From Solobacterium sp. (GTDB lineage Bacteria; Bacillota_I; Bacilli_A; Erysipelotrichales; Erysipelotrichaceae), in NCBI GenBank assembly GCA_017469885.1, contig JAFUFO010000021.1, positions 124,001 to 188,000 on the forward strand: a stretch of DNA of 64,000 bases. Direction: 5' to 3'. Made by a program: the position numbers and the translations under genes. The notes beneath the pieces were generated by a model. The model was not told the origin of the DNA. It was given only the letters and a program-made list of their open reading frames with translations, and made no database searches. Positions within the stretch are counted from its first letter, which is position 1, and every line of letters begins with the position of its first letter. Shown here piece by piece: positions 1 through 64,000 of this stretch.

Positions 1-894
1 AGAGAACAGGTAAAGGACGGAAAGGTTCTGCTTGCGCTGAGCGGAGGAGTTGACTCTTCGGTCGTAGCGGCACTGCTGATCAAGGCAATCGGACAGAATC
101 TGGTCTGTGTTCATGTCAATCACGGTTTCCTCCGCAAGGGAGAGCCGGAACAGGTTATTCAGGTATTCCGGAAGGAACTCGGCGCAAACCTCGTGTATGT
201 GGATGCGGTTGACCGCTTCCTCGACAAGGTTGCCGGTGTCGATGATCCCGAACAGAAGCGTCATATCATCGGTGAGGAATTCATCAAGGTATTTGATGAG
301 GAAGCCGCAAAGCTGACCGGAATTCACTTCCTCGGCCAGGGAACGATCTACCCGGATATTCTCGAAAGCGAAAAGGGCATCAAGGCTCATCACAATGTCG
401 GCGGTCTGCCGGAAGAAATGGAAATGGAACTTGTTGAGCCGGTAAAACTGCTCTACAAGGATGAAGTCCGCGTTGTCGGAAAGCAGCTCGGTCTGCCGGA
501 AAACATGGTTGAGCGTCAGCCGTTCCCCGGACCCGGTCTTGCGGTCCGTACACCTGGCGCAATCACAAGAGACCGTCTTGAGGCAGTCCGTGAATCCGAT
601 GCGATCCTCCGTGAGGAATTCGCAAAGGCAGGACTTGCCGGAAAGGTATGGCAGTACTTCACCATCGTTCCGGATTTCAAGACAACAGGTATCGTAGACG
701 GAAAGCGTTCCTTCGCATGGCCGGCAGTCATCCGCGCCGTCAATACCAAGGATGCGATGACCGCTACCATTGAAGAGATCCCGTATGATCTGCTTCATAA
801 GATTACCGAGCGCATCACCCACGAAGTACCGGGCGTCAACCGTGTGCTCATGGATCTCACACCGAAGCCTACCGGGACAATCGAGTGGGAATGA
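1..894 (+). CDS. guaA: GMP synthase (glutamine-hydrolysing), C-terminal part
   Basis: The reading frame is open from base 1, so the gene starts upstream of the window. GuaA makes GMP from XMP, ATP and glutamine in the cytoplasm. The PP-loop ATP pyrophosphatase motif SGGVDSS lies at bases 40-60. The rest covers the ATPase domain and the GMP synthase dimerisation domain, ending in the conserved KPTGTIEWE tail. The fragment is 297 codons against roughly 510-525 residues for the whole enzyme, so the N-terminal class I glutaminase domain is missing only because of the window edge. The gene looks intact and is followed by its own terminator. Confidence 0.97.
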   Translation, partial: REQVKDGKVLLALSGGVDSSVVAALLIKAIGQNLVCVHVNHGFLRKGEPEQVIQVFRKELGANLVYVDAVDRFLDKVAGVDDPEQKRHIIGEEFIKVFDEEAAKLTGIHFLGQGTIYPDILESEKGIKAHHNVGGLPEEMEMELVEPVKLLYKDEVRVVGKQLGLPENMVERQPFPGPGLAVRTPGAITRDRLEAVRESDAILREEFAKAGLAGKVWQYFTIVPDFKTTGIVDGKRSFAWPAVIRAVNTKDAMTATIEEIPYDLLHKITERITHEVPGVNRVLMDLTPKPTGTIEWE

Positions 895-930
895 CGGTGT
901 CGTAAGGAAAACTGATTCATTCATAAATTG

Positions 931-962
931 GACCTCACATAAATCATGTGAGGTCTTTTCTC
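931..962 (+). terminator. Intrinsic terminator of guaA
   Basis: Perfect 10-bp stem GACCTCACAT / ATGTGAGGTC with a 5-nt loop followed by TTTT, 36 bases after the guaA stop. Confidence 0.9.
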
Positions 963-1043
963 TGCGCATGGATAATGCGTTGGATTAGTATTATGATCAT
1001 TGCGGTAACAGATTGAAAGAAATGTATCAGGAGGAAGGTACAT

Positions 1044-2261
1044 ATGGACCTGCTGGAACAATTTACCGATGAACTGCATCAGTGGTCACTGAACGGGAAA
1101 GAACCTGTATCGGCTTCCATTGATCTGCGGTATATGCTGGATCTTCAGGAAACACGCCTGAAAGATCAGAACGTGAAACGAGAAGAAGATTTCGTCCATG
1201 TGAAGGATGAGATCCGGGGAAGTCTGCCCCGCAGCGGCAATGGGTACACTTCCAGAATCATCTACCGGGAAGCCAGGCAGAACCTGACATACCGCAGGGG
1301 AGAAAAGATGATCCGGAAATACAGCCGTCCGGTTGATCTGTATGTGTCATTCCTGGACAGAGAGGACAATTCTCCCGGTACCTGTACCTGTCCCAACTGC
1401 GGACATACGATGACTGCCGAAGAGGCACGTGACGGATGTCCTTACTGCGGAACGCATTTTGAAATGGAAGAAGTGTACCCATGCGCGGTTTCCTACTATA
1501 CCGTTCCCGGCATTGTGGAGCGGGGAACATTGATGGATAACCTCAAAAGGGAACTGACCATTGTGGGCGTGCTCTGCGGCAGCGTTCTTGCGGTCATCTG
1601 CTTTTTTGTCTGGAATGATATGATGCTGATCTTCAGAATCCTTGCGGCATTGTTTATGGGGCTGTTCTATGGCGGCGTGTTTGCCCTCTGCTGGTATATG
1701 CTCCGCAGTCTGATTCTTGCTGGGAAGTTATTTTTTGAAGCAGGAAGATCAGTTTCCATGCTGAAAGGAATCAACAGCAGGAAGAAGATGACGGAGTTCA
1801 TGCAGGCATATGAGCCTGAATTCTCCTACGAGGTGTTTGAAGGCAGAATTCTGGCATTGCTGAGATCAGCTGCCTTCGAGAATGACAGGGAATCTCTTGC
1901 GGTATGGGAAGGGGACGATGATCTTTCCCGTCTGGATACAGTGATTGACATGCAGTATCGGGGAGCGCTTTATATCCGCAGATGTGAGAAGACAGGGGAT
2001 ATCCTGCGGGTGGAAGGAACAGCATTCCTGACGGATACCTATGCAGGAAGACACGTCAGGGAAAAAGATGAACAGTTCCGGTTCTGTGTGGAAAAGGAAG
2101 TCACAGCGGAATACAATCCAGCCTTCACATTCCTGCGGGTAAGGTGTGATGGATGCGGCGGAAGCTTTGATGCGGTACATCTGAGAAACTGCCCGTATTG
2201 CGGCAGGGAATACGAATTGAAGAAAAAGGACTGGGTACTGACCGGTCTGAAACGAAGATAA
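1044..2261 (+). CDS. Tim44-like domain membrane protein with two zinc ribbons
   Basis: Protein of 405 residues. A first zinc ribbon uses C116/C119 and C132/C135. Two hydrophobic segments follow at about 168-188 and 190-217. The C-terminal half (about 245-365) resembles the Tim44-like ligand-binding domain seen in uncharacterised Bacillota proteins, ending in a second ribbon with C368/C371 and C383/C386. The start is fixed by a strong AGGAGGAA site 8-14 bases upstream. It probably sits in the membrane with both ribbons on one face; the role is unknown. It is a single gene between the guaA terminator and the promoter of the next gene. The Tim44-like assignment is from pattern memory, not a search. 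Confidence 0.8.
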   Translation: MDLLEQFTDELHQWSLNGKEPVSASIDLRYMLDLQETRLKDQNVKREEDFVHVKDEIRGSLPRSGNGYTSRIIYREARQNLTYRRGEKMIRKYSRPVDLYVSFLDREDNSPGTCTCPNCGHTMTAEEARDGCPYCGTHFEMEEVYPCAVSYYTVPGIVERGTLMDNLKRELTIVGVLCGSVLAVICFFVWNDMMLIFRILAALFMGLFYGGVFALCWYMLRSLILAGKLFFEAGRSVSMLKGINSRKKMTEFMQAYEPEFSYEVFEGRILALLRSAAFENDRESLAVWEGDDDLSRLDTVIDMQYRGALYIRRCEKTGDILRVEGTAFLTDTYAGRHVREKDEQFRFCVEKEVTAEYNPAFTFLRVRCDGCGGSFDAVHLRNCPYCGREYELKKKDWVLTGLKRR

Positions 2262-2394
2262 TGAAAAAACAGCCGGAGTATGTGAAGTGCTCCCTGAAAG
2301 CTGAATAAAACTGTTGAGGTTCAGTATACAGTGTCCCGATGATCCGGATTATTCTGAACTGTACAGACGGAATGATCCATGGACCTTTGTCTAT

Positions 2395-2424
2395 TTGACA
2401 GTCATTCAGTCCCCCTAGGATAAT
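2395..2424 (+). promoter_or_regulatory. Sigma-A type promoter for the CapA-like gene
   Basis: TTGACA at 2395-2400, 18-bp spacer, GATAAT at 2419-2424, 32 bases before the start codon at 2457. The 195-base gap 2262-2456 holds this promoter and no other signal I can support. Confidence 0.7.
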
Positions 2425-2456
2425 ATTTTCGAAGTCATCAGATCTGGAGGTATGAC

Positions 2457-3620
2457 ATGAACGATACAGTGTCCCTGGTATTTACAGGGGATATCGGATT
2501 CGATAAATACATGGACGGAAAGTGGAATGATGAGGAACTGATCTCCGATGAGGTTCTGGCATTCCTGCACAGCGGTGATCATGTGATCGCCAATGTGGAA
2601 GGAGCACTTGTCCGTCAGGAAAAACAGTCTGATCAGGAAGGCGTAAAGCAGCTGGTTCATGCGATGGACCCGGATGCCACAAAGGTGCTCCGCAGAATGC
2701 ATGCGGACATCTGGAATCTCTGCAATAACCACATTCTGGACGCAGGCGAGGAAGGTGTCCGGAAGACACTGGAAGAAGCGGAAGAGTTCGGCGCAAAGAC
2801 TGTCGGTGTCGGAATGAATCTGAATCAGGCAAAGGAGATCCTGTACTTTCCGGAAGCGGGCGGAATCGGCCTGTTTGCGGTCGGCTTCCGTACCGGGTGT
2901 AAACCGGCTGGCGAGGCAAAGGCAGGAACGCTGCTCTGGAATGAAATGGATCTGATTGAAGAGAACATTCGCACAATCAAACAGAAGTGCCGCTGGTGCT
3001 GCCTGATTGTCCATGGCGGAGAAGAGTTCACCGCGCTGCCGAGTCCCTATGTGCGGGAACGCTATCTGAGATTTCTCGAGATGGGCGCAGACATGATTGT
3101 GGCGCATCATCCCCATGTGCCGATGAACTATGAGACGGTGGGAGACAAGGTGATTTTTTATTCCCTCGGCAACTTCATCTTTGACACGGATTACCAGCGC
3201 GCCCAGTATCATACGGATAAAGGCGTGCTCGTAAAACTGAACTTCACGCCGGATTCCTGTACCTGGGAAGCAGAAGGTATCCGGATCATCCGCGGTCCGG
3301 AACATGTTGTCAAAGCTGACCTGCCGCAGATCTTTGAAGATGTACCGGCAGAGGAATATGAGAAACTGAGTCCGCTTGCGGCGAAGATGTTTCTTGCGGC
3401 AACAAAGCGCCAGCAGATCTATCTGAATCCAAAGGAATTTGAACACAAGACGCCGGAGGAATGGGAAGCCCACTTCACGGATCCCAACCGCCGGTACCGG
3501 GTGCCCGGGGAAGCACTGGATTTTACGATCATCTGGCAGCTGGCGCAGAAAGCCGAAGAAGGTGACTGGAAGAACAGCCGTCTGGAAAACGTGAAAGACT
3601 ATATTCTCGAACAGATGTGA
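2457..3620 (+). CDS. CapA family protein (poly-gamma-glutamate synthesis CapA-like)
   Basis: Protein of 387 residues with the order of motifs typical of the CapA/PgsA-like metallophosphoesterase-fold family: FTGDIGFDKYMDG near the N terminus, NVEGAL, NNHILDAGEEG, HHPHVPMNYE and YSLGNFIFD. There is no signal peptide or membrane anchor, unlike true CapA of polyglutamate operons, and no pgsBC/capBC partners nearby. It is therefore more likely one of the many stand-alone cytosolic CapA-like proteins whose substrate is unknown. An earlier ATG at 2452 is followed almost at once by a stop, so 2457 with CTGGAGG at 2444-2450 is the start. Confidence 0.88.
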   Translation: MNDTVSLVFTGDIGFDKYMDGKWNDEELISDEVLAFLHSGDHVIANVEGALVRQEKQSDQEGVKQLVHAMDPDATKVLRRMHADIWNLCNNHILDAGEEGVRKTLEEAEEFGAKTVGVGMNLNQAKEILYFPEAGGIGLFAVGFRTGCKPAGEAKAGTLLWNEMDLIEENIRTIKQKCRWCCLIVHGGEEFTALPSPYVRERYLRFLEMGADMIVAHHPHVPMNYETVGDKVIFYSLGNFIFDTDYQRAQYHTDKGVLVKLNFTPDSCTWEAEGIRIIRGPEHVVKADLPQIFEDVPAEEYEKLSPLAAKMFLAATKRQQIYLNPKEFEHKTPEEWEAHFTDPNRRYRVPGEALDFTIIWQLAQKAEEGDWKNSRLENVKDYILEQM

Positions 3621-3636
3621 GTTCCTGAAAATGACA

Positions 3637-3668
3637 GAGTCCTGCATGCATGATGCGGGACTTTTTTA
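3637..3668 (+). terminator. Intrinsic terminator
   Basis: Imperfect stem AGTCCTGCAT / ATGCGGGACT followed by six T, directly after the CapA-like gene. Confidence 0.85.
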
Positions 3669-3746
3669 CGAATGATACGTATAGGGAGTATTCTGTGCGG
3701 GAATCCGGCAATCCTGTGGTATTGTTGAGGAACGGAGAACATTACT

Positions 3747-4940
3747 ATGCAATACAGAACTGATAAATACGGAAATCCGCTGTCCGTCCTTGGCTTTGGC
3801 TGCATGCGTTTTACCAAAAAGGGAAACGCAATTGATATTGCCAAGGCAGAGAAGGAAATCATGGCCGCATACAACGCCGGCGTCAACTATTACGATACGG
3901 CATATATCTATCCGGGCAGTGAAGCTGCCATCGGCGAAATCTTTGAGCGCAATCAGATCCGCGACAAGATCAACATTGCGACCAAACTGCCGCAGTATCT
4001 GATCTCCAGCCGGGATGCGGTTGACCGATATTTCAATGAAGAACTCAAACGGCTGCGCACCGACCATATCGATTACTATCTGATGCATCATATGACAGAT
4101 ATTGCCATGTGGGAAAAACTGAAGGCAATCGGCATTCTTGACTGGATCAACGAGAAGAAGGCTTCCGGCGCGATCCGCAATATCGGCTTTTCGTATCACG
4201 GAAATACCGAGAACTTCCTGAAGATTCTGAATGAGTATGACTGGGACATCTGCCAGATTCAGTACAACTACCTCGATGAAGTGACCCAGGCCGGAAAAGC
4301 CGGGCTGAAGGCTGCCGCAGAGAAGGGAATACCGGTGGTGATCATGGAGCCGCTGCGGGGCGGAAAACTCGTGAATATGCTGCCGAGAGATGCCGAAGCC
4401 GCAATGAAGGAAAGCGGTCATTCCTGGAGTCCGGCGGAGTGGGGACTGCGCTGGCTGTACAATCAGCCGGAGGTTACGGTCGTGCTGTCCGGTATGAACT
4501 CGGAAGCGATGGTTCTCGAAAACTGCCGCACCGCAGATGAAACACAGCCGGGAAGCTTTACCGAAACGGACTTTGCGGTGCTGGAAACCGTAAAGCGCGC
4601 CATCAACGAAAACGAAAAGGTCGGCTGTACCGGATGCCGTTACTGCATGCCGTGCCCCAAGGGTGTGGATATCCCCGGTATCTTCCGCTGTTACAATACG
4701 ATGTTTACCGAATCCAAGAGCCAGGGCAGGTTCCAGTTTGCGCAGACCGTCGGTCTGACCAAGGAGCCGGCATTTGCCTCGCAGTGCATCAAATGCGGAA
4801 AATGCGAACAGCACTGTCCGCAGTCAATTCCGATCCGGGAAAAACTGCAGGAAGCAGACAGGGCGCTACGACCGCTGCCGTATAAGATCGGCATCAATAT
4901 CGTACGGAAATTCATGTTCCGGAAGCCGGCTTCGAAATAA
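3747..4940 (+). CDS. Aldo/keto reductase with C-terminal 4Fe-4S ferredoxin domain
   Basis: Protein of 397 residues. Residues 1 to about 270 form an aldo/keto reductase barrel, with GFGCMRFT at the N terminus, DTAYIYPGSE carrying the catalytic Asp/Tyr and DYYLMHH carrying the catalytic His. The C-terminal part holds two Cys clusters: C294/C297/C300/C303 and C347/C350/C353/C357, the latter CxxCxxCxxxCP like a ferredoxin 4Fe-4S site. This fused architecture is common in anaerobic Bacillota, where the carbonyl substrate is usually unknown. It is a single-gene unit between terminators, with GGAACGGAG-type ribosome binding upstream. Confidence 0.92.
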   Translation: MQYRTDKYGNPLSVLGFGCMRFTKKGNAIDIAKAEKEIMAAYNAGVNYYDTAYIYPGSEAAIGEIFERNQIRDKINIATKLPQYLISSRDAVDRYFNEELKRLRTDHIDYYLMHHMTDIAMWEKLKAIGILDWINEKKASGAIRNIGFSYHGNTENFLKILNEYDWDICQIQYNYLDEVTQAGKAGLKAAAEKGIPVVIMEPLRGGKLVNMLPRDAEAAMKESGHSWSPAEWGLRWLYNQPEVTVVLSGMNSEAMVLENCRTADETQPGSFTETDFAVLETVKRAINENEKVGCTGCRYCMPCPKGVDIPGIFRCYNTMFTESKSQGRFQFAQTVGLTKEPAFASQCIKCGKCEQHCPQSIPIREKLQEADRALRPLPYKIGINIVRKFMFRKPASK

Positions 4941-4960
4941 GCAGAACGATGAAACATACC

Positions 4961-4992
4961 GAAGATCTCATCGATGCATGGGATCTTTTTTC
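4961..4992 (+). terminator. Intrinsic terminator
   Basis: Inverted repeat AAGATC / GATCTT with additional inner pairing, followed by six T, after the aldo/keto reductase gene. Confidence 0.65.
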
Positions 4993-5155
4993 AATGCGGG
5001 AAGGGGAGACGGCCCGTATTGATCAGCACCGCAAAAATGGCAGTACAAATCGGGAAAAACTGTCAATTCAGGGCATTATGCAGGGGCCTGTAATGATAAA
5101 ATATAAATGATGTAAACATTCTTTTTTCTGTAGTACCTGATAATTAGGAGGTCGT

Positions 5156-6388
5156 ATGACAATTCGAGAAGACGCTTCAATCATTATGAAAGCTGCACTG
5201 CAGTCCGCACAGCCGGATGTCGCAGTCGCAAAGGCACTTTCCCTGCTTCCGGAAAATGCCGGAAAAACCGTGCTGGTTGCCTGCGGTAAGGCCGCATGGC
5301 AGATGTCAAAGGCAGCTGAGGATTTCCTCGGCGACCGCATCAGCGACGGTGTATGCATTACCAAATATGATCATGTAATGGGCGAGATTCCGCATGTCCG
5401 CTGCTATGAAGCAGGACATCCGGTCGTCGATGAAAACTCCATCAACGCGACAAGAAAAGCAGAGGAACTCGTCGCCGATCTCAAACCGGAAGATCTCGTT
5501 GTATTTCTGATTTCCGGCGGCGGATCCGCACTGTTTGAAGATCCCCGCATTCCGCTTGCGGAACTGCAGGATATCACAAAGAAGCTGCTTGCCTGCGGCG
5601 CAGACATCACCGAAATGAATACGCTGCGCAAGCGCCTGTCCAACGTAAAGGGCGGCAAGTTCGCAAAGGCGTGTGCACCGGCTCAGGTGTTCTCCATCGT
5701 GCTCTCCGATATCATCGGCGATCCGCTGGACATGATCGCGTCCGGTCCGGCATATCCGGATTCTGCGACGGCAGAAGATGCATTACGCATCGTGAAGAAG
5801 TATCAGCTGGACTTCTCCGATGAAGTCATGGCATTACTGCAGGAAGAAACACCGAAAGAGCTGGACAATGTCACGACACATATTACCGGCAGTGTAAAGC
5901 AGCTCTGCACAACCGCCATTGCCGAGTGCGAAAAGCTTGGCTATGAGCCGCATTTCCTGACCGCATCGATGGGATGCGAAGCCAAGGAAGTCGGAAGATT
6001 CCTCGCGGCGATCGCGCGTGACCATCAGGATGACGGAAAGAGCGTTGCCTATATCTGCGGCGGTGAGACAGTTGTCCGCCTGACAGGAAAGGGACTCGGC
6101 GGCCGCAACCAGGAAATCGCGCTTGCGGCGGCGGAAGGCATCGACGGTCTCAAGGATACGCTTGTATTCTCGCTTGCCAGTGACGGAACCGACGGACCGA
6201 CAGACGCAACCGGCGGTGTCGTAACCGGCGAAACTGCAGGACAGCTGCGGGATAAGGGCATCCTGATTTCTGATGTCCTCCAGAACAATGATGCGTACCA
6301 TGCATTGAAGGAAGTGGACGGTCTGATCATTACCGGTCCGACCGGAACCAACGTCAATGATATTTCGGTGCTGATGATCAAAAAATAA
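5156..6388 (+). CDS. Glycerate 2-kinase, MOFRL family
   Basis: Protein of 410 residues that phosphorylates D-glycerate to 2-phosphoglycerate, feeding lower glycolysis. Family signatures are VACGKAAWQMSKAAE near residue 40, ISGGGSALFEDP near 120, VLSDIIGDPLDMIASGP, and in the C-terminal MOFRL domain ASDGTDGPTDATGGVV and GPTGTNVNDI. The start has a TAGGAGGT site just upstream. It lies next to, but on the opposite strand from, the sugar-acid island at 7008-12058; sugar-acid breakdown can yield glycerate, so a functional link is plausible but inferred. Members of this family have also been called hydroxypyruvate reductases in older annotation. Confidence 0.92.
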   Translation: MTIREDASIIMKAALQSAQPDVAVAKALSLLPENAGKTVLVACGKAAWQMSKAAEDFLGDRISDGVCITKYDHVMGEIPHVRCYEAGHPVVDENSINATRKAEELVADLKPEDLVVFLISGGGSALFEDPRIPLAELQDITKKLLACGADITEMNTLRKRLSNVKGGKFAKACAPAQVFSIVLSDIIGDPLDMIASGPAYPDSATAEDALRIVKKYQLDFSDEVMALLQEETPKELDNVTTHITGSVKQLCTTAIAECEKLGYEPHFLTASMGCEAKEVGRFLAAIARDHQDDGKSVAYICGGETVVRLTGKGLGGRNQEIALAAAEGIDGLKDTLVFSLASDGTDGPTDATGGVVTGETAGQLRDKGILISDVLQNNDAYHALKEVDGLIITGPTGTNVNDISVLMIKK

Positions 6389-6394
6389 GGCTTT

Positions 6395-6991
6395 ATGATC
6401 GGCTACACAAAGGGGTATGTACTGCGCAATGTCACCGGAAAGACAAAGGGGCTGCACATCTTTCTGGATGATGTGATGAAACTGGCACTGCGCGCAAAAT
6501 CAGAAACCGATGTTCGGAAACATCTGGATGACGGAAACTTCATCATTGCCTGTTATCAGAAAGACAAACTGCGCGGCTACTATTGTTTCGCGGTGGAACA
6601 GACGGACTGTACCGGACTGGAAGGTTATACCGGAAGCGGTACGGAAAAGTGTGCGGTACTGAAAGAACGGTTTCTCGGGACAGGAATTCCGGCGGAGACC
6701 GTACGGGCACTGGATGAGGAAATTCAGGGAAGCTTCCTTGAGGATATTGCCTTCGGACGCTTCTCCGGCATGGTGTTTGACAACCGGTATCTTACCGCAG
6801 ACCGCGGTCCGCTGCGTAAATCTATGATCAGCGGAATTCTGTTTGGCATTGCGGTAGGCATCATCGTATGCCTGGTCTCAAAGAACACCTGGCTTTCCGG
6901 CATGATCGGTGCGGTATGGGCACTTGCGGCGGTTCTCATCGGAAACATGGCGGAAATCAACCGGCAGAAGGAAGCACTTCATACCAAATAA
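6395..6991 (+). CDS. Hypothetical protein with two C-terminal membrane segments
   Basis: Protein of 198 residues, no family recognised. The first 140 residues are soluble and mixed in charge. Two hydrophobic helices follow at about 144-161 and 168-186, then a short basic tail, which suggests a membrane-anchored cytoplasmic domain. It starts 6 bases after the glycerate kinase stop and is probably co-transcribed with it. The ribosome site is weak (AAGG), consistent with translational coupling. Confidence 0.75.
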   Translation: MIGYTKGYVLRNVTGKTKGLHIFLDDVMKLALRAKSETDVRKHLDDGNFIIACYQKDKLRGYYCFAVEQTDCTGLEGYTGSGTEKCAVLKERFLGTGIPAETVRALDEEIQGSFLEDIAFGRFSGMVFDNRYLTADRGPLRKSMISGILFGIAVGIIVCLVSKNTWLSGMIGAVWALAAVLIGNMAEINRQKEALHTK

Positions 6992-7025
6992 AAAAAGGGC
7001 GGTTCGCTTACGAATCGCTCTTTTC
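6990..7025. terminator. Bidirectional terminator between convergent genes
   Basis: Stem GGCGGTTCG / CGAATCGCT flanked by A-rich sequence on the left and TTTT on the right. It can end transcripts from both sides and includes the stop of the minus-strand gntR gene. Confidence 0.8.
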
Positions 7026-7679
7026 AAATGGAATGTGTGCAATCGCCGTATCCTTTGCGAGCTCCAGATGACGGTTGTTTATGGAAACTGCGGTTTCCGT
7101 ATCATCCGAAAGCAGGGCATTGATGATGGCGGCGTGCTCTTCCTGTGATTCATCGAACCGCTCTTTCGTGGAGAGGGAGAAGATGCGGAACAGCATGTTC
7201 ATCGTCCGGACTTTCCGGTAGAGATCAATCAGAATACTGTTTCCGGTGCATTCCACAAGATACCGGTGGAATGCGGAGTCCGTTTCAATGTACTGTTCCA
7301 GATCATTTTCCAGGTGGAAGCGTGAGAGATCATTCCGCAGCTGCTGGAACTTTTCCTTCTGCTCGTCACTGACCCGGCCGTGGAGAGCACGGATCGCATG
7401 GCTTTCCAGCATGGTCCGCACCTCAAAGATCTCCGTGATTTCCTTCGGCGTAAATGCCCGAACAAACATGCCTTTGTTGGGAATCTCCCGGACAAGCCCG
7501 TCTGCGGCGAGAAGGCGGAGCGCCTCACGCACCGGACTGCGGCTGACTTCCAGTTTCGCCGCAAGTTCCTTTTCCTGAAGCCAGTCATTGGGTTTGTATA
7601 CACCGGAGACGATCTCTTCTCTGAGAATCTGATAGACCTGATGACTCATGGTCATCACCGGTTTCCGCTGCACTGTCAT
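7008..7679 (-). CDS. GntR-family regulator, FCD (FadR) subfamily
   Basis: Protein of 223 residues. An N-terminal winged helix-turn-helix (about 12-75) contains LEVSRSPVREALRLLAADGL, typical of GntR. An all-helical FCD ligand domain follows (about 85-215) with the conserved EVRTMLES, FHRYLVE and SQEEHAAIINAL segments that carry metal-binding Asp/His positions. FCD regulators often sense sugar acids or carboxylates. It lies downstream of the gntP-uxaA-larA genes on the same strand but behind their terminator, so it may have its own promoter. It is the likely local regulator of that island; the palindromic site at 12093-12118 is a candidate operator. Confidence 0.9.
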   Translation of the reverse strand: MTVQRKPVMTMSHQVYQILREEIVSGVYKPNDWLQEKELAAKLEVSRSPVREALRLLAADGLVREIPNKGMFVRAFTPKEITEIFEVRTMLESHAIRALHGRVSDEQKEKFQQLRNDLSRFHLENDLEQYIETDSAFHRYLVECTGNSILIDLYRKVRTMNMLFRIFSLSTKERFDESQEEHAAIINALLSDDTETAVSINNRHLELAKDTAIAHIPFEKSDS

Positions 7680-7710
7680 GATTGTTACCTCCGCAGAATA
7701 TGACTGAGAA

Positions 7711-7743
7711 GAAAACCGACCCGGAATCCCCGGATCGGTTTTC
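7711..7743 (-). terminator. Terminator of the sugar-acid operon
   Basis: Stem AAAACCGA / TCGGTTTT with an inner GC-rich stem; read on the minus strand it follows the gntP stop and ends in a T run. Confidence 0.7.
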
Positions 7744-7784
7744 TGAGGAGTTCGAATGAATTCCCTGGTTTTAAATTATAGCGA

Positions 7785-9245
7785 TCAATGGAAGATCAGG
7801 CTGAGGATGACGATCAGGATGGAACCGAAGATCGGGATAATGATTGTGGACAGCGTCCATGTCTTCAGCGAGGTATTGATATCCATGCCCGAGAAGTTGG
7901 TGACAACGTGGAAGTAGGAGTCGTTCAGGAACGACGGCAGCATCGAGGTAAGGCAGACAGCCATCGCTGCGAGATACGGGTTGATTCCGAGGGTTCCCAT
8001 CATCGGAGCGATGATTGCGGAACCGGTGATCATTGCGACTGTACCGGAACCCTGCGGGAAACGCATGATGGTACCGATCAGGAGCGGAACGAGGATGGCA
8101 GGGATACCTGCTTTGACGATTGCGTCAGCCATGATCTGTGCAGCACCGGTAGCCTTGACAACAGCACCGAGCGCGCCGCCGGCAGCGGTAATGAATACGA
8201 TCGGACCTGCGTCTTTGCAGGCATCGCCCATCATACCGACAACGGTCTTGTTGTCGAGATCCTTCGCAAGGCCGAATGCGCCGATGCAGAGGGAGATGAA
8301 CAGAGCGATGATCGGAGTTCCGAGGAACTGAATGAACTGACCGAAGCCGGTGGACTTGAGAGCGGTCTGTCCGACGAGGGTGTTGAGGAGAATGAGGACA
8401 ACCGGAAGCAGAAGGATGGTGAACGAAATGCCTGCGCCCGGAAGCTTCTCTGTGGAGAGGAGTTCTTCGAAATCAGAGTTCTCGAGTTCCTTGCCGGCAT
8501 TCAGCTTGTCTTCGATGCGGTCAAGAACCTTGAGCTGTGCGTCTGTGTACTGGGAACGGTCGATGTCAGACGGAACTACGAACTGACCTTCATACTTCTT
8601 TCCGAACCAGCGGAATACATAGATTGCGCAGATGAACAGCGGGATGGAGAATAGCAGACCGCAGATGATGAACATACCGAGGTCAATGTTGATGCCGTTC
8701 TGCTGGAAGGTACCTACAACAGCCAGAGGGCCCGGTGTCGGAGGAACCATGAAGTGTGTGATGTAGAGACCCATACCGAGGATTCCGCCGAGCCAGACCA
8801 TGGACTTCTTGGTCAGACGGGAGAACTCTTTTGCGAGTGAGGACAGGATGACGAATCCACTGTCGCAGAAGACCGGGATGGATACGACGAAGCCGGTGAG
8901 ACCGAGAACGATGTCTGCGTTCTTAACGCCGACCTTCTTGAGGATGGTGAGAGCCATACGCTTTGCGGCGCCGCTCTTTTCCATGAAGATTCCCATGATG
9001 GTACCGAAACCGATGACGATACCGATGGAAGTCATGGTGCTTCCGAATCCGCCTGTTACAGTGTTGACTGCGACAGAGAGAAGGTTGCCGCCTTCATTTC
9101 CGGTTCCGACCAGAAGTGCATTTCCGGAGAGAATACCGATCAGGATTGCGGAGATGATCATTGCCGGGAATGCATGCATTCTCGTGAAGATGATCATGAG
9201 CATCATGAGGATGATACCGATGAGCATTGCTAATACTGGATTCAT
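7785..9245 (-). CDS. gntP: GntP-family gluconate/sugar-acid:H+ symporter
   Basis: Integral membrane protein of 486 residues with about 12-14 hydrophobic helices. GntP family hallmarks are MIGIILMMLMIIF at the start, GFGTIMGIFMEKSGAAKRM, SIPVFCDSGFVIL, HFMVPPTPGPLA and MRFPQGSGTVAMITG, and a C-terminal LPSFLNDSYFHVV. A soluble loop at about 215-265 interrupts the helices as usual. It imports gluconate-like acids with protons. It sits directly downstream of the dehydratase subunits, so its cargo is probably the acid those enzymes use. The exact substrate cannot be read from sequence. Confidence 0.93.
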   Translation of the reverse strand: MNPVLAMLIGIILMMLMIIFTRMHAFPAMIISAILIGILSGNALLVGTGNEGGNLLSVAVNTVTGGFGSTMTSIGIVIGFGTIMGIFMEKSGAAKRMALTILKKVGVKNADIVLGLTGFVVSIPVFCDSGFVILSSLAKEFSRLTKKSMVWLGGILGMGLYITHFMVPPTPGPLAVVGTFQQNGINIDLGMFIICGLLFSIPLFICAIYVFRWFGKKYEGQFVVPSDIDRSQYTDAQLKVLDRIEDKLNAGKELENSDFEELLSTEKLPGAGISFTILLLPVVLILLNTLVGQTALKSTGFGQFIQFLGTPIIALFISLCIGAFGLAKDLDNKTVVGMMGDACKDAGPIVFITAAGGALGAVVKATGAAQIMADAIVKAGIPAILVPLLIGTIMRFPQGSGTVAMITGSAIIAPMMGTLGINPYLAAMAVCLTSMLPSFLNDSYFHVVTNFSGMDINTSLKTWTLSTIIIPIFGSILIVILSLIFH

Positions 9246-9276
9246 AATTTTCCCCTTTCAAATTAAATCCTTTGTT

Positions 9277-10443
9277 TTAGATAACCGGCCCAAGGCAGTG
9301 AATATCGATTGCACTGAAATACTGAATCGCCTCGTTCTTCGTCATCCTTCCGTTCAGTACTTCGAGTAACAATGCGAAGGCCTCTTCGCCGACTTCCTCA
9401 ATTGTTTTCTCGCCGGTAATAATCAGTCCGGCGTTGAGATCCATGTCATCCTTCATGTTTTCAAACGTGTTCGGATTTCCGCAGATCTTGATGACAGGCA
9501 TGCTGGGGAATCCCTGCGGGGCTCCGCGGCCTGTCGAGAAGCACATGAACTGTGCTCCGGTTGCGGCCATGCCGGTCAGGATTTCCGGTTCTCTTCCCGG
9601 GGAATCCTTGATCCAGAGACCTTTCTGTGTGGTGACATGTTCCGGATATTCCAGAACGCCCTGGATCGGACGGGTGCCGCTCTTGACGATTGCGCCAAGG
9701 CTCTTTTCTTCAATACTGGAGAGACCGCCGGCAATGTTGCCCGGTGTCGGCTGTCCTCTGCGCATATCGCAGCCGATGCTCTTGGCACGTTCTTCCATCT
9801 CATTGACGATCTGGAAGATCTTCTTTCCGACTTCTTCGTTTACCGCGCGCTTTGCGAGCAGGTGTTCGCCACCGAGGAATTCGGTGGTTTCACCGAAGAT
9901 AACGGTTGCGCCAAGATCGACGAGTTTATCTGCGACATAACCGATGACACAGTTGGAAGCCATTCCGCTTGTGGTATCGGATGCGCCGCACTTGATTGCC
10001 ATGATGATTTCGGATACATCGGCCGGTTCTCTCTGGATGCCGCTGATTTCCATCACCAGACGGCGGGCGATATCGGTTCCGATACGAATCGCCTTGGATA
10101 CGCCGCCGAGTTCCTGAATGTGAATGATCTCGGTCGGTTTTCCGGTGGCTTTGAGTTCTTCATACATTCTTGCGTGGTCGGTTCCTTCGCAGCCGAGACT
10201 GACGATCAGAACGGCACCGACGTTCGGGCTCTTGCCGAGGCTGATCAGTGTTTCGGTAACACGATCGAGATCCGGCGGCAGCTGGCAGCATCCCTGATGA
10301 TGCATGTAGGTAACGGTGCCCTGTACTTCACGGCAGATCGCGTTGGCGACATCATTGGCACAGGTGACGGCAGGAATCACTGCGACAAAGTTTCTGGATC
10401 CGACAGAGCCGTCCGGTCTGCGGTAGCCATACCATGTGGTCAT
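9277..10443 (-). CDS. UxaA-family sugar-acid dehydratase, large subunit
   Basis: Protein of 388 residues matching the C-terminal catalytic domain of altronate/galactarate dehydratases (UxaA/GarD). Recognisable stretches are YRRPDGSVGSRN, HHQGCCQLPPD, SLGCEG, IQELGGVS, KCGASDTTSGMASN and GATVIFGETTE. These Fe-dependent enzymes convert a sugar acid such as D-altronate to a 2-keto-3-deoxy acid. The gene overlaps the small SAF-domain subunit by 4 bases, the usual two-gene form in Bacillota. No KDG kinase or aldolase is in the window, so the pathway is incomplete here. Confidence 0.9.
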   Translation of the reverse strand: MTTWYGYRRPDGSVGSRNFVAVIPAVTCANDVANAICREVQGTVTYMHHQGCCQLPPDLDRVTETLISLGKSPNVGAVLIVSLGCEGTDHARMYEELKATGKPTEIIHIQELGGVSKAIRIGTDIARRLVMEISGIQREPADVSEIIMAIKCGASDTTSGMASNCVIGYVADKLVDLGATVIFGETTEFLGGEHLLAKRAVNEEVGKKIFQIVNEMEERAKSIGCDMRRGQPTPGNIAGGLSSIEEKSLGAIVKSGTRPIQGVLEYPEHVTTQKGLWIKDSPGREPEILTGMAATGAQFMCFSTGRGAPQGFPSMPVIKICGNPNTFENMKDDMDLNAGLIITGEKTIEEVGEEAFALLLEVLNGRMTKNEAIQYFSAIDIHCLGPVI

Positions 10444-10757
10444 TGCTTTTCCTCCTTCTCCCAGTCACCGCGTCCGCGCATGCTGTCAAGGTTGTGTACG
10501 TGTACATATTCGCCTTTCTTGATTTCATGCGTTGCGATGCCGATTTCTTCGCCGTATTTGGTGATCTGTTCGTTTACATGAATGTCCTTTACGGCAATCT
10601 TGTGTCCGTAGGGGACATCGCCGATGACAGTGACAAGTTCCTTGTTTCCGCGCTTGTCACGGATCTCAACTTCCGTGCCGTCCTTGATTCCGTTTGCGAA
10701 GATCGTGGCGACATTGTCGAGATCGTTGACCTTTAATGCGATTTTCAGCTCTTCCAT
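10440..10757 (-). CDS. UxaA-family dehydratase, small (SAF-domain) subunit
   Basis: Protein of 105 residues equivalent to the N-terminal SAF domain of UxaA. It contains GDVPYGHKIAVKDI and a conserved KYGEEIGIATHEIKKGEYVH segment near the end, followed by VHVHNLDSMRGRGDW. The SAF domain usually forms part of the active-site lid of the dehydratase. A GGAGGC site precedes the start. It lies 17 bases after larA and overlaps the large subunit, so the three are one transcript. Confidence 0.9.
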   Translation of the reverse strand: MEELKIALKVNDLDNVATIFANGIKDGTEVEIRDKRGNKELVTVIGDVPYGHKIAVKDIHVNEQITKYGEEIGIATHEIKKGEYVHVHNLDSMRGRGDWEKEEKQ

Positions 10758-10774
10758 TACGAATGCCTCCTGTA

Positions 10775-12058
10775 TTATTCCGGCGCAACTGCCAGGACAC
10801 TGACACCGTCCGGGATGACGACAACGCTGGCATCTCTGCCTTTCATCTGGTACGCGATCTCAAGCGCTTCATCCGGTGTGCTTGCCGGAATCATATTGCA
10901 GCGCTTCACGGTTTCCGAATCGAGATACGTTGTGACAAGAATCATCTTGTGCTTATGCAGGATTCTGGCGTAGATCTGCGGGCACCACTGTTCCGGAATG
11001 GTTTCCTTTGCCGGGATCTTGGAGAGATATTCATCGATCTCTTCAGGAGTACCCATCTGAATCAGCCGTTCGAAGTGGGTTCCGCCCATGCCGTCTGCGC
11101 AGCTGCAGCACATGATGATGACACCGTCTTCGCCGGCACATGCTTCAGCGGTTGCGACTGCTTTCGGGCTCTGATAGAGGTTCTGATCGAGCGGGTAGCC
11201 GCCGTTGCTGGTGACGACGATGTCACCGGTAATGCTCGGGCACTGCGACCATTCACGGATGAAGGAAACGCCCTGGGCGTGTGCTTCTTCGAGGTCACCG
11301 GCCCATGCGGCGATGACTTTCTTTTCCGCATTCAGTGCAACGTTGAGAATGAACTGTACGTTGACCATCCGTGCGGCGCATACCATATCCTCGTGGATCG
11401 GGTTATGTTCCAGAACTCCGGTCTTGGAGTATTTGCTGGCGATTGCCTTGTAGGAATGGTTCTCGTTGACGGTTTCCTGTGAACAGATGCCCGGCAGGAT
11501 GCTCTTGCGTCCGCCGGAGAAGCCTGCGAAGAAGTGCGGCTCGATGAAGCCTTCGCAGATGAGCAGGTCACATTCCGTCGCCAGATGATTGACGTGGAAT
11601 TCGGCGCCGGAGGGGAGGGTTCCCATATTGACATAGTCTTCCGGCTGGAATGCCATGTTTACGGCGATCTTTTCATTGTCGACGATCTCATCACCGAACA
11701 TGCGGCGCTGTTCTTCCGGCGTCGTCGGACGATGGAGACCGGTTGCGATCAGAATCGTGATGTCCGCATCCGGATTTCCCTTGCGGATCTCCGCAAGCTC
11801 AAGCGGAAGGGTGATCTTGCTGGGAACGGCACGGGTATGGTCGCTGGTGACGATCACAACCTTGTTCTTTCCTTTGGCAAGTTCGCACAGCGGAGGAGTT
11901 CCTACCGGATTCTCCAGTGCTTCCTTAACCAGCTCGACTTCGCTCTTGTCGGTCTTGAACTCATGCATCTTTGCGGTGATGACCGCCTTGAGGTTTTCTT
12001 CCTCTACATGAAGATCAAGTGTCGAGGTGTAGTAGGGTATTGCAATAGTCTTTTTCAT
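10775..12058 (-). CDS. larA: LarA-family nickel-dependent racemase
   Basis: Protein of 427 residues. The LarA signature SDHTR is at 72-76 and ATGLHRPTT at 105-113. H109, H175, K185 and H201 have exactly the same spacing as H108, H174, K184 and H200 of Lactiplantibacillus plantarum LarA, where Lys carries the nickel-pincer cofactor, one His binds nickel and two His act in proton transfer. Real lactate racemases are one branch; others racemise or epimerise other 2-hydroxy acids. Placement at the head of a dehydratase/GntP operon suggests a sugar-acid substrate rather than lactate. Cofactor genes larB, larC and larE are not in the window. Confidence 0.88.
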   Translation of the reverse strand: MKKTIAIPYYTSTLDLHVEEENLKAVITAKMHEFKTDKSEVELVKEALENPVGTPPLCELAKGKNKVVIVTSDHTRAVPSKITLPLELAEIRKGNPDADITILIATGLHRPTTPEEQRRMFGDEIVDNEKIAVNMAFQPEDYVNMGTLPSGAEFHVNHLATECDLLICEGFIEPHFFAGFSGGRKSILPGICSQETVNENHSYKAIASKYSKTGVLEHNPIHEDMVCAARMVNVQFILNVALNAEKKVIAAWAGDLEEAHAQGVSFIREWSQCPSITGDIVVTSNGGYPLDQNLYQSPKAVATAEACAGEDGVIIMCCSCADGMGGTHFERLIQMGTPEEIDEYLSKIPAKETIPEQWCPQIYARILHKHKMILVTTYLDSETVKRCNMIPASTPDEALEIAYQMKGRDASVVVIPDGVSVLAVAPE

Positions 12059-12092
12059 ACTGCCAGTTGCCTCCTGAAAAATGATGAAATTA

Positions 12093-12118
12093 TGTATGAT
12101 GTATACATTCTACATACA
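12093..12118. promoter_or_regulatory. Candidate operator upstream of larA operon
   Basis: Perfect palindrome ATGTATACAT (12099-12108) nested in an outer inverted repeat TGTATG (12093-12098) / CATACA (12113-12118), 35-60 bases before the larA start. GTAT/ATAC-rich palindromes suit FadR-type GntR dimers. Confidence 0.5.
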
Positions 12119-12154
12119 GTATCTCGCATCGATTTTCAGCTGACAACCAACAAA

Positions 12155-12183
12155 GGGTTACAAAACAGACATAAATGTAACCC
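12155..12183 (-). terminator. Possible terminator of the tetR gene
   Basis: Inverted repeat GGGTTACA / TGTAACCC with a 13-nt loop; on the minus strand it follows the tetR stop and runs into TTTGTT. It could instead be an operator of the larA promoter. Confidence 0.4.
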
Positions 12184-12218
12184 CTTACAAATAGATAAAA
12201 CGGTTGAATGAACTGAAA

Positions 12219-12770
12219 TTAGCGGTCGAATGCATCCCGCATGGTCTGGCTCATGGAATTATCGATCCGTTCCCGGATTGCCTTCCACTGCTCATCGCTT
12301 AGACCATAGGAGCGGTTGATTGCTGTAAGACAGCCGCTTGCCTGGTAGTAGAGAAGAATTTCCGCTTCGGAATCGCTGAGCGTATCAGTTTTGTTCATCT
12401 GCCGGATGAAGGTGTGCTTCTGATGTTCAACGATTGCCCGCAGGATGATATGAATCAGTGCGGCGTCACTGAAGATCGGCTTGTATTCGGTATGCGCACG
12501 CAGATACTCACAGATCGGCTGTTTCTCCCGTGTGGTCTTTCCGGTAAGACGTGCATTGCGTTCTTCCCGGAACTGTTCGGACTGGGAAAGAACATCGCGG
12601 ATCACATCATCCAGTACGTCTTCGGTTCTTGCGTAGTAACGATAAAACGCAGTCCGGCTTACGCCCGCCTGTTTACAGAGGTCGGTTATGGAGATCCGTT
12701 CAAATGCGTTATCTTTTTTCAGTTCCAGAAATGCGCCTTTGATTTTGTCTGCTGCACTCATTCCGCTCAT
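12219..12770 (-). CDS. TetR/AcrR-family transcriptional regulator
   Basis: Protein of 183 residues from the chosen start. The helix-turn-helix DLCKQAGVSRTAFYRYYART lies at about 31-50, followed by an all-helical ligand domain. The same frame stays open far upstream (to 13247), but that part overlaps the divergent lipase gene and is not coding; the start is MSGMSAADK at 12770, with 12794 and 12761 as alternatives because the ribosome site is weak. It is divergent from the lipase gene 12912-13979, with 141 bases between them, and is the natural candidate regulator of that gene. Confidence 0.85.
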   Translation of the reverse strand: MSGMSAADKIKGAFLELKKDNAFERISITDLCKQAGVSRTAFYRYYARTEDVLDDVIRDVLSQSEQFREERNARLTGKTTREKQPICEYLRAHTEYKPIFSDAALIHIILRAIVEHQKHTFIRQMNKTDTLSDSEAEILLYYQASGCLTAINRSYGLSDEQWKAIRERIDNSMSQTMRDAFDR

Positions 12771-12911
12771 ACAAAACTTATTCCTGTGTTCCATTATATC
12801 GTATGAATCCGGTGGTTCTGCTTTTGAGATGCCCAAAACCGACGCAATATATGTCTGTGCAGGTAAGCGGGATTCCGCGGTATGATAAACAATAACGCAG
12901 GAGACAACACA

Positions 12912-13979
12912 ATGGGCAATCTGAAGTATATATTCGTACATGGCCTGTCCGGATGGGGCAGTTATGATAAACAGAATGAGCGGATGCCGTACTGGGGGAT
13001 GCGCAACGGCGACCTGATGAAACAGCTGCGCAAACTCGGTTATGACTGTTACAGCGCCTCGGTAGCGCCGCATGGCTCTGCCTGGGACCGGGCATGTGAA
13101 CTTTATGCACAGCTCAGCGGCACCCGTTCGGATTATGGGGCAGCGCACAGTGCGCGCTATGGTCATGACCGCTATGGAAGAGACTTCACGGGCATTCCGC
13201 TGATTGAATCCTTTGATGACTCCACACGGCTTGTGCTGATCGGCCATTCCTTCGGCGGAGCGACCGTTCGGATATTTGCGGATATTCTGCGCAACGGAAG
13301 AGCAGAAGAAACCGAAGAAAACGGATCACCGTTTTTCAAAGGCGGCATGGGAAACCGTATCGCCGCAATTGTGACGCTTGCGGCGCCGCATAACGGAACG
13401 ACAGCTTATGATCTCTTTGAAGATCCGTCCTTTGACCCGAAATCAGTGCGCGTCTGGCATATTGAGGATGTGGCAGGACGATTTATGTCCCGAAACAATA
13501 CGCCGGACACCCCGCTGCCGGAAGGAGACAGTGCGGCGTATGACATGCATATTGACAATGCGCTTGCGCTGAATAAGACACTGAACCTGGATCCGGCGGT
13601 CTATTATTTCTCGCAGCCATGTGAAAGCACGGTTCAGCGGGACAACGGAACGTATCGTCCGATGGTGCGCAAGACGGAACTGCTGTTCCGGCGGACCTCC
13701 CGCTATATGGGAGTATATCTTGGCGCCACACGGGGTGGCGTTGTGCTGGATGAGCGCTGGCGTCCCAATGACGGTCTCGTCAATACGATCAGTTCGATGT
13801 ATCCGATGGAAGACCCGCATGTTTCCTTTGCGGAAGAACATATTGAACCGGGCGTCTGGAATGTGTTTGAAACGCTGGTTGCTGATCATATGGCACTGCA
13901 GGGTGGACTGATGCACCGGCATCGGGTGCTTCCGTACTACAAGAAACTGATCGGAATGATCGATGCGGTATGCGGATAA
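12912..13979 (+). CDS. Family I.5-like alpha/beta hydrolase lipase, cytoplasmic form
   Basis: Protein of 355 residues resembling thermoalkalophilic Geobacillus and staphylococcal lipases. The nucleophile is S113 in GHSFGG; the acid is D287 in WRPNDGLVNT; the base is H326 in VADHMALQGG. The zinc-site residues of the Geobacillus L1 lipase also have counterparts: D59 in WDRACELY and H79, H85 in DYGAAHSARYGHDRYGR. The start at 12912 has AGGAGA 7 bases upstream; an in-frame ATG at 12882 is less likely. Unlike secreted relatives it has no signal peptide, starting straight into the first strand (KYIFVHGLSGWG). The substrate is probably an ester or lipid handled inside the cell. Confidence 0.88.
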   Translation: MGNLKYIFVHGLSGWGSYDKQNERMPYWGMRNGDLMKQLRKLGYDCYSASVAPHGSAWDRACELYAQLSGTRSDYGAAHSARYGHDRYGRDFTGIPLIESFDDSTRLVLIGHSFGGATVRIFADILRNGRAEETEENGSPFFKGGMGNRIAAIVTLAAPHNGTTAYDLFEDPSFDPKSVRVWHIEDVAGRFMSRNNTPDTPLPEGDSAAYDMHIDNALALNKTLNLDPAVYYFSQPCESTVQRDNGTYRPMVRKTELLFRRTSRYMGVYLGATRGGVVLDERWRPNDGLVNTISSMYPMEDPHVSFAEEHIEPGVWNVFETLVADHMALQGGLMHRHRVLPYYKKLIGMIDAVCG

Positions 13980-14133
13980 AGAAAAAAAACGGAACCGCAG
14001 CTCTTCTGCCGGTCGATAACGGACAGAAGAAATAATGATCTATTATTAAATTAATCTTCTTTATTCTCTGTGAAAGGAAATACGGATCACTTGCGGGAAT
14101 GCCGGAAACAGAATAGTATTGATTTGGTTAATA

Positions 14134-14154
14134 GTTTCTAACTCATATAGAAAC
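14134..14154. promoter_or_regulatory. Inverted repeat in the SDR gene promoter region
   Basis: GTTTCTA (14134-14140) and TAGAAAC (14148-14154) with a 7-nt spacer, 26 bases before the SDR start and overlapping the expected -10 region. Suggests an operator; the regulator is unknown. The rest of the 200-base gap 13980-14179 shows no gene. Confidence 0.4.
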
Positions 14155-14179
14155 ATGTTCAGCAGGAGGAAAAGTAAAC

Positions 14180-14941
14180 ATGGGAAGATTAACAGGCAAG
14201 ACAGCCGTAGTTACAGGCGCAAGCAGCGGAATGGGTAAGGAAATCGTTACACTGTTTGCGAAGGAAGGCGCAAACGTCGTAGCGGTTGCCCGTCGGAAAG
14301 AACGTCTGGAAGAACTCGCAGAGAGTCTGAAGGACGCGGAAGGAAAGGTGCTTCCGTATCCGGGTGACATTTCCAAAAAGGATGTCAACGAGGCTATGAT
14401 TGACTTTGCGGTTGAGCAGTTCGGAAAACTCGATATCCTGGTAAACAACGCCGGTATCATGGACGACATGGCAGGCGTCGCAGACTTCTCGGATGAGAAA
14501 CTGGAGTCCGTATTCAATGTCAATGTCTTCGGCCCGTTCTATGCGACACGCAAGGCGGTCAATGTTCTGAAGGGACAGAACAGCGGCGGCTCCATCATTC
14601 ATATCGCATCCGAAGGCGCATACAAGACCTGTGCCGGTGCCGTATACTGCGCCAGCAAGGCGGCGGTTGTTTCGCTCTCCCGCAATACCGCCTATATGTA
14701 TAAGGATGAAAAGATCCGTTCCAATGCGATCATCGCCGGCGGATTCAAGACAGAGATTGCCAATTCCATGGGCATGCCGAATATGGAATCCTACGGAAAG
14801 ATCCAGAAGGTGCTCGCAACAGCGCCGGAAGTCGGTGAACCGGTCGAAATCGCCAACGCATGCCTGTTCCTGGCGTCGGATGAGTCCGCATATGTCAGCG
14901 GCGCAGAACTCGCAGTAGACGGCGGCTGGTGCGCGGCGTAA
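14180..14941 (+). CDS. SDR-family NAD(P)-dependent oxidoreductase
   Basis: Protein of 253 residues, the normal length for classical short-chain dehydrogenases. The cofactor motif TGASSGMG is at 12-19, NNAG at 89-92, and the catalytic residues are S144, Y156 and K160 (YCASK). The C-terminal CLFLASDESAYVSGAELAVDGGW is typical. R38/R39 after the second strand fits NADP preference. A strong AGGAGGAAAA site precedes the start. Substrate unknown. It is flanked by its own candidate operator and a terminator, so it is a single-gene unit. Confidence 0.92.
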   Translation: MGRLTGKTAVVTGASSGMGKEIVTLFAKEGANVVAVARRKERLEELAESLKDAEGKVLPYPGDISKKDVNEAMIDFAVEQFGKLDILVNNAGIMDDMAGVADFSDEKLESVFNVNVFGPFYATRKAVNVLKGQNSGGSIIHIASEGAYKTCAGAVYCASKAAVVSLSRNTAYMYKDEKIRSNAIIAGGFKTEIANSMGMPNMESYGKIQKVLATAPEVGEPVEIANACLFLASDESAYVSGAELAVDGGWCAA

Positions 14942-14966
14942 GCAGAACAACAATAAATCTGTGAAC

Positions 14967-15000
14967 AGCGGCGGTGCATGTGCACTGCCGTTTTCTTCTG
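14967..15000 (+). terminator. Intrinsic terminator of the SDR gene
   Basis: Ten-base complementary arms CGGCGGTGCA / TGCACTGCCG followed by TTTTCTTCT. Confidence 0.75.
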
Positions 15001-15015
15001 CGGTATGATTGCGGT

Positions 15016-15597
15016 ATGAACAGACAGCAGCTGATCGAAGAAGTACGGAACTTCAAACCGTTCAATGAACAGGAAGAACGGGACCGCAGGATCATTCTGG
15101 AAAAACTGGAAACCGTCCCGGATCTTTTCCTGCGCACCAATCTGACGGAACATATGACCGCTTCCGCCTGGGTCGTCAATCATGACCGGACGAAGCTTCT
15201 GATGGCCTATCACAAGATCTATGACTCCTGGAGCTGGCTTGGGGGACATGCGGACGGCGAGGAAGATCTGCGCAGGGTTGCGTTAAAGGAAGTGTCGGAG
15301 GAAAGCGGGATTCAGAATGTGACACTGATCCGCCCGGACATCCTGTCCATGGAAATACTGACGGTGGACGGACATGAAAAGAAGGGACAGTATGTTCCGT
15401 CCCATCTGCATTTAAATATCACCTATCTGATTGAGGCGGATGACCGCGAGGCAACGCATATCCGCGAAGGGGAGAATACCGGTGTTGCCTGGTTCGGCAT
15501 CGAAGAGGCAGTTGCGGCATCTTCGGAACCCTGGTTCCGGGAGCGCATCTATGCCAAGCTCAACACGAAGCTGAAGGCAGGCGGAATCATTCTCTGA
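15016..15597 (+). CDS. NUDIX hydrolase
   Basis: Protein of 193 residues. The NUDIX box runs from GHADGEED to KEVSEESGI and matches GX5EX7REUXEEXGU except that the Arg is Lys. A preceding WSWLGGHADG fits the family. The substrate is a nucleoside diphosphate linked to another group; the exact one cannot be told. The start MNRQQLIEE is preferred over an upstream ATG at 14974 that would lie inside the SDR terminator. The ribosome site is weak. Confidence 0.85.
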   Translation: MNRQQLIEEVRNFKPFNEQEERDRRIILEKLETVPDLFLRTNLTEHMTASAWVVNHDRTKLLMAYHKIYDSWSWLGGHADGEEDLRRVALKEVSEESGIQNVTLIRPDILSMEILTVDGHEKKGQYVPSHLHLNITYLIEADDREATHIREGENTGVAWFGIEEAVAASSEPWFRERIYAKLNTKLKAGGIIL

Positions 15598-15639
15598 AAC
15601 AGTTTCAGAAAATAATAATTGCTTTCTGAAAAATTATTG

Positions 15640-15893
15640 ACATCTTTCAGGCTGTGCATTACATTTAACTCAGTTCGATGAACAGAAGAGTAACTGCGCA
15701 GGGAACGCCAAGCGAGCCGGGGAGGGTGGAAGCCCGGCGGATTCCGGCACAGTGAAACCGGTCTGTGAGATGTTTTCCGGAACAGTACAGTATGGAAAAC
15801 CGTATCCGGCGTTAACGGGATAAAGGGGTCAGCTTCGGCTGGCAATCAGTGTGGTACCGCGGTTCAGGCCGTCTCTGAGGAGATGGCTTTTTT
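15640..15893 (+). ncRNA. T-box leader controlling the downstream symporter
   Basis: A tRNA-sensing T-box riboswitch fills most of the 320-base gap 15598-15917. The T-box sequence around 15843-15862 contains GTGGTACCGCGG, whose TGGT pairs with an uncharged tRNA ACCA end (discriminator A). The terminator stem GCCGTCTC / GAGATGGC (15868-15887) is followed by six T. In stem I the AGTA of the specifier loop (15689-15692) is followed by ACTG, pairing with CAGT at 15750-15753; GAA comes next and then the specifier. Lower helix ACAGA (15682-15686) pairs with TCTGT (15762-15766). By this geometry the specifier is ACC (threonine) at 15757-15759; a shift of one base gives CCG (proline). Confidence 0.93.
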
Positions 15894-15917
15894 CTGTAAA
15901 AGGGGGAGGAGTCAGTT

Positions 15918-17438
15918 ATGTCCACATCAGTCGCCGGCATCATTGCCGCAATCATCATCTACCTCGGCGGAATGCTGTATATCGGCTATCGCTTTTCGAA
16001 ACGCACCGAGACCGTCGGCGAGTTCTACCTCGGCGGACGGAAACTCGGACCGCTCGCAGCCGCAATGAGTGCAGAAGCCTCGGATATGAGCAGCTGGCTT
16101 CTGATGGGTCTGCCGGGCGTTGCCTATCTTACCGGCATCGCAGACGCCGCATGGACCGCGATCGGTCTTGCGGTCGGCACCTATCTCAACTGGCTGATTG
16201 TCGCCAAACGGCTTCGTCTTTATACCGCAAAGGTGGAGGCAATCACCGTTCCGGAGTTTTTCTCCCGCCGTTATCGCGATGAGAAAAAGATTCTGACGCT
16301 GATCGCCGCACTGATCATCGTGGTCTTCTTTGTACCGTATACCGCATCCGGATTTGCGGCCTGCGGAAAACTGTTCTCCACACTGTTCAATGCGGATTAC
16401 CATGTCGCAATGATCATCAGTGCAGTCGTCATCATTGCCTATACCGCAATGGGCGGCTTCATGGCCGTCAGTATCACTGACCTGATTCAGTCCATTGTCA
16501 TGACCATCGCGCTTGTCGTCATTCTGTTCTTCGGAATTCAGAGTGCCGGCGGAATGGATGCGGTTATAAACAATGCAAAATCGCTTGCCGGCTACCTCAG
16601 CTTGACACAGATTCATGACATGGCTTCCGGCAAGGCGGTTCCGTATTCCGCACTGACGATTCTCTCGACGACAGCCTGGGGTCTTGGCTACTTCGGCATG
16701 CCGCATATTCTGCTTCGGTTCATGGCAATTGAAGATGAAAACAAACTGGCGATTTCCCGCCGGGTCGGAACCATCTGGGTCATTATTTCCATGGGTGTTT
16801 CCGTCTTCATCGGTATCGTCGGCTATGCGGCTTCCGCAAACGGTGCCGTACCGATGCTGAGCGGTTCAGATTCGGAAACGATCATTGTCCGCTTCGCATC
16901 CCTGCTCGCAGAGAACGGTCTGCTTGCGGCACTCATCGCCGGTGTGGTTCTGGCGGGTATCCTTGCCTCGACAATGTCCACAGCCGATTCCCAGCTGCTT
17001 ACCGCGAGCTCCGCGGTCAGCCGGGACCTTCTCCAGGGTGTGCTTGGCTATGAGATGGACGCAAAGAAAACACTTCTTGTGTCCCGTCTTACCCTGATGG
17101 GAGTTGCGCTTGTCAGTGTGTTCTTCGCCTGGGACAGCACCTCTTCCGTATTCCGTATCGTCTCCTTTGCCTGGGCCGGCTTCGGCGCAAGCTTCGGACC
17201 GGTCGTCCTGCTTGCATTGTTCTGGAAGCGTTCGAACCTCTGGGGTGCGCTTGCCGGAATGCTGAGCGGCGGTGCCATGATCTTCATCTGGAAGTTCCTG
17301 GTACGTCCGATGGGCGGTGTGCTGGATATCTATGAACTTCTGCCCGCATTCCTGATTGCGCTTGCGGTCAATGTGGTCGTCAGTCTTGCGACACCTGCGC
17401 CTTCGAAGGAAATTGTGCGCGAGTTCGAATCTGTTTAA
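15918..17438 (+). CDS. Sodium:solute symporter, PutP-like (SSS family)
   Basis: Membrane protein of 506 residues with about 13 helices. SSS family hallmarks are the early GRKLGPLAAAMSAEASDMSSWLLMGLPG segment (sodium site region), AWTAIGLAVGTYLNWLIVAKRLR, VPYTASGFAACGKLF, AIEDENKL and MSTADSQLLTASSAVSRDL. Overall it most resembles sodium/proline symporters. GGGGGAGGAG lies just upstream of the ATG. It is the only gene behind the T-box leader, so it is switched on when one specific tRNA is uncharged. That makes an amino acid the likely cargo: proline by family, threonine by the specifier reading. I leave the symbol blank for that reason. Confidence 0.92.
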   Translation: MSTSVAGIIAAIIIYLGGMLYIGYRFSKRTETVGEFYLGGRKLGPLAAAMSAEASDMSSWLLMGLPGVAYLTGIADAAWTAIGLAVGTYLNWLIVAKRLRLYTAKVEAITVPEFFSRRYRDEKKILTLIAALIIVVFFVPYTASGFAACGKLFSTLFNADYHVAMIISAVVIIAYTAMGGFMAVSITDLIQSIVMTIALVVILFFGIQSAGGMDAVINNAKSLAGYLSLTQIHDMASGKAVPYSALTILSTTAWGLGYFGMPHILLRFMAIEDENKLAISRRVGTIWVIISMGVSVFIGIVGYAASANGAVPMLSGSDSETIIVRFASLLAENGLLAALIAGVVLAGILASTMSTADSQLLTASSAVSRDLLQGVLGYEMDAKKTLLVSRLTLMGVALVSVFFAWDSTSSVFRIVSFAWAGFGASFGPVVLLALFWKRSNLWGALAGMLSGGAMIFIWKFLVRPMGGVLDIYELLPAFLIALAVNVVVSLATPAPSKEIVREFESV

Positions 17439-17451
17439 TGGTTCATGCTTA

Positions 17452-17477
17452 ACAGCCGGCAGATGCCGGCTGTTTTT
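17452..17477 (+). terminator. Intrinsic terminator of the symporter gene
   Basis: Stem CAGCCGGCA / TGCCGGCTG followed by five T, 15 bases after the stop. Confidence 0.85.
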
Positions 17478-17556
17478 CTTCGTCCTGGTGGATAGTTGAG
17501 CGCACGCTGGAAATAACAAATAAAAAAAGAAGAGTGAATTGCGCGAAACAATAAAA

Positions 17557-17971
17557 CCACCTGCCAGGCAGGTGGAAGGCAGGTGCTTCTTGTAGAAAGA
17601 AGCACCCCATCTGACTAAGATGGTGAGTGTCGAAGTCACCAGAATAGAAAGATGAGGTGTTTAATATGGCCAAGAAGTACGATTCATTGGCACACACAAA
17701 GTATTATACAAGATACCATATCGTGTTCACTCCAAAGTACAGAAGAAAGGTAATTTATAATCAGTTGCGGAGAGACATCGCAGAATATATCAAGAGACTG
17801 TGCGCATACAAGGGAGTGGAGATAATCGAAGGGCATATGATGCCAGACCATGTGCACATACTAGTGTCGATACCACCGAAGATTTCGGTAAGCAGTTTCA
17901 TGGGATATCTGAAGGGAAAGCTGTCGATGATGATCTTTGAAAAACACGGGAACTTAAAGTACAAATTTGGC
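17557..17971 (+). mobile_element. IS200/IS605-type remnant, left end and 5' part of tnpA
   Basis: The left end shows the subterminal hairpin CCACCTGCC-A-GGCAGGTGG (17557-17575) and a second hairpin TGCTTCTT / AAGAAGCA just before the transposase start, both typical of IS200 leaders. Transposase coding sequence runs to about 17971 and then stops matching. No right end is visible. The outer left boundary is uncertain by a few tens of bases because IS200 elements make no target duplication. Confidence 0.8.
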
Positions 17972-18082
17972 AAGTGGAACTTCACGAAGTTTGTGATCGA
18001 CCGTGAAGGCAATGTCGTCGCCCGCTTTGAGCCGACTGCCGATATGGAAAAGGTCGAGGCATGCATTAAATCGCTGCTTTGA
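17666..18082 (+). pseudogene. Chimera: IS200 TnpA N-terminus fused in frame to glutathione peroxidase C-terminus
   Basis: Open frame of 138 residues. Residues 1-102 match IS200 Y1 transposases, including YHIVFTPKYRRKVIYNQ and the HUH motif H62-V-H64 within GHMMPDHVHILV. From K103 the protein changes to KWNFTKFVIDREGNVVARF, the well-known C-terminal strand and tail of glutathione peroxidases, to the stop. The catalytic Tyr of TnpA is lost, and the peroxidase lacks its N-terminal active-site Cys/Gln. Codon use also shifts at the joint, from AT-rich to GC-rich like the host. No peroxidase N-terminus is found upstream. I read this as a deletion that joined IS and peroxidase gene. Start is ATG 17666 with GATGAGG 8 bases before. 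Confidence 0.85.
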
Positions 18083-18100
18083 GTTACTGCTGAACAGGAA

Positions 18101-18138
18101 AGAGGACCCTGCCCGCATGCGGAGAGGGTCCTTTAATT
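18101..18138 (+). terminator. Terminator, probably of the lost peroxidase gene
   Basis: Stem AGGACCCT / AGGGTCCT with a 14-nt loop and TTAATTTT, 20 bases after the chimeric frame. Confidence 0.7.
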
Positions 18139-18204
18139 TTGCCGGCGAACAGAAATCGAAAACTGACCGTATTCAGATAGCCGGAAACATACTAGGATGA
18201 ATTT

Positions 18205-19044
18205 ATGAAGCATATTGTATTTCGCAACGAAACAATTTCTGCCGTCGGGATGGGAACGACCGGATTCTGGTCCGGTTCGAATCCGGGCCTCTGTGACTGT
18301 ATCCGTACGGCATATGACACCTACGGAATGAATCTGTTCGATACGGCGGAGATGTACGGAAACGGACGCTGTGAAACCGCACTTGGAAAAACGCTGGAAG
18401 GAATTCCCCGGGACAGGCTGTTTCTGGTGGACAAGATTCATCCGGATCACACAACGCCGGCATCCTTTGCGCGCAGTCTTGATCACAGTCTGATCCGCCT
18501 CGATACGGATTATATTGACCTGTATCTGCTGCACTGGCGGGAGAACGTTGACCTTCCGTTTCTGGTGGATGCCATGCATGAAGCACAGCGGCAGGGAAAG
18601 ATCCGTCACTGGGGTGTCTCCAACTTTACGATCGAGGATATGAAGGATCTGTTTGCGGCGGGCGGTACCGACTGTTTCTGTGATCAGATTTTCTATACGC
18701 TGTATGAGCGCGGGGCGGAATATGATCTGGTTCCGTTTCTGAAAGAACACGACATCCTGCCGATGTCCTATTCTTCGCTTGGCTCAAATTATTACAGCCA
18801 TCCGGATGTGCATAAAAACAGGGCAATCATGAACGCATGCCGGGAGTATGGCATAGCGCCGGAAGCGTATATGTTAACCATGAATGTTGCGGCCGGCTTC
18901 GCGGCACTGTTCACCACATCCTCGCTTTCCCACCTGCAGGACAATCTTGCGGAAGTCAGTGACGAAACCTGTGCGGCATTGAAGCCGGTATTTGACCGGG
19001 AATTCCCGGCGCCGTACCATGCGGTCCCGCTGGTAAAAATCTGA
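18205..19044 (+). CDS. Aldo/keto reductase
   Basis: Protein of 279 residues, a single AKR barrel without the Fe-S extension seen at 3747-4940. Catalytic tetrad candidates are Asp and Tyr in LFDTAEMYGNG, Lys in FLVDKIHPD and His in LYLLHW. WGVSNF near residue 138 is a family signature. It is a NAD(P)H-dependent carbonyl reductase of unknown substrate. It is a single gene with a terminator; the ribosome site is poor (AGGATGAATTT). Confidence 0.88.
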   Translation: MKHIVFRNETISAVGMGTTGFWSGSNPGLCDCIRTAYDTYGMNLFDTAEMYGNGRCETALGKTLEGIPRDRLFLVDKIHPDHTTPASFARSLDHSLIRLDTDYIDLYLLHWRENVDLPFLVDAMHEAQRQGKIRHWGVSNFTIEDMKDLFAAGGTDCFCDQIFYTLYERGAEYDLVPFLKEHDILPMSYSSLGSNYYSHPDVHKNRAIMNACREYGIAPEAYMLTMNVAAGFAALFTTSSLSHLQDNLAEVSDETCAALKPVFDREFPAPYHAVPLVKI

Positions 19045-19066
19045 GCTCATCATCAACCGAGCAGAC

Positions 19067-19093
19067 AGGGCATCCGTTAGATGCCTTTTTCTC
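19067..19093 (+). terminator. Intrinsic terminator of the aldo/keto reductase gene
   Basis: Stem GGCATC / GATGCC with a 5-nt loop followed by five T. Confidence 0.75.
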
Positions 19094-19115
19094 TGTGACA
19101 CAAAAAAGGAGGACC

Positions 19116-19670
19116 TTAATCCTCCTGTGTAAATGCGATACGGCGGTATTCCTGATGATGATCATCATAGATGATGAATTCGGACTCCGTAAGCACACCG
19201 TAACTCTTTGGGTGGCCTTCTTTCGGAAAGGTGATACTGCCGGGGTTCAGCGTATAAACGCCGTCCCGCTGTCCGGTGTCGGGAATGTGGGTATGGCCGT
19301 ACAGGAAAATATCTCCCGGGCTGAGACGCGGCATATGCGAAGGACTGTAGATATGACCGTGTGTGATGAACAGTCTTCGGGACCCCAGCATGAAACTGTT
19401 GTATGCGGCGTCATACGGAAACTCCAGCATCAGTCCGTCCACTTCCGCTTCACAGTTTCCCCGGACCGCAAAAATACGCTCGGAATACTGATTCATAATG
19501 CGGGCGACCGCTTTCGGGTCGTGGTTTTCCGGAACCGGATTGCGCGGACCGTGATACAGGACGTCCCCAAGACAGAGGACCGCATCCGGATTATGCAGGC
19601 GGCAGGCGTCTTCAAACACTTCCGCGCCGGTGCAGCTGCCGTGGATATCGGATATGACTAAATATTTCAT
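19116..19670 (-). CDS. YfcE-type metallophosphodiesterase
   Basis: Protein of 184 residues with the full set of calcineurin-like motifs: SDIHG (8-12), GDVLYHG, RGNCEAE, THGH and YGHTHIPD. Length and spacing match YfcE, a Mn-dependent phosphodiesterase active on small artificial substrates and of unclear cellular role. It is convergent with the aldo/keto reductase and divergent from the HutC-type regulator at 19806. Confidence 0.9.
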   Translation of the reverse strand: MKYLVISDIHGSCTGAEVFEDACRLHNPDAVLCLGDVLYHGPRNPVPENHDPKAVARIMNQYSERIFAVRGNCEAEVDGLMLEFPYDAAYNSFMLGSRRLFITHGHIYSPSHMPRLSPGDIFLYGHTHIPDTGQRDGVYTLNPGSITFPKEGHPKSYGVLTESEFIIYDDHHQEYRRIAFTQED

Positions 19671-19732
19671 ATATTAAAAATCCTTTCTCAACTATCATAC
19701 CGTTCTCAGCGTTGATTTTGATCAGAAAACGA

Positions 19733-19746
19733 AATGTTATAACATT
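19733..19746. promoter_or_regulatory. Operator candidate for the HutC-type GntR regulator
   Basis: Perfect 14-bp palindrome AATGTTATAACATT, with the GT-N-TA-N-AC core expected for HutC-subfamily GntR proteins, in the 135-base divergent gap and 60 bases before the regulator gene. Confidence 0.65.
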
Positions 19747-19805
19747 AAGACAAAATGTATTGCGTTCCGGTTGCCGGTGCGGTAAATTGAAGCAGGAGAG
19801 AGGGG

Positions 19806-20534
19806 ATGACAAACACGGAACTGAAAAAAGGAAGCGGGCAGAAGCCCCTCTGGAGTCAGCTGTTTGAGATTCTGAAGGAACGTATTACGGAGAATGTCTA
19901 CGAAGCCGGAAGTGTTCTGCCGACCGAGGCGGAACTGATGAAGGAATTCTCGGTTTCCCGCATTACCGTCCGTCAGGCAATGAACCGGCTGCTTCAGGAA
20001 GGCATGATTTCAAGACGGCGCGGAAGCGGTACGATCGTACTGCCGACCCCGGGAAACCTGTCCACCAGTTTTCATTCCACGTTTAAGGGGGAAGAGCACA
20101 ATCACCTGAAGGACCGCAGAGTGCTTTCCGTCGCGTATGAGACGGTTCCTCAGGAAGCTGCCGATTTCTTCGGCACCTCCGTGAACCAGCCGCTGCTTAC
20201 GCTGGTCCGCGAATCCTATCTCAACGGGAAACCGGTTGTCCGGTATGTGACCTATCTGAGTCCCGCGTGCATGGTGAAGGACACGGACGATGTGTCCGGA
20301 TCGCTGTATGAACTGCTGGAGGAACTGGGTGATCCGATTGACCGGGTCACGGAAGTCATTACCGCATTCATTGCCGGACCGGAAGAAAAGAGCATCTTCC
20401 ATCTTGAAAACGACACAGCGCTGATCCATCGTATCCGGAAGGGATACAGCCGGGAAAATCCGATCGAGTATACCGATTCCCTGTATCTTTCCGATGACTA
20501 TCAGCTGACGATTGAAGAATCATTTACGAAATAA
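19806..20534 (+). CDS. GntR-family regulator, HutC/UTRA subfamily
   Basis: Protein of 242 residues. Winged helix-turn-helix at about 15-80 with YEAGSVLPTEAELMKEFSVS and RQAMNRLLQEGMISRRRGSG. The UTRA effector domain follows (about 95-240) and usually binds a sugar phosphate or amino sugar. Its downstream neighbours are two hexose-phosphate isomerases, starting 22 bases later, so it probably controls them and senses one of their substrates. The palindrome at 19733-19746 suits autoregulation. Confidence 0.9.
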   Translation: MTNTELKKGSGQKPLWSQLFEILKERITENVYEAGSVLPTEAELMKEFSVSRITVRQAMNRLLQEGMISRRRGSGTIVLPTPGNLSTSFHSTFKGEEHNHLKDRRVLSVAYETVPQEAADFFGTSVNQPLLTLVRESYLNGKPVVRYVTYLSPACMVKDTDDVSGSLYELLEELGDPIDRVTEVITAFIAGPEEKSIFHLENDTALIHRIRKGYSRENPIEYTDSLYLSDDYQLTIEESFTK

Positions 20535-20556
20535 AACCAACAGGAGGAGTTCAGGT

Positions 20557-22053
20557 ATGGGACCGATCAAGGTAAGCCCGATGTATGACAAAACGATCTG
20601 GGCAGGCGATAAACTGGCAAAGATCCGTAATCGTGTATGGAACGGCGAAGGCACGTCCTGGGAAATCAGCGTGCATCCCTATGCACAGTCTGTGGTCAGT
20701 GAAGGAGAGCACAAAGGAAAAACCATTGCGTCCTTAATCGAACACGACCATGACGGCATTCTCGGCCCCGGCGTTACGGATGAAGATCTGTTGCGCTGTG
20801 CCTTCCTTGACGCAAAGGATTCACTTTCCGTACAGGTTCATCCCGGGGAGCGCTATGCCCGGGAAAACGAGAACGACCACGGGAAAACCGAGGCCTGGTA
20901 TATTCTTGACGCAGAGGAAGGCGCAGAGCTCGTTGCGGGCTCGGACTTCCGTTCCAGAGATGAGATTCAGGCATCGATCGATGCCGGTACGATCGAAGAT
21001 CATCTGTACCGGATCCCGGTAACGGAAGGAGATTTTGTCCAGGTCCCAAGCGGAACCCTGCATGCATTGGGTGCGGGAATTCTGGCACTGGAGATCGGCA
21101 CGAACTCCAATACGACCTACCGGTTCTACGACTACAACCGCAGAGACAAGGACGGCAATCTCCGCCCGCTTCACATTGCGAAGAGTCTGGATGTCGTTGT
21201 CTGCGGACAGACCGGCGTGAAAGTTTCCACACCGGTGGATCATCAGCCGAAAGTAAAACGGATCGCAGATTTCCCGGAATACAGCGTGGACCTGATCGAT
21301 GTAAACGGGAAATATACACTTCCCGCATGGCCTGCTTCCTTCCGGACGCTGTCCTGTGTTAAAGGAGAGGCAGTGCTCACCTGTGAAGGGGAGACCTCAG
21401 ACCTTGCATTTACGGAGTCGGTATTCCTGCCGGCATCCTGCGGAGAGATCACTGTGAAAGGAGACTGCCGCCTGCTGGTCGGCACCCCGAAGCCGCGGGC
21501 CGTCATGGATATCAAGGAACCGCGCTTTCTGACAGACTTCTCGAAGACCGCTTCTTCCGTTACGCTCTCACACGGCGTCAAGAAGCTGAAGGATATCGCT
21601 TCCTACTATATCAATACGGAAGGTGTGGATCCGGAGACGGTGCTGTATGAAGTGCAGTGCGATGACGGCAATCCGGAAGTCCCAGGCTCGCTGTCCTACG
21701 GCCTTACAACGATTTATCCCAACCGCATCAATGACGAGTGTCCGTTTACCAAGGGACACTGGCATATGGATGAAAGTGTAGAGGAAGTCTATGAAGGTGA
21801 AGCCGGAACCGGACTTCTGATGTATATGAACCATGACGGTATGACCTGGTGTGAAAAGGTATTCCCGGGCAGTGTGCATCACATTGCGGGAACACTGGCG
21901 CACCGGCTGATCAACACCGGTGATGAGCCACTGAAGGTACGGGCAGTCTGGCCGCCTTCGGCAGGACACAACTATGACGAGGTAATCGCGCATCCGTTTG
22001 GATTCCGCGTATTCCGGAAAGGAAATGAACTGAAGGTAATTCCCCATGAGTAA
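20557..22053 (+). CDS. Fused mannose-6-P isomerase and cupin-type glucose-6-P isomerase
   Basis: Protein of 498 residues with two metal-dependent cupin enzymes in tandem. Residues 1 to about 320 are a class I mannose-6-phosphate isomerase with zinc ligands Q93 and H95 (SVQVHP), E112 (KTEAW) and H169 (VPSGTLHALG). Residues about 335-498 match the cupin phosphoglucose isomerase of archaea: H401, H403, E410 and H449, with the same spacing as H88, H90, E97 and H136 of Pyrococcus furiosus PGI, plus KGHWH, PGSVHHIAGTLAHR and the AGHNYDEV tail. Together the halves would link mannose-6-P, fructose-6-P and glucose-6-P. AGGAGGAG precedes the start. It overlaps the next isomerase gene by 8 bases. Confidence 0.9.
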   Translation: MGPIKVSPMYDKTIWAGDKLAKIRNRVWNGEGTSWEISVHPYAQSVVSEGEHKGKTIASLIEHDHDGILGPGVTDEDLLRCAFLDAKDSLSVQVHPGERYARENENDHGKTEAWYILDAEEGAELVAGSDFRSRDEIQASIDAGTIEDHLYRIPVTEGDFVQVPSGTLHALGAGILALEIGTNSNTTYRFYDYNRRDKDGNLRPLHIAKSLDVVVCGQTGVKVSTPVDHQPKVKRIADFPEYSVDLIDVNGKYTLPAWPASFRTLSCVKGEAVLTCEGETSDLAFTESVFLPASCGEITVKGDCRLLVGTPKPRAVMDIKEPRFLTDFSKTASSVTLSHGVKKLKDIASYYINTEGVDPETVLYEVQCDDGNPEVPGSLSYGLTTIYPNRINDECPFTKGHWHMDESVEEVYEGEAGTGLLMYMNHDGMTWCEKVFPGSVHHIAGTLAHRLINTGDEPLKVRAVWPPSAGHNYDEVIAHPFGFRVFRKGNELKVIPHE

Positions 22054-23773
22054 TTATGACCGTTTTCCGCACATCAACTGCAGCGACGCCCGTGTAACCC
22101 GCGGCTATGACAACATCATTTCCGAACTGCAGGACCGGATCACAACGGATGCCCGCTTTGTGCTGATTGCGGAAACCTATCCGGGCGTACGCGATGAGGA
22201 AATCCTTCCGCAGCTGAAGCAGCTGAATCCTTCCCTGGTCATTGAGACAAAGGATCTGTATCTTTCGGATGAAGCGATGACGGAGAAGATGATGCCGTGG
22301 CTGACCGATGACCGTGTCTTTGGCCATATGTACAGCGGCACCGTGGAAACATTCCTCGACAATGAAATAGTACAGGCCGCAAAGAAGGCGTTTGAAGATG
22401 CGTCCGGACTGATTCTTGTGTACGGTATGGGTGCCTCGCTCTTTGGGACAGGGGACCTCTGCGTGCTCTTTGATATGGCACGCTGGGAGATCCAGATGCG
22501 CTATCGTGCAGGCATGGGCAACTATAATTGCTCGAATACCGATGATGATATCCTGCGCAAATTCAAGCGCGGTTACTTTGTGGAATGGCGGATGGCGGAT
22601 CTGCTTAAGATCCGGATCCTCGATTCCATCGATTATCTGATTGACACGAACAAGGCGGATGATCCGAAGATGATCACCGGCGATCAGTTCCGCAATGGAC
22701 TGAAACAGGCAGTGAATCAGCCGTTCCGTCTGGTGCCGTATTTTGACCCGGGTGTCTGGGGCGGCCAGTGGATGAAGGAACACTGCAATCTCGATCCTTC
22801 CGCGAAGAATTATGCATGGTCGTTTGACGGTGTTCCAGAAGAGAACTCGCTGTATCTGCGGTTTGGCGATACGGATGTCGAGATTCCGGCGATGGATCTG
22901 ACCCTGTACTGCCCGAAGGAACTACTCGGCGCAAAGAACTACGCCCGCTTCGGTGCGGAATTCCCGATCCGGTTTGACTTCCTGGATACGATGGGCGGAC
23001 AGAATCTCAGCCTGCAGGTACACCCGCTGACGGAGTATATTCACCGGACCTTCGGAATGGCATATACCCAGGATGAAAGCTACTATCTGCTGGATGCCGG
23101 AGAGGATGCGTGTGTGTATCTCGGCGTGAAGACCGGCACGAAGCCGGAAGACATGCTGGGGGCGCTGAAGGAAGCCCAGGAAACCGGAACCTTTGACGCG
23201 GAGCGCTATGTCAATAAATTTCCGGCAAAGAAACATGACCACTTTCTGATTCCGGCCGGAACGATCCACTGTTCCGGAACGAACGCCATGGTGCTGGAAA
23301 TCAGTGCGACACCTTATATCTTTACCTTCAAGCTCTGGGACTGGGGCAGACTCGGCCTCGACGGAAAACCGCGTCCCATCAATATAGAACACGGCTCTCA
23401 TGTCATTCAGTGGGACCGTACGACCGACTGGGTAAAGGAACACCTTGTCAATCCGACCAAGATGATCCACACCTGTGATGCGTATGACATTGAGCACACC
23501 GGTCTTCATGAGCTTGAGTTTATCGAAACCCGCCGCTATACGGTACGGGAGTCTGCGGAGATCGATCTTTGCGAAAGCGTCAGTATGTGCAACCTCGTCG
23601 AGGGAAGCGCAGCACGGATCGAGAGTCCGGACAATCAGTTCGAACCCTATGAGGTTCATTATGCGGAAACCTTCATCCTGCCGGCAAATATCGGCAGGGT
23701 GCGGATTGTGCCTGTGGAGGGAACCGTTAAGGTTATGCGGGCCTTTGTACGCGGTTCCCTCTGTTGCCAGTAA
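22046..23773 (+). CDS. manA: Class I mannose-6-phosphate isomerase, long form
   Basis: Protein of 575 residues. The C-terminal 350 residues are a type I phosphomannose isomerase with zinc ligands Q324 and H326 (LSLQVHP), E344 (QDESYYLL) and H408 (IPAGTIHCSG). An N-terminal extension of about 215 residues has a Rossmann-like pattern (ARFVLIAETYPGVRDEE, GLILVYGMGASLFGTGD) but no clear Walker A GK[ST]; its function is unknown. Long forms of this kind occur in other Bacillota. It overlaps the fusion gene by 8 bases, so two mannose-6-P isomerase domains are made from one transcript under the HutC-type regulator. Confidence 0.88.
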   Translation: MSNYDRFPHINCSDARVTRGYDNIISELQDRITTDARFVLIAETYPGVRDEEILPQLKQLNPSLVIETKDLYLSDEAMTEKMMPWLTDDRVFGHMYSGTVETFLDNEIVQAAKKAFEDASGLILVYGMGASLFGTGDLCVLFDMARWEIQMRYRAGMGNYNCSNTDDDILRKFKRGYFVEWRMADLLKIRILDSIDYLIDTNKADDPKMITGDQFRNGLKQAVNQPFRLVPYFDPGVWGGQWMKEHCNLDPSAKNYAWSFDGVPEENSLYLRFGDTDVEIPAMDLTLYCPKELLGAKNYARFGAEFPIRFDFLDTMGGQNLSLQVHPLTEYIHRTFGMAYTQDESYYLLDAGEDACVYLGVKTGTKPEDMLGALKEAQETGTFDAERYVNKFPAKKHDHFLIPAGTIHCSGTNAMVLEISATPYIFTFKLWDWGRLGLDGKPRPINIEHGSHVIQWDRTTDWVKEHLVNPTKMIHTCDAYDIEHTGLHELEFIETRRYTVRESAEIDLCESVSMCNLVEGSAARIESPDNQFEPYEVHYAETFILPANIGRVRIVPVEGTVKVMRAFVRGSLCCQ

Positions 23774-23818
23774 CTTTACACTGCGGTAAAATACGATTCA
23801 TATGGGGATGGAATTAGT

Positions 23819-24385
23819 ATGAGCAGTGTTTATAATTCACAGGCCTTTTACTATGTGCTTGTGATCGGATTTGCGGCTTATACCGCATATTATCTGTGGA
23901 AGGTGTTTCAGTTTCTCGCCGCCAATTACAAGGCGAGGAAAAAATACCTTGCGCAGTACGGAACAGAAAATACAAAGACGGTCAATCAGTTCTGGTGGTG
24001 GACCGCAGGTTATTCGCTTCTGATCATCTACAGTATTTATTCGGTAGTGACGATCGATTCCTCAATTGAGCAGGCAGAGTGGTTCCGTATGGCTTTCCTG
24101 TTTATCGCCCTGATTCTTCTGGGGCAGATGCTGGTGGCGGCAGTCAAGCGCAGCGCGCTGGTCGGCCCCGAGGCATTTGTGGTGGAAGATGCGGTTGTGC
24201 CGTGGAAGAGCGTTCTGAACATGGACCCGAAAAAGCGCGGTCTGCAGCGGATCGTTGAGCTTCAGACAACGCAGGGAAAGTACACGCTGTCACGGGAAAT
24301 GGGCCTTGTGCTTCACAAGGAACATGAGGAATGGAAAAAACGCAGAAAAGAAGCGAAAGAAAAGAAAAAGGAAAAGAAGAAGTAA
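23819..24385 (+). CDS. Hypothetical membrane protein with basic C-terminal tail
   Basis: Protein of 188 residues, family not recognised. Helices at about 12-32, 63-80 and 90-108 suggest three membrane spans, followed by a soluble domain (about 115-165, resembling a small PH-like domain with VVEDAVVPWKSVLNM) and a very basic tail of Lys/Glu repeats. Its stop overlaps the start of the next gene by one base, so the two are coupled. It follows the isomerase genes by 45 bases and may belong to the same transcript. Confidence 0.75.
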   Translation: MSSVYNSQAFYYVLVIGFAAYTAYYLWKVFQFLAANYKARKKYLAQYGTENTKTVNQFWWWTAGYSLLIIYSIYSVVTIDSSIEQAEWFRMAFLFIALILLGQMLVAAVKRSALVGPEAFVVEDAVVPWKSVLNMDPKKRGLQRIVELQTTQGKYTLSREMGLVLHKEHEEWKKRRKEAKEKKKEKKK

Positions 24386-24714
24386 TGTCCGAGAGTACAA
24401 AACGCGTCAGCGGCAGACAGACCGCAGGGCAGGCAGTCATCCAGTTCCTGAAGCGGAAGGGTGCGCTGGATGAAGAACATGCGGTCGGCTATGACCAGCT
24501 GAAGAACATCAAGCTGACTACACAGGTTCTTGCCTATACAATTGCCAATCTCATGCAGGAAAAGGTGGTCATCCGCACAAATGATGACCGGTATTATTTC
24601 AGCGAGGTGAACTGGGCAAAACTGGAACGCAAGGTACTTGGTTCCTATTCCTTCCTGTTCATCATTCCGATCGTGGCCGCAATCATCTTCTACTTCGTGT
24701 CGAAGTATATCTGA
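24385..24714 (+). CDS. Small tail-anchored hypothetical protein
   Basis: Protein of 109 residues, starting at the ATG inside TAATG of the previous gene. The soluble part has a winged-helix-like look (DQLKNIKLTTQVLAYTIANL and VVIRTNDDRYYFSE). One hydrophobic helix at about 88-105 ends the protein, so it is probably anchored by its C terminus with the N terminus in the cytoplasm. No family recognised. Coupling to the preceding membrane protein suggests a two-component unit. Confidence 0.7.
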   Translation: MSESTKRVSGRQTAGQAVIQFLKRKGALDEEHAVGYDQLKNIKLTTQVLAYTIANLMQEKVVIRTNDDRYYFSEVNWAKLERKVLGSYSFLFIIPIVAAIIFYFVSKYI

Positions 24715-24774
24715 GAATCTGAAATTTATTGAATCTGCGGAAATGCAGAATGTGCATTTTCATATTTGTCAATA

Positions 24775-24802
24775 TTGTCTTTGTAACCGTTTACGATATA
24801 AA
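24775..24802 (+). promoter_or_regulatory. PTS operon promoter with embedded cre site
   Basis: TTGTCT (24775-24780), 16-bp spacer, TATAAA (24797-24802). The spacer holds TTGTAACCGTTTACG (24781-24795), matching the CcpA consensus WTGNAANCGNWNNCW at all but the last base. A cre between -35 and -10 implies catabolite repression. Confidence 0.65.
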
Positions 24803-24863
24803 ATAATGTCATTGAGTGGAAGGGCAGAACATGAATTCATGGTGCACTTCCGGAGGAGAGAAA

Positions 24864-25295
24864 ATGAGATATGTAGTTATGGTAAGTCACGGTGACTTTG
24901 CACCGGGACTTCGGTCTGCCGTCTTCATGATGACCGGACCGAAAGACGAAGTTCTTTGCACCAACCTTCGCGCTGATATGAGCGCAGATCAGTTCCAGGA
25001 CAATTTCCGTGAACTGGTGGCTCCGATTTCCGCGGATGACGAAGTAATCCTTCTCTGCGATATTCTCGGCGGTTCTCCGATGACCAAGTCTCTCGAAGTT
25101 CTGTCGGAACGCGGACTGCTCGACACTGCGATCGTTCTCACCGGCATGAACATGCCGATGGCTATGACAGCGGTCATCATGAAGGACGTTCTCGAAGACA
25201 GAGAAGCACTGAAGAACACAATTATCAGCGAAGCACAGAATGCAGTCGCAGAGTTCAAGCCGGTTGCGGATGAAGACTCTGACGACGATATCTGA
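24864..25295 (+). CDS. PTS mannose/fructose/sorbose family IIA component
   Basis: Protein of 143 residues. VSHGDFAPG places the phosphorylated histidine at H9; LCDILGGSPMTKSLEVL and VLTGMNMPMA are further IIA(Man) signatures. It takes phosphate from HPr and passes it to IIB in the cytoplasm. The start is the ATG after GGAGGAGAGAAA, not an earlier in-frame ATG at 24816. An acidic tail (DEDSDDDI) ends the protein. First gene of the IIA-IIB-IIC-IID operon. Confidence 0.93.
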   Translation: MRYVVMVSHGDFAPGLRSAVFMMTGPKDEVLCTNLRADMSADQFQDNFRELVAPISADDEVILLCDILGGSPMTKSLEVLSERGLLDTAIVLTGMNMPMAMTAVIMKDVLEDREALKNTIISEAQNAVAEFKPVADEDSDDDI

Positions 25296-25352
25296 TTCAG
25301 GAAGAAACACAGTTTTGTGAAATCATAGTTAAGGAGGATAATACTACATCTT

Positions 25353-25850
25353 ATGATCACATTTATGCGTGTTGACGACCGTATCATTCACGGTCAGATT
25401 ATCACCCGCTGGTCCAAGGAATATCCTTGTGACGGTATCATCGCGGTAAATGACAAGGCAGCTACGACTCCCGTTCTGAAGCAGAGCTTTGTCGCTTCCA
25501 CCGAGAAGAAGGTATTCATCTGGACGATGGAACACTTCCTCGAGAATGCAAAAAAGGTATTTGAGAGCCCGAAGCACTACTTCCTGATCACAAAGAACCC
25601 GCTCGACATGGCTACCATTCTCGTTGACAACGGCTTCGTTCCGAACAACGTTAAGGAACTCGTCATTGGTCCGTGCAACGATCGTCCGGGAACTGTCAAG
25701 CTCGGAAACAACCAGTCCATCACTCAGGAAGAAGCAGAAGCTCTTGAGAAGATCTGGAAGAAGGGCTACACCGTTACATTCGCGCTCGTTCGTGAGACAG
25801 CGATCGGTGAATGGCCGAAGTTCCGCGGCCAGTTCGGCTTCAAAGACTGA
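25353..25850 (+). CDS. PTS mannose/fructose/sorbose family IIB component
   Basis: Protein of 165 residues. FMRVDDRIIHGQIITRWSK near the N terminus carries the phosphohistidine H13. The rest has the usual IIB(Man) fold pattern, with LVIGPCNDRPGT and SITQEEAEAL. It receives phosphate from the separate IIA protein and gives it to the sugar brought in by IIC/IID. IIA and IIB are separate genes here, not one IIAB fusion as in E. coli manX. Confidence 0.93.
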   Translation: MITFMRVDDRIIHGQIITRWSKEYPCDGIIAVNDKAATTPVLKQSFVASTEKKVFIWTMEHFLENAKKVFESPKHYFLITKNPLDMATILVDNGFVPNNVKELVIGPCNDRPGTVKLGNNQSITQEEAEALEKIWKKGYTVTFALVRETAIGEWPKFRGQFGFKD

Positions 25851-25988
25851 GTACATCTCAGTAACGGAAACGAGAGTTTCCAAAACACTATGGTCAGATC
25901 CTGAATATCATAGGGGAGATCACGTTCAGGTATTTGATAAATAAATGCTATTAAAAAACAAAAATTAACTGAAAGGGGTTTGGATTTT

Positions 25989-26834
25989 ATGGCAATTTCT
26001 TGGTTCCAGGCTGCCATGCTCGGTATCATGTCCATGTTTGCGGCATCTACCATCGCCTGCCTGGGTACAACAGTTGGTAACTATACACTGAACCGTCCTC
26101 TGATCGCTTCCCTGTTCGTCGGCCTTATCATGGGCGATGTCAAGGGCTGCATTCAGATCGCGATTCCGATGCAGGTTATCTACATTGCATTAGTTACTCC
26201 CGGAGGAACAGTCGCTGCTGACCTCCGCGCTGTCTCCTACATTGGTATTCCTCTTGCATATGTAACCGCTAAGAGCCAGGGACTGGATCTCGGCGGCGCA
26301 GAAGCAGCTGGTATTGCCGGCGCAATGGGCGCTCTCGTAGGTACTGTCGGTACTGTCCAGTTCTACGGAACAGCTGTCATGAACCTCATCTGGCAGCACA
26401 TTGGATGGGCTGAACTCGATAAGGGCAACTTCAAGATCCTGACAGCTGTCGAAACATGGATGCCGATTATTTCGCACCTTGTTATCTCCTTCATCCCGGT
26501 CATGCTGATCAACCGTTTCGGATCCCAGGCTGTTTACACATTCCGTGAAGCACTCCCGATGGATTCCTGGTATATGAAGGCTCTCTTCACAGTCGGTAGC
26601 ATGCTGCCGGCAGTCGGAATGGGCATCCTGCTCAACTCCGTCGTTACGAAGCCGACCGATCTGATTTACTTCATTTTCGGTTTCACACTGGCTCGTTCCA
26701 TGGGTCTCACCCTGATCGCTGCTACCTGCGTAGCTGCAGTCTTCGCTCTGATTAACTTCCAGATGAAGATGAACGCCCTCGAAGCAAAGAAGGGCGGCGC
26801 AGTTGCTGTTGATGAAGAAGAGGAGGATATTTAA
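25989..26834 (+). CDS. PTS mannose family IIC component
   Basis: Membrane protein of 281 residues with about seven helices. Family features are ACLGTTVGNYTLNRPLIASL, VGLIMGDVKGCIQIAIPMQVIY, GGTVAADLRAVSYIGIPLA and a short acidic tail. It forms the sugar channel with IID. The ATG at 25989 with AAAGGGG about 10 bases upstream is preferred over an in-frame TTG at 25980. IID begins 2 bases after the stop. Alanine and glycine codons ending in T are much more common here than in neighbouring genes, as expected for very high expression. Confidence 0.93.
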   Translation: MAISWFQAAMLGIMSMFAASTIACLGTTVGNYTLNRPLIASLFVGLIMGDVKGCIQIAIPMQVIYIALVTPGGTVAADLRAVSYIGIPLAYVTAKSQGLDLGGAEAAGIAGAMGALVGTVGTVQFYGTAVMNLIWQHIGWAELDKGNFKILTAVETWMPIISHLVISFIPVMLINRFGSQAVYTFREALPMDSWYMKALFTVGSMLPAVGMGILLNSVVTKPTDLIYFIFGFTLARSMGLTLIAATCVAAVFALINFQMKMNALEAKKGGAVAVDEEEEDI

Positions 26835-26836
26835 CA

Positions 26837-27658
26837 ATGGCTGAAAAGAAAGTAACGAAGGCAACGTTAAACAAGTCCTTCTGGCGTTGGTTCTATGGAA
26901 ACCTGACCTGCTTCACACAGGAACACATGCAGACATTCGGTTACATGTGGTCCATGCTCCCGATTATCCAGGAACTCTATTCCGATAAGGCAGAGCAGCA
27001 GGAAAAGCTCCGTACATATTCGCCGTTCTTCAACACTGAGCCGCAGATCGGATCGATCGTTGTCGGTATCACAGCTGGTCTTGAAGAAGCTCGCGCTAAC
27101 GGCGCAGGCGACATCGATGATGAAATGATCAACGGTATCCGTGCTGGTCTCATGGGCCCGCTCGCTGGTATCGGTGACTCCCTCATCGTTGGTACATACA
27201 TTCCTATCCTGCTTGGTATCGCTCTTGGTTTCTCCAACGGCGGTTCCATCGCTGGTATCCTGTTCTACATCATCGTCTGGAACGCTACATCCATCTGGTT
27301 CCAGAGAACAATTTACATGAAGGGCTACGCTCTCGGCGGAAACGCTGTCGAAGTCATCGTTGGTGACCGTGCTACAGCGCTCCGTGAGTCCGCAGTTCTC
27401 CTCGGCCAGGTCATCGTCGGTGCGATGTCTGCTTCCTGGGTCAACATCACAACTTCCCTGAAGTTCGGTGAAGTCTCCCTCCAGAACAACCTGGATGGTG
27501 CTTACCCTGGTGTTGTCACCATGCTGTTCGTACTGCTTTGCTGGTACCTCATGTCCAAGAAGAAGATGTCCGCAGTCAAGGTCATGGGCCTCATGCTCCT
27601 GATCGCGATCGTCGGTGTTCTCCTCGGCGTCTTCGACCCGGGACTGTCCTACGAATAA
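26837..27658 (+). CDS. PTS mannose family IID component
   Basis: Protein of 273 residues. The soluble N-terminal part has FWRWFYGNLTCFTQEHMQTFGYMWSM and FFNTEPQIGSIVVGITAGLEE; GPLAGIGDSLIVGTYIPIL is the IID signature; three to four hydrophobic segments close the protein. It pairs with IIC in the membrane. Last gene of the operon, ended by a strong terminator. The transported hexose cannot be fixed from sequence; mannose, glucose or glucosamine are typical, and the upstream isomerases favour mannose or glucose. Confidence 0.94.
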   Translation: MAEKKVTKATLNKSFWRWFYGNLTCFTQEHMQTFGYMWSMLPIIQELYSDKAEQQEKLRTYSPFFNTEPQIGSIVVGITAGLEEARANGAGDIDDEMINGIRAGLMGPLAGIGDSLIVGTYIPILLGIALGFSNGGSIAGILFYIIVWNATSIWFQRTIYMKGYALGGNAVEVIVGDRATALRESAVLLGQVIVGAMSASWVNITTSLKFGEVSLQNNLDGAYPGVVTMLFVLLCWYLMSKKKMSAVKVMGLMLLIAIVGVLLGVFDPGLSYE

Positions 27659-27684
27659 TTCCTTATTCGATAGTACAAATTACA

Positions 27685-27718
27685 AACGCTGCTTTTTCTC
27701 CCGAAGCAGCGTTTTTTT
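27685..27718 (+). terminator. Terminator of the PTS operon
   Basis: Stem AACGCTGCTT / AAGCAGCGTT followed by a run of T. Confidence 0.9.
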
Positions 27719-27745
27719 GTTACACTAATCGGGTGAGGTTATATC

Positions 27746-28033
27746 ATGGCAAAAATTACAGACAGAGAACGTGACCAGATCAAACTGGAGATTCAGGAAG
27801 AGAACATTGTACTGATGCGCGTGAAGCGGTATGTGCAGTACGGTTTTCTGATGTTTTCCGTATGCGTACTGTTTCTCTTTACCTTTCTGAAAAACAGCAC
27901 GTCTCCCTGGCGTATCGTCGTCATCGTACTGGCAGTGATTCTCGGCATCTTTACGCTGTTCAGCTACACTGCGTATCGCCGCGGACGCAAGCATGTCCTG
28001 GATCGCATCAACTATCTTGACGCAAACAAATAA
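27746..28033 (+). CDS. Small two-helix membrane protein
   Basis: Protein of 95 residues, family not recognised. A charged N-terminal helix (about 1-25, TDRERDQIKLEIQEENIVL) is followed by membrane segments at about 31-48 and 55-75 and a basic tail. Both ends are probably cytoplasmic. It is a single gene with its own terminator, which overlaps its stop codon. Confidence 0.7.
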   Translation: MAKITDRERDQIKLEIQEENIVLMRVKRYVQYGFLMFSVCVLFLFTFLKNSTSPWRIVVIVLAVILGIFTLFSYTAYRRGRKHVLDRINYLDANK

Positions 28034-28058
28034 TGTCATGGCTTCATGACATTTTTTA
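28032..28058 (+). terminator. Intrinsic terminator
   Basis: Stem AATGTCATG / CATGACATT followed by T-rich sequence, overlapping the preceding stop codon. Confidence 0.75.
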
Positions 28059-28076
28059 TACAGAGGAGAACTTATT

Positions 28077-28625
28077 ATGCTTGTCGATCTGACATTGGAA
28101 ATCACACCGGAGATCGCTGCACAGCACGGTATGCATGCAGGAAAGCTTCCGGGACATCTCGGCACCCATTTCGATGTGATGAATAAGACATTTCCGCTGG
28201 ACTATACCACGCGGGAGGCAATCGTGTTTGATGTTTCATCGATCAAAGACCGTGAGATTGAAACGGAAGATATCGACCTTACGCAGGTTCATGCGGATAT
28301 GTTTGTCGGCTTTCGCACCGGGTTTATTGAAGAACACGGCTATGGAACGGACACGTACCGGCATGAGCATCCGCAGCTGTCCATGCGGCTGGTGGATGAA
28401 CTTCTGAAGAAACACATTTCCATCATCGGTATCGACTTTGCGGGCATCCGCCGCGGGAAGGAACATACGCCGGCCGATCAGTACTGCGCAGATCACGGTG
28501 TATTCATCGTGGAGAATCTTGTCAGTCTTGGAAGGGTGATCGGGCATTCCGTCATTCATACGTATCCGATGAAGTACAGCGGCATCACCGGGCTTCCGTG
28601 CCGGGTGATTGCGGAAACAGAATAA
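28077..28625 (+). CDS. Cyclase family protein (KynB-like metal hydrolase)
   Basis: Protein of 182 residues. The defining HxGTHxD motif is present as H27-L-G-T-H31-F-D33, and IDFAGIRRGKEH near residue 120 fits the family. Members include arylformamidase KynB and isatin hydrolase, which use divalent metals to hydrolyse amide or lactam bonds. No kyn genes are nearby, so the substrate is open. GAGGAGAAC precedes the start. Confidence 0.85.
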   Translation: MLVDLTLEITPEIAAQHGMHAGKLPGHLGTHFDVMNKTFPLDYTTREAIVFDVSSIKDREIETEDIDLTQVHADMFVGFRTGFIEEHGYGTDTYRHEHPQLSMRLVDELLKKHISIIGIDFAGIRRGKEHTPADQYCADHGVFIVENLVSLGRVIGHSVIHTYPMKYSGITGLPCRVIAETE

Positions 28626-28626
28626 A

Positions 28627-28657
28627 TGAAAACGGCATTCGTCATGAATGCCGTTCT
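28627..28657. terminator. Bidirectional terminator between convergent genes
   Basis: Stem AACGGCATTC / GAATGCCGTT; the better T tract is on the minus strand, ending the glycosyltransferase transcript. Confidence 0.7.
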
Positions 28658-28659
28658 GC

Positions 28660-29604
28660 TCAGCGGAGCTTGTCAACGAACTCGTTGAATTCGTCTTCCG
28701 TATATTCTTTCTGCTTGTCTTCGACCGCCGGTTTCTGATAGCCTTCGTTGTACTTCTCCAGCATTTCCTTATACAGTTCCTCATCTTCCGTATCGAAGAA
28801 CTGTCCGCCGAAGAGGGCTTCCGGATGGGCATTCAGTACTTCACGGCTGAGCGGACGGGCGCTCTGGCTTTCAATCCAGGAACCGCTTGGACCGACAACG
28901 CGAAGATCCTTGTTAATGTGGGAGTGACCTGGAAGATATTTATCCAACATCATGAAGTAGACATTCTCTTCCGGATACCAGGAGAGCTTGAACTTATCAC
29001 TGCAGTAGGGATAGTTCTCTGCCAGAACCGCAGCGGTTTCCTTTGTGAGGATGAACCACGGACTTCCGATCTTGATCTTTTCGTCCAATGTGCGGCGTAC
29101 GCCGATCAGATTCAGAAAGTTTGCGGCAGCCTTGGTATTCCATCTTACCCAGCGGTTGGTCGGAAACTGCAGCATATTCGTATAGGTGTAATACTTCAGT
29201 GTCTTCGGACGCAGGGCAGGATCTTCATCCTCGGTCCGGTCAATATAGTAGTAGTCACCGGGATTCTGTTCGAGGAAGGAAACGATCTCACTGCGCGGCT
29301 TCACCGGCAACATCCCCTCCGTCAGATTGATGAAGTAATCAAACTCCGCATCCTCATAGGCAAGCGCATCCGCCATCTGCAGTAAGGTTCCGCGTGCGAG
29401 CGACATATCGCCTTCCTGGGCGAATTCGAGCCGTCTTGAAATATGCACACGGCGGCTTCCCGCAAAGGCAACGGTCACCTCATCGCGGGCTTTATCATCG
29501 GACACCATAATGAATACATGATCGCCCTGTTTTACCAGCTGCTGGCATACCGGGACGATATCGTAGAACTTGCGTCCCGAACACATCAAATAAGCAATTC
29601 TCAT
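28660..29604 (-). CDS. GT14-like (core-2/I-branching type) glycosyltransferase
   Basis: Protein of 314 residues resembling bacterial members of the beta-1,6-N-acetylglucosaminyltransferase (branch) family, with AYLMCSGRKFYDIVPVCQQLV at the N terminus, YFINLTEGMLPVKPRSEIVSFLEQN, IGSPWFILTKETAAVLA and WYPEENVYFMMLDKYLPG. No membrane segment is seen. Such enzymes usually add a sugar to a surface glycan, but no capsule or teichoic genes adjoin it. The C terminus (about 275-314) is a Glu/Lys-rich extension. Assignment rests on recalled sequence pattern. Confidence 0.78.
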   Translation of the reverse strand: MRIAYLMCSGRKFYDIVPVCQQLVKQGDHVFIMVSDDKARDEVTVAFAGSRRVHISRRLEFAQEGDMSLARGTLLQMADALAYEDAEFDYFINLTEGMLPVKPRSEIVSFLEQNPGDYYYIDRTEDEDPALRPKTLKYYTYTNMLQFPTNRWVRWNTKAAANFLNLIGVRRTLDEKIKIGSPWFILTKETAAVLAENYPYCSDKFKLSWYPEENVYFMMLDKYLPGHSHINKDLRVVGPSGSWIESQSARPLSREVLNAHPEALFGGQFFDTEDEELYKEMLEKYNEGYQKPAVEDKQKEYTEDEFNEFVDKLR

Positions 29605-29639
29605 ACCTGAAAATTATACCATCTGCGGGGATTCGATGC

Positions 29640-29669
29640 TTGTCGAAAAAGGAAACGGATACGTATAAT
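29640..29669 (+). promoter_or_regulatory. Promoter of the ROK kinase gene
   Basis: TTGTCG (29640-29645), 18-bp spacer, perfect TATAAT (29664-29669), 47 bases before the start codon. Confidence 0.6.
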
Positions 29670-29715
29670 AATTATTAGAGTTTCATGAATTTCTACGGAG
29701 GATAATAAAGGGTTT

Positions 29716-30663
29716 ATGAGCGATTACTGTGTAGGCATTGATATCGGCGGAACAACCGTAAAATGCGGCCTGTTCAAGGTGAACGGCGAACTGGAAGAGA
29801 AGTGGGAAGTACCCACCCGGAAAATTGACGCCGGCAAGTTCATTCTTTCGGATGTAGCGCACGAGCTGAAGAAGCATATGGAAGCGCGCTATCTCAGCAA
29901 TAAGGATCTGCGCGGTATCGGGATGGGTGTCCCGGGACCGGTGGAACCGGACGGACATGTCAGTGTCTGCGTCAACCTTGGCTGGAAGGATGTCTGGCCC
30001 GCAAAGGAAATGGAAGAGCTGATGGGCGGCGATGTCGTCTGTAAGGTCGGCAACGATGCCAACGTTGCGGCACTTGGTGAAATGTGGGTCGGCGGCGGTG
30101 TCGGTCATAATTCCATCGTCGCGGTTACCCTGGGAACCGGTGTCGGCGGCGGTATCATCATCGACGGAAAGATCGTTTCCGGTGCACACGGACTCGGCGG
30201 TGAAATCGGACATATGCATGTCCGGGATGATGAGCCGAATTTCTGCAACTGCGGCGGAAAGGGCTGCGTCGAGCAGGCGGCCAGCGCAACCGGTATCCTC
30301 AATGAGGCAAAGCGGGTGCTTGCGTCCACGGATGAGCCGTCTGCGATGCGTGAATACGGTGATGAACTGTCCTGCCGTCTGGTATGCGACTGCGCAAAGG
30401 CAGGCGACAAGCTTGCGCTGCGGGCTCTCGAAACCAGTCTTGATTATCTCGGACAGGGACTTGCGCTGGTAGCGCATGTCGTGGATCCGGAAGTATTTGT
30501 CATCGGCGGCGGTGTATCCAAGGCCGGTACGTATCTGATCAACCTGATCAAGGTTTATTTCCACAAATACACACCGATGTTCAAAAACCGTCCGGATATC
30601 GTACTTGCGACACTCGGCAATGATGCGGGCATCTACGGTGCGGCGCGTCTGGTGCTCGAATAA
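29716..30663 (+). CDS. ROK-family glucokinase
   Basis: Protein of 315 residues. DIGGTTVKCGLF binds ATP phosphate near the N terminus; GVPGPVEPDG and VGNDANVAALGE follow; GTGVGGGIIIDG, GEIGHMHV and the zinc motif CNCGGKGCVE (C177, C179, C184) define the ROK family; VIGGGVSKAG is near the C terminus. It phosphorylates free glucose to glucose-6-P in the cytoplasm. GGAGG lies 14-19 bases upstream, which is rather far, with AAAGGG as a closer alternative. It has its own promoter and terminator and complements PTS uptake by trapping unphosphorylated glucose. Confidence 0.93.
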   Translation: MSDYCVGIDIGGTTVKCGLFKVNGELEEKWEVPTRKIDAGKFILSDVAHELKKHMEARYLSNKDLRGIGMGVPGPVEPDGHVSVCVNLGWKDVWPAKEMEELMGGDVVCKVGNDANVAALGEMWVGGGVGHNSIVAVTLGTGVGGGIIIDGKIVSGAHGLGGEIGHMHVRDDEPNFCNCGGKGCVEQAASATGILNEAKRVLASTDEPSAMREYGDELSCRLVCDCAKAGDKLALRALETSLDYLGQGLALVAHVVDPEVFVIGGGVSKAGTYLINLIKVYFHKYTPMFKNRPDIVLATLGNDAGIYGAARLVLE

Positions 30664-30671
30664 TATTCAAC

Positions 30672-30702
30672 AGAGATCTGCTTCGAGGCAGATCTTTTTT
30701 TT
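30672..30702 (+). terminator. Intrinsic terminator of the ROK kinase gene
   Basis: Stem AGATCTGC / GCAGATCT followed by eight T. Confidence 0.9.
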
Positions 30703-30761
30703 CGCCCGCAGGGAGCTGTCTGTCCCGGCTGGTATAGTAGGAATGGCAAGGAGAAAGATCT

Positions 30762-31097
30762 ATGGAAGATATGAAGAACCGATCCATCCAGGATGAAACG
30801 CTGGAACAGATCAACGGCGGAAATGACGCGCAGTATGCGGAGATTTTTAACTATATCGCACTGCATGATCCCGCCGCATATGCCGCAATTCAGGCGAAGG
30901 ACCCGATGTGGAGAAGATCGTCTGCCATGCGTTACCTGTATGACCACGGCATTCCGGTCGTCATGACCGGGAATTTCCTCGGCGAAAACTTTTATGTGCT
31001 GGGTACGATGGACCTAGAGAAAAGGCAGATCACGGAAACACGCGACCGGCTCCATCATGCGCAGCTGATGGATATGATCCGTAAGACACTTGGCTGA
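30762..31097 (+). CDS. Small protein with double-glycine-leader-like N terminus
   Basis: Protein of 111 residues. The first 20 residues end in DETLEQINGG, closely matching the leaders cut after Gly-Gly by peptidase-containing ABC exporters of bacteriocins and signalling peptides. The remaining 91 residues (NDAQYAEIFNYIALHDPAAY onward) are not bacteriocin-like: charged, no Cys, no strongly hydrophobic core. No exporter or immunity gene adjoins it. AAGGAGAAAGA precedes the start. It may be exported, or the resemblance may be chance in a cytoplasmic protein. The next gene, a metallophosphoesterase, begins 32 bases later. Confidence 0.7.
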   Translation: MEDMKNRSIQDETLEQINGGNDAQYAEIFNYIALHDPAAYAAIQAKDPMWRRSSAMRYLYDHGIPVVMTGNFLGENFYVLGTMDLEKRQITETRDRLHHAQLMDMIRKTLG

Positions 31098-31129
31098 ACG
31101 ATAAGCACATTATTGTTTATAATAGCGGT

Positions 31130-31948
31130 ATGGCTGAATACAGATACCTGCTCGGTGCTCTTGGGCTTCTCGGCGCGGCTGCGGCCGCAGGTCTGCCTTA
31201 CCGCACCGATGTGACAACCTATACCCTGGCGTCGGATAAGATCGTCACTCCGGTGAAGATCGTCCTGCTTTCGGATTTTCATAATGACCGCAGCGATAAG
31301 GGAACGATTGCGCTTGCGGAACGCGTACGGAAACTCCATCCGGATCTGATCCTGATGCCGGGAGATATGGCAGAGGAACACAATCACCAGGAACGGACGT
31401 TTCTGTTACTGAGGAATCTTGCGGGCATTCCGATGTATTATTCCACCGGCAACCATGAAGAGTTCCGCTGGGATCTGACCGCATTGAAACAGCGGTTCCG
31501 TGACTGCGGTGTCGTTGTCCTGGATGAAAAAACCGATGTGATTAAAATCGGGGAGACGTCACTGGAAATTGCGGGCATCTCCTGCCGGCAGGAAATGAAG
31601 AACTTTACGCCGGAAGAAATCAGCGCGCTGTTTCATACCGATTATTACCGGATCCTGTTATCGCACAAGCCCAACTGGATCAATCTGTATGACCGCGTTG
31701 AGTGTGATCTTACGGTATGCGGGCATGCGCACGGCGGTCAGTGGCATATCCCGGTTGCGGATATTCCCATCGCGGCACCCAGCCAGGGACTCTTTCCGAA
31801 ATATACGACCGGCATCCATGACCTGACGTATGGAAAGATGCTCATAAGCAGGGGACTGGTGCGGCATTACCATGGGATTCCGCGCCTGTATAACAACCCG
31901 GAAATCGTCGTGCTGAATCTTGTGAATCCCCACGAAAATGCAAAGTGA
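31130..31948 (+). CDS. Membrane-anchored metallophosphoesterase (YkuE-like)
   Basis: Protein of 272 residues. An N-terminal hydrophobic segment (about 5-22) should anchor it. The phosphoesterase domain has SDFHND, PGDMAEEHN, STGNHE, LSHKPN and CGHAHGGQW in the expected order, ending in ISRGLVRHYHGIPRLYNNPEIVVLNL, typical of YkuE/UDP-diacylglucosamine-hydrolase-like enzymes. It probably cleaves a phosphoester in a lipid or cell-wall precursor. Ribosome site is weak. Confidence 0.88.
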   Translation: MAEYRYLLGALGLLGAAAAAGLPYRTDVTTYTLASDKIVTPVKIVLLSDFHNDRSDKGTIALAERVRKLHPDLILMPGDMAEEHNHQERTFLLLRNLAGIPMYYSTGNHEEFRWDLTALKQRFRDCGVVVLDEKTDVIKIGETSLEIAGISCRQEMKNFTPEEISALFHTDYYRILLSHKPNWINLYDRVECDLTVCGHAHGGQWHIPVADIPIAAPSQGLFPKYTTGIHDLTYGKMLISRGLVRHYHGIPRLYNNPEIVVLNLVNPHENAK

Positions 31949-31967
31949 TATTTTTGAAAAAATACGA

Positions 31968-31996
31968 TTGACTCAAAAATACCCCTATGGTATATT
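31968..31996 (+). promoter_or_regulatory. Promoter of the tRNA cluster
   Basis: TTGACT (31968-31973), 17-bp spacer, TATATT (31991-31996), 28 bases before the first tRNA. Confidence 0.85.
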
Positions 31997-32024
31997 AATT
32001 TAGCGCTCGGGATTTGGGCGTTAT

Positions 32025-32100
32025 GGAGGTTTAGCTCAGTTGGGAGAGCATCTGCCTTACAAGCAGAGGGTCAGCGGTTCGAGCCCGTTAACCTCCACCA
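32025..32100 (+). tRNA. tRNA-Val(UAC)
   Basis: Cloverleaf with 7-bp acceptor GGAGGTT / AACCTCC, anticodon TAC in loop CTTACAA, T loop GTTCGAG, and encoded CCA at 32098-32100. Confidence 0.97.
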
Positions 32101-32101
32101 T

Positions 32102-32177
32102 GCCGACTTAGCTCAATTGGCAGAGCAATTGATTTGTAATCAATAGGTTGTAGGTTCGATTCCTATAGTCGGCACCA
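32102..32177 (+). tRNA. tRNA-Thr(UGU)
   Basis: Acceptor GCCGACT / AGTCGGC, anticodon TGT in loop TTTGTAA, T loop GTTCGAT, encoded CCA. Only one base separates it from tRNA-Val. Confidence 0.97.
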
Positions 32178-32186
32178 GTTAGATAC

Positions 32187-32271
32187 GGAGACGTAGCGAA
32201 GTGGCTAAACGCGGCAGACTGTAAATCTGCTCCCTCCGGGTTCGGTGGTTCGAAACCACCCGTCTCCACCA
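32187..32271 (+). tRNA. tRNA-Tyr(GUA)
   Basis: 85 bases with a long variable arm (CTCCCTCCGGGTTC region), acceptor GGAGACG / CGTCTCC, anticodon GTA in loop CTGTAAA, encoded CCA. Confidence 0.97.
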
Positions 32272-32332
32272 TCTTGATTGATCCGCATCGGCTCGATGCT
32301 TTATATAAAAGGCAATATGCCACGTACCGGAT

Positions 32333-32405
32333 GACTCGGTAGCTCAGGTGGTAGAGCAACTGACTTTTAATCAGTGGGTCGAGAGTTCGAGTCTCTTCCG
32401 AGTCA
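32333..32405 (+). tRNA. tRNA-Lys(UUU)
   Basis: Acceptor GACTCGG / CCGAGTC, anticodon TTT in loop CTTTTAA, discriminator A. CCA is not encoded (CGA follows). A 61-base spacer separates it from tRNA-Tyr. Confidence 0.95.
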
Positions 32406-32410
32406 CGAAT

Positions 32411-32484
32411 GCAGATGTAGTTCAATGGTAGAACGGCAGCCTTCCAAGCTGCATACGGGGGTCCGATTCCCCTCATCTGCTCCA
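32411..32484 (+). tRNA. tRNA-Gly(UCC)
   Basis: Acceptor GCAGATG / CATCTGC, anticodon TCC in loop CTTCCAA, discriminator T as usual for glycine, encoded CCA. Confidence 0.96.
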
Positions 32485-32492
32485 TTGAAAAG

Positions 32493-32524
32493 AAAGAACG
32501 GCTGAGAAGCCGTTTTCTTTTTTT
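32493..32524 (+). terminator. Terminator of the tRNA cluster
   Basis: Stem AACGGCT / AGCCGTT followed by TTCTTTTTTT. Confidence 0.9.
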
Positions 32525-32574
32525 GCCCTGCGGAAAGCGTGCGATAATACTGATGAACAGGAGGAATCAAAACA

Positions 32575-34551
32575 ATGCCAGTACTTGACATTATGGATAC
32601 CTATAACGATGCCAGGAAGAAGGGCCTCCGCGCAATGCGTGCCGCGCAGGCGGAGGGAACCTATCCGTATCTTCCTGCCCTCGATGAAATGCTTGGCGCA
32701 GAAGGTGAGCGTCTCTCGCAGAAAAACCTCGGCGTCAAGGAAATACCGCTTGATATGGTTGTCGGCACAAAAACAAAAGGCCGGCAGAATTCCTTCGCGT
32801 GCAATTTCATGCCGATCCTTGAATTCGACACCGAGTTCGGCATGAAGTGGGGGAAGGTCTATAACTACCACATGGAAGTCGGTATCAGTGATCCGATCAA
32901 ATGCTATGAATATATGAAGAAGTTCTATGTGCTTGAGGGAAACAAGCGTGTTTCCGTGCTCAAGTCACTGAATATGCCTTCCGTGGATGCGGAAGTGATC
33001 CGGATCATGCCGGAGAAGACCGATGAGCGGGATGTGCAGCTCTACTATGAGTTTGTGGATTTCTATAATCTGTGTCCGGTCTATGAGGTGGACTTCTCTC
33101 ACCCCGGCGGATACAAGAAGTTCGTGGAACTGCTCGGTCTTTCCGAAACGGAGCCGTGGCCGGAAGATACCGTCCGGATGGTAGAGGCGGGATATTATCG
33201 CTTCAAGCGCGTCTTTGACGCCAAATTCCCCAACGGAATCAAAGGACTCACCATGGCGGAAGCGCTGCTGGTCTATCTGTCCGTATACAGTATGGAAAGC
33301 ATCTTCGATCAGACGCGGCCGGTCATCGAACGGCGGATTGAACGTCTGACGGAAGAGTTCTACTCGCAGGTCAACGAAGAGAATATCGCTCTGCAGAAAG
33401 CGCCGGCACCGCATGCGGAGGCCAACCGCGGCTTCTTCGCAAATTTCTTCAGCGCACCGGTTGCCTACAGCGAGCATCATCCGCTCAAGGCGGCGTTCCT
33501 GTATACCAAGACACCGGAAGTGTCTTCCTGGATCAATGACCAGGAAATCGGACGTATTTATCTGAATCACCGGTTTGAAGGTCTGATCAAAACGAAGGCG
33601 TACTTCAACTGTGCCGATGATGCCTCGATCAAAGCGGCGATTACCGATGCGGCCGAATCAGGTGCTGAGCTGATTGTCACAGCTTCCCCGGCAATGATGC
33701 CGCGGACCGTGCGGGCAGCGATTCACTATGACAAGATCCGCTTTCTGAATCTGTCGCTGAATCTGTCGCACAAGAAGGTGCGCACCTACTATGCAAGAAT
33801 GTACGAGGCGAAGTTCCTGATGGGAGCCCTTGCGGCTTCCTATGCCTCCGATCATAAGATCGGGTATCTTGCGGATAATCCGATCTACGGCGATATCGCA
33901 AGAATCAACGCGTTTGCGAGCGGCGCCGCCATCGTTGACCCGGATGTAAAGGTCTATCTGGAATGGTCGACGATCAAGGGCAACGACTGGCGCAAGTCCT
34001 TCAAGGAGAAGGGAATCTCCGTCATTTCCGGACCGGATTATGCATCCTTTGCGGACAATTACACCGAACAGGGCGTCTTCCGCTGGGATGAGAACGGAGA
34101 AGTCATCAATCTTGCCTCACCGCTCTTCAACTGGGGCAAATATTACGAACTGATCGTTGACTCCATTATCAAGGACACCTATGACGATGATCCGTCGGTC
34201 CGTGCCAACCAGGCGATCAACTACTGGTACGGCATCTCTGCCGGTGTCGTGGATATCTCGGTTTCCGAACAGGTATCCTACTATACCCGCAAGCTGCTCG
34301 GTATTCTCAAGCACGGCCTCAAGCGCGGTTCCATCGAACCGTTTGCGGGCGAAATCCACAGCCAGCACCGTATGATCCAGGGCAAGGACGCAAAGGTGCT
34401 CAGTGACGATGAAATCATCCGAATGAACTGGCTGAATGACAATGTCATCGGTTCGATTCCGCAGAAGGATTCTCTGGATGAAGATACGAAGGACATTGTC
34501 GAGGTAAGCGGCGTAAACAGCGACATGCAGAAAGCCGCAAAGGTAGATTAA
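32575..34551 (+). CDS. Cytoplasmic BMP-domain protein with ParB-like N-terminal domain
   Basis: Protein of 658 residues. There is no signal peptide or lipobox, although the C-terminal part (about 300-600) looks like the BMP/PnrA basic membrane lipoprotein fold used by nucleoside ABC importers (KAAFLYTKTP, AKFLMGALAASYASDHKIGYLADNP, YYELIVDSIIKDTY). The N-terminal part contains FYVLEGNKRVSVLKSL, reminiscent of ParB/sulfiredoxin-like domains, then a helical linker. Without export it cannot be a normal receptor; a nucleoside-sensing cytoplasmic role is an inference. AGGAGGAA precedes the start. A metallophosphoesterase gene follows after 11 bases. Confidence 0.8.
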   Translation: MPVLDIMDTYNDARKKGLRAMRAAQAEGTYPYLPALDEMLGAEGERLSQKNLGVKEIPLDMVVGTKTKGRQNSFACNFMPILEFDTEFGMKWGKVYNYHMEVGISDPIKCYEYMKKFYVLEGNKRVSVLKSLNMPSVDAEVIRIMPEKTDERDVQLYYEFVDFYNLCPVYEVDFSHPGGYKKFVELLGLSETEPWPEDTVRMVEAGYYRFKRVFDAKFPNGIKGLTMAEALLVYLSVYSMESIFDQTRPVIERRIERLTEEFYSQVNEENIALQKAPAPHAEANRGFFANFFSAPVAYSEHHPLKAAFLYTKTPEVSSWINDQEIGRIYLNHRFEGLIKTKAYFNCADDASIKAAITDAAESGAELIVTASPAMMPRTVRAAIHYDKIRFLNLSLNLSHKKVRTYYARMYEAKFLMGALAASYASDHKIGYLADNPIYGDIARINAFASGAAIVDPDVKVYLEWSTIKGNDWRKSFKEKGISVISGPDYASFADNYTEQGVFRWDENGEVINLASPLFNWGKYYELIVDSIIKDTYDDDPSVRANQAINYWYGISAGVVDISVSEQVSYYTRKLLGILKHGLKRGSIEPFAGEIHSQHRMIQGKDAKVLSDDEIIRMNWLNDNVIGSIPQKDSLDEDTKDIVEVSGVNSDMQKAAKVD

Positions 34552-34562
34552 CAGGTAGGATA

Positions 34563-35240
34563 ATGAACATTCTCGCGCTGGCAGATACAGAGCTTCAGAA
34601 TCTGTATGATTACTACAACCCCCGCAGGACGGAAGGAGCCGACCTGATCATTTCATGCGGGGATCTGAACGCAAAGTATCTGGAATTTCTGACGACTGTC
34701 GTAAACAAACCGCTGCTTTACATCAACGGAAATCACGATACGCAGTATAAGGAACATGCGCCGGAGGGCTGTATCAGTATTGAAGATATGGTCTATGAAT
34801 ACAAAGGCCTGCGAATCGCGGGGCTCGGCGGCTCCTACAAATACAAACCGACCGGAAAGCCGTACATGTATACGGAGAAACAGATGGCATGGCGGATCCG
34901 GCGTCTGCGCTCCTGGATCAGGGCCTATGAGGGCATCGATATTCTGGTGACGCATGCGCCTGCGGAAGGGTATGGCGATCTGGATGATCTGCCGCATTGG
35001 GGGTTTGCCTGCTTCAATGATCTGCTTGCGGAATACAAACCGAAGCTGATGCTTTACGGACACGTTCATAAGGAGTATGGTGATTTTCAGCGCGAGATCG
35101 TGCACGAAAGCGGCACGAAACTGATAAACTGCTATGGCAGCGTTATGATACCGTTTGAGGACGGGTTGATTACAGAGCGCTCCGCAGCCGCAAAGCGCAG
35201 AATCAGACTGCTCAAATGGTTAAACAGCAGAGGGGAATAA
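34563..35240 (+). CDS. Metallophosphoesterase
   Basis: Protein of 225 residues with calcineurin-like motifs: LADTELQNLYD in place of the usual D-x-H start, ISCGDLNAKYLE, INGNHD, VTHAPAEGYGD and YGHVHKEYG. The first metal-binding His is replaced (ADTE), a variant seen in some members. It lies between the BMP-domain gene and alr with spacings of 11 and 6 bases, so the three are probably co-transcribed. Substrate unknown. Confidence 0.85.
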   Translation: MNILALADTELQNLYDYYNPRRTEGADLIISCGDLNAKYLEFLTTVVNKPLLYINGNHDTQYKEHAPEGCISIEDMVYEYKGLRIAGLGGSYKYKPTGKPYMYTEKQMAWRIRRLRSWIRAYEGIDILVTHAPAEGYGDLDDLPHWGFACFNDLLAEYKPKLMLYGHVHKEYGDFQREIVHESGTKLINCYGSVMIPFEDGLITERSAAAKRRIRLLKWLNSRGE

Positions 35241-35246
35241 CAGGAT

Positions 35247-36365
35247 ATGCATCGTAAGACATGGATGGAAATTGATTTGGACGCCGTTGAGGCAAATGTC
35301 CGGACCGCGAAGGAAAGATCCGGAAAAAAGATAATCGCCGTGGTAAAGGCAGACGGATACGGTCTCGGCGACCTTGCGGTCGCAAATGCCGCAGTCGCGG
35401 CAGGCGCAGAGATGCTGGCGGTTTCCTCCTGCGATGAGGCAATGATCCTCAGAAATAAAGGATATAACGGAGATGTGCTGATTCTCGGACATACCGATGC
35501 CGAGGACCTTGCGCGAATGATCAGGCAGAAGATTGCAGTCCCGGCGTATTCCACGCTTTGGGTAAAGAATGCGATTGAAGCTGGCTGCCGCGGGCTGCGT
35601 GTGCATATCAAGGTCGATACCGGCATGAACCGGATCGGCTTCAAGGACAATGCGGAGATCCGTCAGGCAATCCATGACCTCACGGAAGCCGGCGCAGAAG
35701 TGGAAGGCATCTTCACACACTTTGCCTGCGCGGATACGGATCCGGAATTTACGAAGGTTCAGTATGAACGGTTCCGCAGGGCAGTGGAGGAAGCGAATCA
35801 TTCCTTCCGCTGGATCCATTGCGATAACTCCGAGGCAACACTGTCCTTTAAAGATGATCTTTCCAATGCCTGCCGTTTCGGAATCGGAATGTACGGCATT
35901 TCCGACACCTATAAGGGACTGAGCCATGCGGTATCGCTGTGGTCGGAGATCTTTCTCGTGAAACAGGTTCCGGCTGGTGAAACGATCGGCTACGGCGCGA
36001 CCTACCGTACGGAAGCACCGGAATGGATCGCCACCATGCCGATCGGCTACGCGGACGGCCTGGTCCGGAAGAATCAGGGCCGGAACGTTTATATCGACGG
36101 GGAATATGTGCCGATCGTCGGCCGTGTATGCATGGATCAGACGATGATCCGGCTTCCGCATCCGATGGCGGAAGGCACAAAGGTCGAACTGTTCGGTCCG
36201 CACCTCTCCCTCGAGGCGATGGCCGAAGACCTCGGTACGATTCCTTATGAAATCATCTGTCTGATTTCAGAACGCGTTACCCGGATCTATACCCGGAACG
36301 GCAAGCAGGTGGATGAGTTCAACGGACGGGTGATCGAATCCAAATACAACCCGGACGGGGAATAA
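35247..36365 (+). CDS. alr: Alanine racemase
   Basis: Protein of 372 residues. PLP binds K34 in AVVKADGYGLG; IKVDTGMNRIGF is the substrate-loop motif; GIGMYGIS and GYGATYRTEAP in the C-terminal half carry the second catalytic Tyr; GRVCMDQTMI closes the active site. It makes D-alanine for peptidoglycan. It is last in the transcript started by the BMP-domain gene and is followed by a terminator. Confidence 0.96.
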   Translation: MHRKTWMEIDLDAVEANVRTAKERSGKKIIAVVKADGYGLGDLAVANAAVAAGAEMLAVSSCDEAMILRNKGYNGDVLILGHTDAEDLARMIRQKIAVPAYSTLWVKNAIEAGCRGLRVHIKVDTGMNRIGFKDNAEIRQAIHDLTEAGAEVEGIFTHFACADTDPEFTKVQYERFRRAVEEANHSFRWIHCDNSEATLSFKDDLSNACRFGIGMYGISDTYKGLSHAVSLWSEIFLVKQVPAGETIGYGATYRTEAPEWIATMPIGYADGLVRKNQGRNVYIDGEYVPIVGRVCMDQTMIRLPHPMAEGTKVELFGPHLSLEAMAEDLGTIPYEIICLISERVTRIYTRNGKQVDEFNGRVIESKYNPDGE

Positions 36366-36370
36366 ACAAC

Positions 36371-36395
36371 AGGACAGCGTAACGCTGTCTTTTCT
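36371..36395 (+). terminator. Terminator of alr
   Basis: Stem GACAGCG / CGCTGTC followed by TTTTCT, 7 bases after the stop. Confidence 0.8.
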
Positions 36396-36482
36396 AATAT
36401 TGTTAATGAAAGAATTTTCAGAAAAAGTGAGAGAAAATATTTTCAGCACATGCTATCATAATACAAATACAGGAGGAAGCCC

Positions 36483-37550
36483 ATGTCCCGCTATATGAAT
36501 CCGAGCTATCGGTCACTGAAGCCGTACGTTCCCGGGGAGATCCCGCGGGACAGAACCTTCATCAAACTGAATACAAATGAATCCCCGTATCCGCCGTCTC
36601 CCGGTGTCATCGCGACGTTTACTGCGGACAACGCAAAACTGCAGCGTCTGTACAGCGATCCCGCCAGTATCGATCTTGACCGGGCAATCGCCGGGGCAGT
36701 CCGGGTGCGCCAGGAAAACATCATGGCGACCGGCGGAAGCGATGAAGCGCTCGAGCTGGCGTTCATGGCCTATGCCGCAGACGGCATTGCCTTTGCGGAT
36801 GAGACCTACGGGTTTTACCGTGTGCTTGCCGACCTGCATGATCTCGATACCCGCATCATTTCGCTGCGGGATGATTTTTCATTGAATCCGGAAGATTATT
36901 ACAACCTTGGCAGGATGATCGTCATTGCCAACCCGAATGCGCCGACCGGTCTGTATCTCAAGCCGGGCGTGATTGAAGACATCGTTCGTCATAACCCTGA
37001 CCATGTGGTGGTGATCGATGAGGCGTATGTGGATTTCGGAAATGAATCCGTGATTCCGCTTATTAATAAGTATGACAATCTGCTTGTGACGCAGACCTTC
37101 TCGAAGTCCCGCAGTCTTGCGGGTGCCCGGATCGGCTTTGCGGCAGGAAATGCGGCGCTGATCGAAGATCTTGAGCGGCTGCGCAATTCGCGCAACCCGT
37201 ATGACCTTTCCAGGCAGTCCCAGCTTGCGGGCGTAAAAGCGGTGGAGGATGCAGCTTATTACCGTGACCTCTGTGTCCGCATCGTGCGCACCCGGGAATG
37301 GACGATGCGTCAGCTGAAAGCACTTGGTTTTACCGGAACGGACAGCTGTGCGAACTTTGTGTTTGTGAAGCACCCGGATTTCCCGGGTGAAGTCATTGCG
37401 CAGAAACTGCGGGAGAAGGGATTCCTGATCCGGCATTTCAATAAGGAACGCATCAGAGATTACAACCGTATCACGATCGGAACCGAAGAAGACATGGAAG
37501 CGCTCGTGGAAGCGCTCAGGGAGATAACCGGCTATGACAAGAACAGCTGA
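36483..37550 (+). CDS. hisC: Histidinol-phosphate aminotransferase
   Basis: Protein of 355 residues, class I/II PLP aminotransferase. [13 protein letters not shown] is the substrate-binding start typical of HisC; NPNAPTG, DEAYVDF and [15 protein letters not shown] (PLP Lys) follow. It converts imidazole-acetol phosphate to histidinol phosphate. It is the first gene of the ten-gene his operon, with AGGAGG just upstream. The 117-base gap before it holds the alr terminator and A/T-rich sequence; I see no T-box or attenuator there. Confidence 0.95.
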
Positions 37551-38124
37551 ACTCAAACGCACAACTGCGGAAACGGATATTTATGTGTCTGTGGATCTCG
37601 ACGGAACCGGGAAGACATCGATTGCCTCCGGTATCGGATTTCTCGATCACATGCTTGTGCTTCTTTCCCGCCACTCCGGCATTTCAATGACCGTCACCTG
37701 TAACGGCGATACCGAAGTGGATGATCACCACAGCACCGAGGATATCGGAATCGCACTTGGAACGGTGATCAGGGAAGCGCTTGGCGATAAGAAGGGCATC
37801 CGCCGGTACGGAACGATGATCCTGCCGATGGATGAGGCGCTTGTCATTGCGGCGCTGGATATTTCCGGCCGCGGCGGACTGTACTATGATGTGCCGTTCC
37901 TGACGGAAAAGATCGGCACCTTTGATACGGAACTGGTTGAGGAATTCATGCATTCCTTTGCCATGAATGCAGGGATCACTCTGCATCTGCGCAAACTTGC
38001 CGGAACCAACAGTCACCATGTCGCAGAGGCATGCTTTAAAGGATTGGGCCGAGCCCTGCGCGAGGCGGTATCTATGGACGAGCGCTTTAAGGACAGCGTG
38101 CCGTCCACCAAGGGGGTTTTATGA
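37534..38124 (+). CDS. hisB: Imidazoleglycerol-phosphate dehydratase
   Basis: Protein of 196 residues, the monofunctional IGPD without the phosphatase half found in enterobacteria. [15 protein letters not shown] and the manganese-binding [14 protein letters not shown] and [17 protein letters not shown] motifs are all present. It overlaps hisC by 17 bases. Confidence 0.97.
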
Positions 38125-39194
38125 GTCTTGAAGTACGGCTGAACCGGCTGTTTGAAACCTATGGCTACCGCCGATTCAAAATGTCCAAATTTGAAGAGTA
38201 TGACCTGTATGCGGAAAACCGTGATTTTCTGACCAGCAGCCAGGTCATTACCTTTAATGACCTCGACGGAAAGCTGCTTGCGCTCAAGCCGGATATCACG
38301 CTCTCCATCATCAAGGGCACTACAGAGCCGCGCAAGGTTTATTACAACGAGATGGTTTACCGTGTGCGCGACCGCCATTACCGCGAAATTCCGCAGGCCG
38401 GCGTCGAGTGCATCGGAAGGATCGATCCGTATCTGGAATCCGAAGTTATCGCGCTTGCGGCGAAGGCGCTGGAAGCGGTGGATGAAGACTATATCCTGCG
38501 TATCTCCGACATCGGATTTATCCGCACCTATCTCGAAGCGCAGAACGTGAAAGAAACCTACCGTCCGTTCATCATCGATGCGATGGCCGGAAAAAATGCC
38601 GATTATATGAAACAGCTTGCGGCGAAGGGAATCCTCACGGAAGCGCAGAAGGATGTGCTGGCGGGACTGGTGGAGCTGTATCTGCCGCTGAAGAAGGGTA
38701 TTAAGGAAGTGCGCCGCATGATCAGTGCGCCGTCCTGTACGGCACTGCTTGATCATCTCGATGAACTGTGTTCCATTCTCGGCGGATTCGGTGTGCTGGA
38801 TCATATTTACCTGGATTTTTCCCTGATGAATTCCATGGATTATTACAACGGCGTTGTATTTCAGGGCGCCGTCAGTGATATCCCGTTCACAGTGCTTTCC
38901 GGCGGCCGCTATGACCGGCTTCCGGAGAAGATGGGAAAACCGTTCGGCGCGATCGGCTTTGCGGTCTATATGGATGTTGTGGAAAACCGCCGCCGTTCTT
39001 CGAAGCATTATGACGGCGATATTCTGATCACCTATACGGACCGTGACCGTCCTGCCATGCTCGCAAAGACTGTCAGTGCATTATGCGCAGCCGGATACCG
39101 TGTGCGTGCGGTACGGGCGGGTGATGAAGCCGACCTGACACGCTGGAAGAAGGTACTGACTCTGAAAGAGGCGAAGAAGGAGGCGGGCGCATGA
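38121..39194 (+). CDS. hisZ: ATP phosphoribosyltransferase regulatory subunit HisZ
   Basis: Protein of 357 residues, a catalytically inactive histidyl-tRNA-synthetase paralogue. [39 protein letters not shown] and [24 protein letters not shown] match the class II motifs. It pairs with the short HisG to form the active, histidine-sensitive first enzyme. The usual anticodon-binding domain is absent. It overlaps both neighbours by 4 bases. Confidence 0.95.
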
Positions 39195-39823
39195 TCAACG
39201 TAGCACTTCCGAAGGGAAGACTCGGCGACAAGGTTTATGAAAAGCTTGCGGCTGCGGGTTATGAATGCCCGGAACTGCTGGATAAAAAATCCCGCCGCCT
39301 GGTATTTGAAAACAGGGAGAAAGGTGTGCGCTATTTCAGCGTGAAGCCGACGGATGTCGCAGTCTATGTCGAGCGCGGCGCAGCCGATGTCGGCATTGCC
39401 GGCAAGGATATCCTGCTGGAATATGCGCCGGATGTCTATGAGCTGCTCGATCTTGGCATCGGGGTCTGCCGGATGTGCATTGCCGGCTATCCGGATTTCT
39501 ATGATGATACGGACCGCCCGCTGCGCGTCGCGACAAAGTTTCCGACGATCGCGCGTGCGTACTATGAGGGAAAGGGACGTGATATCGATATCATCAAGCT
39601 TCACGGGTCCATTGAACTGGCGCCGATCCTGGAGCTGTCCGATGTTATCTGCGATATCGTTGAGACCGGAAGCACGTTAAAGGAAAACAATCTGGTCGTG
39701 CTCGAAGAAGTGGAGCCGATCAGTGCCCGCTTTATTGCCAACCGTATCTCCTGGCAGTTCAAGCATGAAGAAATCATGGCGATGAAACATGCGCTGGAAG
39801 CGCAGATGGAGGAAACACGATGA
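39191..39823 (+). CDS. hisG: ATP phosphoribosyltransferase catalytic subunit, short form
   Basis: Protein of 210 residues, the short HisG that lacks the C-terminal regulatory domain and needs HisZ. ALPKGRLGDKVYEKL opens the protein; GIAGKDILLEYAPDVYELLDLGIG and VETGSTLKENNLVVLEEVEPISARFIAN are family signatures. It commits PRPP and ATP to histidine synthesis. HisZ lies directly upstream. Confidence 0.97.
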   Translation: MINVALPKGRLGDKVYEKLAAAGYECPELLDKKSRRLVFENREKGVRYFSVKPTDVAVYVERGAADVGIAGKDILLEYAPDVYELLDLGIGVCRMCIAGYPDFYDDTDRPLRVATKFPTIARAYYEGKGRDIDIIKLHGSIELAPILELSDVICDIVETGSTLKENNLVVLEEVEPISARFIANRISWQFKHEEIMAMKHALEAQMEETR

Positions 39824-41103
39824 TCCGAATTTATGACGGAAAAGATATCCGCGATGAAGAGATTTTTGCGCGCAGTGAAGAACAGGCCAATGTGGCCCCG
39901 GCTGTCGCCGCAATCATTGCGGATGTAAGAGAAAACAAGGATAAGGCACTGTTTGCCTATACTGAAAAATTTGATCATGTATCGCTTTCCTCTCTGCTTG
40001 TCAGTGAACAGGAAATCGAGGAAGCGGTGGAATCCGTGGATCCGGTACTGCTGGAAGTAATGAGTGAAGCGGCGCAGAATATTGCGGCATATCACGAAAA
40101 ACAGATTCGGCATGACTTTTCCATGATGGAAAAGGAAGGCGTCGTCCTGGGACAGCGGGTGCTTCCGCTGGAGCGGGTCGGTGTCTATGTGCCGGGCGGC
40201 ACCGCAGCCTATCCGAGCACGGTTCTGATGGATACCGTTCCGGCACGGCTTGCGGGCGTTAAGGAAATCATCATGGTTACGCCGCCCTCCAAAGACGGAA
40301 CGATCAGTCCGAATATTCTTGCGGCGGCCTATATCGCCGGCATTAACCGTATCTATAAGGTCGGCGGTGCCCAGGCGGTTGCGGCGCTGGCTTACGGAAC
40401 CGAATCGATTCCCGCAGTGGACAAGATCGTCGGTCCGGGAAATGCCTATGTCGCAGAAGCGAAGAAACAGGTATTCGGCCAGGTTGGCATCGACATGGTC
40501 GCCGGTCCGAGTGAAGTTCTGATCATCGCGGACAGTAAATCCAACCCGTGCTATGTGGCAGCGGATCTGCTTTCCCAGGCGGAACATGACCGCATGGCAT
40601 CTGCCGTGCTGATCACTGATTCGATGGAACTCGCAAAGCAGGTCCAGGCGGAAATCGAAACCCAGTTAAGCACACTGGAGCGCGAGGCAATTGCCCGTCC
40701 CTCCATCGACAATAACGGAAAGATCATTGTGACAAATGATCTGAATGATGCGGCGAAGGTATCCAACCGGATCGCTCCGGAACATCTCGAACTCTGCGTG
40801 GATGATCCGTTTGCGCTTCTGAATCAGATTACCAATGCCGGCTCGGTATTCCTCGGCCGGTGGAATCCGGAACCGATGGGAGACTATTTTGCCGGTCCGA
40901 ACCATACGCTTCCGACCATGGGCACGGCACGTTTCTACAGTCCGCTGTCTGTGGATGACTTTGTAAAGAAGATGCAGTACAGCTACTTCACGAAGGATGC
41001 GCTCGCAAAGGATGCCCTGAAGGTCAGTTTGTTTGCGCGCTCCGAAGGACTCACGGCACATGCCCGTGCCATTGAGATCCGTTTTGAGGATGACGGCGAA
41101 TGA
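39820..41103 (+). CDS. hisD: Histidinol dehydrogenase
   Basis: Protein of 427 residues. VGVYVPGGTAAYPSTVLM, KIVGPGNAYVAEAKKQVFG, MVAGPSEVLIIAD, LLSQAEHDRMASA and the zinc/catalytic region FAGPNHTLPTMGTARFYSPLSV are all as expected. It oxidises histidinol to histidine in two NAD-linked steps. It overlaps hisG and hisH by 4 bases each. Confidence 0.97.
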   Translation: MIRIYDGKDIRDEEIFARSEEQANVAPAVAAIIADVRENKDKALFAYTEKFDHVSLSSLLVSEQEIEEAVESVDPVLLEVMSEAAQNIAAYHEKQIRHDFSMMEKEGVVLGQRVLPLERVGVYVPGGTAAYPSTVLMDTVPARLAGVKEIIMVTPPSKDGTISPNILAAAYIAGINRIYKVGGAQAVAALAYGTESIPAVDKIVGPGNAYVAEAKKQVFGQVGIDMVAGPSEVLIIADSKSNPCYVAADLLSQAEHDRMASAVLITDSMELAKQVQAEIETQLSTLEREAIARPSIDNNGKIIVTNDLNDAAKVSNRIAPEHLELCVDDPFALLNQITNAGSVFLGRWNPEPMGDYFAGPNHTLPTMGTARFYSPLSVDDFVKKMQYSYFTKDALAKDALKVSLFARSEGLTAHARAIEIRFEDDGE

Positions 41104-41708
41104 TTGCGGTCATTGACTACGGCGTCGGAAATCTCTTCTCCCTGAAGAGTTCCCTGCAGGCAATCGGCGCAGATGCCGTTGTGACCCGTGAGCGGGACTG
41201 CATCCTGCAGGCGGATCATGTGATCCTTCCCGGTGTCGGCGCGTTCGGCGATGCGGCCCGCAAGCTGAAAGAGACGGGGATGTTCGATGTGGTGAAGGAA
41301 GTTGCCGCAAAGGGAACCCCGATCCTTGGCATCTGTGTGGGAATGCAGCTGCTGTTTGACGAGAGTCTGGAATTTGGAAGGCATGAAGGACTCGGTCTGA
41401 TTCCGGGAACCGTGGATGCGATCGAACCCCGCATCGGTGCGGACCTTGATGTGCCGCACATGGGCTGGAACAGCCTTTCCTTTCAGAAGGATTCCCGCCT
41501 GTTCGCGGATATTCCCGAACATGCATTTGTTTACTTTGTACATTCCTATGCCTCCTTTGGCTGCGAACCGTATGTCAGCGCACTGACGGAATACGGCATT
41601 CCGCTGACTGCCGCAGTGGAAAAGGGCAATGTTTACGGAACCCAGTTTCATCCGGAAAAAAGCGGACCGACCGGGCTTTCCATTCTGAAAAATTTCTGCA
41701 GTCTGTAA
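41100..41708 (+). CDS. hisH: Imidazole glycerol phosphate synthase, glutaminase subunit
   Basis: Protein of 202 residues, class I glutamine amidotransferase. The nucleophile is C79 in GICVGMQLLFD; H184 and E186 in GTQFHPEKS complete the triad. It supplies ammonia to HisF. A 10-base gap separates it from hisA, the only real gap within the operon. Confidence 0.96.
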   Translation: MIAVIDYGVGNLFSLKSSLQAIGADAVVTRERDCILQADHVILPGVGAFGDAARKLKETGMFDVVKEVAAKGTPILGICVGMQLLFDESLEFGRHEGLGLIPGTVDAIEPRIGADLDVPHMGWNSLSFQKDSRLFADIPEHAFVYFVHSYASFGCEPYVSALTEYGIPLTAAVEKGNVYGTQFHPEKSGPTGLSILKNFCSL

Positions 41709-41718
41709 GGAGAACCGT

Positions 41719-42441
41719 ATGATTCTGTTACCGGCAATTGATTTATATGAACAAAAGGGTGTCCGTCTGTTTAAGGGACAGTATGATCAGATGACGGTCT
41801 ATACCGAGGATCCGGTTTCCTATGCGCATGCGATTGCACAGAAGGGAGCTTCCTGGATCCATCTGGTTGACCTGGAAGGCGCCAGGGACGGCACGTCCCC
41901 GAACCTGGATATTATCCGCAGGATCACCGCAGAAACCGGGCTCTCCGTAGAAACCGGCGGCGGAATCCGCTCCTTTGAGACGATTGAAACCCTGCTTGGG
42001 GCTGGTGTGAAACGCGTGATCATCGGTACCCGGGCGATTGAAGACGAAGACTTCCTGAAGGAAGCGCTGAACCGTTACGGGGATGCGGTTGCGGTCGGCG
42101 TGGATGCGCGCGACGGCAAGGTCGCAACCCATGGCTGGACTGCCACAACAGACCGGGATGCGGAGGAATTCATCATGCATCTGCGGGATCTTGGCGTTTC
42201 GTGCGTGATTGCGACAGACATCAGCCGGGACGGTGCGATGAAGGGAACCAACCGGGACCTGTACCGCCAGCTCTCAGGCATTGATGGTATCAATATCATC
42301 GCAAGCGGCGGCGTGTCCTCACTCGATGATATCTGTGCCCTTGCGGAGATCGGTGTCTACGGCGCGATCCTTGGCAAGGCAATGTATACCGGTGCGGTAA
42401 CGGTGGAAGACGGAATCGCAGCCGCGGAGGGACGCTTATGA
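41719..42441 (+). CDS. hisA: ProFAR isomerase
   Basis: Protein of 240 residues, beta/alpha barrel. LLPAIDLYEQKGVRLFKG carries the catalytic Asp at D8; ETGGGIRSFETIETLL and IATDISRDGAMKGTN (second Asp) are the twin phosphate/substrate motifs; ASGGVSSLDDI closes the site. AAGGAG precedes the start. Confidence 0.96.
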   Translation: MILLPAIDLYEQKGVRLFKGQYDQMTVYTEDPVSYAHAIAQKGASWIHLVDLEGARDGTSPNLDIIRRITAETGLSVETGGGIRSFETIETLLGAGVKRVIIGTRAIEDEDFLKEALNRYGDAVAVGVDARDGKVATHGWTATTDRDAEEFIMHLRDLGVSCVIATDISRDGAMKGTNRDLYRQLSGIDGINIIASGGVSSLDDICALAEIGVYGAILGKAMYTGAVTVEDGIAAAEGRL

Positions 42442-43196
42442 TCACGAAACGGATTATTCCCTGTCTCGACGTCCGGGGCGGACGGGTCGTAAAGGGCACA
42501 AACTTTGAAGGGCTGCAGGATGTCAATGATCCGGTCGCCCTTGCGGAATACTATTCCGATAACGGCGCAGATGAGCTGGTCTTCTATGACATTACCGCTT
42601 CGCATGAAGGACGCAAGCTGTTTACGGATATTCTGACAAAGACCGCGTCAAAGATCTTCATTCCGCTGACCGTCGGCGGAGGAATCAATACCGTCGATGA
42701 CTTCGGACGGGTGCTCAACTGCGGCGCAGACAAGGTCAGCGTAAACAGCGGCGCGATCCGCAATCCGGATCTGATTCCAAACGCTGCCGCAAAGTACGGC
42801 AGTCAGTGCGTGGTGCTCTCTGTGGATGTCAAACGGGTTGACGGCACGTTCCATGTCTTTCAGAACGGCGGCCGCATCGATACCGGACTGGATGCGCTGG
42901 AGTGGATCAAGCAGGGCGTGGAGAACGGCGCTGGAGAAGTGGTGCTCAATTCCATCGATACCGACGGCGTAAAAAAAGGCTTTGATTTGGAGGTGCTGGA
43001 AGCGGTCAATCAGATCGTTAAGGTTCCGGTGATTGCCTCAGGCGGAGCCGGATCTGCGGAAGACTTTGTAACGCTGTTCAAAACGATTCCCGGTATCAGC
43101 GCGGGACTTGCGGCTTCGATTTTCCATTTCGGCGAAGTGAAGATCCCGGATCTGAAGAAGAAACTGAACGAGGAAGGAATCATGGTGCGCCTATGA
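42438..43196 (+). CDS. hisF: Imidazole glycerol phosphate synthase, cyclase subunit
   Basis: Protein of 252 residues, beta/alpha barrel homologous to HisA. IIPCLDVRGGRVVKGTNF carries catalytic D11-type Asp; FYDITAS, PLTVGGGINT, VNSGAI, LNSIDTDGVKKGFD (second Asp) and IASGGAGS follow. It forms the imidazole ring with ammonia from HisH. 4-base overlaps with hisA and hisI. Confidence 0.97.
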   Translation: MITKRIIPCLDVRGGRVVKGTNFEGLQDVNDPVALAEYYSDNGADELVFYDITASHEGRKLFTDILTKTASKIFIPLTVGGGINTVDDFGRVLNCGADKVSVNSGAIRNPDLIPNAAAKYGSQCVVLSVDVKRVDGTFHVFQNGGRIDTGLDALEWIKQGVENGAGEVVLNSIDTDGVKKGFDLEVLEAVNQIVKVPVIASGGAGSAEDFVTLFKTIPGISAGLAASIFHFGEVKIPDLKKKLNEEGIMVRL

Positions 43197-43534
43197 TCAA
43201 TGAAGAAGACATCCGCTGGGATGAAAAAGGGCTTGTGCCCTGCATCGTGCAGGATTATGAAACCGGACGGGTACTGACGCTTGCCTATATGAACCGGGAA
43301 AGCTTTGCGATTTCAAAGGAACGGGGACTGACCTGTTTCTGGTCGCGCAGCCGGCAGGAACTCTGGCTGAAAGGGGAGACCTCCGGCAACTATCAGCACA
43401 TCGTAACGATGGAACTGGACTGCGATGGCGATGCCGTACTTGTGCGGGTGCGCAAGGACGGACCTGCCTGCCATCGGGGAACCGACAGCTGCTTTGACAC
43501 CGATCAGAAGATCGTATTTGAGGAGAAATCATGA
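43193..43534 (+). CDS. hisI: Phosphoribosyl-AMP cyclohydrolase
   Basis: Protein of 113 residues, stand-alone cyclohydrolase. [42 protein letters not shown] and the zinc-binding [11 protein letters not shown] with [11 protein letters not shown] are conserved. HisE is a separate gene directly after it, with a 4-base overlap, rather than fused as HisIE. Confidence 0.96.
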
Positions 43535-43860
43535 GTGAATTTGATCTGAATGAACTGTACCGCCTGCTGGAAGGGCGGAAGAAGGACCTGCCGGAAGGCT
43601 CGTATACCACCTATCTCTTTCAGAAGGGACTGGATAAGATCCTCAAGAAAGTCGGCGAAGAGTGTACGGAAGTCATTATCGCCGCAAAGGATCAGGACCG
43701 TAAGGAAACGATCTATGAGATCGCAGACCTGACCTACCATGTGATGGTGCTCATGGTGGAAGCGGGCATCTCGGTGGAGGATATCCGCACCGAGCTTGCC
43801 GGACGCCATGTCATCGATCACAAGGTGAAGCAGGAGAAGATGGTCAGCGACCACGAATAA
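43531..43860 (+). CDS. hisE: Phosphoribosyl-ATP pyrophosphatase
   Basis: Protein of 109 residues, MazG-like all-alpha fold. [34 protein letters not shown] carries the Glu-rich metal site, and [15 protein letters not shown] follows. It opens the pathway together with HisI. Last gene of the operon, followed by a terminator. Confidence 0.96.
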
Positions 43861-43867
43861 CCGCTGA

Positions 43868-43901
43868 GGAACAGCCGCAGAAATGAAGCTGTTCTTTTTT
43901 T
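43868..43901 (+). terminator. Terminator of the his operon
   Basis: Stem GAACAGC / GCTGTTC with a 12-nt loop followed by a T run. Confidence 0.85.
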
Positions 43902-43937
43902 GCCCTGTTTTCTTTCAACAGGGCATTGCATTTTAAG

Positions 43938-43982
43938 GTTAGTTAAAGTAAACTTACTACAGTTAGTTTAATGAAACAAACT
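43938..43982. promoter_or_regulatory. Candidate metal-regulator operator of the feo operon
   Basis: Two GTTAGTT copies 24 bases apart (43938 and 43962). The second lies in an inverted repeat AGTTAGTTT (43961-43969) / AAACAAACT (43974-43982), 8 of 9 positions matching, 17 bases before feoA. Position and shape suit a DtxR/MntR- or Fur-type iron regulator. Confidence 0.45.
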
Positions 43983-43999
43983 GACGGAAGGAGAAGCGT

Positions 44000-44212
44000 A
44001 TGATGCCGTTAAGACTTGCTGAGCCGGGTGTGGAACAGACGATCGTTCACATCGGCGGAAACGCGGAAGTAAAAAAACATCTCGAAGACCTCGGATTTCA
44101 TACCGGGGGTTCGGTTACGGTCGTATCCTCCATCGGAGGAAATCTGATCGTGAATGTCAAGGAGACCCGGATCGCGCTTGACGGTTCGCTGGCCTCCAAA
44201 ATCAGTGTGTAA
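44000..44212 (+). CDS. feoA: FeoA-domain protein, first copy
   Basis: Protein of 70 residues, SH3-like FeoA fold: KKHLEDLGFHTGGSVTVVSSIGGNLIVNVKETRIALDGSLASKI. It associates with FeoB in ferrous iron uptake. GGAAGGAG precedes ATGATG; either Met could start it. It differs clearly from the second copy, so it is a paralogue and not a broken half. Confidence 0.93.
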   Translation: MMPLRLAEPGVEQTIVHIGGNAEVKKHLEDLGFHTGGSVTVVSSIGGNLIVNVKETRIALDGSLASKISV

Positions 44213-44230
44213 CAGAAAAGGGGAAAGTGT

Positions 44231-44455
44231 ATGAAGACATTGCGTGACGCAAAGATCGGAGAAACAGTCAAAGTTGTGAAGCTGCACGGCGAAGGCGCTG
44301 TCAAGCGGCGGATCATGGACATGGGCATCACCAAAGGCGTAAAGGTGTATGTCCGCAAGGTCGCCCCGCTCGGCGATCCGGTGGAAGTGACAGTTCGCAA
44401 TTACGAGCTGTCGATCCGCAAATACGACGCTGAAATGATTGAAGTGGAAGAGTAA
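44231..44455 (+). CDS. feoA: FeoA-domain protein, second copy
   Basis: Protein of 74 residues, FeoA fold: DAKIGETVKVVKLHGEGAVKRRIMDMGITKGVKVYVRKVAPLGDPVEV with ELSIRKYDAEMIEVEE at the end, closer to the classical FeoA pattern than the first copy. AAAGGGGAAAG precedes the start. It lies 18 bases from both neighbours in the feoA-feoA-feoB order common in Bacillota. Confidence 0.95.
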   Translation: MKTLRDAKIGETVKVVKLHGEGAVKRRIMDMGITKGVKVYVRKVAPLGDPVEVTVRNYELSIRKYDAEMIEVEE

Positions 44456-44472
44456 AAAAGGGGAAACGAATT

Positions 44473-46632
44473 ATGAGTGAAAAGTTTGTAATCGCACTTG
44501 CGGGAAACCCGAACTGCGGAAAGACAACACTGTTCAACGCGCTGACCGGCGCGAATCAGTTTGTCGGTAACTGGCCGGGCGTAACGGTTGAGAAAAAAGA
44601 AGGCAAACTGAAGGGACATCCGGATGTCATCATTGAAGACCTTCCGGGCATCTACTCCCTGTCGCCGTATACGCTGGAGGAAGTTGTATCCCGTAACTAT
44701 CTGATTGATGAGAAGCCGGATGCGATCCTCAATATCGTTGACGGAACCAACCTGGAGCGCAACCTGTATCTCACAACACAGCTTGCGGAAACCGGAATTC
44801 CGATGATCATGGCAGTAAACATGATGGACCTTGTCGCAAAACGCGGCGATGTCATTGATTTTGACCGGATTGGCGCAGATCTCGGCTGCAAGGTCGTAAA
44901 GATCTCCGCTCTTAAGGGTGACGGCATTATGGAAGCTGCTGAGGCTGCGATCGCTGCCGCAAAGAACAGCGCAAAGCCGAAACCGATCGTATATGACAAG
45001 GCCATTGAAAATGCGGTTCAGGAAATCGGATCGCTGCTCAATGTCGGCGATGATCAGAAGCGGTTCTATGCGGTCAAGGTATTTGAGCGCGATGACAAGG
45101 CGATTGAAAAGCTGAAGCTTTCCTCCGACATCGTAAACAAGGCGGACGCAATCACAAAGACAGTGGAAGATGCGTTTGACGATGATGCGGAATCCATCAT
45201 CACCAACAGCCGCTACGAAACGATTGAGAAGATGCTGAAAGGCACCTATGAGAAGAAGGGTGCCGGACAGATGACCACCTCTGATAAGATCGACCGTATC
45301 GTGACCAACCGCTGGCTGGCACTTCCGATCTTCGCGCTTGTCATGTGGCTGGTATACTATGTTTCCATTCAGACCGTCGGCACCATGGCAACCGACTGGA
45401 CTAACGATGTGCTCTTCGGTGAAATCGTACCGGGCGCAATCGGCGGCCTGCTTAATGCCATCGGCGTTGCCGAGGGTTCCTGGCTCTACGGACTGATTAT
45501 TGACGGTATCGTTGCCGGTGTCGGCGCGGTTATTGGATTTGTCCCGCAGATGCTTGTCCTGTTCTTCTTCCTGGCCTTCCTGGAAGGCTGCGGATACATG
45601 GCTCGTATCGCATTTATCATGGACCGTATCTTCCGTAAGTTCGGTCTTTCCGGCAAGTCCTTCATCCCGATGATGATCGGTACCGGATGCGGTGTTCCGG
45701 GTGTCATGGCGAGCCGCACGATTGAAAACGAGCGTGACCGTCGTATGACTGTCATGACCACAACCTTCATTCCGTGCGGTGCGAAACTCCCGATCATTGC
45801 CCTGATCGCAGGTGCGATGTTCAACGATTCTGCATGGGTCGGCTGGTCTGCATACTTCATCGGTGTCGCCGCAATCGTCATCTCGGGTATCATCCTGAAG
45901 AAGACAAAGCGCTTCGCAGGCGATCCGGCTCCGTTTGTCATGGAACTTCCGGAATACCATATGCCGACACTGTCATCCATTCTGCACTCCATGTGGGAGC
46001 GCGGCTGGTCCTTCATCAAGAAGGCAGGAACGATCATTCTGCTGGCAACGATCCTTGTATGGTTCCTGTCCAACTTCGGCGTCTATGAAGGCGCATTCCA
46101 GATGCTGCCGGAAGAGGACTTCATGGAGCACTCTCTCCTTGCGGCGCTCGGCAATACCTTCGCATGGCTCTTCGTCCCGCTGGGATGGGGCACATGGAAG
46201 CCGGCGGTTGCGACCGTTACCGGCCTGATCGCAAAGGAAAACGTTGTCGGAACCTTCGGTGTTCTCTACAAGTACGGCGGCGAAGTTGCCGAAAACGGCG
46301 AAGAGATCTGGGCAAACCTGCAGGCAGACTATACTGCACTTTCCGCTTACTCCTTCCTCGTATTCAACCTGCTGTGCGCTCCGTGCTTTGCGGCAATCGG
46401 TGCCATCAAGCGGGAAATGAACAACGCACGCTGGACCTGGTTTGCGATTGCCTATGAATGCGGCTTCGCATACGCAGCTGCTCTGATCATCTATCAGATC
46501 GGCGGTCTCTTCAGCGGTGAGGTTGGATTCAACGTATTCACCGTACTGGCGATTGCAGTACTCGCATTTGCGGTATACATGCTGTTCCGTCCGTACAAGG
46601 AATCGGTAAAGCTTGACGCAGTCAATGCCTAA
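44473..46632 (+). CDS. feoB: Ferrous iron transporter B
   Basis: Protein of 719 residues. The N-terminal G domain has the P-loop GNPNCGKTT (about 12-20), DLPGIYSL and AVNMMD; a GDI-like helical linker follows to about 270; the membrane part has two Gate motifs around GFVPQMLVLFFFLAFLEGCGYMARIAF and AKLPIIALIAGAMF with TGCGVPGVMASRTIENERDRR between them. It imports Fe2+ across the cytoplasmic membrane. No FeoC gene is visible. Ends in a strong terminator. Confidence 0.97.
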   Translation: MSEKFVIALAGNPNCGKTTLFNALTGANQFVGNWPGVTVEKKEGKLKGHPDVIIEDLPGIYSLSPYTLEEVVSRNYLIDEKPDAILNIVDGTNLERNLYLTTQLAETGIPMIMAVNMMDLVAKRGDVIDFDRIGADLGCKVVKISALKGDGIMEAAEAAIAAAKNSAKPKPIVYDKAIENAVQEIGSLLNVGDDQKRFYAVKVFERDDKAIEKLKLSSDIVNKADAITKTVEDAFDDDAESIITNSRYETIEKMLKGTYEKKGAGQMTTSDKIDRIVTNRWLALPIFALVMWLVYYVSIQTVGTMATDWTNDVLFGEIVPGAIGGLLNAIGVAEGSWLYGLIIDGIVAGVGAVIGFVPQMLVLFFFLAFLEGCGYMARIAFIMDRIFRKFGLSGKSFIPMMIGTGCGVPGVMASRTIENERDRRMTVMTTTFIPCGAKLPIIALIAGAMFNDSAWVGWSAYFIGVAAIVISGIILKKTKRFAGDPAPFVMELPEYHMPTLSSILHSMWERGWSFIKKAGTIILLATILVWFLSNFGVYEGAFQMLPEEDFMEHSLLAALGNTFAWLFVPLGWGTWKPAVATVTGLIAKENVVGTFGVLYKYGGEVAENGEEIWANLQADYTALSAYSFLVFNLLCAPCFAAIGAIKREMNNARWTWFAIAYECGFAYAAALIIYQIGGLFSGEVGFNVFTVLAIAVLAFAVYMLFRPYKESVKLDAVNA

Positions 46633-46649
46633 TTAAAAAACAGAAGACT

Positions 46650-46688
46650 GGCATAAGGGTGTCTCATGACATCCTTATGTCATTTTTC
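46650..46688 (+). terminator. Terminator of the feo operon
   Basis: Twelve-base stem CATAAGGGTGTC / GACATCCTTATG (one G-T) followed by TCATTTTTC. Confidence 0.85.
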
Positions 46689-46727
46689 AAAAGATCCAAA
46701 GAAATCAGACAAAGGAGGACATGAACT

Positions 46728-47015
46728 ATGAGTTTTGTAAGATCCAGATTTCTTGCGTATGGTGTTCTGCTCGGCACCGCAGGAGTAAAGATTCTCACCA
46801 GTGATGATGCCAAAAAGGTCTACACACACTGCACGGCAGCGGTAATGCGCGGCGTGGACGAAGTGGTGAAGACGTACAATCTTCTGAAGGAAAACTGCGA
46901 TGACATCAGCGCCGACGCAAAGGAAATCAACGAGAAGCGCGCTGCGGAAAAGGAAGCACGTATGATTGCGGACGCAAAGGCGGTGCTTGCGGCAGCGAAA
47001 CACAAAGAAAAGTAA
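46728..47015 (+). CDS. DUF6110-like small protein
   Basis: Protein of 95 residues. FLAYGVLLGTAGVKILTSDDAKKVYTHCTAAVMRGVD near the N terminus matches the small DUF6110-type proteins that commonly precede metal-pumping P-type ATPases in Bacillota. A hydrophobic stretch at about 9-23 may be a short membrane segment; the rest is a charged helix ending in Lys. It begins 12 bases before the ATPase gene and is surely co-transcribed. A helper role for the pump is inferred from this pairing. Confidence 0.8.
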   Translation: MSFVRSRFLAYGVLLGTAGVKILTSDDAKKVYTHCTAAVMRGVDEVVKTYNLLKENCDDISADAKEINEKRAAEKEARMIADAKAVLAAAKHKEK

Positions 47016-47027
47016 GAAGGCAGATCC

Positions 47028-49139
47028 ATGCAGTGTCAGATCTGTCATGAAAGCCGCGGCCGCATGCGTGTCCATATGGACCAGTATCGTATGACAATGG
47101 CGCAGGCGGACCAGCTGGAATACTATCTGTACAAGGTGCCTGGAATCACCGATGCGTCGGTCAATGACCGTACCGCAAATGCGGTGATCCGGTATGAAGG
47201 AAGCCGCGAAGATGTGATTCTCGCACTCGCGGCCTTTGATTATGCCGAAGCAGAGGAAGCTCCGGAGGAATCGGGACGGGCCATCCTGCATGAATATGAG
47301 GAGCGTATTGCATTTCATGTGCTGAAGCGTATCTTTGTGCGTCTGCTGGTTCCGATGCCGATCCGCCATGCATTAATGCCGTTGAAGGCGATCCGGTACA
47401 TTGCGCCGGGCGTGATGAGTATTCTGAGCGGGAAGGTCGATGTATCGGTGCTTGATGCGACAAGCATTTCGGTATCTCTTCTTCGAAAGGATTATGATAC
47501 TCCTTCTTCCGTTATGTTTCTGCTCGGTTTGAGTGAAATTCTCGAAGAGTGGACGCACAAAAAGTCCGTGGATGACCTGGCGCGTTCCATGGCGCTCAAT
47601 GTCGATAAGGTCTGGCTTGTGACGGACGACGGCACCGAACTGCTCGTACCGGTACAGGAAGTGGAAAGCGGCGAAAAGATCCGCGTACGGACCGGAAGCG
47701 TGATTCCGCTTGACGGCATTGTCGTGTCCGGCGATGCGGCAGTCAATCAGTCTTCATTGACCGGCGAGTCCCTGCCTGTATCGAAGTCCGAGGGGGCATA
47801 TGTCTATGCCGGAACCGTTCTGGAAGAAGGCGACATTGTCATTGAAGTAAAGAGCGCTTCGGGTACCGGACGGTATGACCGCATCGTACAGATGATCGAA
47901 GAATCACAGAAACTGGAAAGTGAAAGTGAAGTGAAGGCAAAACTGCTTGCGGACAAGCTCGTGCCGTACAGTCTTGCCGGTACGGCCTTAACGTGGCTGC
48001 TGACGCGCAACGCAACACGGGCGGTGGCAGTCCTGATGGTCGACTACAGCTGTGCATTGAAGTTATGCATGCCCATAACCGTGCTGTCTGCGATGCGGCA
48101 GGCAAGTGCGGCAGAAATCCGTGTCAAAGGCGGAAAGTTCCTCGATGCGGTTGCCGGCGCAAAGACCATTGTTTTTGACAAGACCGGTACGCTTACCGCA
48201 AGCACGCCGCGGGTCGCAAAGATCGTGACGTTCGGTGATAACGATGAGGTGGAGATGCTGAGGCTGGCCGCGTGTCTGGAAGAACATTTCCCGCATTCCA
48301 TCGCAAATGCGGTCGTAGAGGAAGCTGCCCGCCGCGGAATCCAGCATGATGAAATGCATTCCAAGGTGGAATATGTTGTCGCACACGGGATTGTCAGTCA
48401 TGTCGGACGCAGAAGGGTGCTGATCGGCAGTTATCACTTTGTCTTTGAAGATGAGAAATGCCGGGTTAGAAAAGACGAGATTGATAAGTTCAATGCGATC
48501 GAAGATGAATACTCCCACCTGTATCTTTCCATCGGAAAGAAACTGGCTGCCGTCATATGTATAGAAGACCCGATCCGCGAAGAATCAAGACGTGTGATTC
48601 AGCAGCTCAATGCACTGGGCATCGATACGGTGATGATGACCGGTGACAGCGACCGCACCGCACGTGCGGTGGCAGACCGGCTCGGCATCCGGCGGATGTA
48701 TTCCGAAGTGCTTCCCGAAGATAAGGCACAGTTTGTCCGGGACGAAAAGAGCAGGGGACGCATAGTCCTCATGATCGGCGATGGGGTCAATGATACACCG
48801 GCGCTGGCCGATGCCGATGCGGCGATTGCTGTCAGCAACGGCGCGGCCATTGCCCGCGAGATTGCGGATATCACGATCACGGAAGAGAATCTTGAAAAAC
48901 TCCTGGAGCTGCGGGAAATTGCCATGGCGACACAGGAGAGGATTCGCTTCAATTACCGCATGATCATTTCCGTAAATACGGCACTGATCCTGCTGGGGGT
49001 ATTCGGTATCATGACACCCGCAGCAACCGCTTATCTTCACAACTTCTCAACCCTTGCCCTGAGTCTTCACAGCATGACCGATCTGCCTGTGAAACAACGG
49101 AAACATGTTTCTGCAGAAACAGTACAGCAGCCGGCGTGA
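47028..49139 (+). CDS. P1B-type heavy-metal translocating ATPase
   Basis: Protein of 703 residues. A degenerate N-terminal HMA-like domain (about 8-75) has CQIC at residues 3-6 rather than the usual CxxC in loop 1. The actuator has TGESLP; D384 in DKTGTLT is phosphorylated; HP appears as EEHFPHSIA; MTGDSDRTA and GDGVNDTPALADADAAIA are standard. The membrane metal motif that is CPC or SPC in most pumps reads SCALKLC (C342, C347) with no Pro between. The metal is therefore uncertain; the neighbouring feo genes make iron or manganese efflux plausible. A terminator overlaps the stop. Confidence 0.92.
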   Translation: MQCQICHESRGRMRVHMDQYRMTMAQADQLEYYLYKVPGITDASVNDRTANAVIRYEGSREDVILALAAFDYAEAEEAPEESGRAILHEYEERIAFHVLKRIFVRLLVPMPIRHALMPLKAIRYIAPGVMSILSGKVDVSVLDATSISVSLLRKDYDTPSSVMFLLGLSEILEEWTHKKSVDDLARSMALNVDKVWLVTDDGTELLVPVQEVESGEKIRVRTGSVIPLDGIVVSGDAAVNQSSLTGESLPVSKSEGAYVYAGTVLEEGDIVIEVKSASGTGRYDRIVQMIEESQKLESESEVKAKLLADKLVPYSLAGTALTWLLTRNATRAVAVLMVDYSCALKLCMPITVLSAMRQASAAEIRVKGGKFLDAVAGAKTIVFDKTGTLTASTPRVAKIVTFGDNDEVEMLRLAACLEEHFPHSIANAVVEEAARRGIQHDEMHSKVEYVVAHGIVSHVGRRRVLIGSYHFVFEDEKCRVRKDEIDKFNAIEDEYSHLYLSIGKKLAAVICIEDPIREESRRVIQQLNALGIDTVMMTGDSDRTARAVADRLGIRRMYSEVLPEDKAQFVRDEKSRGRIVLMIGDGVNDTPALADADAAIAVSNGAAIAREIADITITEENLEKLLELREIAMATQERIRFNYRMIISVNTALILLGVFGIMTPAATAYLHNFSTLALSLHSMTDLPVKQRKHVSAETVQQPA

Positions 49140-49152
49140 GCCGGCTGTTTTC
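49127..49152 (+). terminator. Terminator of the P-type ATPase operon
   Basis: Stem CAGCCGGC / GCCGGCTG with loop GTGA (containing the stop codon) followed by TTTT. Confidence 0.85.
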
Positions 49153-49245
49153 ACGTGCTGATTCTTCGATTCTGAAAAGACCATATAGTATATATAAAGG
49201 CAGGGCCTCTGCATAGTTTTTTCACAAAAAAATCCAAAAAACATA

Positions 49246-49297
49246 TTGACAGAATGCGCTTACATTTCTAAACTGAAGTTAGCTGTAAACGTTTCCG
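49246..49297 (+). promoter_or_regulatory. ABC operon promoter with cre/LacI-type operator
   Basis: TTGACA (49246-49251), 17-bp spacer, TAAACT (49269-49274). CTGTAAACGTTTCCG (49283-49297) just downstream matches the cre consensus except at the flanking bases, and a second central-CG site GGTAACGATTCC follows. Sites of this shape bind CcpA or the local LacI protein and would block the promoter. Confidence 0.75.
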
Positions 49298-49358
49298 GTA
49301 ACGATTCCAGAAATTTGTTGCCGGAACTCAGAAAAATCTTTTTAGGAGGAAGGTAAAG

Positions 49359-50681
49359 ATGAGTTTTAAGAAAGTATTTGCTTCATTACTCGCTGCAGCA
49401 ATGCTCGTCGGATGCGGTTCCGGTTCCGGATCCAGCACAACAGACGGCGCAGCAGCAGGCGGCGACACAGGCGCTTCCGGAGAAGGTCGGGTTTACTTCC
49501 TGAACTTCAAGCCGGAACTGGATGAGACACTCCAGGAACTCGCTAAGACTTACACCGAAGAGAAGGGCGTTGAAGTACAGGTTGTTACAGCTGCATCCGG
49601 TACCTACAGCCAGACTCTTACCGCAGAAATGGACAAGTCCGCAAAGCCGACACTGTTCGTTATCGGTAACCAGGCAGGCGTTGCAGAGTGGGGTGACTAT
49701 GCAATCGATCTGAAGGGAACTGCAATTGAACAGGAACTCAGCACTGACGCTTACAACCTGTATGACGAGAATGGCAAGCTCGTATCCATCGGTTACTGCT
49801 ATGAGTGCTACGGTATCATCGTCAACCCGGATCTGCTTGAGAAGGCAGGCCACAGCCTTGACGAGATCAAGAACTTCGAAACCCTCAAGGCAGTTGTAGA
49901 AGACATTCACGCACGTGCAGACGAACTCGGATTCGACGCGTTCTCCTCTTCCGATATGGACGGTTCCTCTTCCTGGCGTTTCACAGGACACCTTGCAAAC
50001 CTCGAGTACTTCTATGAAGAGAAGGCAGCAGGCAAGCAGTGGACAGAGTGCCCGGCAGAAATCTCCGGTGAATTCATGGGCAACTACAAGAACCTCTATG
50101 ATCTCATCATCAACAACTCTCTGACAGATCCGAAGGATCTCGCTACCGGCGGACATGACGCTGAAAACGAGTTCAAGACCGGACAGGCTGCGTTCTTCGT
50201 AAACGGCTCCTGGGAATATGCGGCTGTCAGCGAAAGCGTACCGAACGCTCGTATGATCCCTTACTACTGCGGTGTTGAAGGCGAAGAAAAAGCAGGTCTC
50301 AACTGCGGTACTGAAAACTGCTGGGCAGTTAACTCCAAGGTTTCCGAAGCTGACCAGAAGGCAACCATCGACTTCATGGTATGGCTCGTTTCCGATCCGG
50401 TTGCTTCCGCCAAGATGGTTGAACAGCTCGGTGTTCTCCCGTACAAGAACGCTCCGGAATCCGCTAACGGCTTCCTCGCAGACGCTGCGAAGTACACAGA
50501 CGAAGGCTGCTATGTCATGGACTGGGCTACAAACTACCAGCCGAATGTTGACGAATACCGTGCAGGTCTCGTATCCGCTCTGAACCAGTACAACGCTGAC
50601 CAGAGTGATGCAAACTGGGCTAACGTTGAAACAGCGTTCGTTCAGGGCTGGGCTACACAGTACGCAGCAGTCAATAACTGA
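49359..50681 (+). CDS. Carbohydrate ABC transporter substrate-binding lipoprotein
   Basis: Protein of 440 residues. Signal peptide MSFKKVFASLLAAAMLVGC places the lipidated Cys at C19 (lipobox LVGC), followed by a Gly/Ser/Thr-rich linker. The mature part is a family 1 solute-binding protein, with GRVYFLNFKPELDETLQELA and YCYECYGIIVNPDLLEKAGH. It captures a sugar or oligosaccharide outside the membrane. AGGAGGAAGG precedes the start. A stem-loop after the stop probably limits expression of the permeases, as usual for excess binding protein. No glycosidase gene is present to name the sugar. Confidence 0.93.
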   Translation: MSFKKVFASLLAAAMLVGCGSGSGSSTTDGAAAGGDTGASGEGRVYFLNFKPELDETLQELAKTYTEEKGVEVQVVTAASGTYSQTLTAEMDKSAKPTLFVIGNQAGVAEWGDYAIDLKGTAIEQELSTDAYNLYDENGKLVSIGYCYECYGIIVNPDLLEKAGHSLDEIKNFETLKAVVEDIHARADELGFDAFSSSDMDGSSSWRFTGHLANLEYFYEEKAAGKQWTECPAEISGEFMGNYKNLYDLIINNSLTDPKDLATGGHDAENEFKTGQAAFFVNGSWEYAAVSESVPNARMIPYYCGVEGEEKAGLNCGTENCWAVNSKVSEADQKATIDFMVWLVSDPVASAKMVEQLGVLPYKNAPESANGFLADAAKYTDEGCYVMDWATNYQPNVDEYRAGLVSALNQYNADQSDANWANVETAFVQGWATQYAAVNN

Positions 50682-50704
50682 TTGATCAACATCACGCGTT
50701 GAAG

Positions 50705-50740
50705 AGACGGGGAGGGCGGCAAGCTGTCCCCGTTTCTTTC
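50705..50740 (+). terminator. Attenuating stem-loop between binding protein and permease genes
   Basis: ACGGGGA (50707-50713) and TCCCCGT (50726-50732) followed by TTCTTTC. A leaky terminator here would give more binding protein than permease. Confidence 0.65.
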
Positions 50741-50780
50741 AAAAATGCAGTTCTGCATCATTTAGAAAGGAACAGTATTT

Positions 50781-51698
50781 ATGGCAAAGAAAAAATACGG
50801 GAGAAGAAATCATCAGCCCACTGTACTTGCCGGACAGATCCAGAAGTGGTGGTGGCTGTTCCTGCTTCCGGTCGTTGCGGCATTCGCAATCGGATTTGGC
50901 TGGCCGTTCTTCCAGGGCATCTGGCTTTCGCTCTGCAAGTTCAAGACAACGTCTGACGCAACTTTTATCGGCTTTTCCAACTACGGAAGAGCTCTGTCCG
51001 ATCCTTCATTTGTTCATTCGTTCTGGTATTCCGCACTGTTTGCGGTTACCTCTCTGGTCTTTATCAATATTCCGGCATTCGCCGTTGCCTATGCACTGAC
51101 GCAGGATATCAAGGGATCCAACCTGTACCGTACGGTATTCTTCATGCCGAACCTCATCGGCGGTATCGTTCTCGGTTACATCTGGTCCATGATCTTCGAC
51201 GGTATCCTGTCGCATTACAATACCTCGATCCTGCTGAACAGCACCTACGGTTTCTGGGGACTTATCATTCTCATCTGCTGGCAGCAGATCGGATACATGA
51301 TGATCATCTATATCGCAGGCCTGCAGGCAGTTCCGGGCGACATGATCGAAGCGGCGGAGATTGACGGCGCCAATAAGTGGCAGACACTCTTCAAGATCAT
51401 CATTCCGAATGTCATGCCTTCGATCACCATCTGCATGTTCTTAAGCATCACCAACGGATTCAAGCTGTTCGACCAGAACCTCGCACTCACCGGAGGCCAG
51501 CCGTTCACAATGAGTCCGGACGGAACAACGATCAAGGAAACTGAAATGCTGGCGCTGAATATTTACAACACGTTCTATAACTCCAACGCCGCATCCCGCG
51601 GTACCGCACAGGCGAAGGCAGTCATCTTCTTCATACTCGTTGCGGCACTGGGTCTGATCCAGCTGAAATTCACACGTGACAAGGAGGTACAGCAGTAA
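50781..51698 (+). CDS. ABC sugar permease, MalF/UgpA-like
   Basis: Protein of 305 residues with six membrane helices. A basic N terminus leads into WWLFLLPVVAAFAIGFGWPF. The EAA loop is EAAEIDGANKWQTLFKIIIP, contacting the ATPase. It forms the channel with the next gene, whose start overlaps its stop by one base. AGAAAGGAAC precedes the start. Confidence 0.93.
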   Translation: MAKKKYGRRNHQPTVLAGQIQKWWWLFLLPVVAAFAIGFGWPFFQGIWLSLCKFKTTSDATFIGFSNYGRALSDPSFVHSFWYSALFAVTSLVFINIPAFAVAYALTQDIKGSNLYRTVFFMPNLIGGIVLGYIWSMIFDGILSHYNTSILLNSTYGFWGLIILICWQQIGYMMIIYIAGLQAVPGDMIEAAEIDGANKWQTLFKIIIPNVMPSITICMFLSITNGFKLFDQNLALTGGQPFTMSPDGTTIKETEMLALNIYNTFYNSNAASRGTAQAKAVIFFILVAALGLIQLKFTRDKEVQQ

Positions 51699-52540
51699 TG
51701 AGCAAGCAGTCAAAATCCAAGAATGCACTGTCTGCCGTACTGGCAGTCATCTGTGTCATCTATGTGCTTCCGGTCGTCGTCGTTGTGCTGAACTCGTTCA
51801 AGCAGAACACCTACGTCAAGACACATACATTTGCACTCCCGACCGGTGAAATGTGGGCGGGATTCTCCAACTTCATCAAGGGCATGACCTTCGGCAACTA
51901 TCCGTTTGCCCGGTCAGTGGAATACAGCGTTCTGATCACCGTCGCTTCCACGGCGCTGATCCTGCTGTTTACCTCGATGGCCGCATGGTATATCGCACGT
52001 GTTGACTCTCCGATCTGCCGTGCCGTCTATTACCTGTGTGTCTTCTCGATGGTCGTTCCGTTCCAGATGGTCATGTTCACACTGTCCAAGACCGCAGACG
52101 TGCTCAAGCTCAACACCCCGTGGACGATTCCGGTCATCTATCTCGGATTCGGCGCAGGCCTTGCGATCTTCATGTTTGTCGGATTTGTAAAGTCAATTCC
52201 GCTCGAGATCGAAGAGGCTGCCGCAATTGACGGTGCCGGTCCGGTAAAGACCTACTTCCAGGTTGTTCTTCCGATGATGAAGCCGACGCTGATTTCGGTC
52301 GGCATTCTTGAAATCATGTGGGTATGGAATGACTATCTCCTGCCGTATCTTGTACTTGACCGTACAAAGTATATGACGATTCCGATCCACATCCAGTTCC
52401 TCAAGGGAAGTTATGGTACGGTTGACCTCGGCGCAACGATGGCGCTGATTCTGCTCAGCATCATTCCGGTTATTGTGTTCTATCTGCTCTGCCAGAAGCA
52501 TATTATCAAAGGCGTTGCGGCCGGTGCGGTCAAAGGATAA
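51698..52540 (+). CDS. ABC sugar permease, MalG/UgpB-partner type
   Basis: Protein of 280 residues with six membrane helices. The EAA loop is EEAAAIDGAGPVKTYFQVVL and the C terminus ends IIKGVAAGAVKG as in MalG-type permeases. Start codon sits inside TAATG of the previous gene. No ATPase gene follows directly; the MsmK-type ATPase at 53905 after the regulator probably serves this importer. Confidence 0.94.
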   Translation: MSKQSKSKNALSAVLAVICVIYVLPVVVVVLNSFKQNTYVKTHTFALPTGEMWAGFSNFIKGMTFGNYPFARSVEYSVLITVASTALILLFTSMAAWYIARVDSPICRAVYYLCVFSMVVPFQMVMFTLSKTADVLKLNTPWTIPVIYLGFGAGLAIFMFVGFVKSIPLEIEEAAAIDGAGPVKTYFQVVLPMMKPTLISVGILEIMWVWNDYLLPYLVLDRTKYMTIPIHIQFLKGSYGTVDLGATMALILLSIIPVIVFYLLCQKHIIKGVAAGAVKG

Positions 52541-52601
52541 GCAGCTGGCGGTGTCCGCGTGTTAAAATACAGCGAACACTAGCATTTCTCGGAGAACTAC
52601 T

Positions 52602-53645
52602 ATGACAACGATTAAAGACATTGCGAAGCTGTCCGGATACAGTATCGGAACAGTTTCCCGCGTCATCAACAACCACCCGGATGTGAGCGAAGAAGCGCGC
52701 AGACGGGTTCAGGAAGTGATCCGTGAACAGAACTTTCAGCCGAATTCCAACGCAAAGCAGCTAAAGCAGCAGTCCAACTCTGCGATCACCATTATCGTCA
52801 AAGGTAATGAGAACATGTTCTTTGAAAGCATTCTGGAACGCGTTCAGGTGATGTTAAAGGAAAGCGGAGAGGATGTTGCGGTAGCCTTCCTGGATGAATA
52901 TGCCAACGAAGTGCAGACCGCTGCGCAGCTGTGTGCATCCCGCAAGCCGAAGGGATTCATTTTCCTCGGCGGCAACCTGGAATTTTTCCGGCAGGATTTC
53001 GGAAAGATCGATGTTCCGTGCGTGCTGCTCACAAACACGGCTGAGGGACTCGAACTGAAAAATCTGTCGAGTTATACCACGGATGATATGGAAGCCGGAA
53101 GGGCAGCAGTCGAATATCTGATTCAGATGGGACATACCCACATCGGCATCATCGGCGGCAGCGCCTCCCGCATCGGAAGTCAGATCGGCTTCCGCCGTAT
53201 GGAAGGCTGCAAGGCTGCCTTCGACCAGCATGGTCTTGAATTCGATGAAAACATGCAGTATGAACCGAGCCGCTTCTCCATGGCAGGGGGCTATGAGAGC
53301 GCCCAGCGCCTGCTGAAGAAGAATCCGAAGATCACTGCGGTGTTTGCGCTCGGTGACACGATTGCCCTTGGGGCGATGCGCGCAATCAAGGATATGGGGA
53401 TGTCCATTCCGGAGGATATTTCAGTGCTCGGCTATGACGGCATTGAATCTTCACGGTATTCCATTCCGCGGCTTTCCACGATCCGTCAGGACACGGATAT
53501 GCTCGCAAAAAAGGGCGTGGAAGACATTCTTCTGCGCATTAATTACAACCATGCGGTTACGGATGAATTCATTAATTTCTCCCTTGTGGAGGGGGAATCC
53601 GTCCGGAATCTGAATCAGAAGCGTAAAAACGCAAAAAAACAGTAA
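52602..53645 (+). CDS. LacI-family transcriptional regulator
   Basis: Protein of 347 residues. Helix-turn-helix TTIKDIAKLSGYSIGTVSRV at 2-21 with the hinge helix FQPNSNAKQLKQQ. The effector domain is the periplasmic-binding-like fold, with MGHTHIGIIGG, AVFALGDTIALGAMRAIKDMG and SVLGYDGIESSRYSIPRLSTI. It probably represses the ABC importer until its sugar is present. It follows the permease gene by 61 bases. Confidence 0.93.
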   Translation: MTTIKDIAKLSGYSIGTVSRVINNHPDVSEEARRRVQEVIREQNFQPNSNAKQLKQQSNSAITIIVKGNENMFFESILERVQVMLKESGEDVAVAFLDEYANEVQTAAQLCASRKPKGFIFLGGNLEFFRQDFGKIDVPCVLLTNTAEGLELKNLSSYTTDDMEAGRAAVEYLIQMGHTHIGIIGGSASRIGSQIGFRRMEGCKAAFDQHGLEFDENMQYEPSRFSMAGGYESAQRLLKKNPKITAVFALGDTIALGAMRAIKDMGMSIPEDISVLGYDGIESSRYSIPRLSTIRQDTDMLAKKGVEDILLRINYNHAVTDEFINFSLVEGESVRNLNQKRKNAKKQ

Positions 53646-53697
53646 AAATTGTTCAAAAAGACAAGAAAAAAAGGTATACCTCGTAACAACCTTACGT

Positions 53698-53735
53698 TAT
53701 AATACCGACTATAGGGGCCAATGAAAGCGCTGTCA
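53698..53735 (+). promoter_or_regulatory. msmK promoter -10 box and perfect cre site
   Basis: TATAAT at 53698-53703 with no good -35. ATGAAAGCGCTGTCA at 53721-53735 matches the cre consensus WTGNAANCGNWNNCW at every fixed position, downstream of the expected start of transcription. CcpA control of msmK is the natural reading. Confidence 0.7.
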
Positions 53736-53742
53736 TTTGCAG

Positions 53743-53860
53743 TGCAATCAGGCTCCTCGCCAGAAAGTTCTGCAGCTGGGTGAAACCGCCGCGGGTACGG
53801 AGCGGATGCGGAACGCACCGGATTGTCAGCGGCGCGGGTTCATCGACGCGGGAACTTCAG
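53743..53860 (+). ncRNA. Structured GC-rich leader of unknown class before msmK
   Basis: The 259-base gap 53646-53904 has a GC-rich middle section without an open frame. Nested pairing can be drawn: CAATC (53745-53749) with GATTG (53821-53825), GCTCC (53752-53756) with GGAGC (53799-53803), and hairpin TGCG-GAA-CGCA (about 53807-53817). A further GCGGCGCGGG / CGACGCGGG-rich segment follows, and AAGTTC near 53765 can pair with GAACTT near 53852. It lies between the promoter and the msmK ribosome site. No known riboswitch signature was recognised and no terminator is obvious. Confidence 0.45.
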
Positions 53861-53904
53861 AATTCTTTCTATTTTAAATTAAAGAAAGGGGCAAGGAGAA
53901 AGAC

Positions 53905-55080
53905 ATGGCAACAGTATCACTTAGACACATCGTTAAGATTTACCCGAACAGCAACGACGGAAAGAAGCACAAGCCTACTAACCTGAAGGTTACAGAGGAA
54001 GGCGTTCTTGCCGTCCAGGACTTCAATCTGGAGATTGCAGACCAGGAATTCATCGTTCTCGTCGGTCCTTCCGGATGCGGTAAGTCCACAACACTGCGAA
54101 TGGTCGCAGGCCTCGAGGAAATTTCCAAGGGCGAGCTCTACATCGACGACAAACTCGTAAACGATGTTGCGCCGAAAGACAGAGATATCGCGATGGTATT
54201 CCAGAACTACGCGCTGTATCCGCACATGACAGTTCGTCAGAACATGGAGTTCCCGCTGAAGCTTCGTAAAGTTCCGAAGGCTGAAATCGACCAGGCAGTT
54301 GATCAGGCAGCTGAAATTCTCGGCATCACACAGTACCTCGACCGTAAACCGAAGGCTCTCTCCGGTGGTCAGAGACAGCGTGTTGCGATCGGACGTGCTA
54401 TCGTCCGTGCACCGAAGGTTCTCCTCATGGACGAGCCGCTCTCCAACCTGGACGCCAAGCTGCGTAACCAGATGCGTGCTGAGATCATCAAGCTCCGTCA
54501 GAGAATCAAGTCCACATTCATTTACGTTACACACGACCAGACCGAAGCTATGACACTCGGTGACCGTATCGTCATCATGAAAGACGGTGTCATCCAGCAG
54601 ATCGGCACTCCGCAGGAAGTTTATGACGATCCTGTGAACATGTTCGTCGCAGGCTTCATCGGCGTTCCGCAGATGAACTTCTATGATGGCAAGCTCCTCC
54701 GTTCCGCAGACGGCAAGTACAGCGTACAGGTTGAAGATGCTGTTATCGAGCTCTCCGCTGAAAAGCAGAAGAACCTCGCAGCTAACAATGTTGCAGCACA
54801 GGATGTAACCGTTGGTGTCCGTCCGGATCACATCACTCTTAAGGAAGTTCCGGGCAAGATGATCAAGGGTAAGGTAGACGTATCCGAACTTATGGGTTCC
54901 GCTGTCCACCTGCACATCAACGCTTGCGGCAAGGACGGTGTCATCATCGTTCCGACACTTGACCTCAAGGGCAACAAGACCTATTCCATGGGTTCCGACA
55001 TCGAATTCACATTCGACGGCGGCGTTGCACATGTATTCGCAAAGGATACACAGAACAACCTCGAGTTCAACGCTCAGTAA
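53905..55080 (+). CDS. msmK: Sugar ABC transporter ATPase, MsmK/UgpC type
   Basis: Protein of 391 residues. Walker A GPSGCGKST, Q loop FQNYALYPHMTVRQNM, signature LSGGQRQRVAIGRA, Walker B VLLMDEPLSNLDAK and switch His in VTHDQTEAM are intact. The C-terminal regulatory domain (about 245-391, OB-like) is typical of MsmK, which serves several carbohydrate importers in one cell. This fits its separate promoter and cre site. An insertion at about 16-32 (NSNDGKKHKPTNLKVTEEGV) lies between the first strands. T-ending codons indicate high expression. Confidence 0.95.
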   Translation: MATVSLRHIVKIYPNSNDGKKHKPTNLKVTEEGVLAVQDFNLEIADQEFIVLVGPSGCGKSTTLRMVAGLEEISKGELYIDDKLVNDVAPKDRDIAMVFQNYALYPHMTVRQNMEFPLKLRKVPKAEIDQAVDQAAEILGITQYLDRKPKALSGGQRQRVAIGRAIVRAPKVLLMDEPLSNLDAKLRNQMRAEIIKLRQRIKSTFIYVTHDQTEAMTLGDRIVIMKDGVIQQIGTPQEVYDDPVNMFVAGFIGVPQMNFYDGKLLRSADGKYSVQVEDAVIELSAEKQKNLAANNVAAQDVTVGVRPDHITLKEVPGKMIKGKVDVSELMGSAVHLHINACGKDGVIIVPTLDLKGNKTYSMGSDIEFTFDGGVAHVFAKDTQNNLEFNAQ

Positions 55081-55100
55081 GGATTCTGACATTGATTCCA

Positions 55101-55137
55101 GAAAAGGCTGTACACAAACCGTGTACAGCCTTTTTTT
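55101..55137. terminator. Bidirectional terminator after msmK
   Basis: Fourteen-base arms AAAAGGCTGTACAC / GTGTACAGCCTTTT; serves msmK on the plus strand and the lipoprotein gene on the minus strand. Confidence 0.9.
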
Positions 55138-55156
55138 GCCTTTCTTTTTAACAGGA

Positions 55157-55702
55157 CTATTCTTCCGCGCGGTACCAGGTATCAAACTTCATCGAACCGC
55201 ACAGATCATCCATCAGCTGAAGCACATCCTCCGTCAGTGCCTCAAACCGGATTTCCTTTACATCATCACCCGCAAACCCGCTGAAGTCGACGGAGGAAAC
55301 ATGAAGTGTAAGATTGTAATCTTCCGCGGTATAGGTTCCGCTGTAGTGCCCCATTCCTTCAAACAGGTTTTCCGTAAGCACAAATGTTCCGTCCGGATTC
55401 AGCACCAGCTCGGGCAGATAGGGCTCAGAAAACATGTCGCTGGAACTGACATAGCGGCGAATGGAAGTGACCTCGCCGACTTCCTGTTCCGGTTTCAGGG
55501 ACCCGGCTGTTTCCGTCTCTGCAGGTTTGACAGAGGAAGATGAAGTGTCCGCAGACTCGGAAACAGAAGGAATCAGGGCAATCGGTGTTTCTTCCGGAGC
55601 TTCCGTCGGTGATTCTGTGACAGTCACGGGAGCCGGTGTCTTTGAAGTGCAGGCGGTGCACAGAAGCACAGCGGCACAAAGGAAATATAATATGCGTTTC
55701 AC
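55157..55702 (-). CDS. Hypothetical lipoprotein
   Basis: Protein of 181 residues from a GTG start at 55702, chosen because GGAGGAGG lies 9 bases upstream and the signal peptide KRILYFLCAAVLLCTAC begins there; a longer frame upstream has no ribosome site. The lipobox CTAC is not fully canonical at -3. A Thr/Ser/Pro/Glu-rich linker (about 20-75) follows, then a C-terminal domain with GTYTAEDYNLTLHVSSVDF, a beta-rich fold that recurs in uncharacterised Bacillota lipoproteins. Function unknown. Confidence 0.8.
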   Translation of the reverse strand: MKRILYFLCAAVLLCTACTSKTPAPVTVTESPTEAPEETPIALIPSVSESADTSSSSVKPAETETAGSLKPEQEVGEVTSIRRYVSSSDMFSEPYLPELVLNPDGTFVLTENLFEGMGHYSGTYTAEDYNLTLHVSSVDFSGFAGDDVKEIRFEALTEDVLQLMDDLCGSMKFDTWYRAEE

Positions 55703-55887
55703 GGAGCGTATCCTCCTCCTTCTATTTGATTTCACTATAATTCCTGTCGGAAGCATTACGGAAGCCGGAAGCGGTAACACTGTGTGTCTGAAAAAAGGAT
55801 GCCGTCCGGAGATAATATCAATGGCATGCCTGCAATATCCTGTTTTATAATTGAACTAACAGAAACTGTGGGAAAGGAAAAATACCT

Positions 55888-56853
55888 ATGAGTGTTAATC
55901 ATCGTAAAGTAGCTGTGATCGGCTGCGGTTTTGTCGGCGCAACGAGTGCGTTCGCAATCATGCAGAGCGGTCTGTTTTCGGAAATGGTCCTTCTGGACGT
56001 CAACCACGACAAGGCAGAAGGCGAGGCGATGGATATCAGCCATGGCACTGCCCTGGTAAGTCCGATGCGTGTGTACGCGGGTGACTATGATGACATCGGG
56101 GATGCGGCAATCATCGTTGTGACGGCAGGCGCTGCTCAGAAGCCGGGAGAGACCCGTCTGGACCTGATTCATAAGAACGTATCGATCTTCTCCGGCATCA
56201 TGAAGGAGATCCGTGCCCGCAAGCCGGAAGGGATCATGCTGGTAGTTGCCAACCCGGTCGATATTCTGACCTACTACGCCGCAAAGACCAGCGGCATGGG
56301 TGAGTCCCGTGTCTTTGGCTCCGGAACCGTACTTGATACTTCGCGTCTGCGCACACTGCTTTCCACAAAGCTCGATGTCGACAGCCGCAACATTCACGCC
56401 TACATCGTCGGCGAGCACGGCGACAGTGAGATCGTCTGCTGGAGCAACGCAGATGTTTCCGGTGTTCCGCTGGCAGACTTCTTCGCGCTGCGCGGGATGG
56501 GTGACATTGACTTTGAAGAGACCCAGAAGGAAATCAGCGATGATGTCAAAAACAGTGCATATGAGATCATCGCCAAGAAACATGCGACCTACTACGGCAT
56601 CGGTATGTCCGTTGCGCGTATCTGCAAGGCCATCGCCAAGGATGAAAAATCCGTTCTGCCGGTATCCGTCGTTCTCAACGGCGAATACGGCATCAGTAAC
56701 TGTGCGCTGTCCGTACCGGCAATCGTCTGCCGGAATGGCGTCGAATCGCTGGTTCCGATTTCCATGAGTGAGGCGGAGCGCGAGGCACTGAACGCTTCGG
56801 CTGAAGTGCTGAAACAGAACATGAGCGATATCGACTTCAGTGTGAACGACTGA
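55888..56853 (+). CDS. ldh: L-lactate dehydrogenase
   Basis: Protein of 321 residues. NAD-binding VIGCGFVGATSAFA (about 9-22) and D39-type Asp in LLDVNHDKA show NAD preference; TAGAAQKPGETR is the substrate loop with the specificity Gln giving lactate rather than malate; ANPVDILTYYA and GEHGDSE (catalytic His) complete the site. It reduces pyruvate to L-lactate and regenerates NAD in fermentation. AAAGG precedes the start; TATAAT at 55846-55851 is a likely -10 box. Confidence 0.95.
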   Translation: MSVNHRKVAVIGCGFVGATSAFAIMQSGLFSEMVLLDVNHDKAEGEAMDISHGTALVSPMRVYAGDYDDIGDAAIIVVTAGAAQKPGETRLDLIHKNVSIFSGIMKEIRARKPEGIMLVVANPVDILTYYAAKTSGMGESRVFGSGTVLDTSRLRTLLSTKLDVDSRNIHAYIVGEHGDSEIVCWSNADVSGVPLADFFALRGMGDIDFEETQKEISDDVKNSAYEIIAKKHATYYGIGMSVARICKAIAKDEKSVLPVSVVLNGEYGISNCALSVPAIVCRNGVESLVPISMSEAEREALNASAEVLKQNMSDIDFSVND

Positions 56854-56876
56854 GGAGATTACTGCTGTATGTATGC

Positions 56877-56909
56877 AGGGCATTCCGGATGATCCGGAAT
56901 GCCTTTTCC
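56877..56909 (+). terminator. Terminator of ldh
   Basis: Stem GGCATTCCGGA / TCCGGAATGCC followed by TTTT. Confidence 0.9.
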
Positions 56910-57089
56910 TCTGGCGGGCCAAAGTGCATATATATTTTTGTGCTTAACCGCTTGTAAAGCATCGTAGAACTGTATATATTGTTTTTGGCGATGAAAACCG
57001 TGACAATGCATGGATTTTCGGAAATATCGCCGGAACATTTGGATTTCTGTATTCGCTGCATCCATAAGAGAGCGGCAGGAGGGAAGATT

Positions 57090-57719
57090 ATGAACAGAAA
57101 CAAGAAACGTACTCAGAAGCTGACACTCGCGGCTTTTTTTGTCGCCATTGAGATCCTCATGGCGGTAACGCCGATCGGATTCATTCCCGTCGGTGCCATC
57201 AACATCACGACCATGCATCTGCCGGTTATTCTTGCAGGTATTATCCTCGGCCCGCTGTATGGCGCGCTGATGGGCTTTGTCTTCGGTCTTACCAGCATGC
57301 TTAAAGCAACGTTCGCGCCGGGCATCACCAGCTTCTGCTTCAGCCCGTTCATCACGATCGGCGGTGTCCATGGCAACTTCTGGAGCCTGTTCATCGCATT
57401 CGTACCGCGCATCACACTCGGTGTGCTGTCGTTCTATATCTATCTGGCTATGCGCCGCATGAAGCGCTCGCGGGTCACTTCCGCAGCGGTGTCTGCCGGT
57501 CTTAACACACTGATCCATACGCTGTTTGTCATGGGCTCCATCTGGCTGTTCTTCGGCAGTGCCTATGCAAATGCGGCAGGAATCGGTGTCGGTGCTGTAA
57601 TCATTACCGTTCTGACGTCGAACGGAATCCTTGAGATCATCCTTGCGTCCATTGTGATTCCGGCACTTGTCAGAGCGCTGAAACCCGCAATGGAAAGGAT
57701 GGGCTTCTATGACAAATAA
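57090..57719 (+). CDS. panT: ECF transporter S component, probably pantothenate-specific
   Basis: Membrane protein of 209 residues with about six helices. KLTLAAFFVAIEILMAVTPIG, IPVGAINITTMHLPVILAGI and ILGPLYGALMGFVFGLTSML are typical S-component features. The start ATG at 57090 has CAGGAGGG just upstream. It overlaps coaBC by 11 bases and shares a transcript with coaBC and coaX, which use pantothenate; that context is the basis for calling PanT. The shared energy module (EcfA, EcfA', EcfT) is outside the window. Confidence 0.82.
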   Translation: MNRNKKRTQKLTLAAFFVAIEILMAVTPIGFIPVGAINITTMHLPVILAGIILGPLYGALMGFVFGLTSMLKATFAPGITSFCFSPFITIGGVHGNFWSLFIAFVPRITLGVLSFYIYLAMRRMKRSRVTSAAVSAGLNTLIHTLFVMGSIWLFFGSAYANAAGIGVGAVIITVLTSNGILEIILASIVIPALVRALKPAMERMGFYDK

Positions 57720-58902
57720 ACCCTGTGTTCTGATTGGTGTTACCGGCGGTATTGCCGCATACAAGATCTGTTCTCTCGTGTCATCGCTGCACAAACAGGA
57801 CTATGAAGTGCATGTGCTGATGACCAGGGAAGCGCAGGAATTCATCACTCCGCTGACCATGCAGAGTCTGTCCGGTCAGAAGGTGATCCTGGATATGTTC
57901 ACAACGGACTATACGCCCGATGTGCATCATATCAGTCTCGCGCAGAAGGCGGATGCCTTTGTCATTGCACCGGCGACCGCGAATGTCATCGCAAAGGTCG
58001 CCAACGGCATTGCGGATGACATGCTTACCACAACCTTCCTTGCGAGCAAATGCGAGAAACTGATCGTACCGGCAATGAACACGGCCATGCTGGAAAACCC
58101 GATCACACAGGACAATCTGAAAAAGTGCGAACAGTACGGCATGCATATCCTGGAAAGCGGCAGCGGCTATCTCGCCTGCGGCACGACCGGAAAGGGAAGA
58201 ATGCCGGAGCCGGATCAGATTGAAGATGCACTGAAGGAAGTGCTTCATACCGATAAATATTTAGCCGGACGAAAGGTTCTCATCACCGCAGGACCGACCT
58301 GCGAAGCCATCGATCCGGTACGTTATATCACCAACCATTCCAGCGGAAAGATGGGCTATGCCCTGGCAAGGGCTGCCCGCAATGCCGGTGCTGAGGTTAT
58401 CCTCGTTGCCGGAAAGACCGCCTTGGCGGATATCCGCGGGGTGCATATGGTTCCCGTTACCTCCGCAAGGGAAATGGCTGACGCCGTGCTTCCGCGCCAG
58501 CAGGAAATGGATATCATGATCCTTGCGGCAGCGGTCGCAGACTATACGCCGATCACCACGGCAGAAGAAAAGATCCATAAAGCCGATGGCGGTATGAATC
58601 TCGAACTGACCCGGACAACCGATATCCTCAAGACTCTCGGCCAGAATAAACGGGACGGACAGATCCTGGTCGGCTTCTCGATGGAAACCGAAAACCTGAT
58701 TCCGAATTCCCGCCGGAAGCTGAGTTCTAAGAACTGTGACTTTATTGTCGCAAACAGCCTGCGACAGGCAGGTGCCGGATTTGCCGGGGATACAAATGTT
58801 GTCACGGTGATTTCGGAGAAAGAGACCAGCGAACTGGGACTGTTAAGCAAAGATGATACCGCAGAGGAAATTCTGCGGATCGTGGCAGCGGAGGGACTGT
58901 AA
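57709..58902 (+). CDS. coaBC: Bifunctional phosphopantothenoylcysteine decarboxylase / phosphopantothenate-cysteine ligase
   Basis: Protein of 397 residues. The CoaC half (about 1-180) binds FMN: GVTGGIAAYKICSLV, PATANVIAKVANGIADDMLTT and PAMNTAMLENP. The CoaB half (about 185-397) has KVLITAGPTCEAIDPVRYITNHSSGKMGYALA, AAAVADYTP and the C-terminal KNCDFIVANSL. It converts phosphopantothenate to phosphopantetheine, steps 2 and 3 of CoA synthesis. It shares one base with coaX. Confidence 0.96.
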   Translation: MTNKPCVLIGVTGGIAAYKICSLVSSLHKQDYEVHVLMTREAQEFITPLTMQSLSGQKVILDMFTTDYTPDVHHISLAQKADAFVIAPATANVIAKVANGIADDMLTTTFLASKCEKLIVPAMNTAMLENPITQDNLKKCEQYGMHILESGSGYLACGTTGKGRMPEPDQIEDALKEVLHTDKYLAGRKVLITAGPTCEAIDPVRYITNHSSGKMGYALARAARNAGAEVILVAGKTALADIRGVHMVPVTSAREMADAVLPRQQEMDIMILAAAVADYTPITTAEEKIHKADGGMNLELTRTTDILKTLGQNKRDGQILVGFSMETENLIPNSRRKLSSKNCDFIVANSLRQAGAGFAGDTNVVTVISEKETSELGLLSKDDTAEEILRIVAAEGL

Positions 58903-59711
58903 TGATGTATCTTCTTACAATCGATGTCGGAAACACCCATATCAAGATGGATCTTCTGCCGGATGATGAACATCAGGCAATTGCCGGCTTCCGTCTTACC
59001 ACGCGGACACCGCGCACCAGTGATGAATTCGGCCTCTGTATCCGCGAGTTTCTCGCCGCAAATGAACTGACAAAGGAAAACATTCAGGATGTCATCATCT
59101 CCTCGGTGGTTCCGAAGGTGATGTATTCCCTGACCTCCAGTATCCGCAAATATATTCAGAAGGAGCCGATCATTATCGGCCCGGGCATCCGGACCGGAAT
59201 CTCGATCCGTACGGATAATCCCAAGGAAGTCGGGGCGGACCGGATCGTGGACTGCGCGGCGGCCTACTATACGTATCATCGCTCCTGCATCATCGTGGAC
59301 TTCGGCACCGCGACAACCTTCGACTATGTATCGAATGACGGTGTCTTCCAGTACACGGTCATTGCGCCGGGTCTTGAGACCGGTGCGAGCGCACTGACTT
59401 CGATGACCGCAAAACTGCCGGAAATTGAAATCAAAAAGCCGGAAAGCATTCTTGTAAAGAATACGATCGCCGGCATGCAGGCAGGGGTTGTTTATGGCTA
59501 TATCGGTCAGGTGGAATACATTATCCGCAAGATGAAGAAAGAACTGAATGATCCGGACGCATTTGTCATTGCGACAGGCGGCCTTGGACGCGTCATCGCG
59601 GATGAGACCGATACCATTGATATCTATGATCCCGATCTTGCCGGAAAGGGCATGTCCATTATTTACAAACGCAACCGGGAAAAGACCCAGCAGAACAGGG
59701 AAACAGAATAA
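58902..59711 (+). CDS. coaX: Type III pantothenate kinase
   Basis: Protein of 269 residues, ASKHA fold. IDVGNTHIK binds phosphate near the N terminus; GADRIVDCAAAY and VDFGTATTFDYV carry the catalytic and monovalent-cation region; PGLETGASALTSMTAKLPEIE and ATGGLGRVIADET follow. It phosphorylates pantothenate, step 1 of CoA synthesis. Two adjacent ATG codons (58902, 58905) are possible starts. Confidence 0.96.
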   Translation: MMYLLTIDVGNTHIKMDLLPDDEHQAIAGFRLTTRTPRTSDEFGLCIREFLAANELTKENIQDVIISSVVPKVMYSLTSSIRKYIQKEPIIIGPGIRTGISIRTDNPKEVGADRIVDCAAAYYTYHRSCIIVDFGTATTFDYVSNDGVFQYTVIAPGLETGASALTSMTAKLPEIEIKKPESILVKNTIAGMQAGVVYGYIGQVEYIIRKMKKELNDPDAFVIATGGLGRVIADETDTIDIYDPDLAGKGMSIIYKRNREKTQQNRETE

Positions 59712-59717
59712 GTTAAG

Positions 59718-59760
59718 AAATCCCATGGATTCACAGATTTGAATCGCATGGGATTTTTTA
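59718..59760. terminator. Bidirectional terminator between coaX and hicB
   Basis: Stem AAATCCCATG / CATGGGATTT with a long loop and a T run; it includes the hicB stop on the minus strand. Confidence 0.75.
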
Positions 59761-60162
59761 TCCGAGTTTATCAATCAGCGCATCCTGAAGAACACGGGAG
59801 AAATTGATTCCGGCTGCTTCTGCCTTGTCATTAAGCCAGGATGGAATCGTACAGTTTTTCCGGATTGCTTTTGTGTTCAGCTGACGGCGGTACGCTTCCG
59901 TATCGATATCAATGAAATAGGGTGTGCCGGCAGACCATTTAAAGTCATCACTGTCCGCGTGTTCTTTCGCAAGCCGGACAGCCTGTTCAACGGAAGATGG
60001 TTCGGGGAGTTCGTCCTCCAGACTGTACGTGCCGAGATAATCGCGTGCCATGAACATAGCTTCATACAGGGAATTTCCTTGGGTCATTCCATCGACATCC
60101 GGGATATATACCAGATAGCCGTCTGTATCTTTTGAGATGAGTACAGGGTATACATTCTGCAT
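59758..60162 (-). CDS. hicB: HicB-family antitoxin
   Basis: Protein of 134 residues. The N-terminal degenerate RNase-H-like domain has YPVLISKDTDGYLVYIPDVDGMTQGNSLYEAMFMARDYLG; the C-terminal DNA-binding part has the typical TIPSWLNDKAEAAGINFSRVLQDAL. The ATG at 60162 with AAAGGA 8 bases upstream is preferred over the one at 60180. It neutralises HicA by direct contact and should repress the pair. It lies 29 bases after hicA. Confidence 0.92.
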   Translation of the reverse strand: MQNVYPVLISKDTDGYLVYIPDVDGMTQGNSLYEAMFMARDYLGTYSLEDELPEPSSVEQAVRLAKEHADSDDFKWSAGTPYFIDIDTEAYRRQLNTKAIRKNCTIPSWLNDKAEAAGINFSRVLQDALIDKLG

Positions 60163-60191
60163 AATATCGGTCCTTTCCATGTTGAGACTTT

Positions 60192-60368
60192 CTAATCGCT
60201 GATTCCATTGCGGCGAAGAATTGCGCGTGCCAGTTTCTCGTTGATTTCACGGTGACGCGGAATTGTTTCAATCCTGCTTCCTCGCTGAAATCTGTCGTGA
60301 TTGCCTCCGTGTCCATAAAACCGGAAACCGGCCTTAAGCAATTTCTTCACCAGATCACGATATTTCAT
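60192..60368 (-). CDS. hicA: HicA-family mRNA interferase toxin
   Basis: Protein of 58 residues, the usual small dsRBD-like HicA: MKYRDLVKKLLKAGFRFYGHGGNHDRFQRG with the conserved catalytic His in GGNHDRF, and VPRHREI-like IPRHREINEKLARAI. AGGAGG lies 9 bases before the start; the frame is open further upstream but without a ribosome site. The toxin gene comes first, as standard for hicAB. Confidence 0.92.
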   Translation of the reverse strand: MKYRDLVKKLLKAGFRFYGHGGNHDRFQRGSRIETIPRHREINEKLARAILRRNGISD

Positions 60369-60477
60369 CGCCTGATTCCTCCTGATTATAACATTTGGTG
60401 CGTATAATATGCGCATTATTTCTTAAAGAAATAACCTGTACACTCTTCTTATAGGAAACAGAATCGAAAATCCCGCG

Positions 60478-60511
60478 GTAAAAAAGAAAAAGTCCGCCGA
60501 AACGGACTTTC
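60478..60511 (-). terminator. Terminator of the tRNA-Ala gene
   Basis: On the minus strand: stem AAAGTCCG / CGGACTTT followed by TTCTTTTTT, 7 bases after the tRNA. Confidence 0.85.
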
Positions 60512-60517
60512 AGTAAG

Positions 60518-60590
60518 TGGAGCCGAAGGGACTCGAACCCTCTACCTCATCGCTGCCAGCGATGCGCTCTCCCAGGTGAGCTACGACCCC
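60518..60590 (-). tRNA. tRNA-Ala(GGC)
   Basis: Minus-strand cloverleaf: acceptor GGGGTCG / CGGCTCC giving the G3:U70 pair that identifies alanine tRNAs, anticodon GGC in loop CTGGCAG, T loop GTTCGAG. CCA is not encoded. Confidence 0.95.
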
Positions 60591-60646
60591 GTGTATTAAG
60601 AGTATAACAGAAATACTCTGTATATTCTCAAAAAAACCGGACAGGG

Positions 60647-60877
60647 TTACTGTCCGGCTTCCTCCGATTCCTCAGATACATATTCCAGAATGTCACCAGG
60701 CTGACAATCCAGTGCCTCGCAGATAGCCTCGAGGGTAGAGAAGCGGATGGCGCTGATCTTGCCGGTTTTCATTTTGGAGAGATTGACATTGGTCACGCCG
60801 ACTTTTTCAGACAGCTCCTTCAGGCTGATTTTCCGGTCAGCCATTACACGGTCCAGACGAAGAATGATCTTTCCCAT
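60647..60877 (-). CDS. XRE-family helix-turn-helix regulator
   Basis: Protein of 76 residues, Cro/C1 type: ISLKELSEKVGVTNVNLSKMKTGKISAIRFSTLEAICEALDCQPGDIL. The DNA-binding helix-turn-helix takes up most of the protein. It lies 11 bases after the DUF2975 membrane protein gene and pairs with it, a combination frequent in Bacillota. It probably controls its own operon through the TCGATAAT palindromes at 61513-61609. Confidence 0.92.
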   Translation of the reverse strand: MGKIILRLDRVMADRKISLKELSEKVGVTNVNLSKMKTGKISAIRFSTLEAICEALDCQPGDILEYVSEESEEAGQ

Positions 60878-60888
60878 ACTCTGTCCTC

Positions 60889-61494
60889 TTAAAGTGTCTC
60901 ATCCGACTGACGCTGCAGTTCCTCGCCATAGCGGAATACATAGGACAACAGGAAGAGCAGTAATGCGACGAACAGGAAACCGATGCTGAAGGAATACGTT
61001 ACCTGCATGTGCTCGACAGCGCCTTCTTTGAAGAGGCTGCGCAGAAGTTCATAGCGTCCTCTGAACATGTAATCAGTCAGTACCTGTGTCACATAGCGGA
61101 TCAGTCCGCCCGCAAGCACCGCATAGCCAAGCTTCCGGATTCCGTCCGATACACTGACGTCAAACGGACGTCCTTCCTTCATCGGCCGCAGGATCTTCTT
61201 CAGGATGGACAGACCGTAGAAGATGATACCGACCAGTACGATTGCGGACAGGATTGAAATCATGATGCTTTTGATCTGAATGGTGTCGGTCGGCGCATAC
61301 TGTTCGGAAAGGCGGAACGTCACATTCCCAAAGGAGATGGTGGATTCCGTGACCGGTGCCTTTACTGCCCAGGCATAGCCCAGCATGCAGAGTCCGAGCA
61401 CACACAGCACCAGCGCCGCAATCATGATCTTCTCCATGATATTGACGATGGTATAGCTTGTCTTTGCGGTTTGGATCATCTTTTCGTTATTCAT
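60889..61494 (-). CDS. DUF2975 membrane protein
   Basis: Protein of 201 residues with four membrane helices at about 21-46, 76-98, 115-135 and 165-188. The layout and the downstream XRE gene match DUF2975 proteins. SVSDGIRKLGYAVLAGGLIRYVTQVL in the middle is the best-conserved stretch. Function unknown; it may anchor or modulate the regulator. GGAGGTAATTACG precedes the start. Confidence 0.85.
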   Translation of the reverse strand: MNNEKMIQTAKTSYTIVNIMEKIMIAALVLCVLGLCMLGYAWAVKAPVTESTISFGNVTFRLSEQYAPTDTIQIKSIMISILSAIVLVGIIFYGLSILKKILRPMKEGRPFDVSVSDGIRKLGYAVLAGGLIRYVTQVLTDYMFRGRYELLRSLFKEGAVEHMQVTYSFSIGFLFVALLLFLLSYVFRYGEELQRQSDETL

Positions 61495-61512
61495 CGTAAT
61501 TACCTCCGTTTT

Positions 61513-61609
61513 TCGATAATTAATTATCGTTTATCGATAACTCCATCATAATGGCATCTGACAGGAAGTCAACCCCAAAATTAATGTTTTTCGATAATTT
61601 ATTATCGAA
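61513..61609. promoter_or_regulatory. Cluster of palindromic operators upstream of DUF2975-XRE operon
   Basis: Three related palindromes: CGATAATTAATTATCG (61514-61529), TTATCGATAA (61531-61540) and TTCGATAAT-TT-ATTATCGAA (61590-61609). All share the half-site CGATAA. They lie in the divergent gap between the DUF2975 gene and the HD-domain gene. Confidence 0.7.
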
Positions 61610-61679
61610 TCTCAAGATGAATAGAGATTGAAAGAATATCTGATCCGCATGTTTCTGACTTTTATGGCAGAATAATGCC

Positions 61680-62285
61680 ATGAGTGACGTAATTCGAATT
61701 CCATCCAGAGAAGAGGCAGAACGTCTGCTGGAAGAAGGTCTTGCCGCAAATCCCGGCAAGTGGGGTGATCATTGCCGCAATGCCGCAAGAAGCGCCGAGG
61801 CAATCGGGGAAGCCGCTGGACTTGATAAAGACCGCTGTTATGTCTCCGGTCTGCTTCATGACATCGGCCGCCGGTTTGGCAACCTTCAGCTCGGACATGT
61901 CTATTACGGCTGGAAATACATGCAGGAGCTTGGCTATCCCGCCATTGCGCGGATCTGTCTGACGCATTCCTTTGCCTTACAGGAAAAGCGTGGCTACGGC
62001 GGTGCGTTTGATCTGAGCGAGGAACAGATCGAAGAGATGTTTAACGAGCTTGCATCGATTGACTATGACGACTATGACCGTCTGATCCAGTTATGCGACA
62101 ACATCAGCGGGGCTTCCGGCATCATGCGGATGGAAGACCGGCTTGCGGACATCATCTCCCGTTATCCCAATTACCCGGATGACAAGCGGGTGCTCACCAT
62201 GCGGCTGATTGATTATTTCAATGAAAAAACCGGAAGCGATATCTATGAGCTCAGCTGCAGCGGAAAGACCGTCGACCACTACTGA
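61680..62285 (+). CDS. HD-domain phosphohydrolase
   Basis: Protein of 201 residues. Metal ligands are H31 (WGDHCRNAA), H60-D61 (GLLHDIGRR) and a downstream Asp in LIQLCDNISG. It resembles small HD proteins that hydrolyse nucleotides. The ribosome site is weak. It is divergent from the DUF2975-XRE operon, and the third palindrome lies 71 bases before its start, so shared control is possible. Confidence 0.88.
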   Translation: MSDVIRIPSREEAERLLEEGLAANPGKWGDHCRNAARSAEAIGEAAGLDKDRCYVSGLLHDIGRRFGNLQLGHVYYGWKYMQELGYPAIARICLTHSFALQEKRGYGGAFDLSEEQIEEMFNELASIDYDDYDRLIQLCDNISGASGIMRMEDRLADIISRYPNYPDDKRVLTMRLIDYFNEKTGSDIYELSCSGKTVDHY

Positions 62286-62411
62286 GCATTTTGTGCATCA
62301 TTGTTGAAAAAGAACAGATAATCTTATATATAAAAGACAGAAACCTGCCGCGCTCCTGAAGGAGATGCGGACAATCATAAGCTGTTCAGAAGAAAGCGAG
62401 GAAAATCATTC

Positions 62412-63401
62412 ATGTCTGAAAACAAAACTGCATATGTCCCGTATGACAAGCGCACCGGCGAGGAATCCGTTGTCTATTTCACACGGGATCTTTCTCCGGA
62501 AGGCCTCATTAAGATTTACAACCGTGTCAGTGCCAATCTGACCGGAAAGATTGCGGTCAAGCTTCATACCGGCGAGCCCCACGGACCGAACATCATCCCG
62601 GCTGCCTGGGTAAAGAAACTGTTTGATTCTGAATTCAAGAACGGCAATGCGGCGATCGTTGAAACCAATACATTCTATGACGGTGACCGTTATACCACCG
62701 AACAGCACCGCAAGACCCTGGAAGTCAACGGCTGGACCTTCTGCCCGGTCGACATCATGGATGAAGAGGGAACCGAAATGTATCCGGTCAAAGGCGGAAA
62801 ATGGTTCACAGAGATGTCCGTCGGCAATCATATGAAGAACTATGATTCCATGCTGGCGCTGACCCATTTCAAGGGTCATACCATGGGCGGCTTCGGCGGC
62901 TCCAACAAGAACCTCGGCATCGGCTGCGCAGACGGACGCATCGGAAAGAAGATGATCCATCAGCGTGAAGGCTCCGATGACAAGTGGTCGATCGCAGAAG
63001 AAGAACTGATGGAGCGCATCAGTGAATCCACCAAGGCTACCGTCGATCATTTCGGTGAACATATCAGCTTCATCAATGTCATGCGCAACATGTCGGTATC
63101 CTGCGACTGCGAAGGCGTTGCGGCACAGCCGGTCGTTACTCCGAATGTCGGCATCGTCGCAAGTCTTGATATCCTTGCGGCAGACCAGGCATCCATCGAT
63201 ATGATCTATGCGATGTGCGAGGAAGATCATAAGGCCCTCGTCGAGCGTATTGAGACCCGTCACGGTCTGCGTCAGCTTTCCTACATGAAGGAAATCGGCA
63301 TGGGCAATGATAAGTACAAGCTCATCGACATCGACAATGATGATGCAGTTATCGATGCCGCAAAGGCAGTCGAAGGCGTCAAGCCGTTCAAGCTCATCTG
63401 A
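62412..63401 (+). CDS. DUF362 domain protein
   Basis: Protein of 329 residues. GKIAVKLHTGEPHGPNIIP, ALTHFKGHTMGGFGGSNKNLGIG and NVMRNMSVSCDCEGVAAQPVVTPNVGIVASLD match DUF362. Unlike many relatives there is no inserted ferredoxin-like CxxCxxCxxxC segment; only the CDC of SCDCEG and a few isolated Cys remain. Function unknown, with an Fe-S or flavin link suspected for the family. Its 126-base upstream gap has AGAAAGCGAGGAAA before the start. Confidence 0.88.
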   Translation: MSENKTAYVPYDKRTGEESVVYFTRDLSPEGLIKIYNRVSANLTGKIAVKLHTGEPHGPNIIPAAWVKKLFDSEFKNGNAAIVETNTFYDGDRYTTEQHRKTLEVNGWTFCPVDIMDEEGTEMYPVKGGKWFTEMSVGNHMKNYDSMLALTHFKGHTMGGFGGSNKNLGIGCADGRIGKKMIHQREGSDDKWSIAEEELMERISESTKATVDHFGEHISFINVMRNMSVSCDCEGVAAQPVVTPNVGIVASLDILAADQASIDMIYAMCEEDHKALVERIETRHGLRQLSYMKEIGMGNDKYKLIDIDNDDAVIDAAKAVEGVKPFKLI

Positions 63402-63416
63402 GTTCGTTCGATATAT

Positions 63417-63448
63417 ACAGCGGATCCATGCGGTCCGCTGTTTTTTTA
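63417..63448 (+). terminator. Terminator of the DUF362 gene
   Basis: Stem CAGCGGA / TCCGCTG with a 9-nt loop followed by seven T. Confidence 0.9.
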
Positions 63449-63468
63449 TCGCATGCGATACAATAAAC

Positions 63469-64000
63469 ATGATGAAGCGTATTCTCCGCAAATCCGCATG
63501 CATGGTGCTCGCTGCCCTGGCAGCGCTTTTCTGTGTGCGTCCGGTGCTTGCGGAAACGGTGATCAACTGCTGGGATGAGACCAAAAAGGCGCATTATCAG
63601 CGCCGGAAGATTTCCACGGCGATCAATATCTATGCAAAGAAGGGAACCGTTCCCTTTGTCCAGCATGAGACCGGTGTCCTGCGCGGCGTGGAATATGACA
63701 TCCTGCGGGTGGACCCAAGCCGCAATACCTTCCTGAAGGTGGATTACAGTGAAACCCCGGTGTATCTCAGCCAGCTGGAAGACAGGAAACTTCTGAAAGA
63801 AGGCTATGTCCGGGTCGGCGGAATCAATGCCGGTTATTTTAACAATACGAACACCCAGTACGGCCGTCCGGTCGGGGCAGTGCGGGTGAATAATGAATGG
63901 ACGACATGGCACGGCAGTCTGAATACCCCGGCTTACGGAAGCGGCTATGCGACCGCCTATTTCAACCGCTATGACATGGAGATCCGCTACCATGGCTGGC
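63469..64000 (+). CDS. Secreted phosphodiester-glycosidase (NAGPA-like) protein, 5' part
   Basis: Frame open from ATGATG at 63469 to the window end (177 codons), so the C terminus is missing. A signal peptide (about 1-28, KRILRKSACMVLAALAALFC then VRPVLA) ends in a VLA cleavage site before ETVINCW. The exported part has VEYDILRVDPSRNTFLKVDY and VGGINAGYFNN followed by GRPVGAVRVNNEW, the start of the phosphodiester glycosidase domain of the NAGPA family, which acts on sugar-phosphate linkages in surface polymers. No strong ribosome site is visible. Confidence 0.8.
   Translation, partial: MMKRILRKSACMVLAALAALFCVRPVLAETVINCWDETKKAHYQRRKISTAINIYAKKGTVPFVQHETGVLRGVEYDILRVDPSRNTFLKVDYSETPVYLSQLEDRKLLKEGYVRVGGINAGYFNNTNTQYGRPVGAVRVNNEWTTWHGSLNTPAYGSGYATAYFNRYDMEIRYHGW

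Follow-up and report, generated by a model that had tools for sequence, protein, structure and literature searches.

The gene for a PutP-like transporter in Solobacterium sp. lies behind a leader RNA of the T-box class, and the locus raises the question of which triplet in this leader is read as the specifier and, with it, which amino acid is sensed. An initial annotation of the 64,000-nucleotide stretch analysed here (the window) read the specifier as the threonine codon ACC and named as an alternative a loop shifted by one base, in which CCG would be read as proline. Very probably, the leader is a transcriptional T-box with CCG (15758-15760) as its specifier, through which uncharged tRNA-Pro(CGG) would raise putP transcription. 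The features of the locus, in coordinates of the window, are as follows.

15637-15665, + strand: sigma-70-like promoter, TTGACA-17-TACATT (consensus scan, 10/12 matches)
15669-15879, + strand: T-box leader RNA (Rfam RF00230, 104.1 bits, model 1-219)
15682-15686, + strand: ACAGA, 5' arm of the helix beneath the specifier loop, partner TCTGT at 15762-15766 (sequence pairing and covariation)
15689-15692, + strand: AGTA, 5' side of the Stem I S-turn (sequence, Rfam alignment)
15693-15696, + strand: ACTG, paired with CAGT at 15750-15753
15754-15756, + strand: GAA, 3' side of the S-turn (Rfam alignment and sequence)
15757, + strand: A, spacer from GAA to the specifier, missing from two orthologous leaders (leader comparison)
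15758-15760, + strand: CCG, specifier, proline (register calibration, orthologues, TBDB rule)
15761, + strand: G, purine directly 3' of the specifier (G or A in 11/11 complete leaders)
15852-15858, + strand: TGGTACC, T-box bulge, predicted to pair with the tRNA 3' ACCA (RF00230 match; A73 of tRNA-Pro)
15866-15889, + strand: intrinsic terminator, 10 pairs and then a T run (terminator scan and fold)
15902-15909, + strand: GGGGGAGG, likely ribosome-binding site (read off the sequence)
15918-17438, + strand: gene for a putP-like sodium/proline symporter, 506 aa (TIGR02121, 493 bits; PF00474)

The T-box at 15669-15879 is real and well past chance expectation: the covariance match to RF00230 covers the full model with 104.1 bits (E 6.8e-22) and exceeds the gathering score of 93. 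It overlaps the terminator, as expected for a T-box leader, and the terminator itself folds with -14.6 kcal/mol (z -3.57). The promoter scan found 1 site, with 0.3 expected from shuffles. Folded alone, Stem I has a z of -0.96, and the antiterminator stretch folds no better than shuffles (z 0.55); consequently, the antiterminator assignment comes from the RF00230 covariance model. The two helices that flank the specifier loop, ACAGA/TCTGT and ACTG/CAGT, had been proposed in the initial annotation, and both pairings are exact. Across 11 orthologous leaders, pairing in these helices amounts to 85.6%, and at five of nine pairs both sides have changed (mean in shuffles 1.8, with 2 of 500 shuffles reaching this count); when the partner is displaced by 1-3 columns, pairing falls to 8-45%. 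The GAA at 15754-15756 had also been placed correctly, and ACC (15757-15759) does stand directly behind it.

The loop reads GAA-A-CCG-G-UCUG, with five bases from GAA to the closing helix. The triplet after GAA, which the initial annotation took to be the usual specifier position, is the specifier only when this gap is four bases; with the five bases present here, it is CCG, not ACC, that falls in the expected specifier slot. This register was calibrated on the T-boxes found in this genome (22) and on others from relatives, with loops parsed by script and genes labelled by comparison with the proteins of this genome, which yielded 54 labelled T-boxes (17 from the genome itself). The codon for the amino acid of the gene lies exactly one base from the helix in 42 of the 54, a count whose rows are not independent, since many are orthologues (valS, leuS, tyrS). 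Among these 42 are 28 four-base loops, in which the codon comes directly after GAA, and 14 five-base loops, in which it comes one base later.

The 12 rows that depart from this rule are mostly failures of the parser. The script mis-parsed L008, L013 and L020 and found no codon match in L010, L014, L015, L017, L019, L021 and L249; the codon lies two bases from the helix in L192, and in L011 (hisS-aspS), whose loop has six bases, the distance is one base if Asp is read. When read by hand from Rfam alignments, seven of the 12 (L008, L010, L013, L014, L015, L020 and L021) obey the rule, and the thrS leader of this genome (L015) carries U-ACC-G in the same slot. The trpS (L017) and lysS (L019) T-boxes of the genome, which have no clean AGTA/GAA S-turn, are read one base to the 5' side of the position given by the rule, two bases from the helix, which is the frame that ACC would need. 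Of the 18 five-base parses, 14 read one base after GAA, L014 and L017 have no match, and L013 and L020 read directly after GAA, both being script mis-parses according to the Rfam alignments. For five-base loops in which the 5' side has two bases, the arrangement of the putP leader, the calibration comes from methionine genes only (L004, L006, L185, L190). The hisS leader (L011, 1501-1716) has GACAC ahead of the helix, where the Asp codon GAC and the His codon CAC overlap and GAC is in the slot of the rule.

The proline codon CCG occupies this calibrated slot in the putP leader. A covariance alignment that assigns CCG had been named beforehand as evidence against ACC, and, as far as the RF00230 alignment can make such an assignment, the bases ahead of the closing helix line up as A-CCG-G. 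Under the specifier rule in the TBDB text (PMC7778990), bases 2-4 counted from the end of the specifier bulge take precedence, which yields CCG here. According to table 1 of the same source, CCG is a minority specifier for proline (0.10, with CCU at 0.60), and ACC is the commonest for threonine (0.60). A review (PMC7583486) describes a purine conserved directly 3' of the specifier, and G follows CCG in this leader.

Within the genus, the transporter has a match in 26 of 70 genomes. Its distribution is patchy, with an orthologue at least 62% identical in 15 of the 70 (this genome included). A complete T-box leader precedes the gene in 11 of these 15 (this genome and ten others). In the other four, the leader of L274 is partial and lies at a contig edge, L271 has no T-box within the only 126 bases that precede the contig edge, and L273 and L277 have no T-box ahead of the orthologue. 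All 11 complete leaders have CCG, and the base after it is G or A. Nine of them read GAA-A-CCG, with the spacer an A in every case, whereas L266 and L267 (the same as L198 and L199) read GAA-CCG-R, with no spacer A and with the 5' side of the loop longer by one base. Judged from these alignments, CCG stays put and it is the loop length that has been redistributed between the two sides. Every one of the 11 contains the letters ACCG, but in L266 and L267 ACC has to borrow the final A of the GAA in the S-turn. Invariance of the loop was dropped as evidence for CCG: ACC and CCG are equally invariant in the 11-leader alignment. Since invariance alone cannot part them, the support for CCG comes from its position relative to GAA and the helix. 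The leader L195, which is 96% identical, has the bulge TGGTCCC, in contrast to TGGTACC in the remaining 10 complete putP leaders. Beyond the genus, relatives of putP are mostly without a T-box: among 80 loci, several of them short upstream, only L023 and L044 carry a T-box motif, the covariance-model search having covered L023, L024 and L044. A wider DNA search of 395 genomes of the class found no full-length homologue outside this genome, and a DNA search of E. coli genomes with putP gave no match. Calibration, orthologues and the TBDB rule all point to CCG; thus, the threonine headline is unsupported, and the shift by one base to proline is supported. For reading raw sequence, a practical rule follows: the bases from GAA to the closing helix should be counted before a T-box specifier is named.

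The downstream gene had been described as PutP-like, and the description holds. Its product scores 493 against TIGR02121 (the PutP equivalog), under the cut-off of 515.5; five putP orthologues score 480-511. Its identity to E. coli PutP is 40%, and the two proteins agree at 15 of 18 compared positions, including R40, D55, S57, W59, Y140, W244, Y248, P252, S340 and T341, which we take to be sodium/proline residues of the E. coli protein; differences are present at C141, L181 and C344. A paralogue that is 30% identical is without D55, W59, W244 and Y248. By family and residues, the protein appears to be a PutP-type symporter and would transport proline. Matches to proB and proC are present in the genome (the proB match contains one TGA), and for this reason uptake probably supplements synthesis. 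Downstream of putP, a gene for an IS200/IS605-type transposase is present at 17666-18082 of the window.

The genome encodes tRNA-Pro(CGG) (L136), which matches the CCG specifier, as well as tRNA-Pro with the anticodons TGG and AGG, and the discriminator base is A in all three. It is also A in tRNA-Thr(GGT) and is G in tRNA-Arg. The UGGU of the putP leader bulge is complementary to A73 of tRNA-Pro together with the CCA end; as first noted, this motif fits an A discriminator and does not decide between the two amino acids. The tRNA-Pro(AGG) gene is located at L138:1501-1577, and A-starting anticodons are rare in bacteria according to the TBDB text (PMC7778990). No tRNA-Pro(GGG) was found in the genome.

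From these elements we infer how the leader would work. Upon proline shortage, uncharged tRNA-Pro(CGG) would pair with the Stem I codon CCG and, through its ACCA end, with the UGGU at 15852-15855, stabilizing the antiterminator. The terminator at 15866-15889 would then fail to form, putP would be transcribed, and the cell would take up proline.

The putP leader has relatives with other specifiers. A leader DNA search of 315 genomes of the order gave matches in 66, and, beyond the putP leaders, these include leaders that precede ABC transporter genes. Specifiers assigned by script to 52 rows (8 of 60 loci gave none) are CGC (Arg) in 38, CCG (Pro) in 10 and CAC (His) in 1, with 3 rows mis-parsed (L197, L219, L211); the codon search covered CGC, CCG, CAC and CGT only, so that the constancy of CGC is partly built in, while the variation of the spacer is not. 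The arginine-type leaders of the same genus are ~67-79% identical in DNA to the putP leader over the matched part and share its loop layout, but they carry CGC rather than CCG: at the equivalent position they read GAA-(A, C or G)-CGC-A, with the spacer C in 13, G in 21 and A in 4 of the 38. The Arg leader of this genome (L001) has the bulge UGGC, which fits the G discriminator of tRNA-Arg, in place of UGGU. The gene behind it encodes a substrate-binding protein that, among NCBIfam models, matches the lysine/arginine/ornithine type best, with a score below cut-off. By sequence, these leaders form one family in which Arg, Pro and His specifiers occur, a small natural series in which change of T-box specificity can be studied.

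A tree of the 52 leaders, with a poorly resolved backbone, groups the specifiers (6 changes, compared with a shuffled mean of 13.2), and Pro may have come from Arg. Change of T-box specificity following duplication is a known general route (Wels 2008, PMC2494555). In the arginine leader GAA-C-CGC-A, CCG is already present one base upstream, and without one base this leader becomes GAA-CCG-A, the proline form of L266. It is conceivable, if unlikely, that in this genus the family switched amino acid by sliding of the codon register in the specifier loop rather than by codon substitution alone, and that ACCG or CCGC leaders could pass through, or still hold, a state that accepts two tRNAs. Other members of the series are L241, an arginine-type (CGC) leader ahead of a zinc carboxypeptidase gene (PF00246), and its relative L250; release of C-terminal arginine would be a fitting role for a peptidase controlled by an Arg T-box. 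Homologous genes for family-5 solute-binding proteins stand behind leaders of this family with A-CAC-A (His, L228) and G-CGC-A (Arg, L204).

Two readings other than proline can be weighed against these observations. In one, the leader is a two-codon T-box, in which the overlapping ACC and CCG, with A73 in both tRNAs, sense shortage of threonine and proline alike. The spacer A is constant in 9/9 five-base putP leaders and variable in the arginine-type leaders, and the TBDB text mentions a tested system with alternative frames and counts 2,884 sequences with two possible frames and 3,551 with three (PMC7778990). However, the spacer is absent from L266 and L267, the nine five-base leaders come from one genus, where a constant A may reflect descent, and no metabolic reason is apparent for threonine control of a PutP; dual sensing is thus very unlikely. 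That the leader senses tRNA-Thr(GGU) through ACC alone and the transporter imports threonine is most improbable. This reading has in its favor the place of ACC behind GAA, its frequency among threonine specifiers, the encoded tRNA-Thr with A73 and the trpS and lysS frames, but it was rejected on the register calibration (14 of 18 five-base parses), the L266 and L267 leaders and a protein that scores best as PutP with its main residues kept. With CCG as the specifier, the sensed amino acid is settled as proline as far as sequence allows, which supports naming the gene a proline importer.

Compared with known systems, the putP leader has no structural difference from the RF00230 T-box leader (transcriptional, with a long Stem I): the whole model, the AGUA/GAA S-turn, the UGGUACC bulge and the terminator are all shared. 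A T-box ahead of a transporter gene is likewise found among the T-box-controlled amino acid transporters of Wels 2008 (PMC2494555); Table 1 of that paper, which covers 14 Firmicutes, has no proline-specific transporter and no entry for the sodium:solute symporter family. A proline T-box before putP is not claimed here as unpublished. The Bacillus proBA and proI T-boxes, as described in PMC13198045, sense proline through the specifier, as the putP leader would, but they use CCU and control genes of synthesis, whereas the putP leader carries CCG and precedes the gene for a sodium symporter.

Follow-up and report, generated by a model that had tools for sequence, protein, structure and literature searches.

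The window analysed here, 64 000 nucleotides of a Solobacterium sp. contig (JAFUFO010000021.1, assembly GCA_017469885.1), contains a gene (positions 20557-22053, forward strand) that a first-pass annotation took to encode a mannose-6-phosphate isomerase fused to a cupin glucose-6-phosphate isomerase. It raises the question of whether such a fusion is genuine and what it does for a gut bacterium of the Solobacterium group whose relatives make the two isomerases as separate proteins. The gene is a single intact ORF of 498 codons with no internal stop. Residues 1-316 form a type I ManA unit and residues 317-498 a cupin phosphoglucose isomerase (cPGI), and the proposed fusion is borne out by sequence searches, active-site residues and predicted fold, with the best match in sequence and fold being PMI for the N-terminal half and cupin PGI for the C-terminal half. 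An assembly error, a frameshift or a chance fusion can be excluded, because seven genomes of the genus carry the same fused frame, down to about 60 % identity; the fusion is thus real and conserved.

The N-terminal ManA unit

The N-terminal unit is most closely related among known structures to the Bacillus subtilis ManA structure 1qwr, which it matches over residues 2-308 (phmmer against PDB, E-value 1.6e-55). It passes the Pfam cut-offs for PMI_typeI_cat narrowly (22.3 bits, cut-off 22) and for MPI_cupin_dom (44.3 bits, cut-off 27), and scores slightly under the cut-off of NCBIfam TIGR00218 (manA; 112.6 bits, cut-off 116.2). In the whole-protein model the pLDDT is about 90 over residues 1-310, and the best PDB match of this part is again 1qwr. 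The complete set of zinc ligands that had been read from the sequence (Q93, H95, E112 and H169) sits where it was placed, and K110, D192 and R195 are also retained; across the seven fusions no metal ligand varies, nor do most positions of the active site. Gln98, Lys116 and Glu118 of Bacillus PMI have been described as catalytic (PMC4718643), and these correspond to Q93, K110 and E112 of the fusion. The same study reported that a B. subtilis ManA with Lys at a conserved Gln position was inactive and that changing this Lys to Gln restored activity (PMC4718643); the fusion has Gln at that position.

In one respect this active site is not canonical. All of the fusions have Ala82 where canonical ManAs have Lys (Lys86 of Salmonella PMI, an equivalence drawn by eye by way of 1qwr), and position 80 is Arg; relatives of this Arg80 subtype carry Ala, Gly, Cys or Thr at position 82. 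A structure of a K86A mutant exists. Among the loci examined, which are not independent and have limited flanks, the Arg80 subtype is PTS-linked in 17 of 28 cases and the Lys82 type in none of 22.

The C-terminal cupin PGI unit

Residues 336-496 match the PGIs of Pyrococcus furiosus (E-value 6e-21) and Thermococcus litoralis (2e-19) in a phmmer search of the PDB, and the Pfam GPI family (PF06560) is matched with 45.3-47 bits (cut-off 20.7), with Cupin_2 reaching only 30.5. A profile built from 13 sequences of the clade found PGI chains at E ~1e-42, the next cupin following at 5e-4. In the whole-protein model, for which the alignment contained only four cPGI sequences, the C-terminal half has a pLDDT of about 30; the domain modelled alone has a pLDDT of 87.7 and a pTM of 0.85. 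This model superimposes on cupin PGI entries with Z-scores of 23-25 (VIA-align), the next fold scoring 12.8, and Foldseek concurs. Its top 11 PDB entries are all cupin PGIs, among them 3sxw, which is titled as an engineered protein, has a chain named glucose-6-phosphate isomerase and is given no weight here with regard to activity. Membership of another cupin family is ruled out by the GPI score, the clade profile and the fold comparison, in each of which cupin PGI came out best.

The metal ligands had been correctly located at H401, H403, E410 and H449, and in alignment their 2-7-39 spacing agrees with that of H88, H90, E97 and H136 of P. furiosus PGI; the pattern HxH-x6-E-x38-H is kept in 7/7 fusions. 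Eleven of the 12 P. furiosus PGI positions checked for metal, phosphate or proton-site roles are identical in all seven fusions, namely those four ligands together with Y52, T71, T85, G87, Y99, H158 and Y160, which we take to be substrate-site positions. The conserved residues of the window are accordingly Y364, T384, T398, G400, H401, H403, E410, Y412, H449, H471 and Y473.

Proton transfer in P. furiosus PGI has been credited to His158 together with Tyr152 (PMC6627849). The latter residue is replaced by Trp465 in the protein of the window, by Trp in each of the seven fusions and likewise in 56 of the 64 separate cPGI relatives; this Trp is spread through the clade and extends to the Bacteroidota. 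Tyr152 is not universal in PF06560, however: a Shinella homologue has Phe at this position, and among homologues carried on plasmids of Rhizobiaceae and others, residue 152 may be Tyr, Phe or Trp and residue 158 either His or Gln. Since both positions vary within the family, a Trp at 152 would not by itself exclude PGI activity. We note also that in six separate cPGI relatives (L123, L149, L153, L158, L163 and also L157) Arg stands in for the metal ligand H136 and further residues of the site are missing; to judge from these substitutions, such proteins are probably no longer PGIs.

Organization of the gene cluster

The fused gene is part of a cluster ordered regulator, fusion, long ManA-like gene, genes for two small proteins, and genes for EIIA, EIIB, EIIC and EIID of a mannose-family PTS, with a ROK glucokinase gene nearby (Table 1). 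From the fusion to EIID, the same gene order is seen in those fusion genomes whose contigs are long enough, and the GntR/UTRA regulator is found upstream of the fusion in five of the seven loci (the window, L082, L083, L084 and L086). This regulator had been called HutC-type; as a GntR protein with a UTRA domain it does belong to a HutC-like subfamily, but it scores 88 bits against a HutC equivalog cut-off of 220.

Table 1. Features of the isomerase-PTS cluster, in positions of the window
Feature	Position	Strand	Basis
GntR-family regulator with UTRA domain	19806..20534	+	Pfam GntR and UTRA
N-terminal unit of fusion: type I ManA, catalytic and second cupin domain	20557..21504	+	1qwr match, Pfam, ligands, model
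C-terminal unit of fusion: cPGI	21505..22053	+	Pfam GPI, fold, site residues, shared Met junction
Long-form ManA-like protein, 575 aa	22046..23773	+	8-nt overlap with fusion gene
Putative membrane protein, 188 aa	23819..24385	+	Conserved in fusion clusters
Conserved protein, 127 aa	24331..24714	+	Relative in Faecalicoccus cluster
PTS mannose-family EIIA	24816..25295	+	Pfam EIIA-man, 72.3 bits
PTS mannose/sorbose-family EIIB	25353..25850	+	Pfam PTSIIB_sorb, 117.7 bits
PTS mannose-family EIIC	25980..26834	+	Pfam EII-Sor, 174 bits
PTS mannose-family EIID	26837..27658	+	Pfam EIID-AGA, 289 bits
ROK-family glucokinase near cluster	29716..30663	+	NCBIfam TIGR00744, 279.7 bits (cut-off 260.35)

Several other genes lie close by. 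An IS200-like transposase gene (Pfam Y1_Tnp; 17657-18082) is located upstream of the cluster, and the reverse strand at 28660-29604 encodes a glycosyltransferase of the Core-2/I-branching type (Pfam Branch, 47.7 bits); many relatives likewise have, next to their cPGI/PTS clusters, genes whose start resembles that of this one. An ORF encoding 111 aa at 30762-31097 has no Pfam match and includes a stretch, LEQINGG, resembling the double-glycine leader of bacteriocin-type peptides.

In Faecalicoccus pleomorphus (L098) two separate genes of a single mannose-PTS cluster encode the counterparts of the ManA half (47 % identity) and of the cPGI half (36 %). This cluster also holds a PTS, whose EIIC is 65 % identical to that of the window, a long ManA, a GntR regulator, a relative of the 127-aa protein (48 % identity over 86 aa) and a weak relative of the 188-aa putative membrane protein (E-value 4e-06). 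More widely, 44 of 64 separate cPGI genes examined have a same-strand ManA gene within 1.5 kb, of the long form in 36 cases and of the short form in nine. These links, taken with the fusion, argue that the cPGI and PMI-type enzymes serve one route.

The long ManA-like neighbour and related modules

The gene following the fusion had been described as a second, overlapping ManA. The overlap is as stated and the protein is ManA-like, but it is divergent, belongs to a long form and reaches none of the Pfam or NCBIfam cut-offs; its ManA-like C-terminal part is preceded by an N-terminal stretch of about 210 aa in which Pfam finds no family. Such a gene is the next one downstream in all seven fusion loci, and is found directly beside many of the separate cPGI genes. 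The long forms retain the zinc ligands, and the position of the catalytic Lys110 is Gln in all of those typed (39/39); the long protein is likely not an ordinary PMI.

A second kind of module was also seen, in which a long cupin PGI (about 260 aa) stands in tandem with the short one (L088-L094, L112-L116 and others); a long cupin lies within 1.5 kb of 22 of the 64 short cPGIs. The long cupins keep the metal ligands, mostly have Phe at the position of His158, and have a longer spacing between the HxH motif and the Glu. At three loci (L113, L114 and L115) the long cupin, short cPGI, long ManA and GntR regulator adjoin genes that by eye encode GH1-type glycosidases, with a PTS EIIC-like gene beside the module in L113 and L114, a context hinting at a sugar derived from a beta-glycoside. 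On a plasmid of Parabacteroides distasonis (L105:4962-7251) a short cPGI, a ROK kinase and a long cupin occur with a sugar porter, a cellulase-like protein and a GH2 protein, and the cupin pair is therefore not confined to Firmicutes.

Distribution and origin of the fusion

Cupin PGIs had been presumed rare in bacteria, which is wrong for this family: 72 of its 273 genomes have a PF06560 match above cut-off. Fused frames are limited among these 273 genomes to the genus of the window (G000, G021, G022, G028, G032, G049 and G081). No fusion outside the genus was found among the matches in order, class and phylum samples, and a scan of genome contigs yielded two full-length matches, both in Solobacterium MAGs; such scans either sample their groups or reach no further than close relatives. 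No place in the plasmid records covers 80 % of the fusion, and no relative of the cPGI domain was found in viral contigs.

The seven fusions have a single origin, forming one clade with 100/100 support in a tree of 80 sequences. In the two nearest outgroups (L111 and L091), which belong to the same genus, a separate cPGI gene directly precedes the long ManA gene and overlaps it by about 8-14 nt, an arrangement similar to that of the fusion gene. The start Met of the former cPGI gene persists as Met317 (position 21505), a few residues past the natural end of ManA, and a matching Met is present at the junction in all seven fusions. The simplest history would be one joining of two genes from the same cluster, in an ancestor within the genus.

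Both units are under purifying selection. Between the window and G049, the closest pair, dN and dS are 0.016 and 0.29 for the N-terminal unit and 0.005 and 0.12 for the C-terminal unit, a ratio of about 0.05 in each, and these low values indicate that both halves are constrained; more distant pairs of fusions have dN of 0.1-0.4 with dS of 1.3 or more, which is near saturation.

Other isomerases in the genome

A survey for a conventional pgi, as the first-pass annotation had suggested, found one in the window genome (438 aa, PF00342 match), and such an enzyme is present in six of the seven fusion genomes, the exception being a genome that is only 80 % complete. The window genome also encodes a 622-aa protein (L171:2859-4727, reverse strand; G000:C33) with a Lys82-type ManA at its N-terminus and a ROK-like kinase at its C-terminus, the Lys82 and the ROK half both being recognized by eye; similar long ManA frames are found in G032, G049 and G081. 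Because the conventional PGI and the ManA-ROK protein are separate from it, basic glycolysis can do without the cluster. That, together with the variant nature of its enzymes, leaves a real chance that its substrate is not mannose.

Proposed function

The reading that we favour, as probable though well short of certain, is that the protein is a tethered isomerase of mannose-6-P, fructose-6-P and glucose-6-P that serves the mannose-family PTS and arose once by gene joining. The PTS would deliver hexose-6-P to the fused isomerase. In this protein the ManA unit would use a divalent metal, which is zinc in known relatives, to interconvert mannose-6-P and fructose-6-P, and the cPGI unit a second one, Mn or Fe in known relatives, to interconvert fructose-6-P and glucose-6-P. 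Conversion of mannose-6-P to glucose-6-P on one chain is plausible, and the chain may equilibrate the three phosphates at their point of entry; tethering might confer a benefit, possibly through channelling.

Trp465 in place of Tyr152, Ala82 in place of Lys86 and the separate PGI and ManA-ROK proteins leave room for another sugar phosphate. Another hexose phosphate may be what the cluster handles; in that case its ManA unit, its Trp-type cPGI and the long ManA that lacks the Lys would be subfamilies re-specialized for other epimers, and housekeeping would fall to the conventional PGI and the ManA-ROK protein. We regard this as rather unlikely, but it is the alternative to be taken most seriously: non-canonical residues occur in the sites of all three (Gln for Lys110 in the case of the long form), the genome has other enzymes for the ordinary reactions, and the module of long cupin, short cPGI and long ManA elsewhere adjoins GH1-type glycosidases and another PTS EIIC. 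However, every phosphate- and metal-binding position of PGI that was checked is retained, Trp-type cPGIs also adjoin canonical K82-type ManA genes (L088, L089, L127 and L130-L132), and the transporter beside the fusion is of the mannose family. A bolder proposal, which seems to us doubtful, is that the fusion, the long ManA-like protein and the cPGI/long-cupin module seen in related gut bacteria make up a PTS-linked pathway not yet described, whose three variant types of hexose-6-phosphate isomerase would act on a sugar phosphate other than mannose-6-P or glucose-6-P; if this is true, the fusion would be a new two-step aldose-ketose-aldose enzyme.

It is improbable that one half alone is catalytic, the other having been retired and retained for its stabilizing effect or as a sensor of a sugar phosphate. 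Each half does deviate from the canonical active site at one position, and the H136R change in six separate cPGIs of the family means that ligand loss happens in this group, but the invariance of the metal ligands and most site positions in both halves of the fusions, and the strong purifying selection on both, speak against retirement of either. The least probable reading, to which we give very little credence, is that the fusion is merely genetic and the halves are still made separately by internal initiation at Met317. The ancestral ATG is indeed retained throughout; however, most of the fusions have no Shine-Dalgarno-like sequence before it, whereas one is present (all read by eye) at the start of the fusion gene itself and at the separate sister gene in L091, and an internal start thus appears unlikely.

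Comparison with known systems

The cPGI unit resembles the P. furiosus and T. litoralis enzymes (PF06560) in fold (Z-score ~24, rmsd ~2 Å), in its metal ligands and their spacing and in the Tyr and Thr residues of the phosphate site. It differs in having only about 29 % identity to them, in its Trp and in being fused behind ManA, the archaeal enzymes being stand-alone proteins. Likewise, the ManA unit shares with the type I enzymes of B. subtilis (1qwr, ~36 % identity) and Salmonella (2wfp) the zinc ligands and the Gln, Lys, Glu, Asp and Arg residues, but is of the Arg80/Ala82 subtype, often PTS-linked and without an equivalent of Lys86, and has a second enzyme at its C-terminus. The ManA-ROK protein of the same genome also has a ManA unit at the N-terminus of a longer protein, although its partner reads as a ROK kinase and its ManA is of the canonical Lys type.

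The bifunctional PGI/PMI of TIGR02128 is one protein of SIS fold with a single active site, belonging to the PGI superfamily. The fusion, in contrast, is made of two units of the cupin superfamily, each with its own metal site, and neither Pfam nor NCBIfam gave a SIS or PGI-superfamily match in it, both units being cupin-type. Bifunctional PGI/PMI is found in archaea and in some bacteria (TIGR02128; cited in PMC7304191); should the activities predicted for the fusion hold, the two would be alike in that a single polypeptide catalyses both reactions. We found no description of a ManA-cPGI fusion in the searchable full-text literature on cupin PGI and PGI/PMI proteins, and within the literature searched it is undescribed.

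The protein naturally joins two isomerases that each have their own active site and share fructose-6-P. It connects the bacterial cupin PGIs, which have been little studied, with phosphomannose isomerases and a mannose-family PTS. It offers a handle on the role of cPGIs in genomes that have a conventional PGI, and on whether a cPGI functions without Tyr152. The cPGI/long-ManA module is present in many gut bacteria of the Erysipelotrichales type, where annotation would report housekeeping isomerases; its active sites and genomic context suggest instead a dedicated sugar route.
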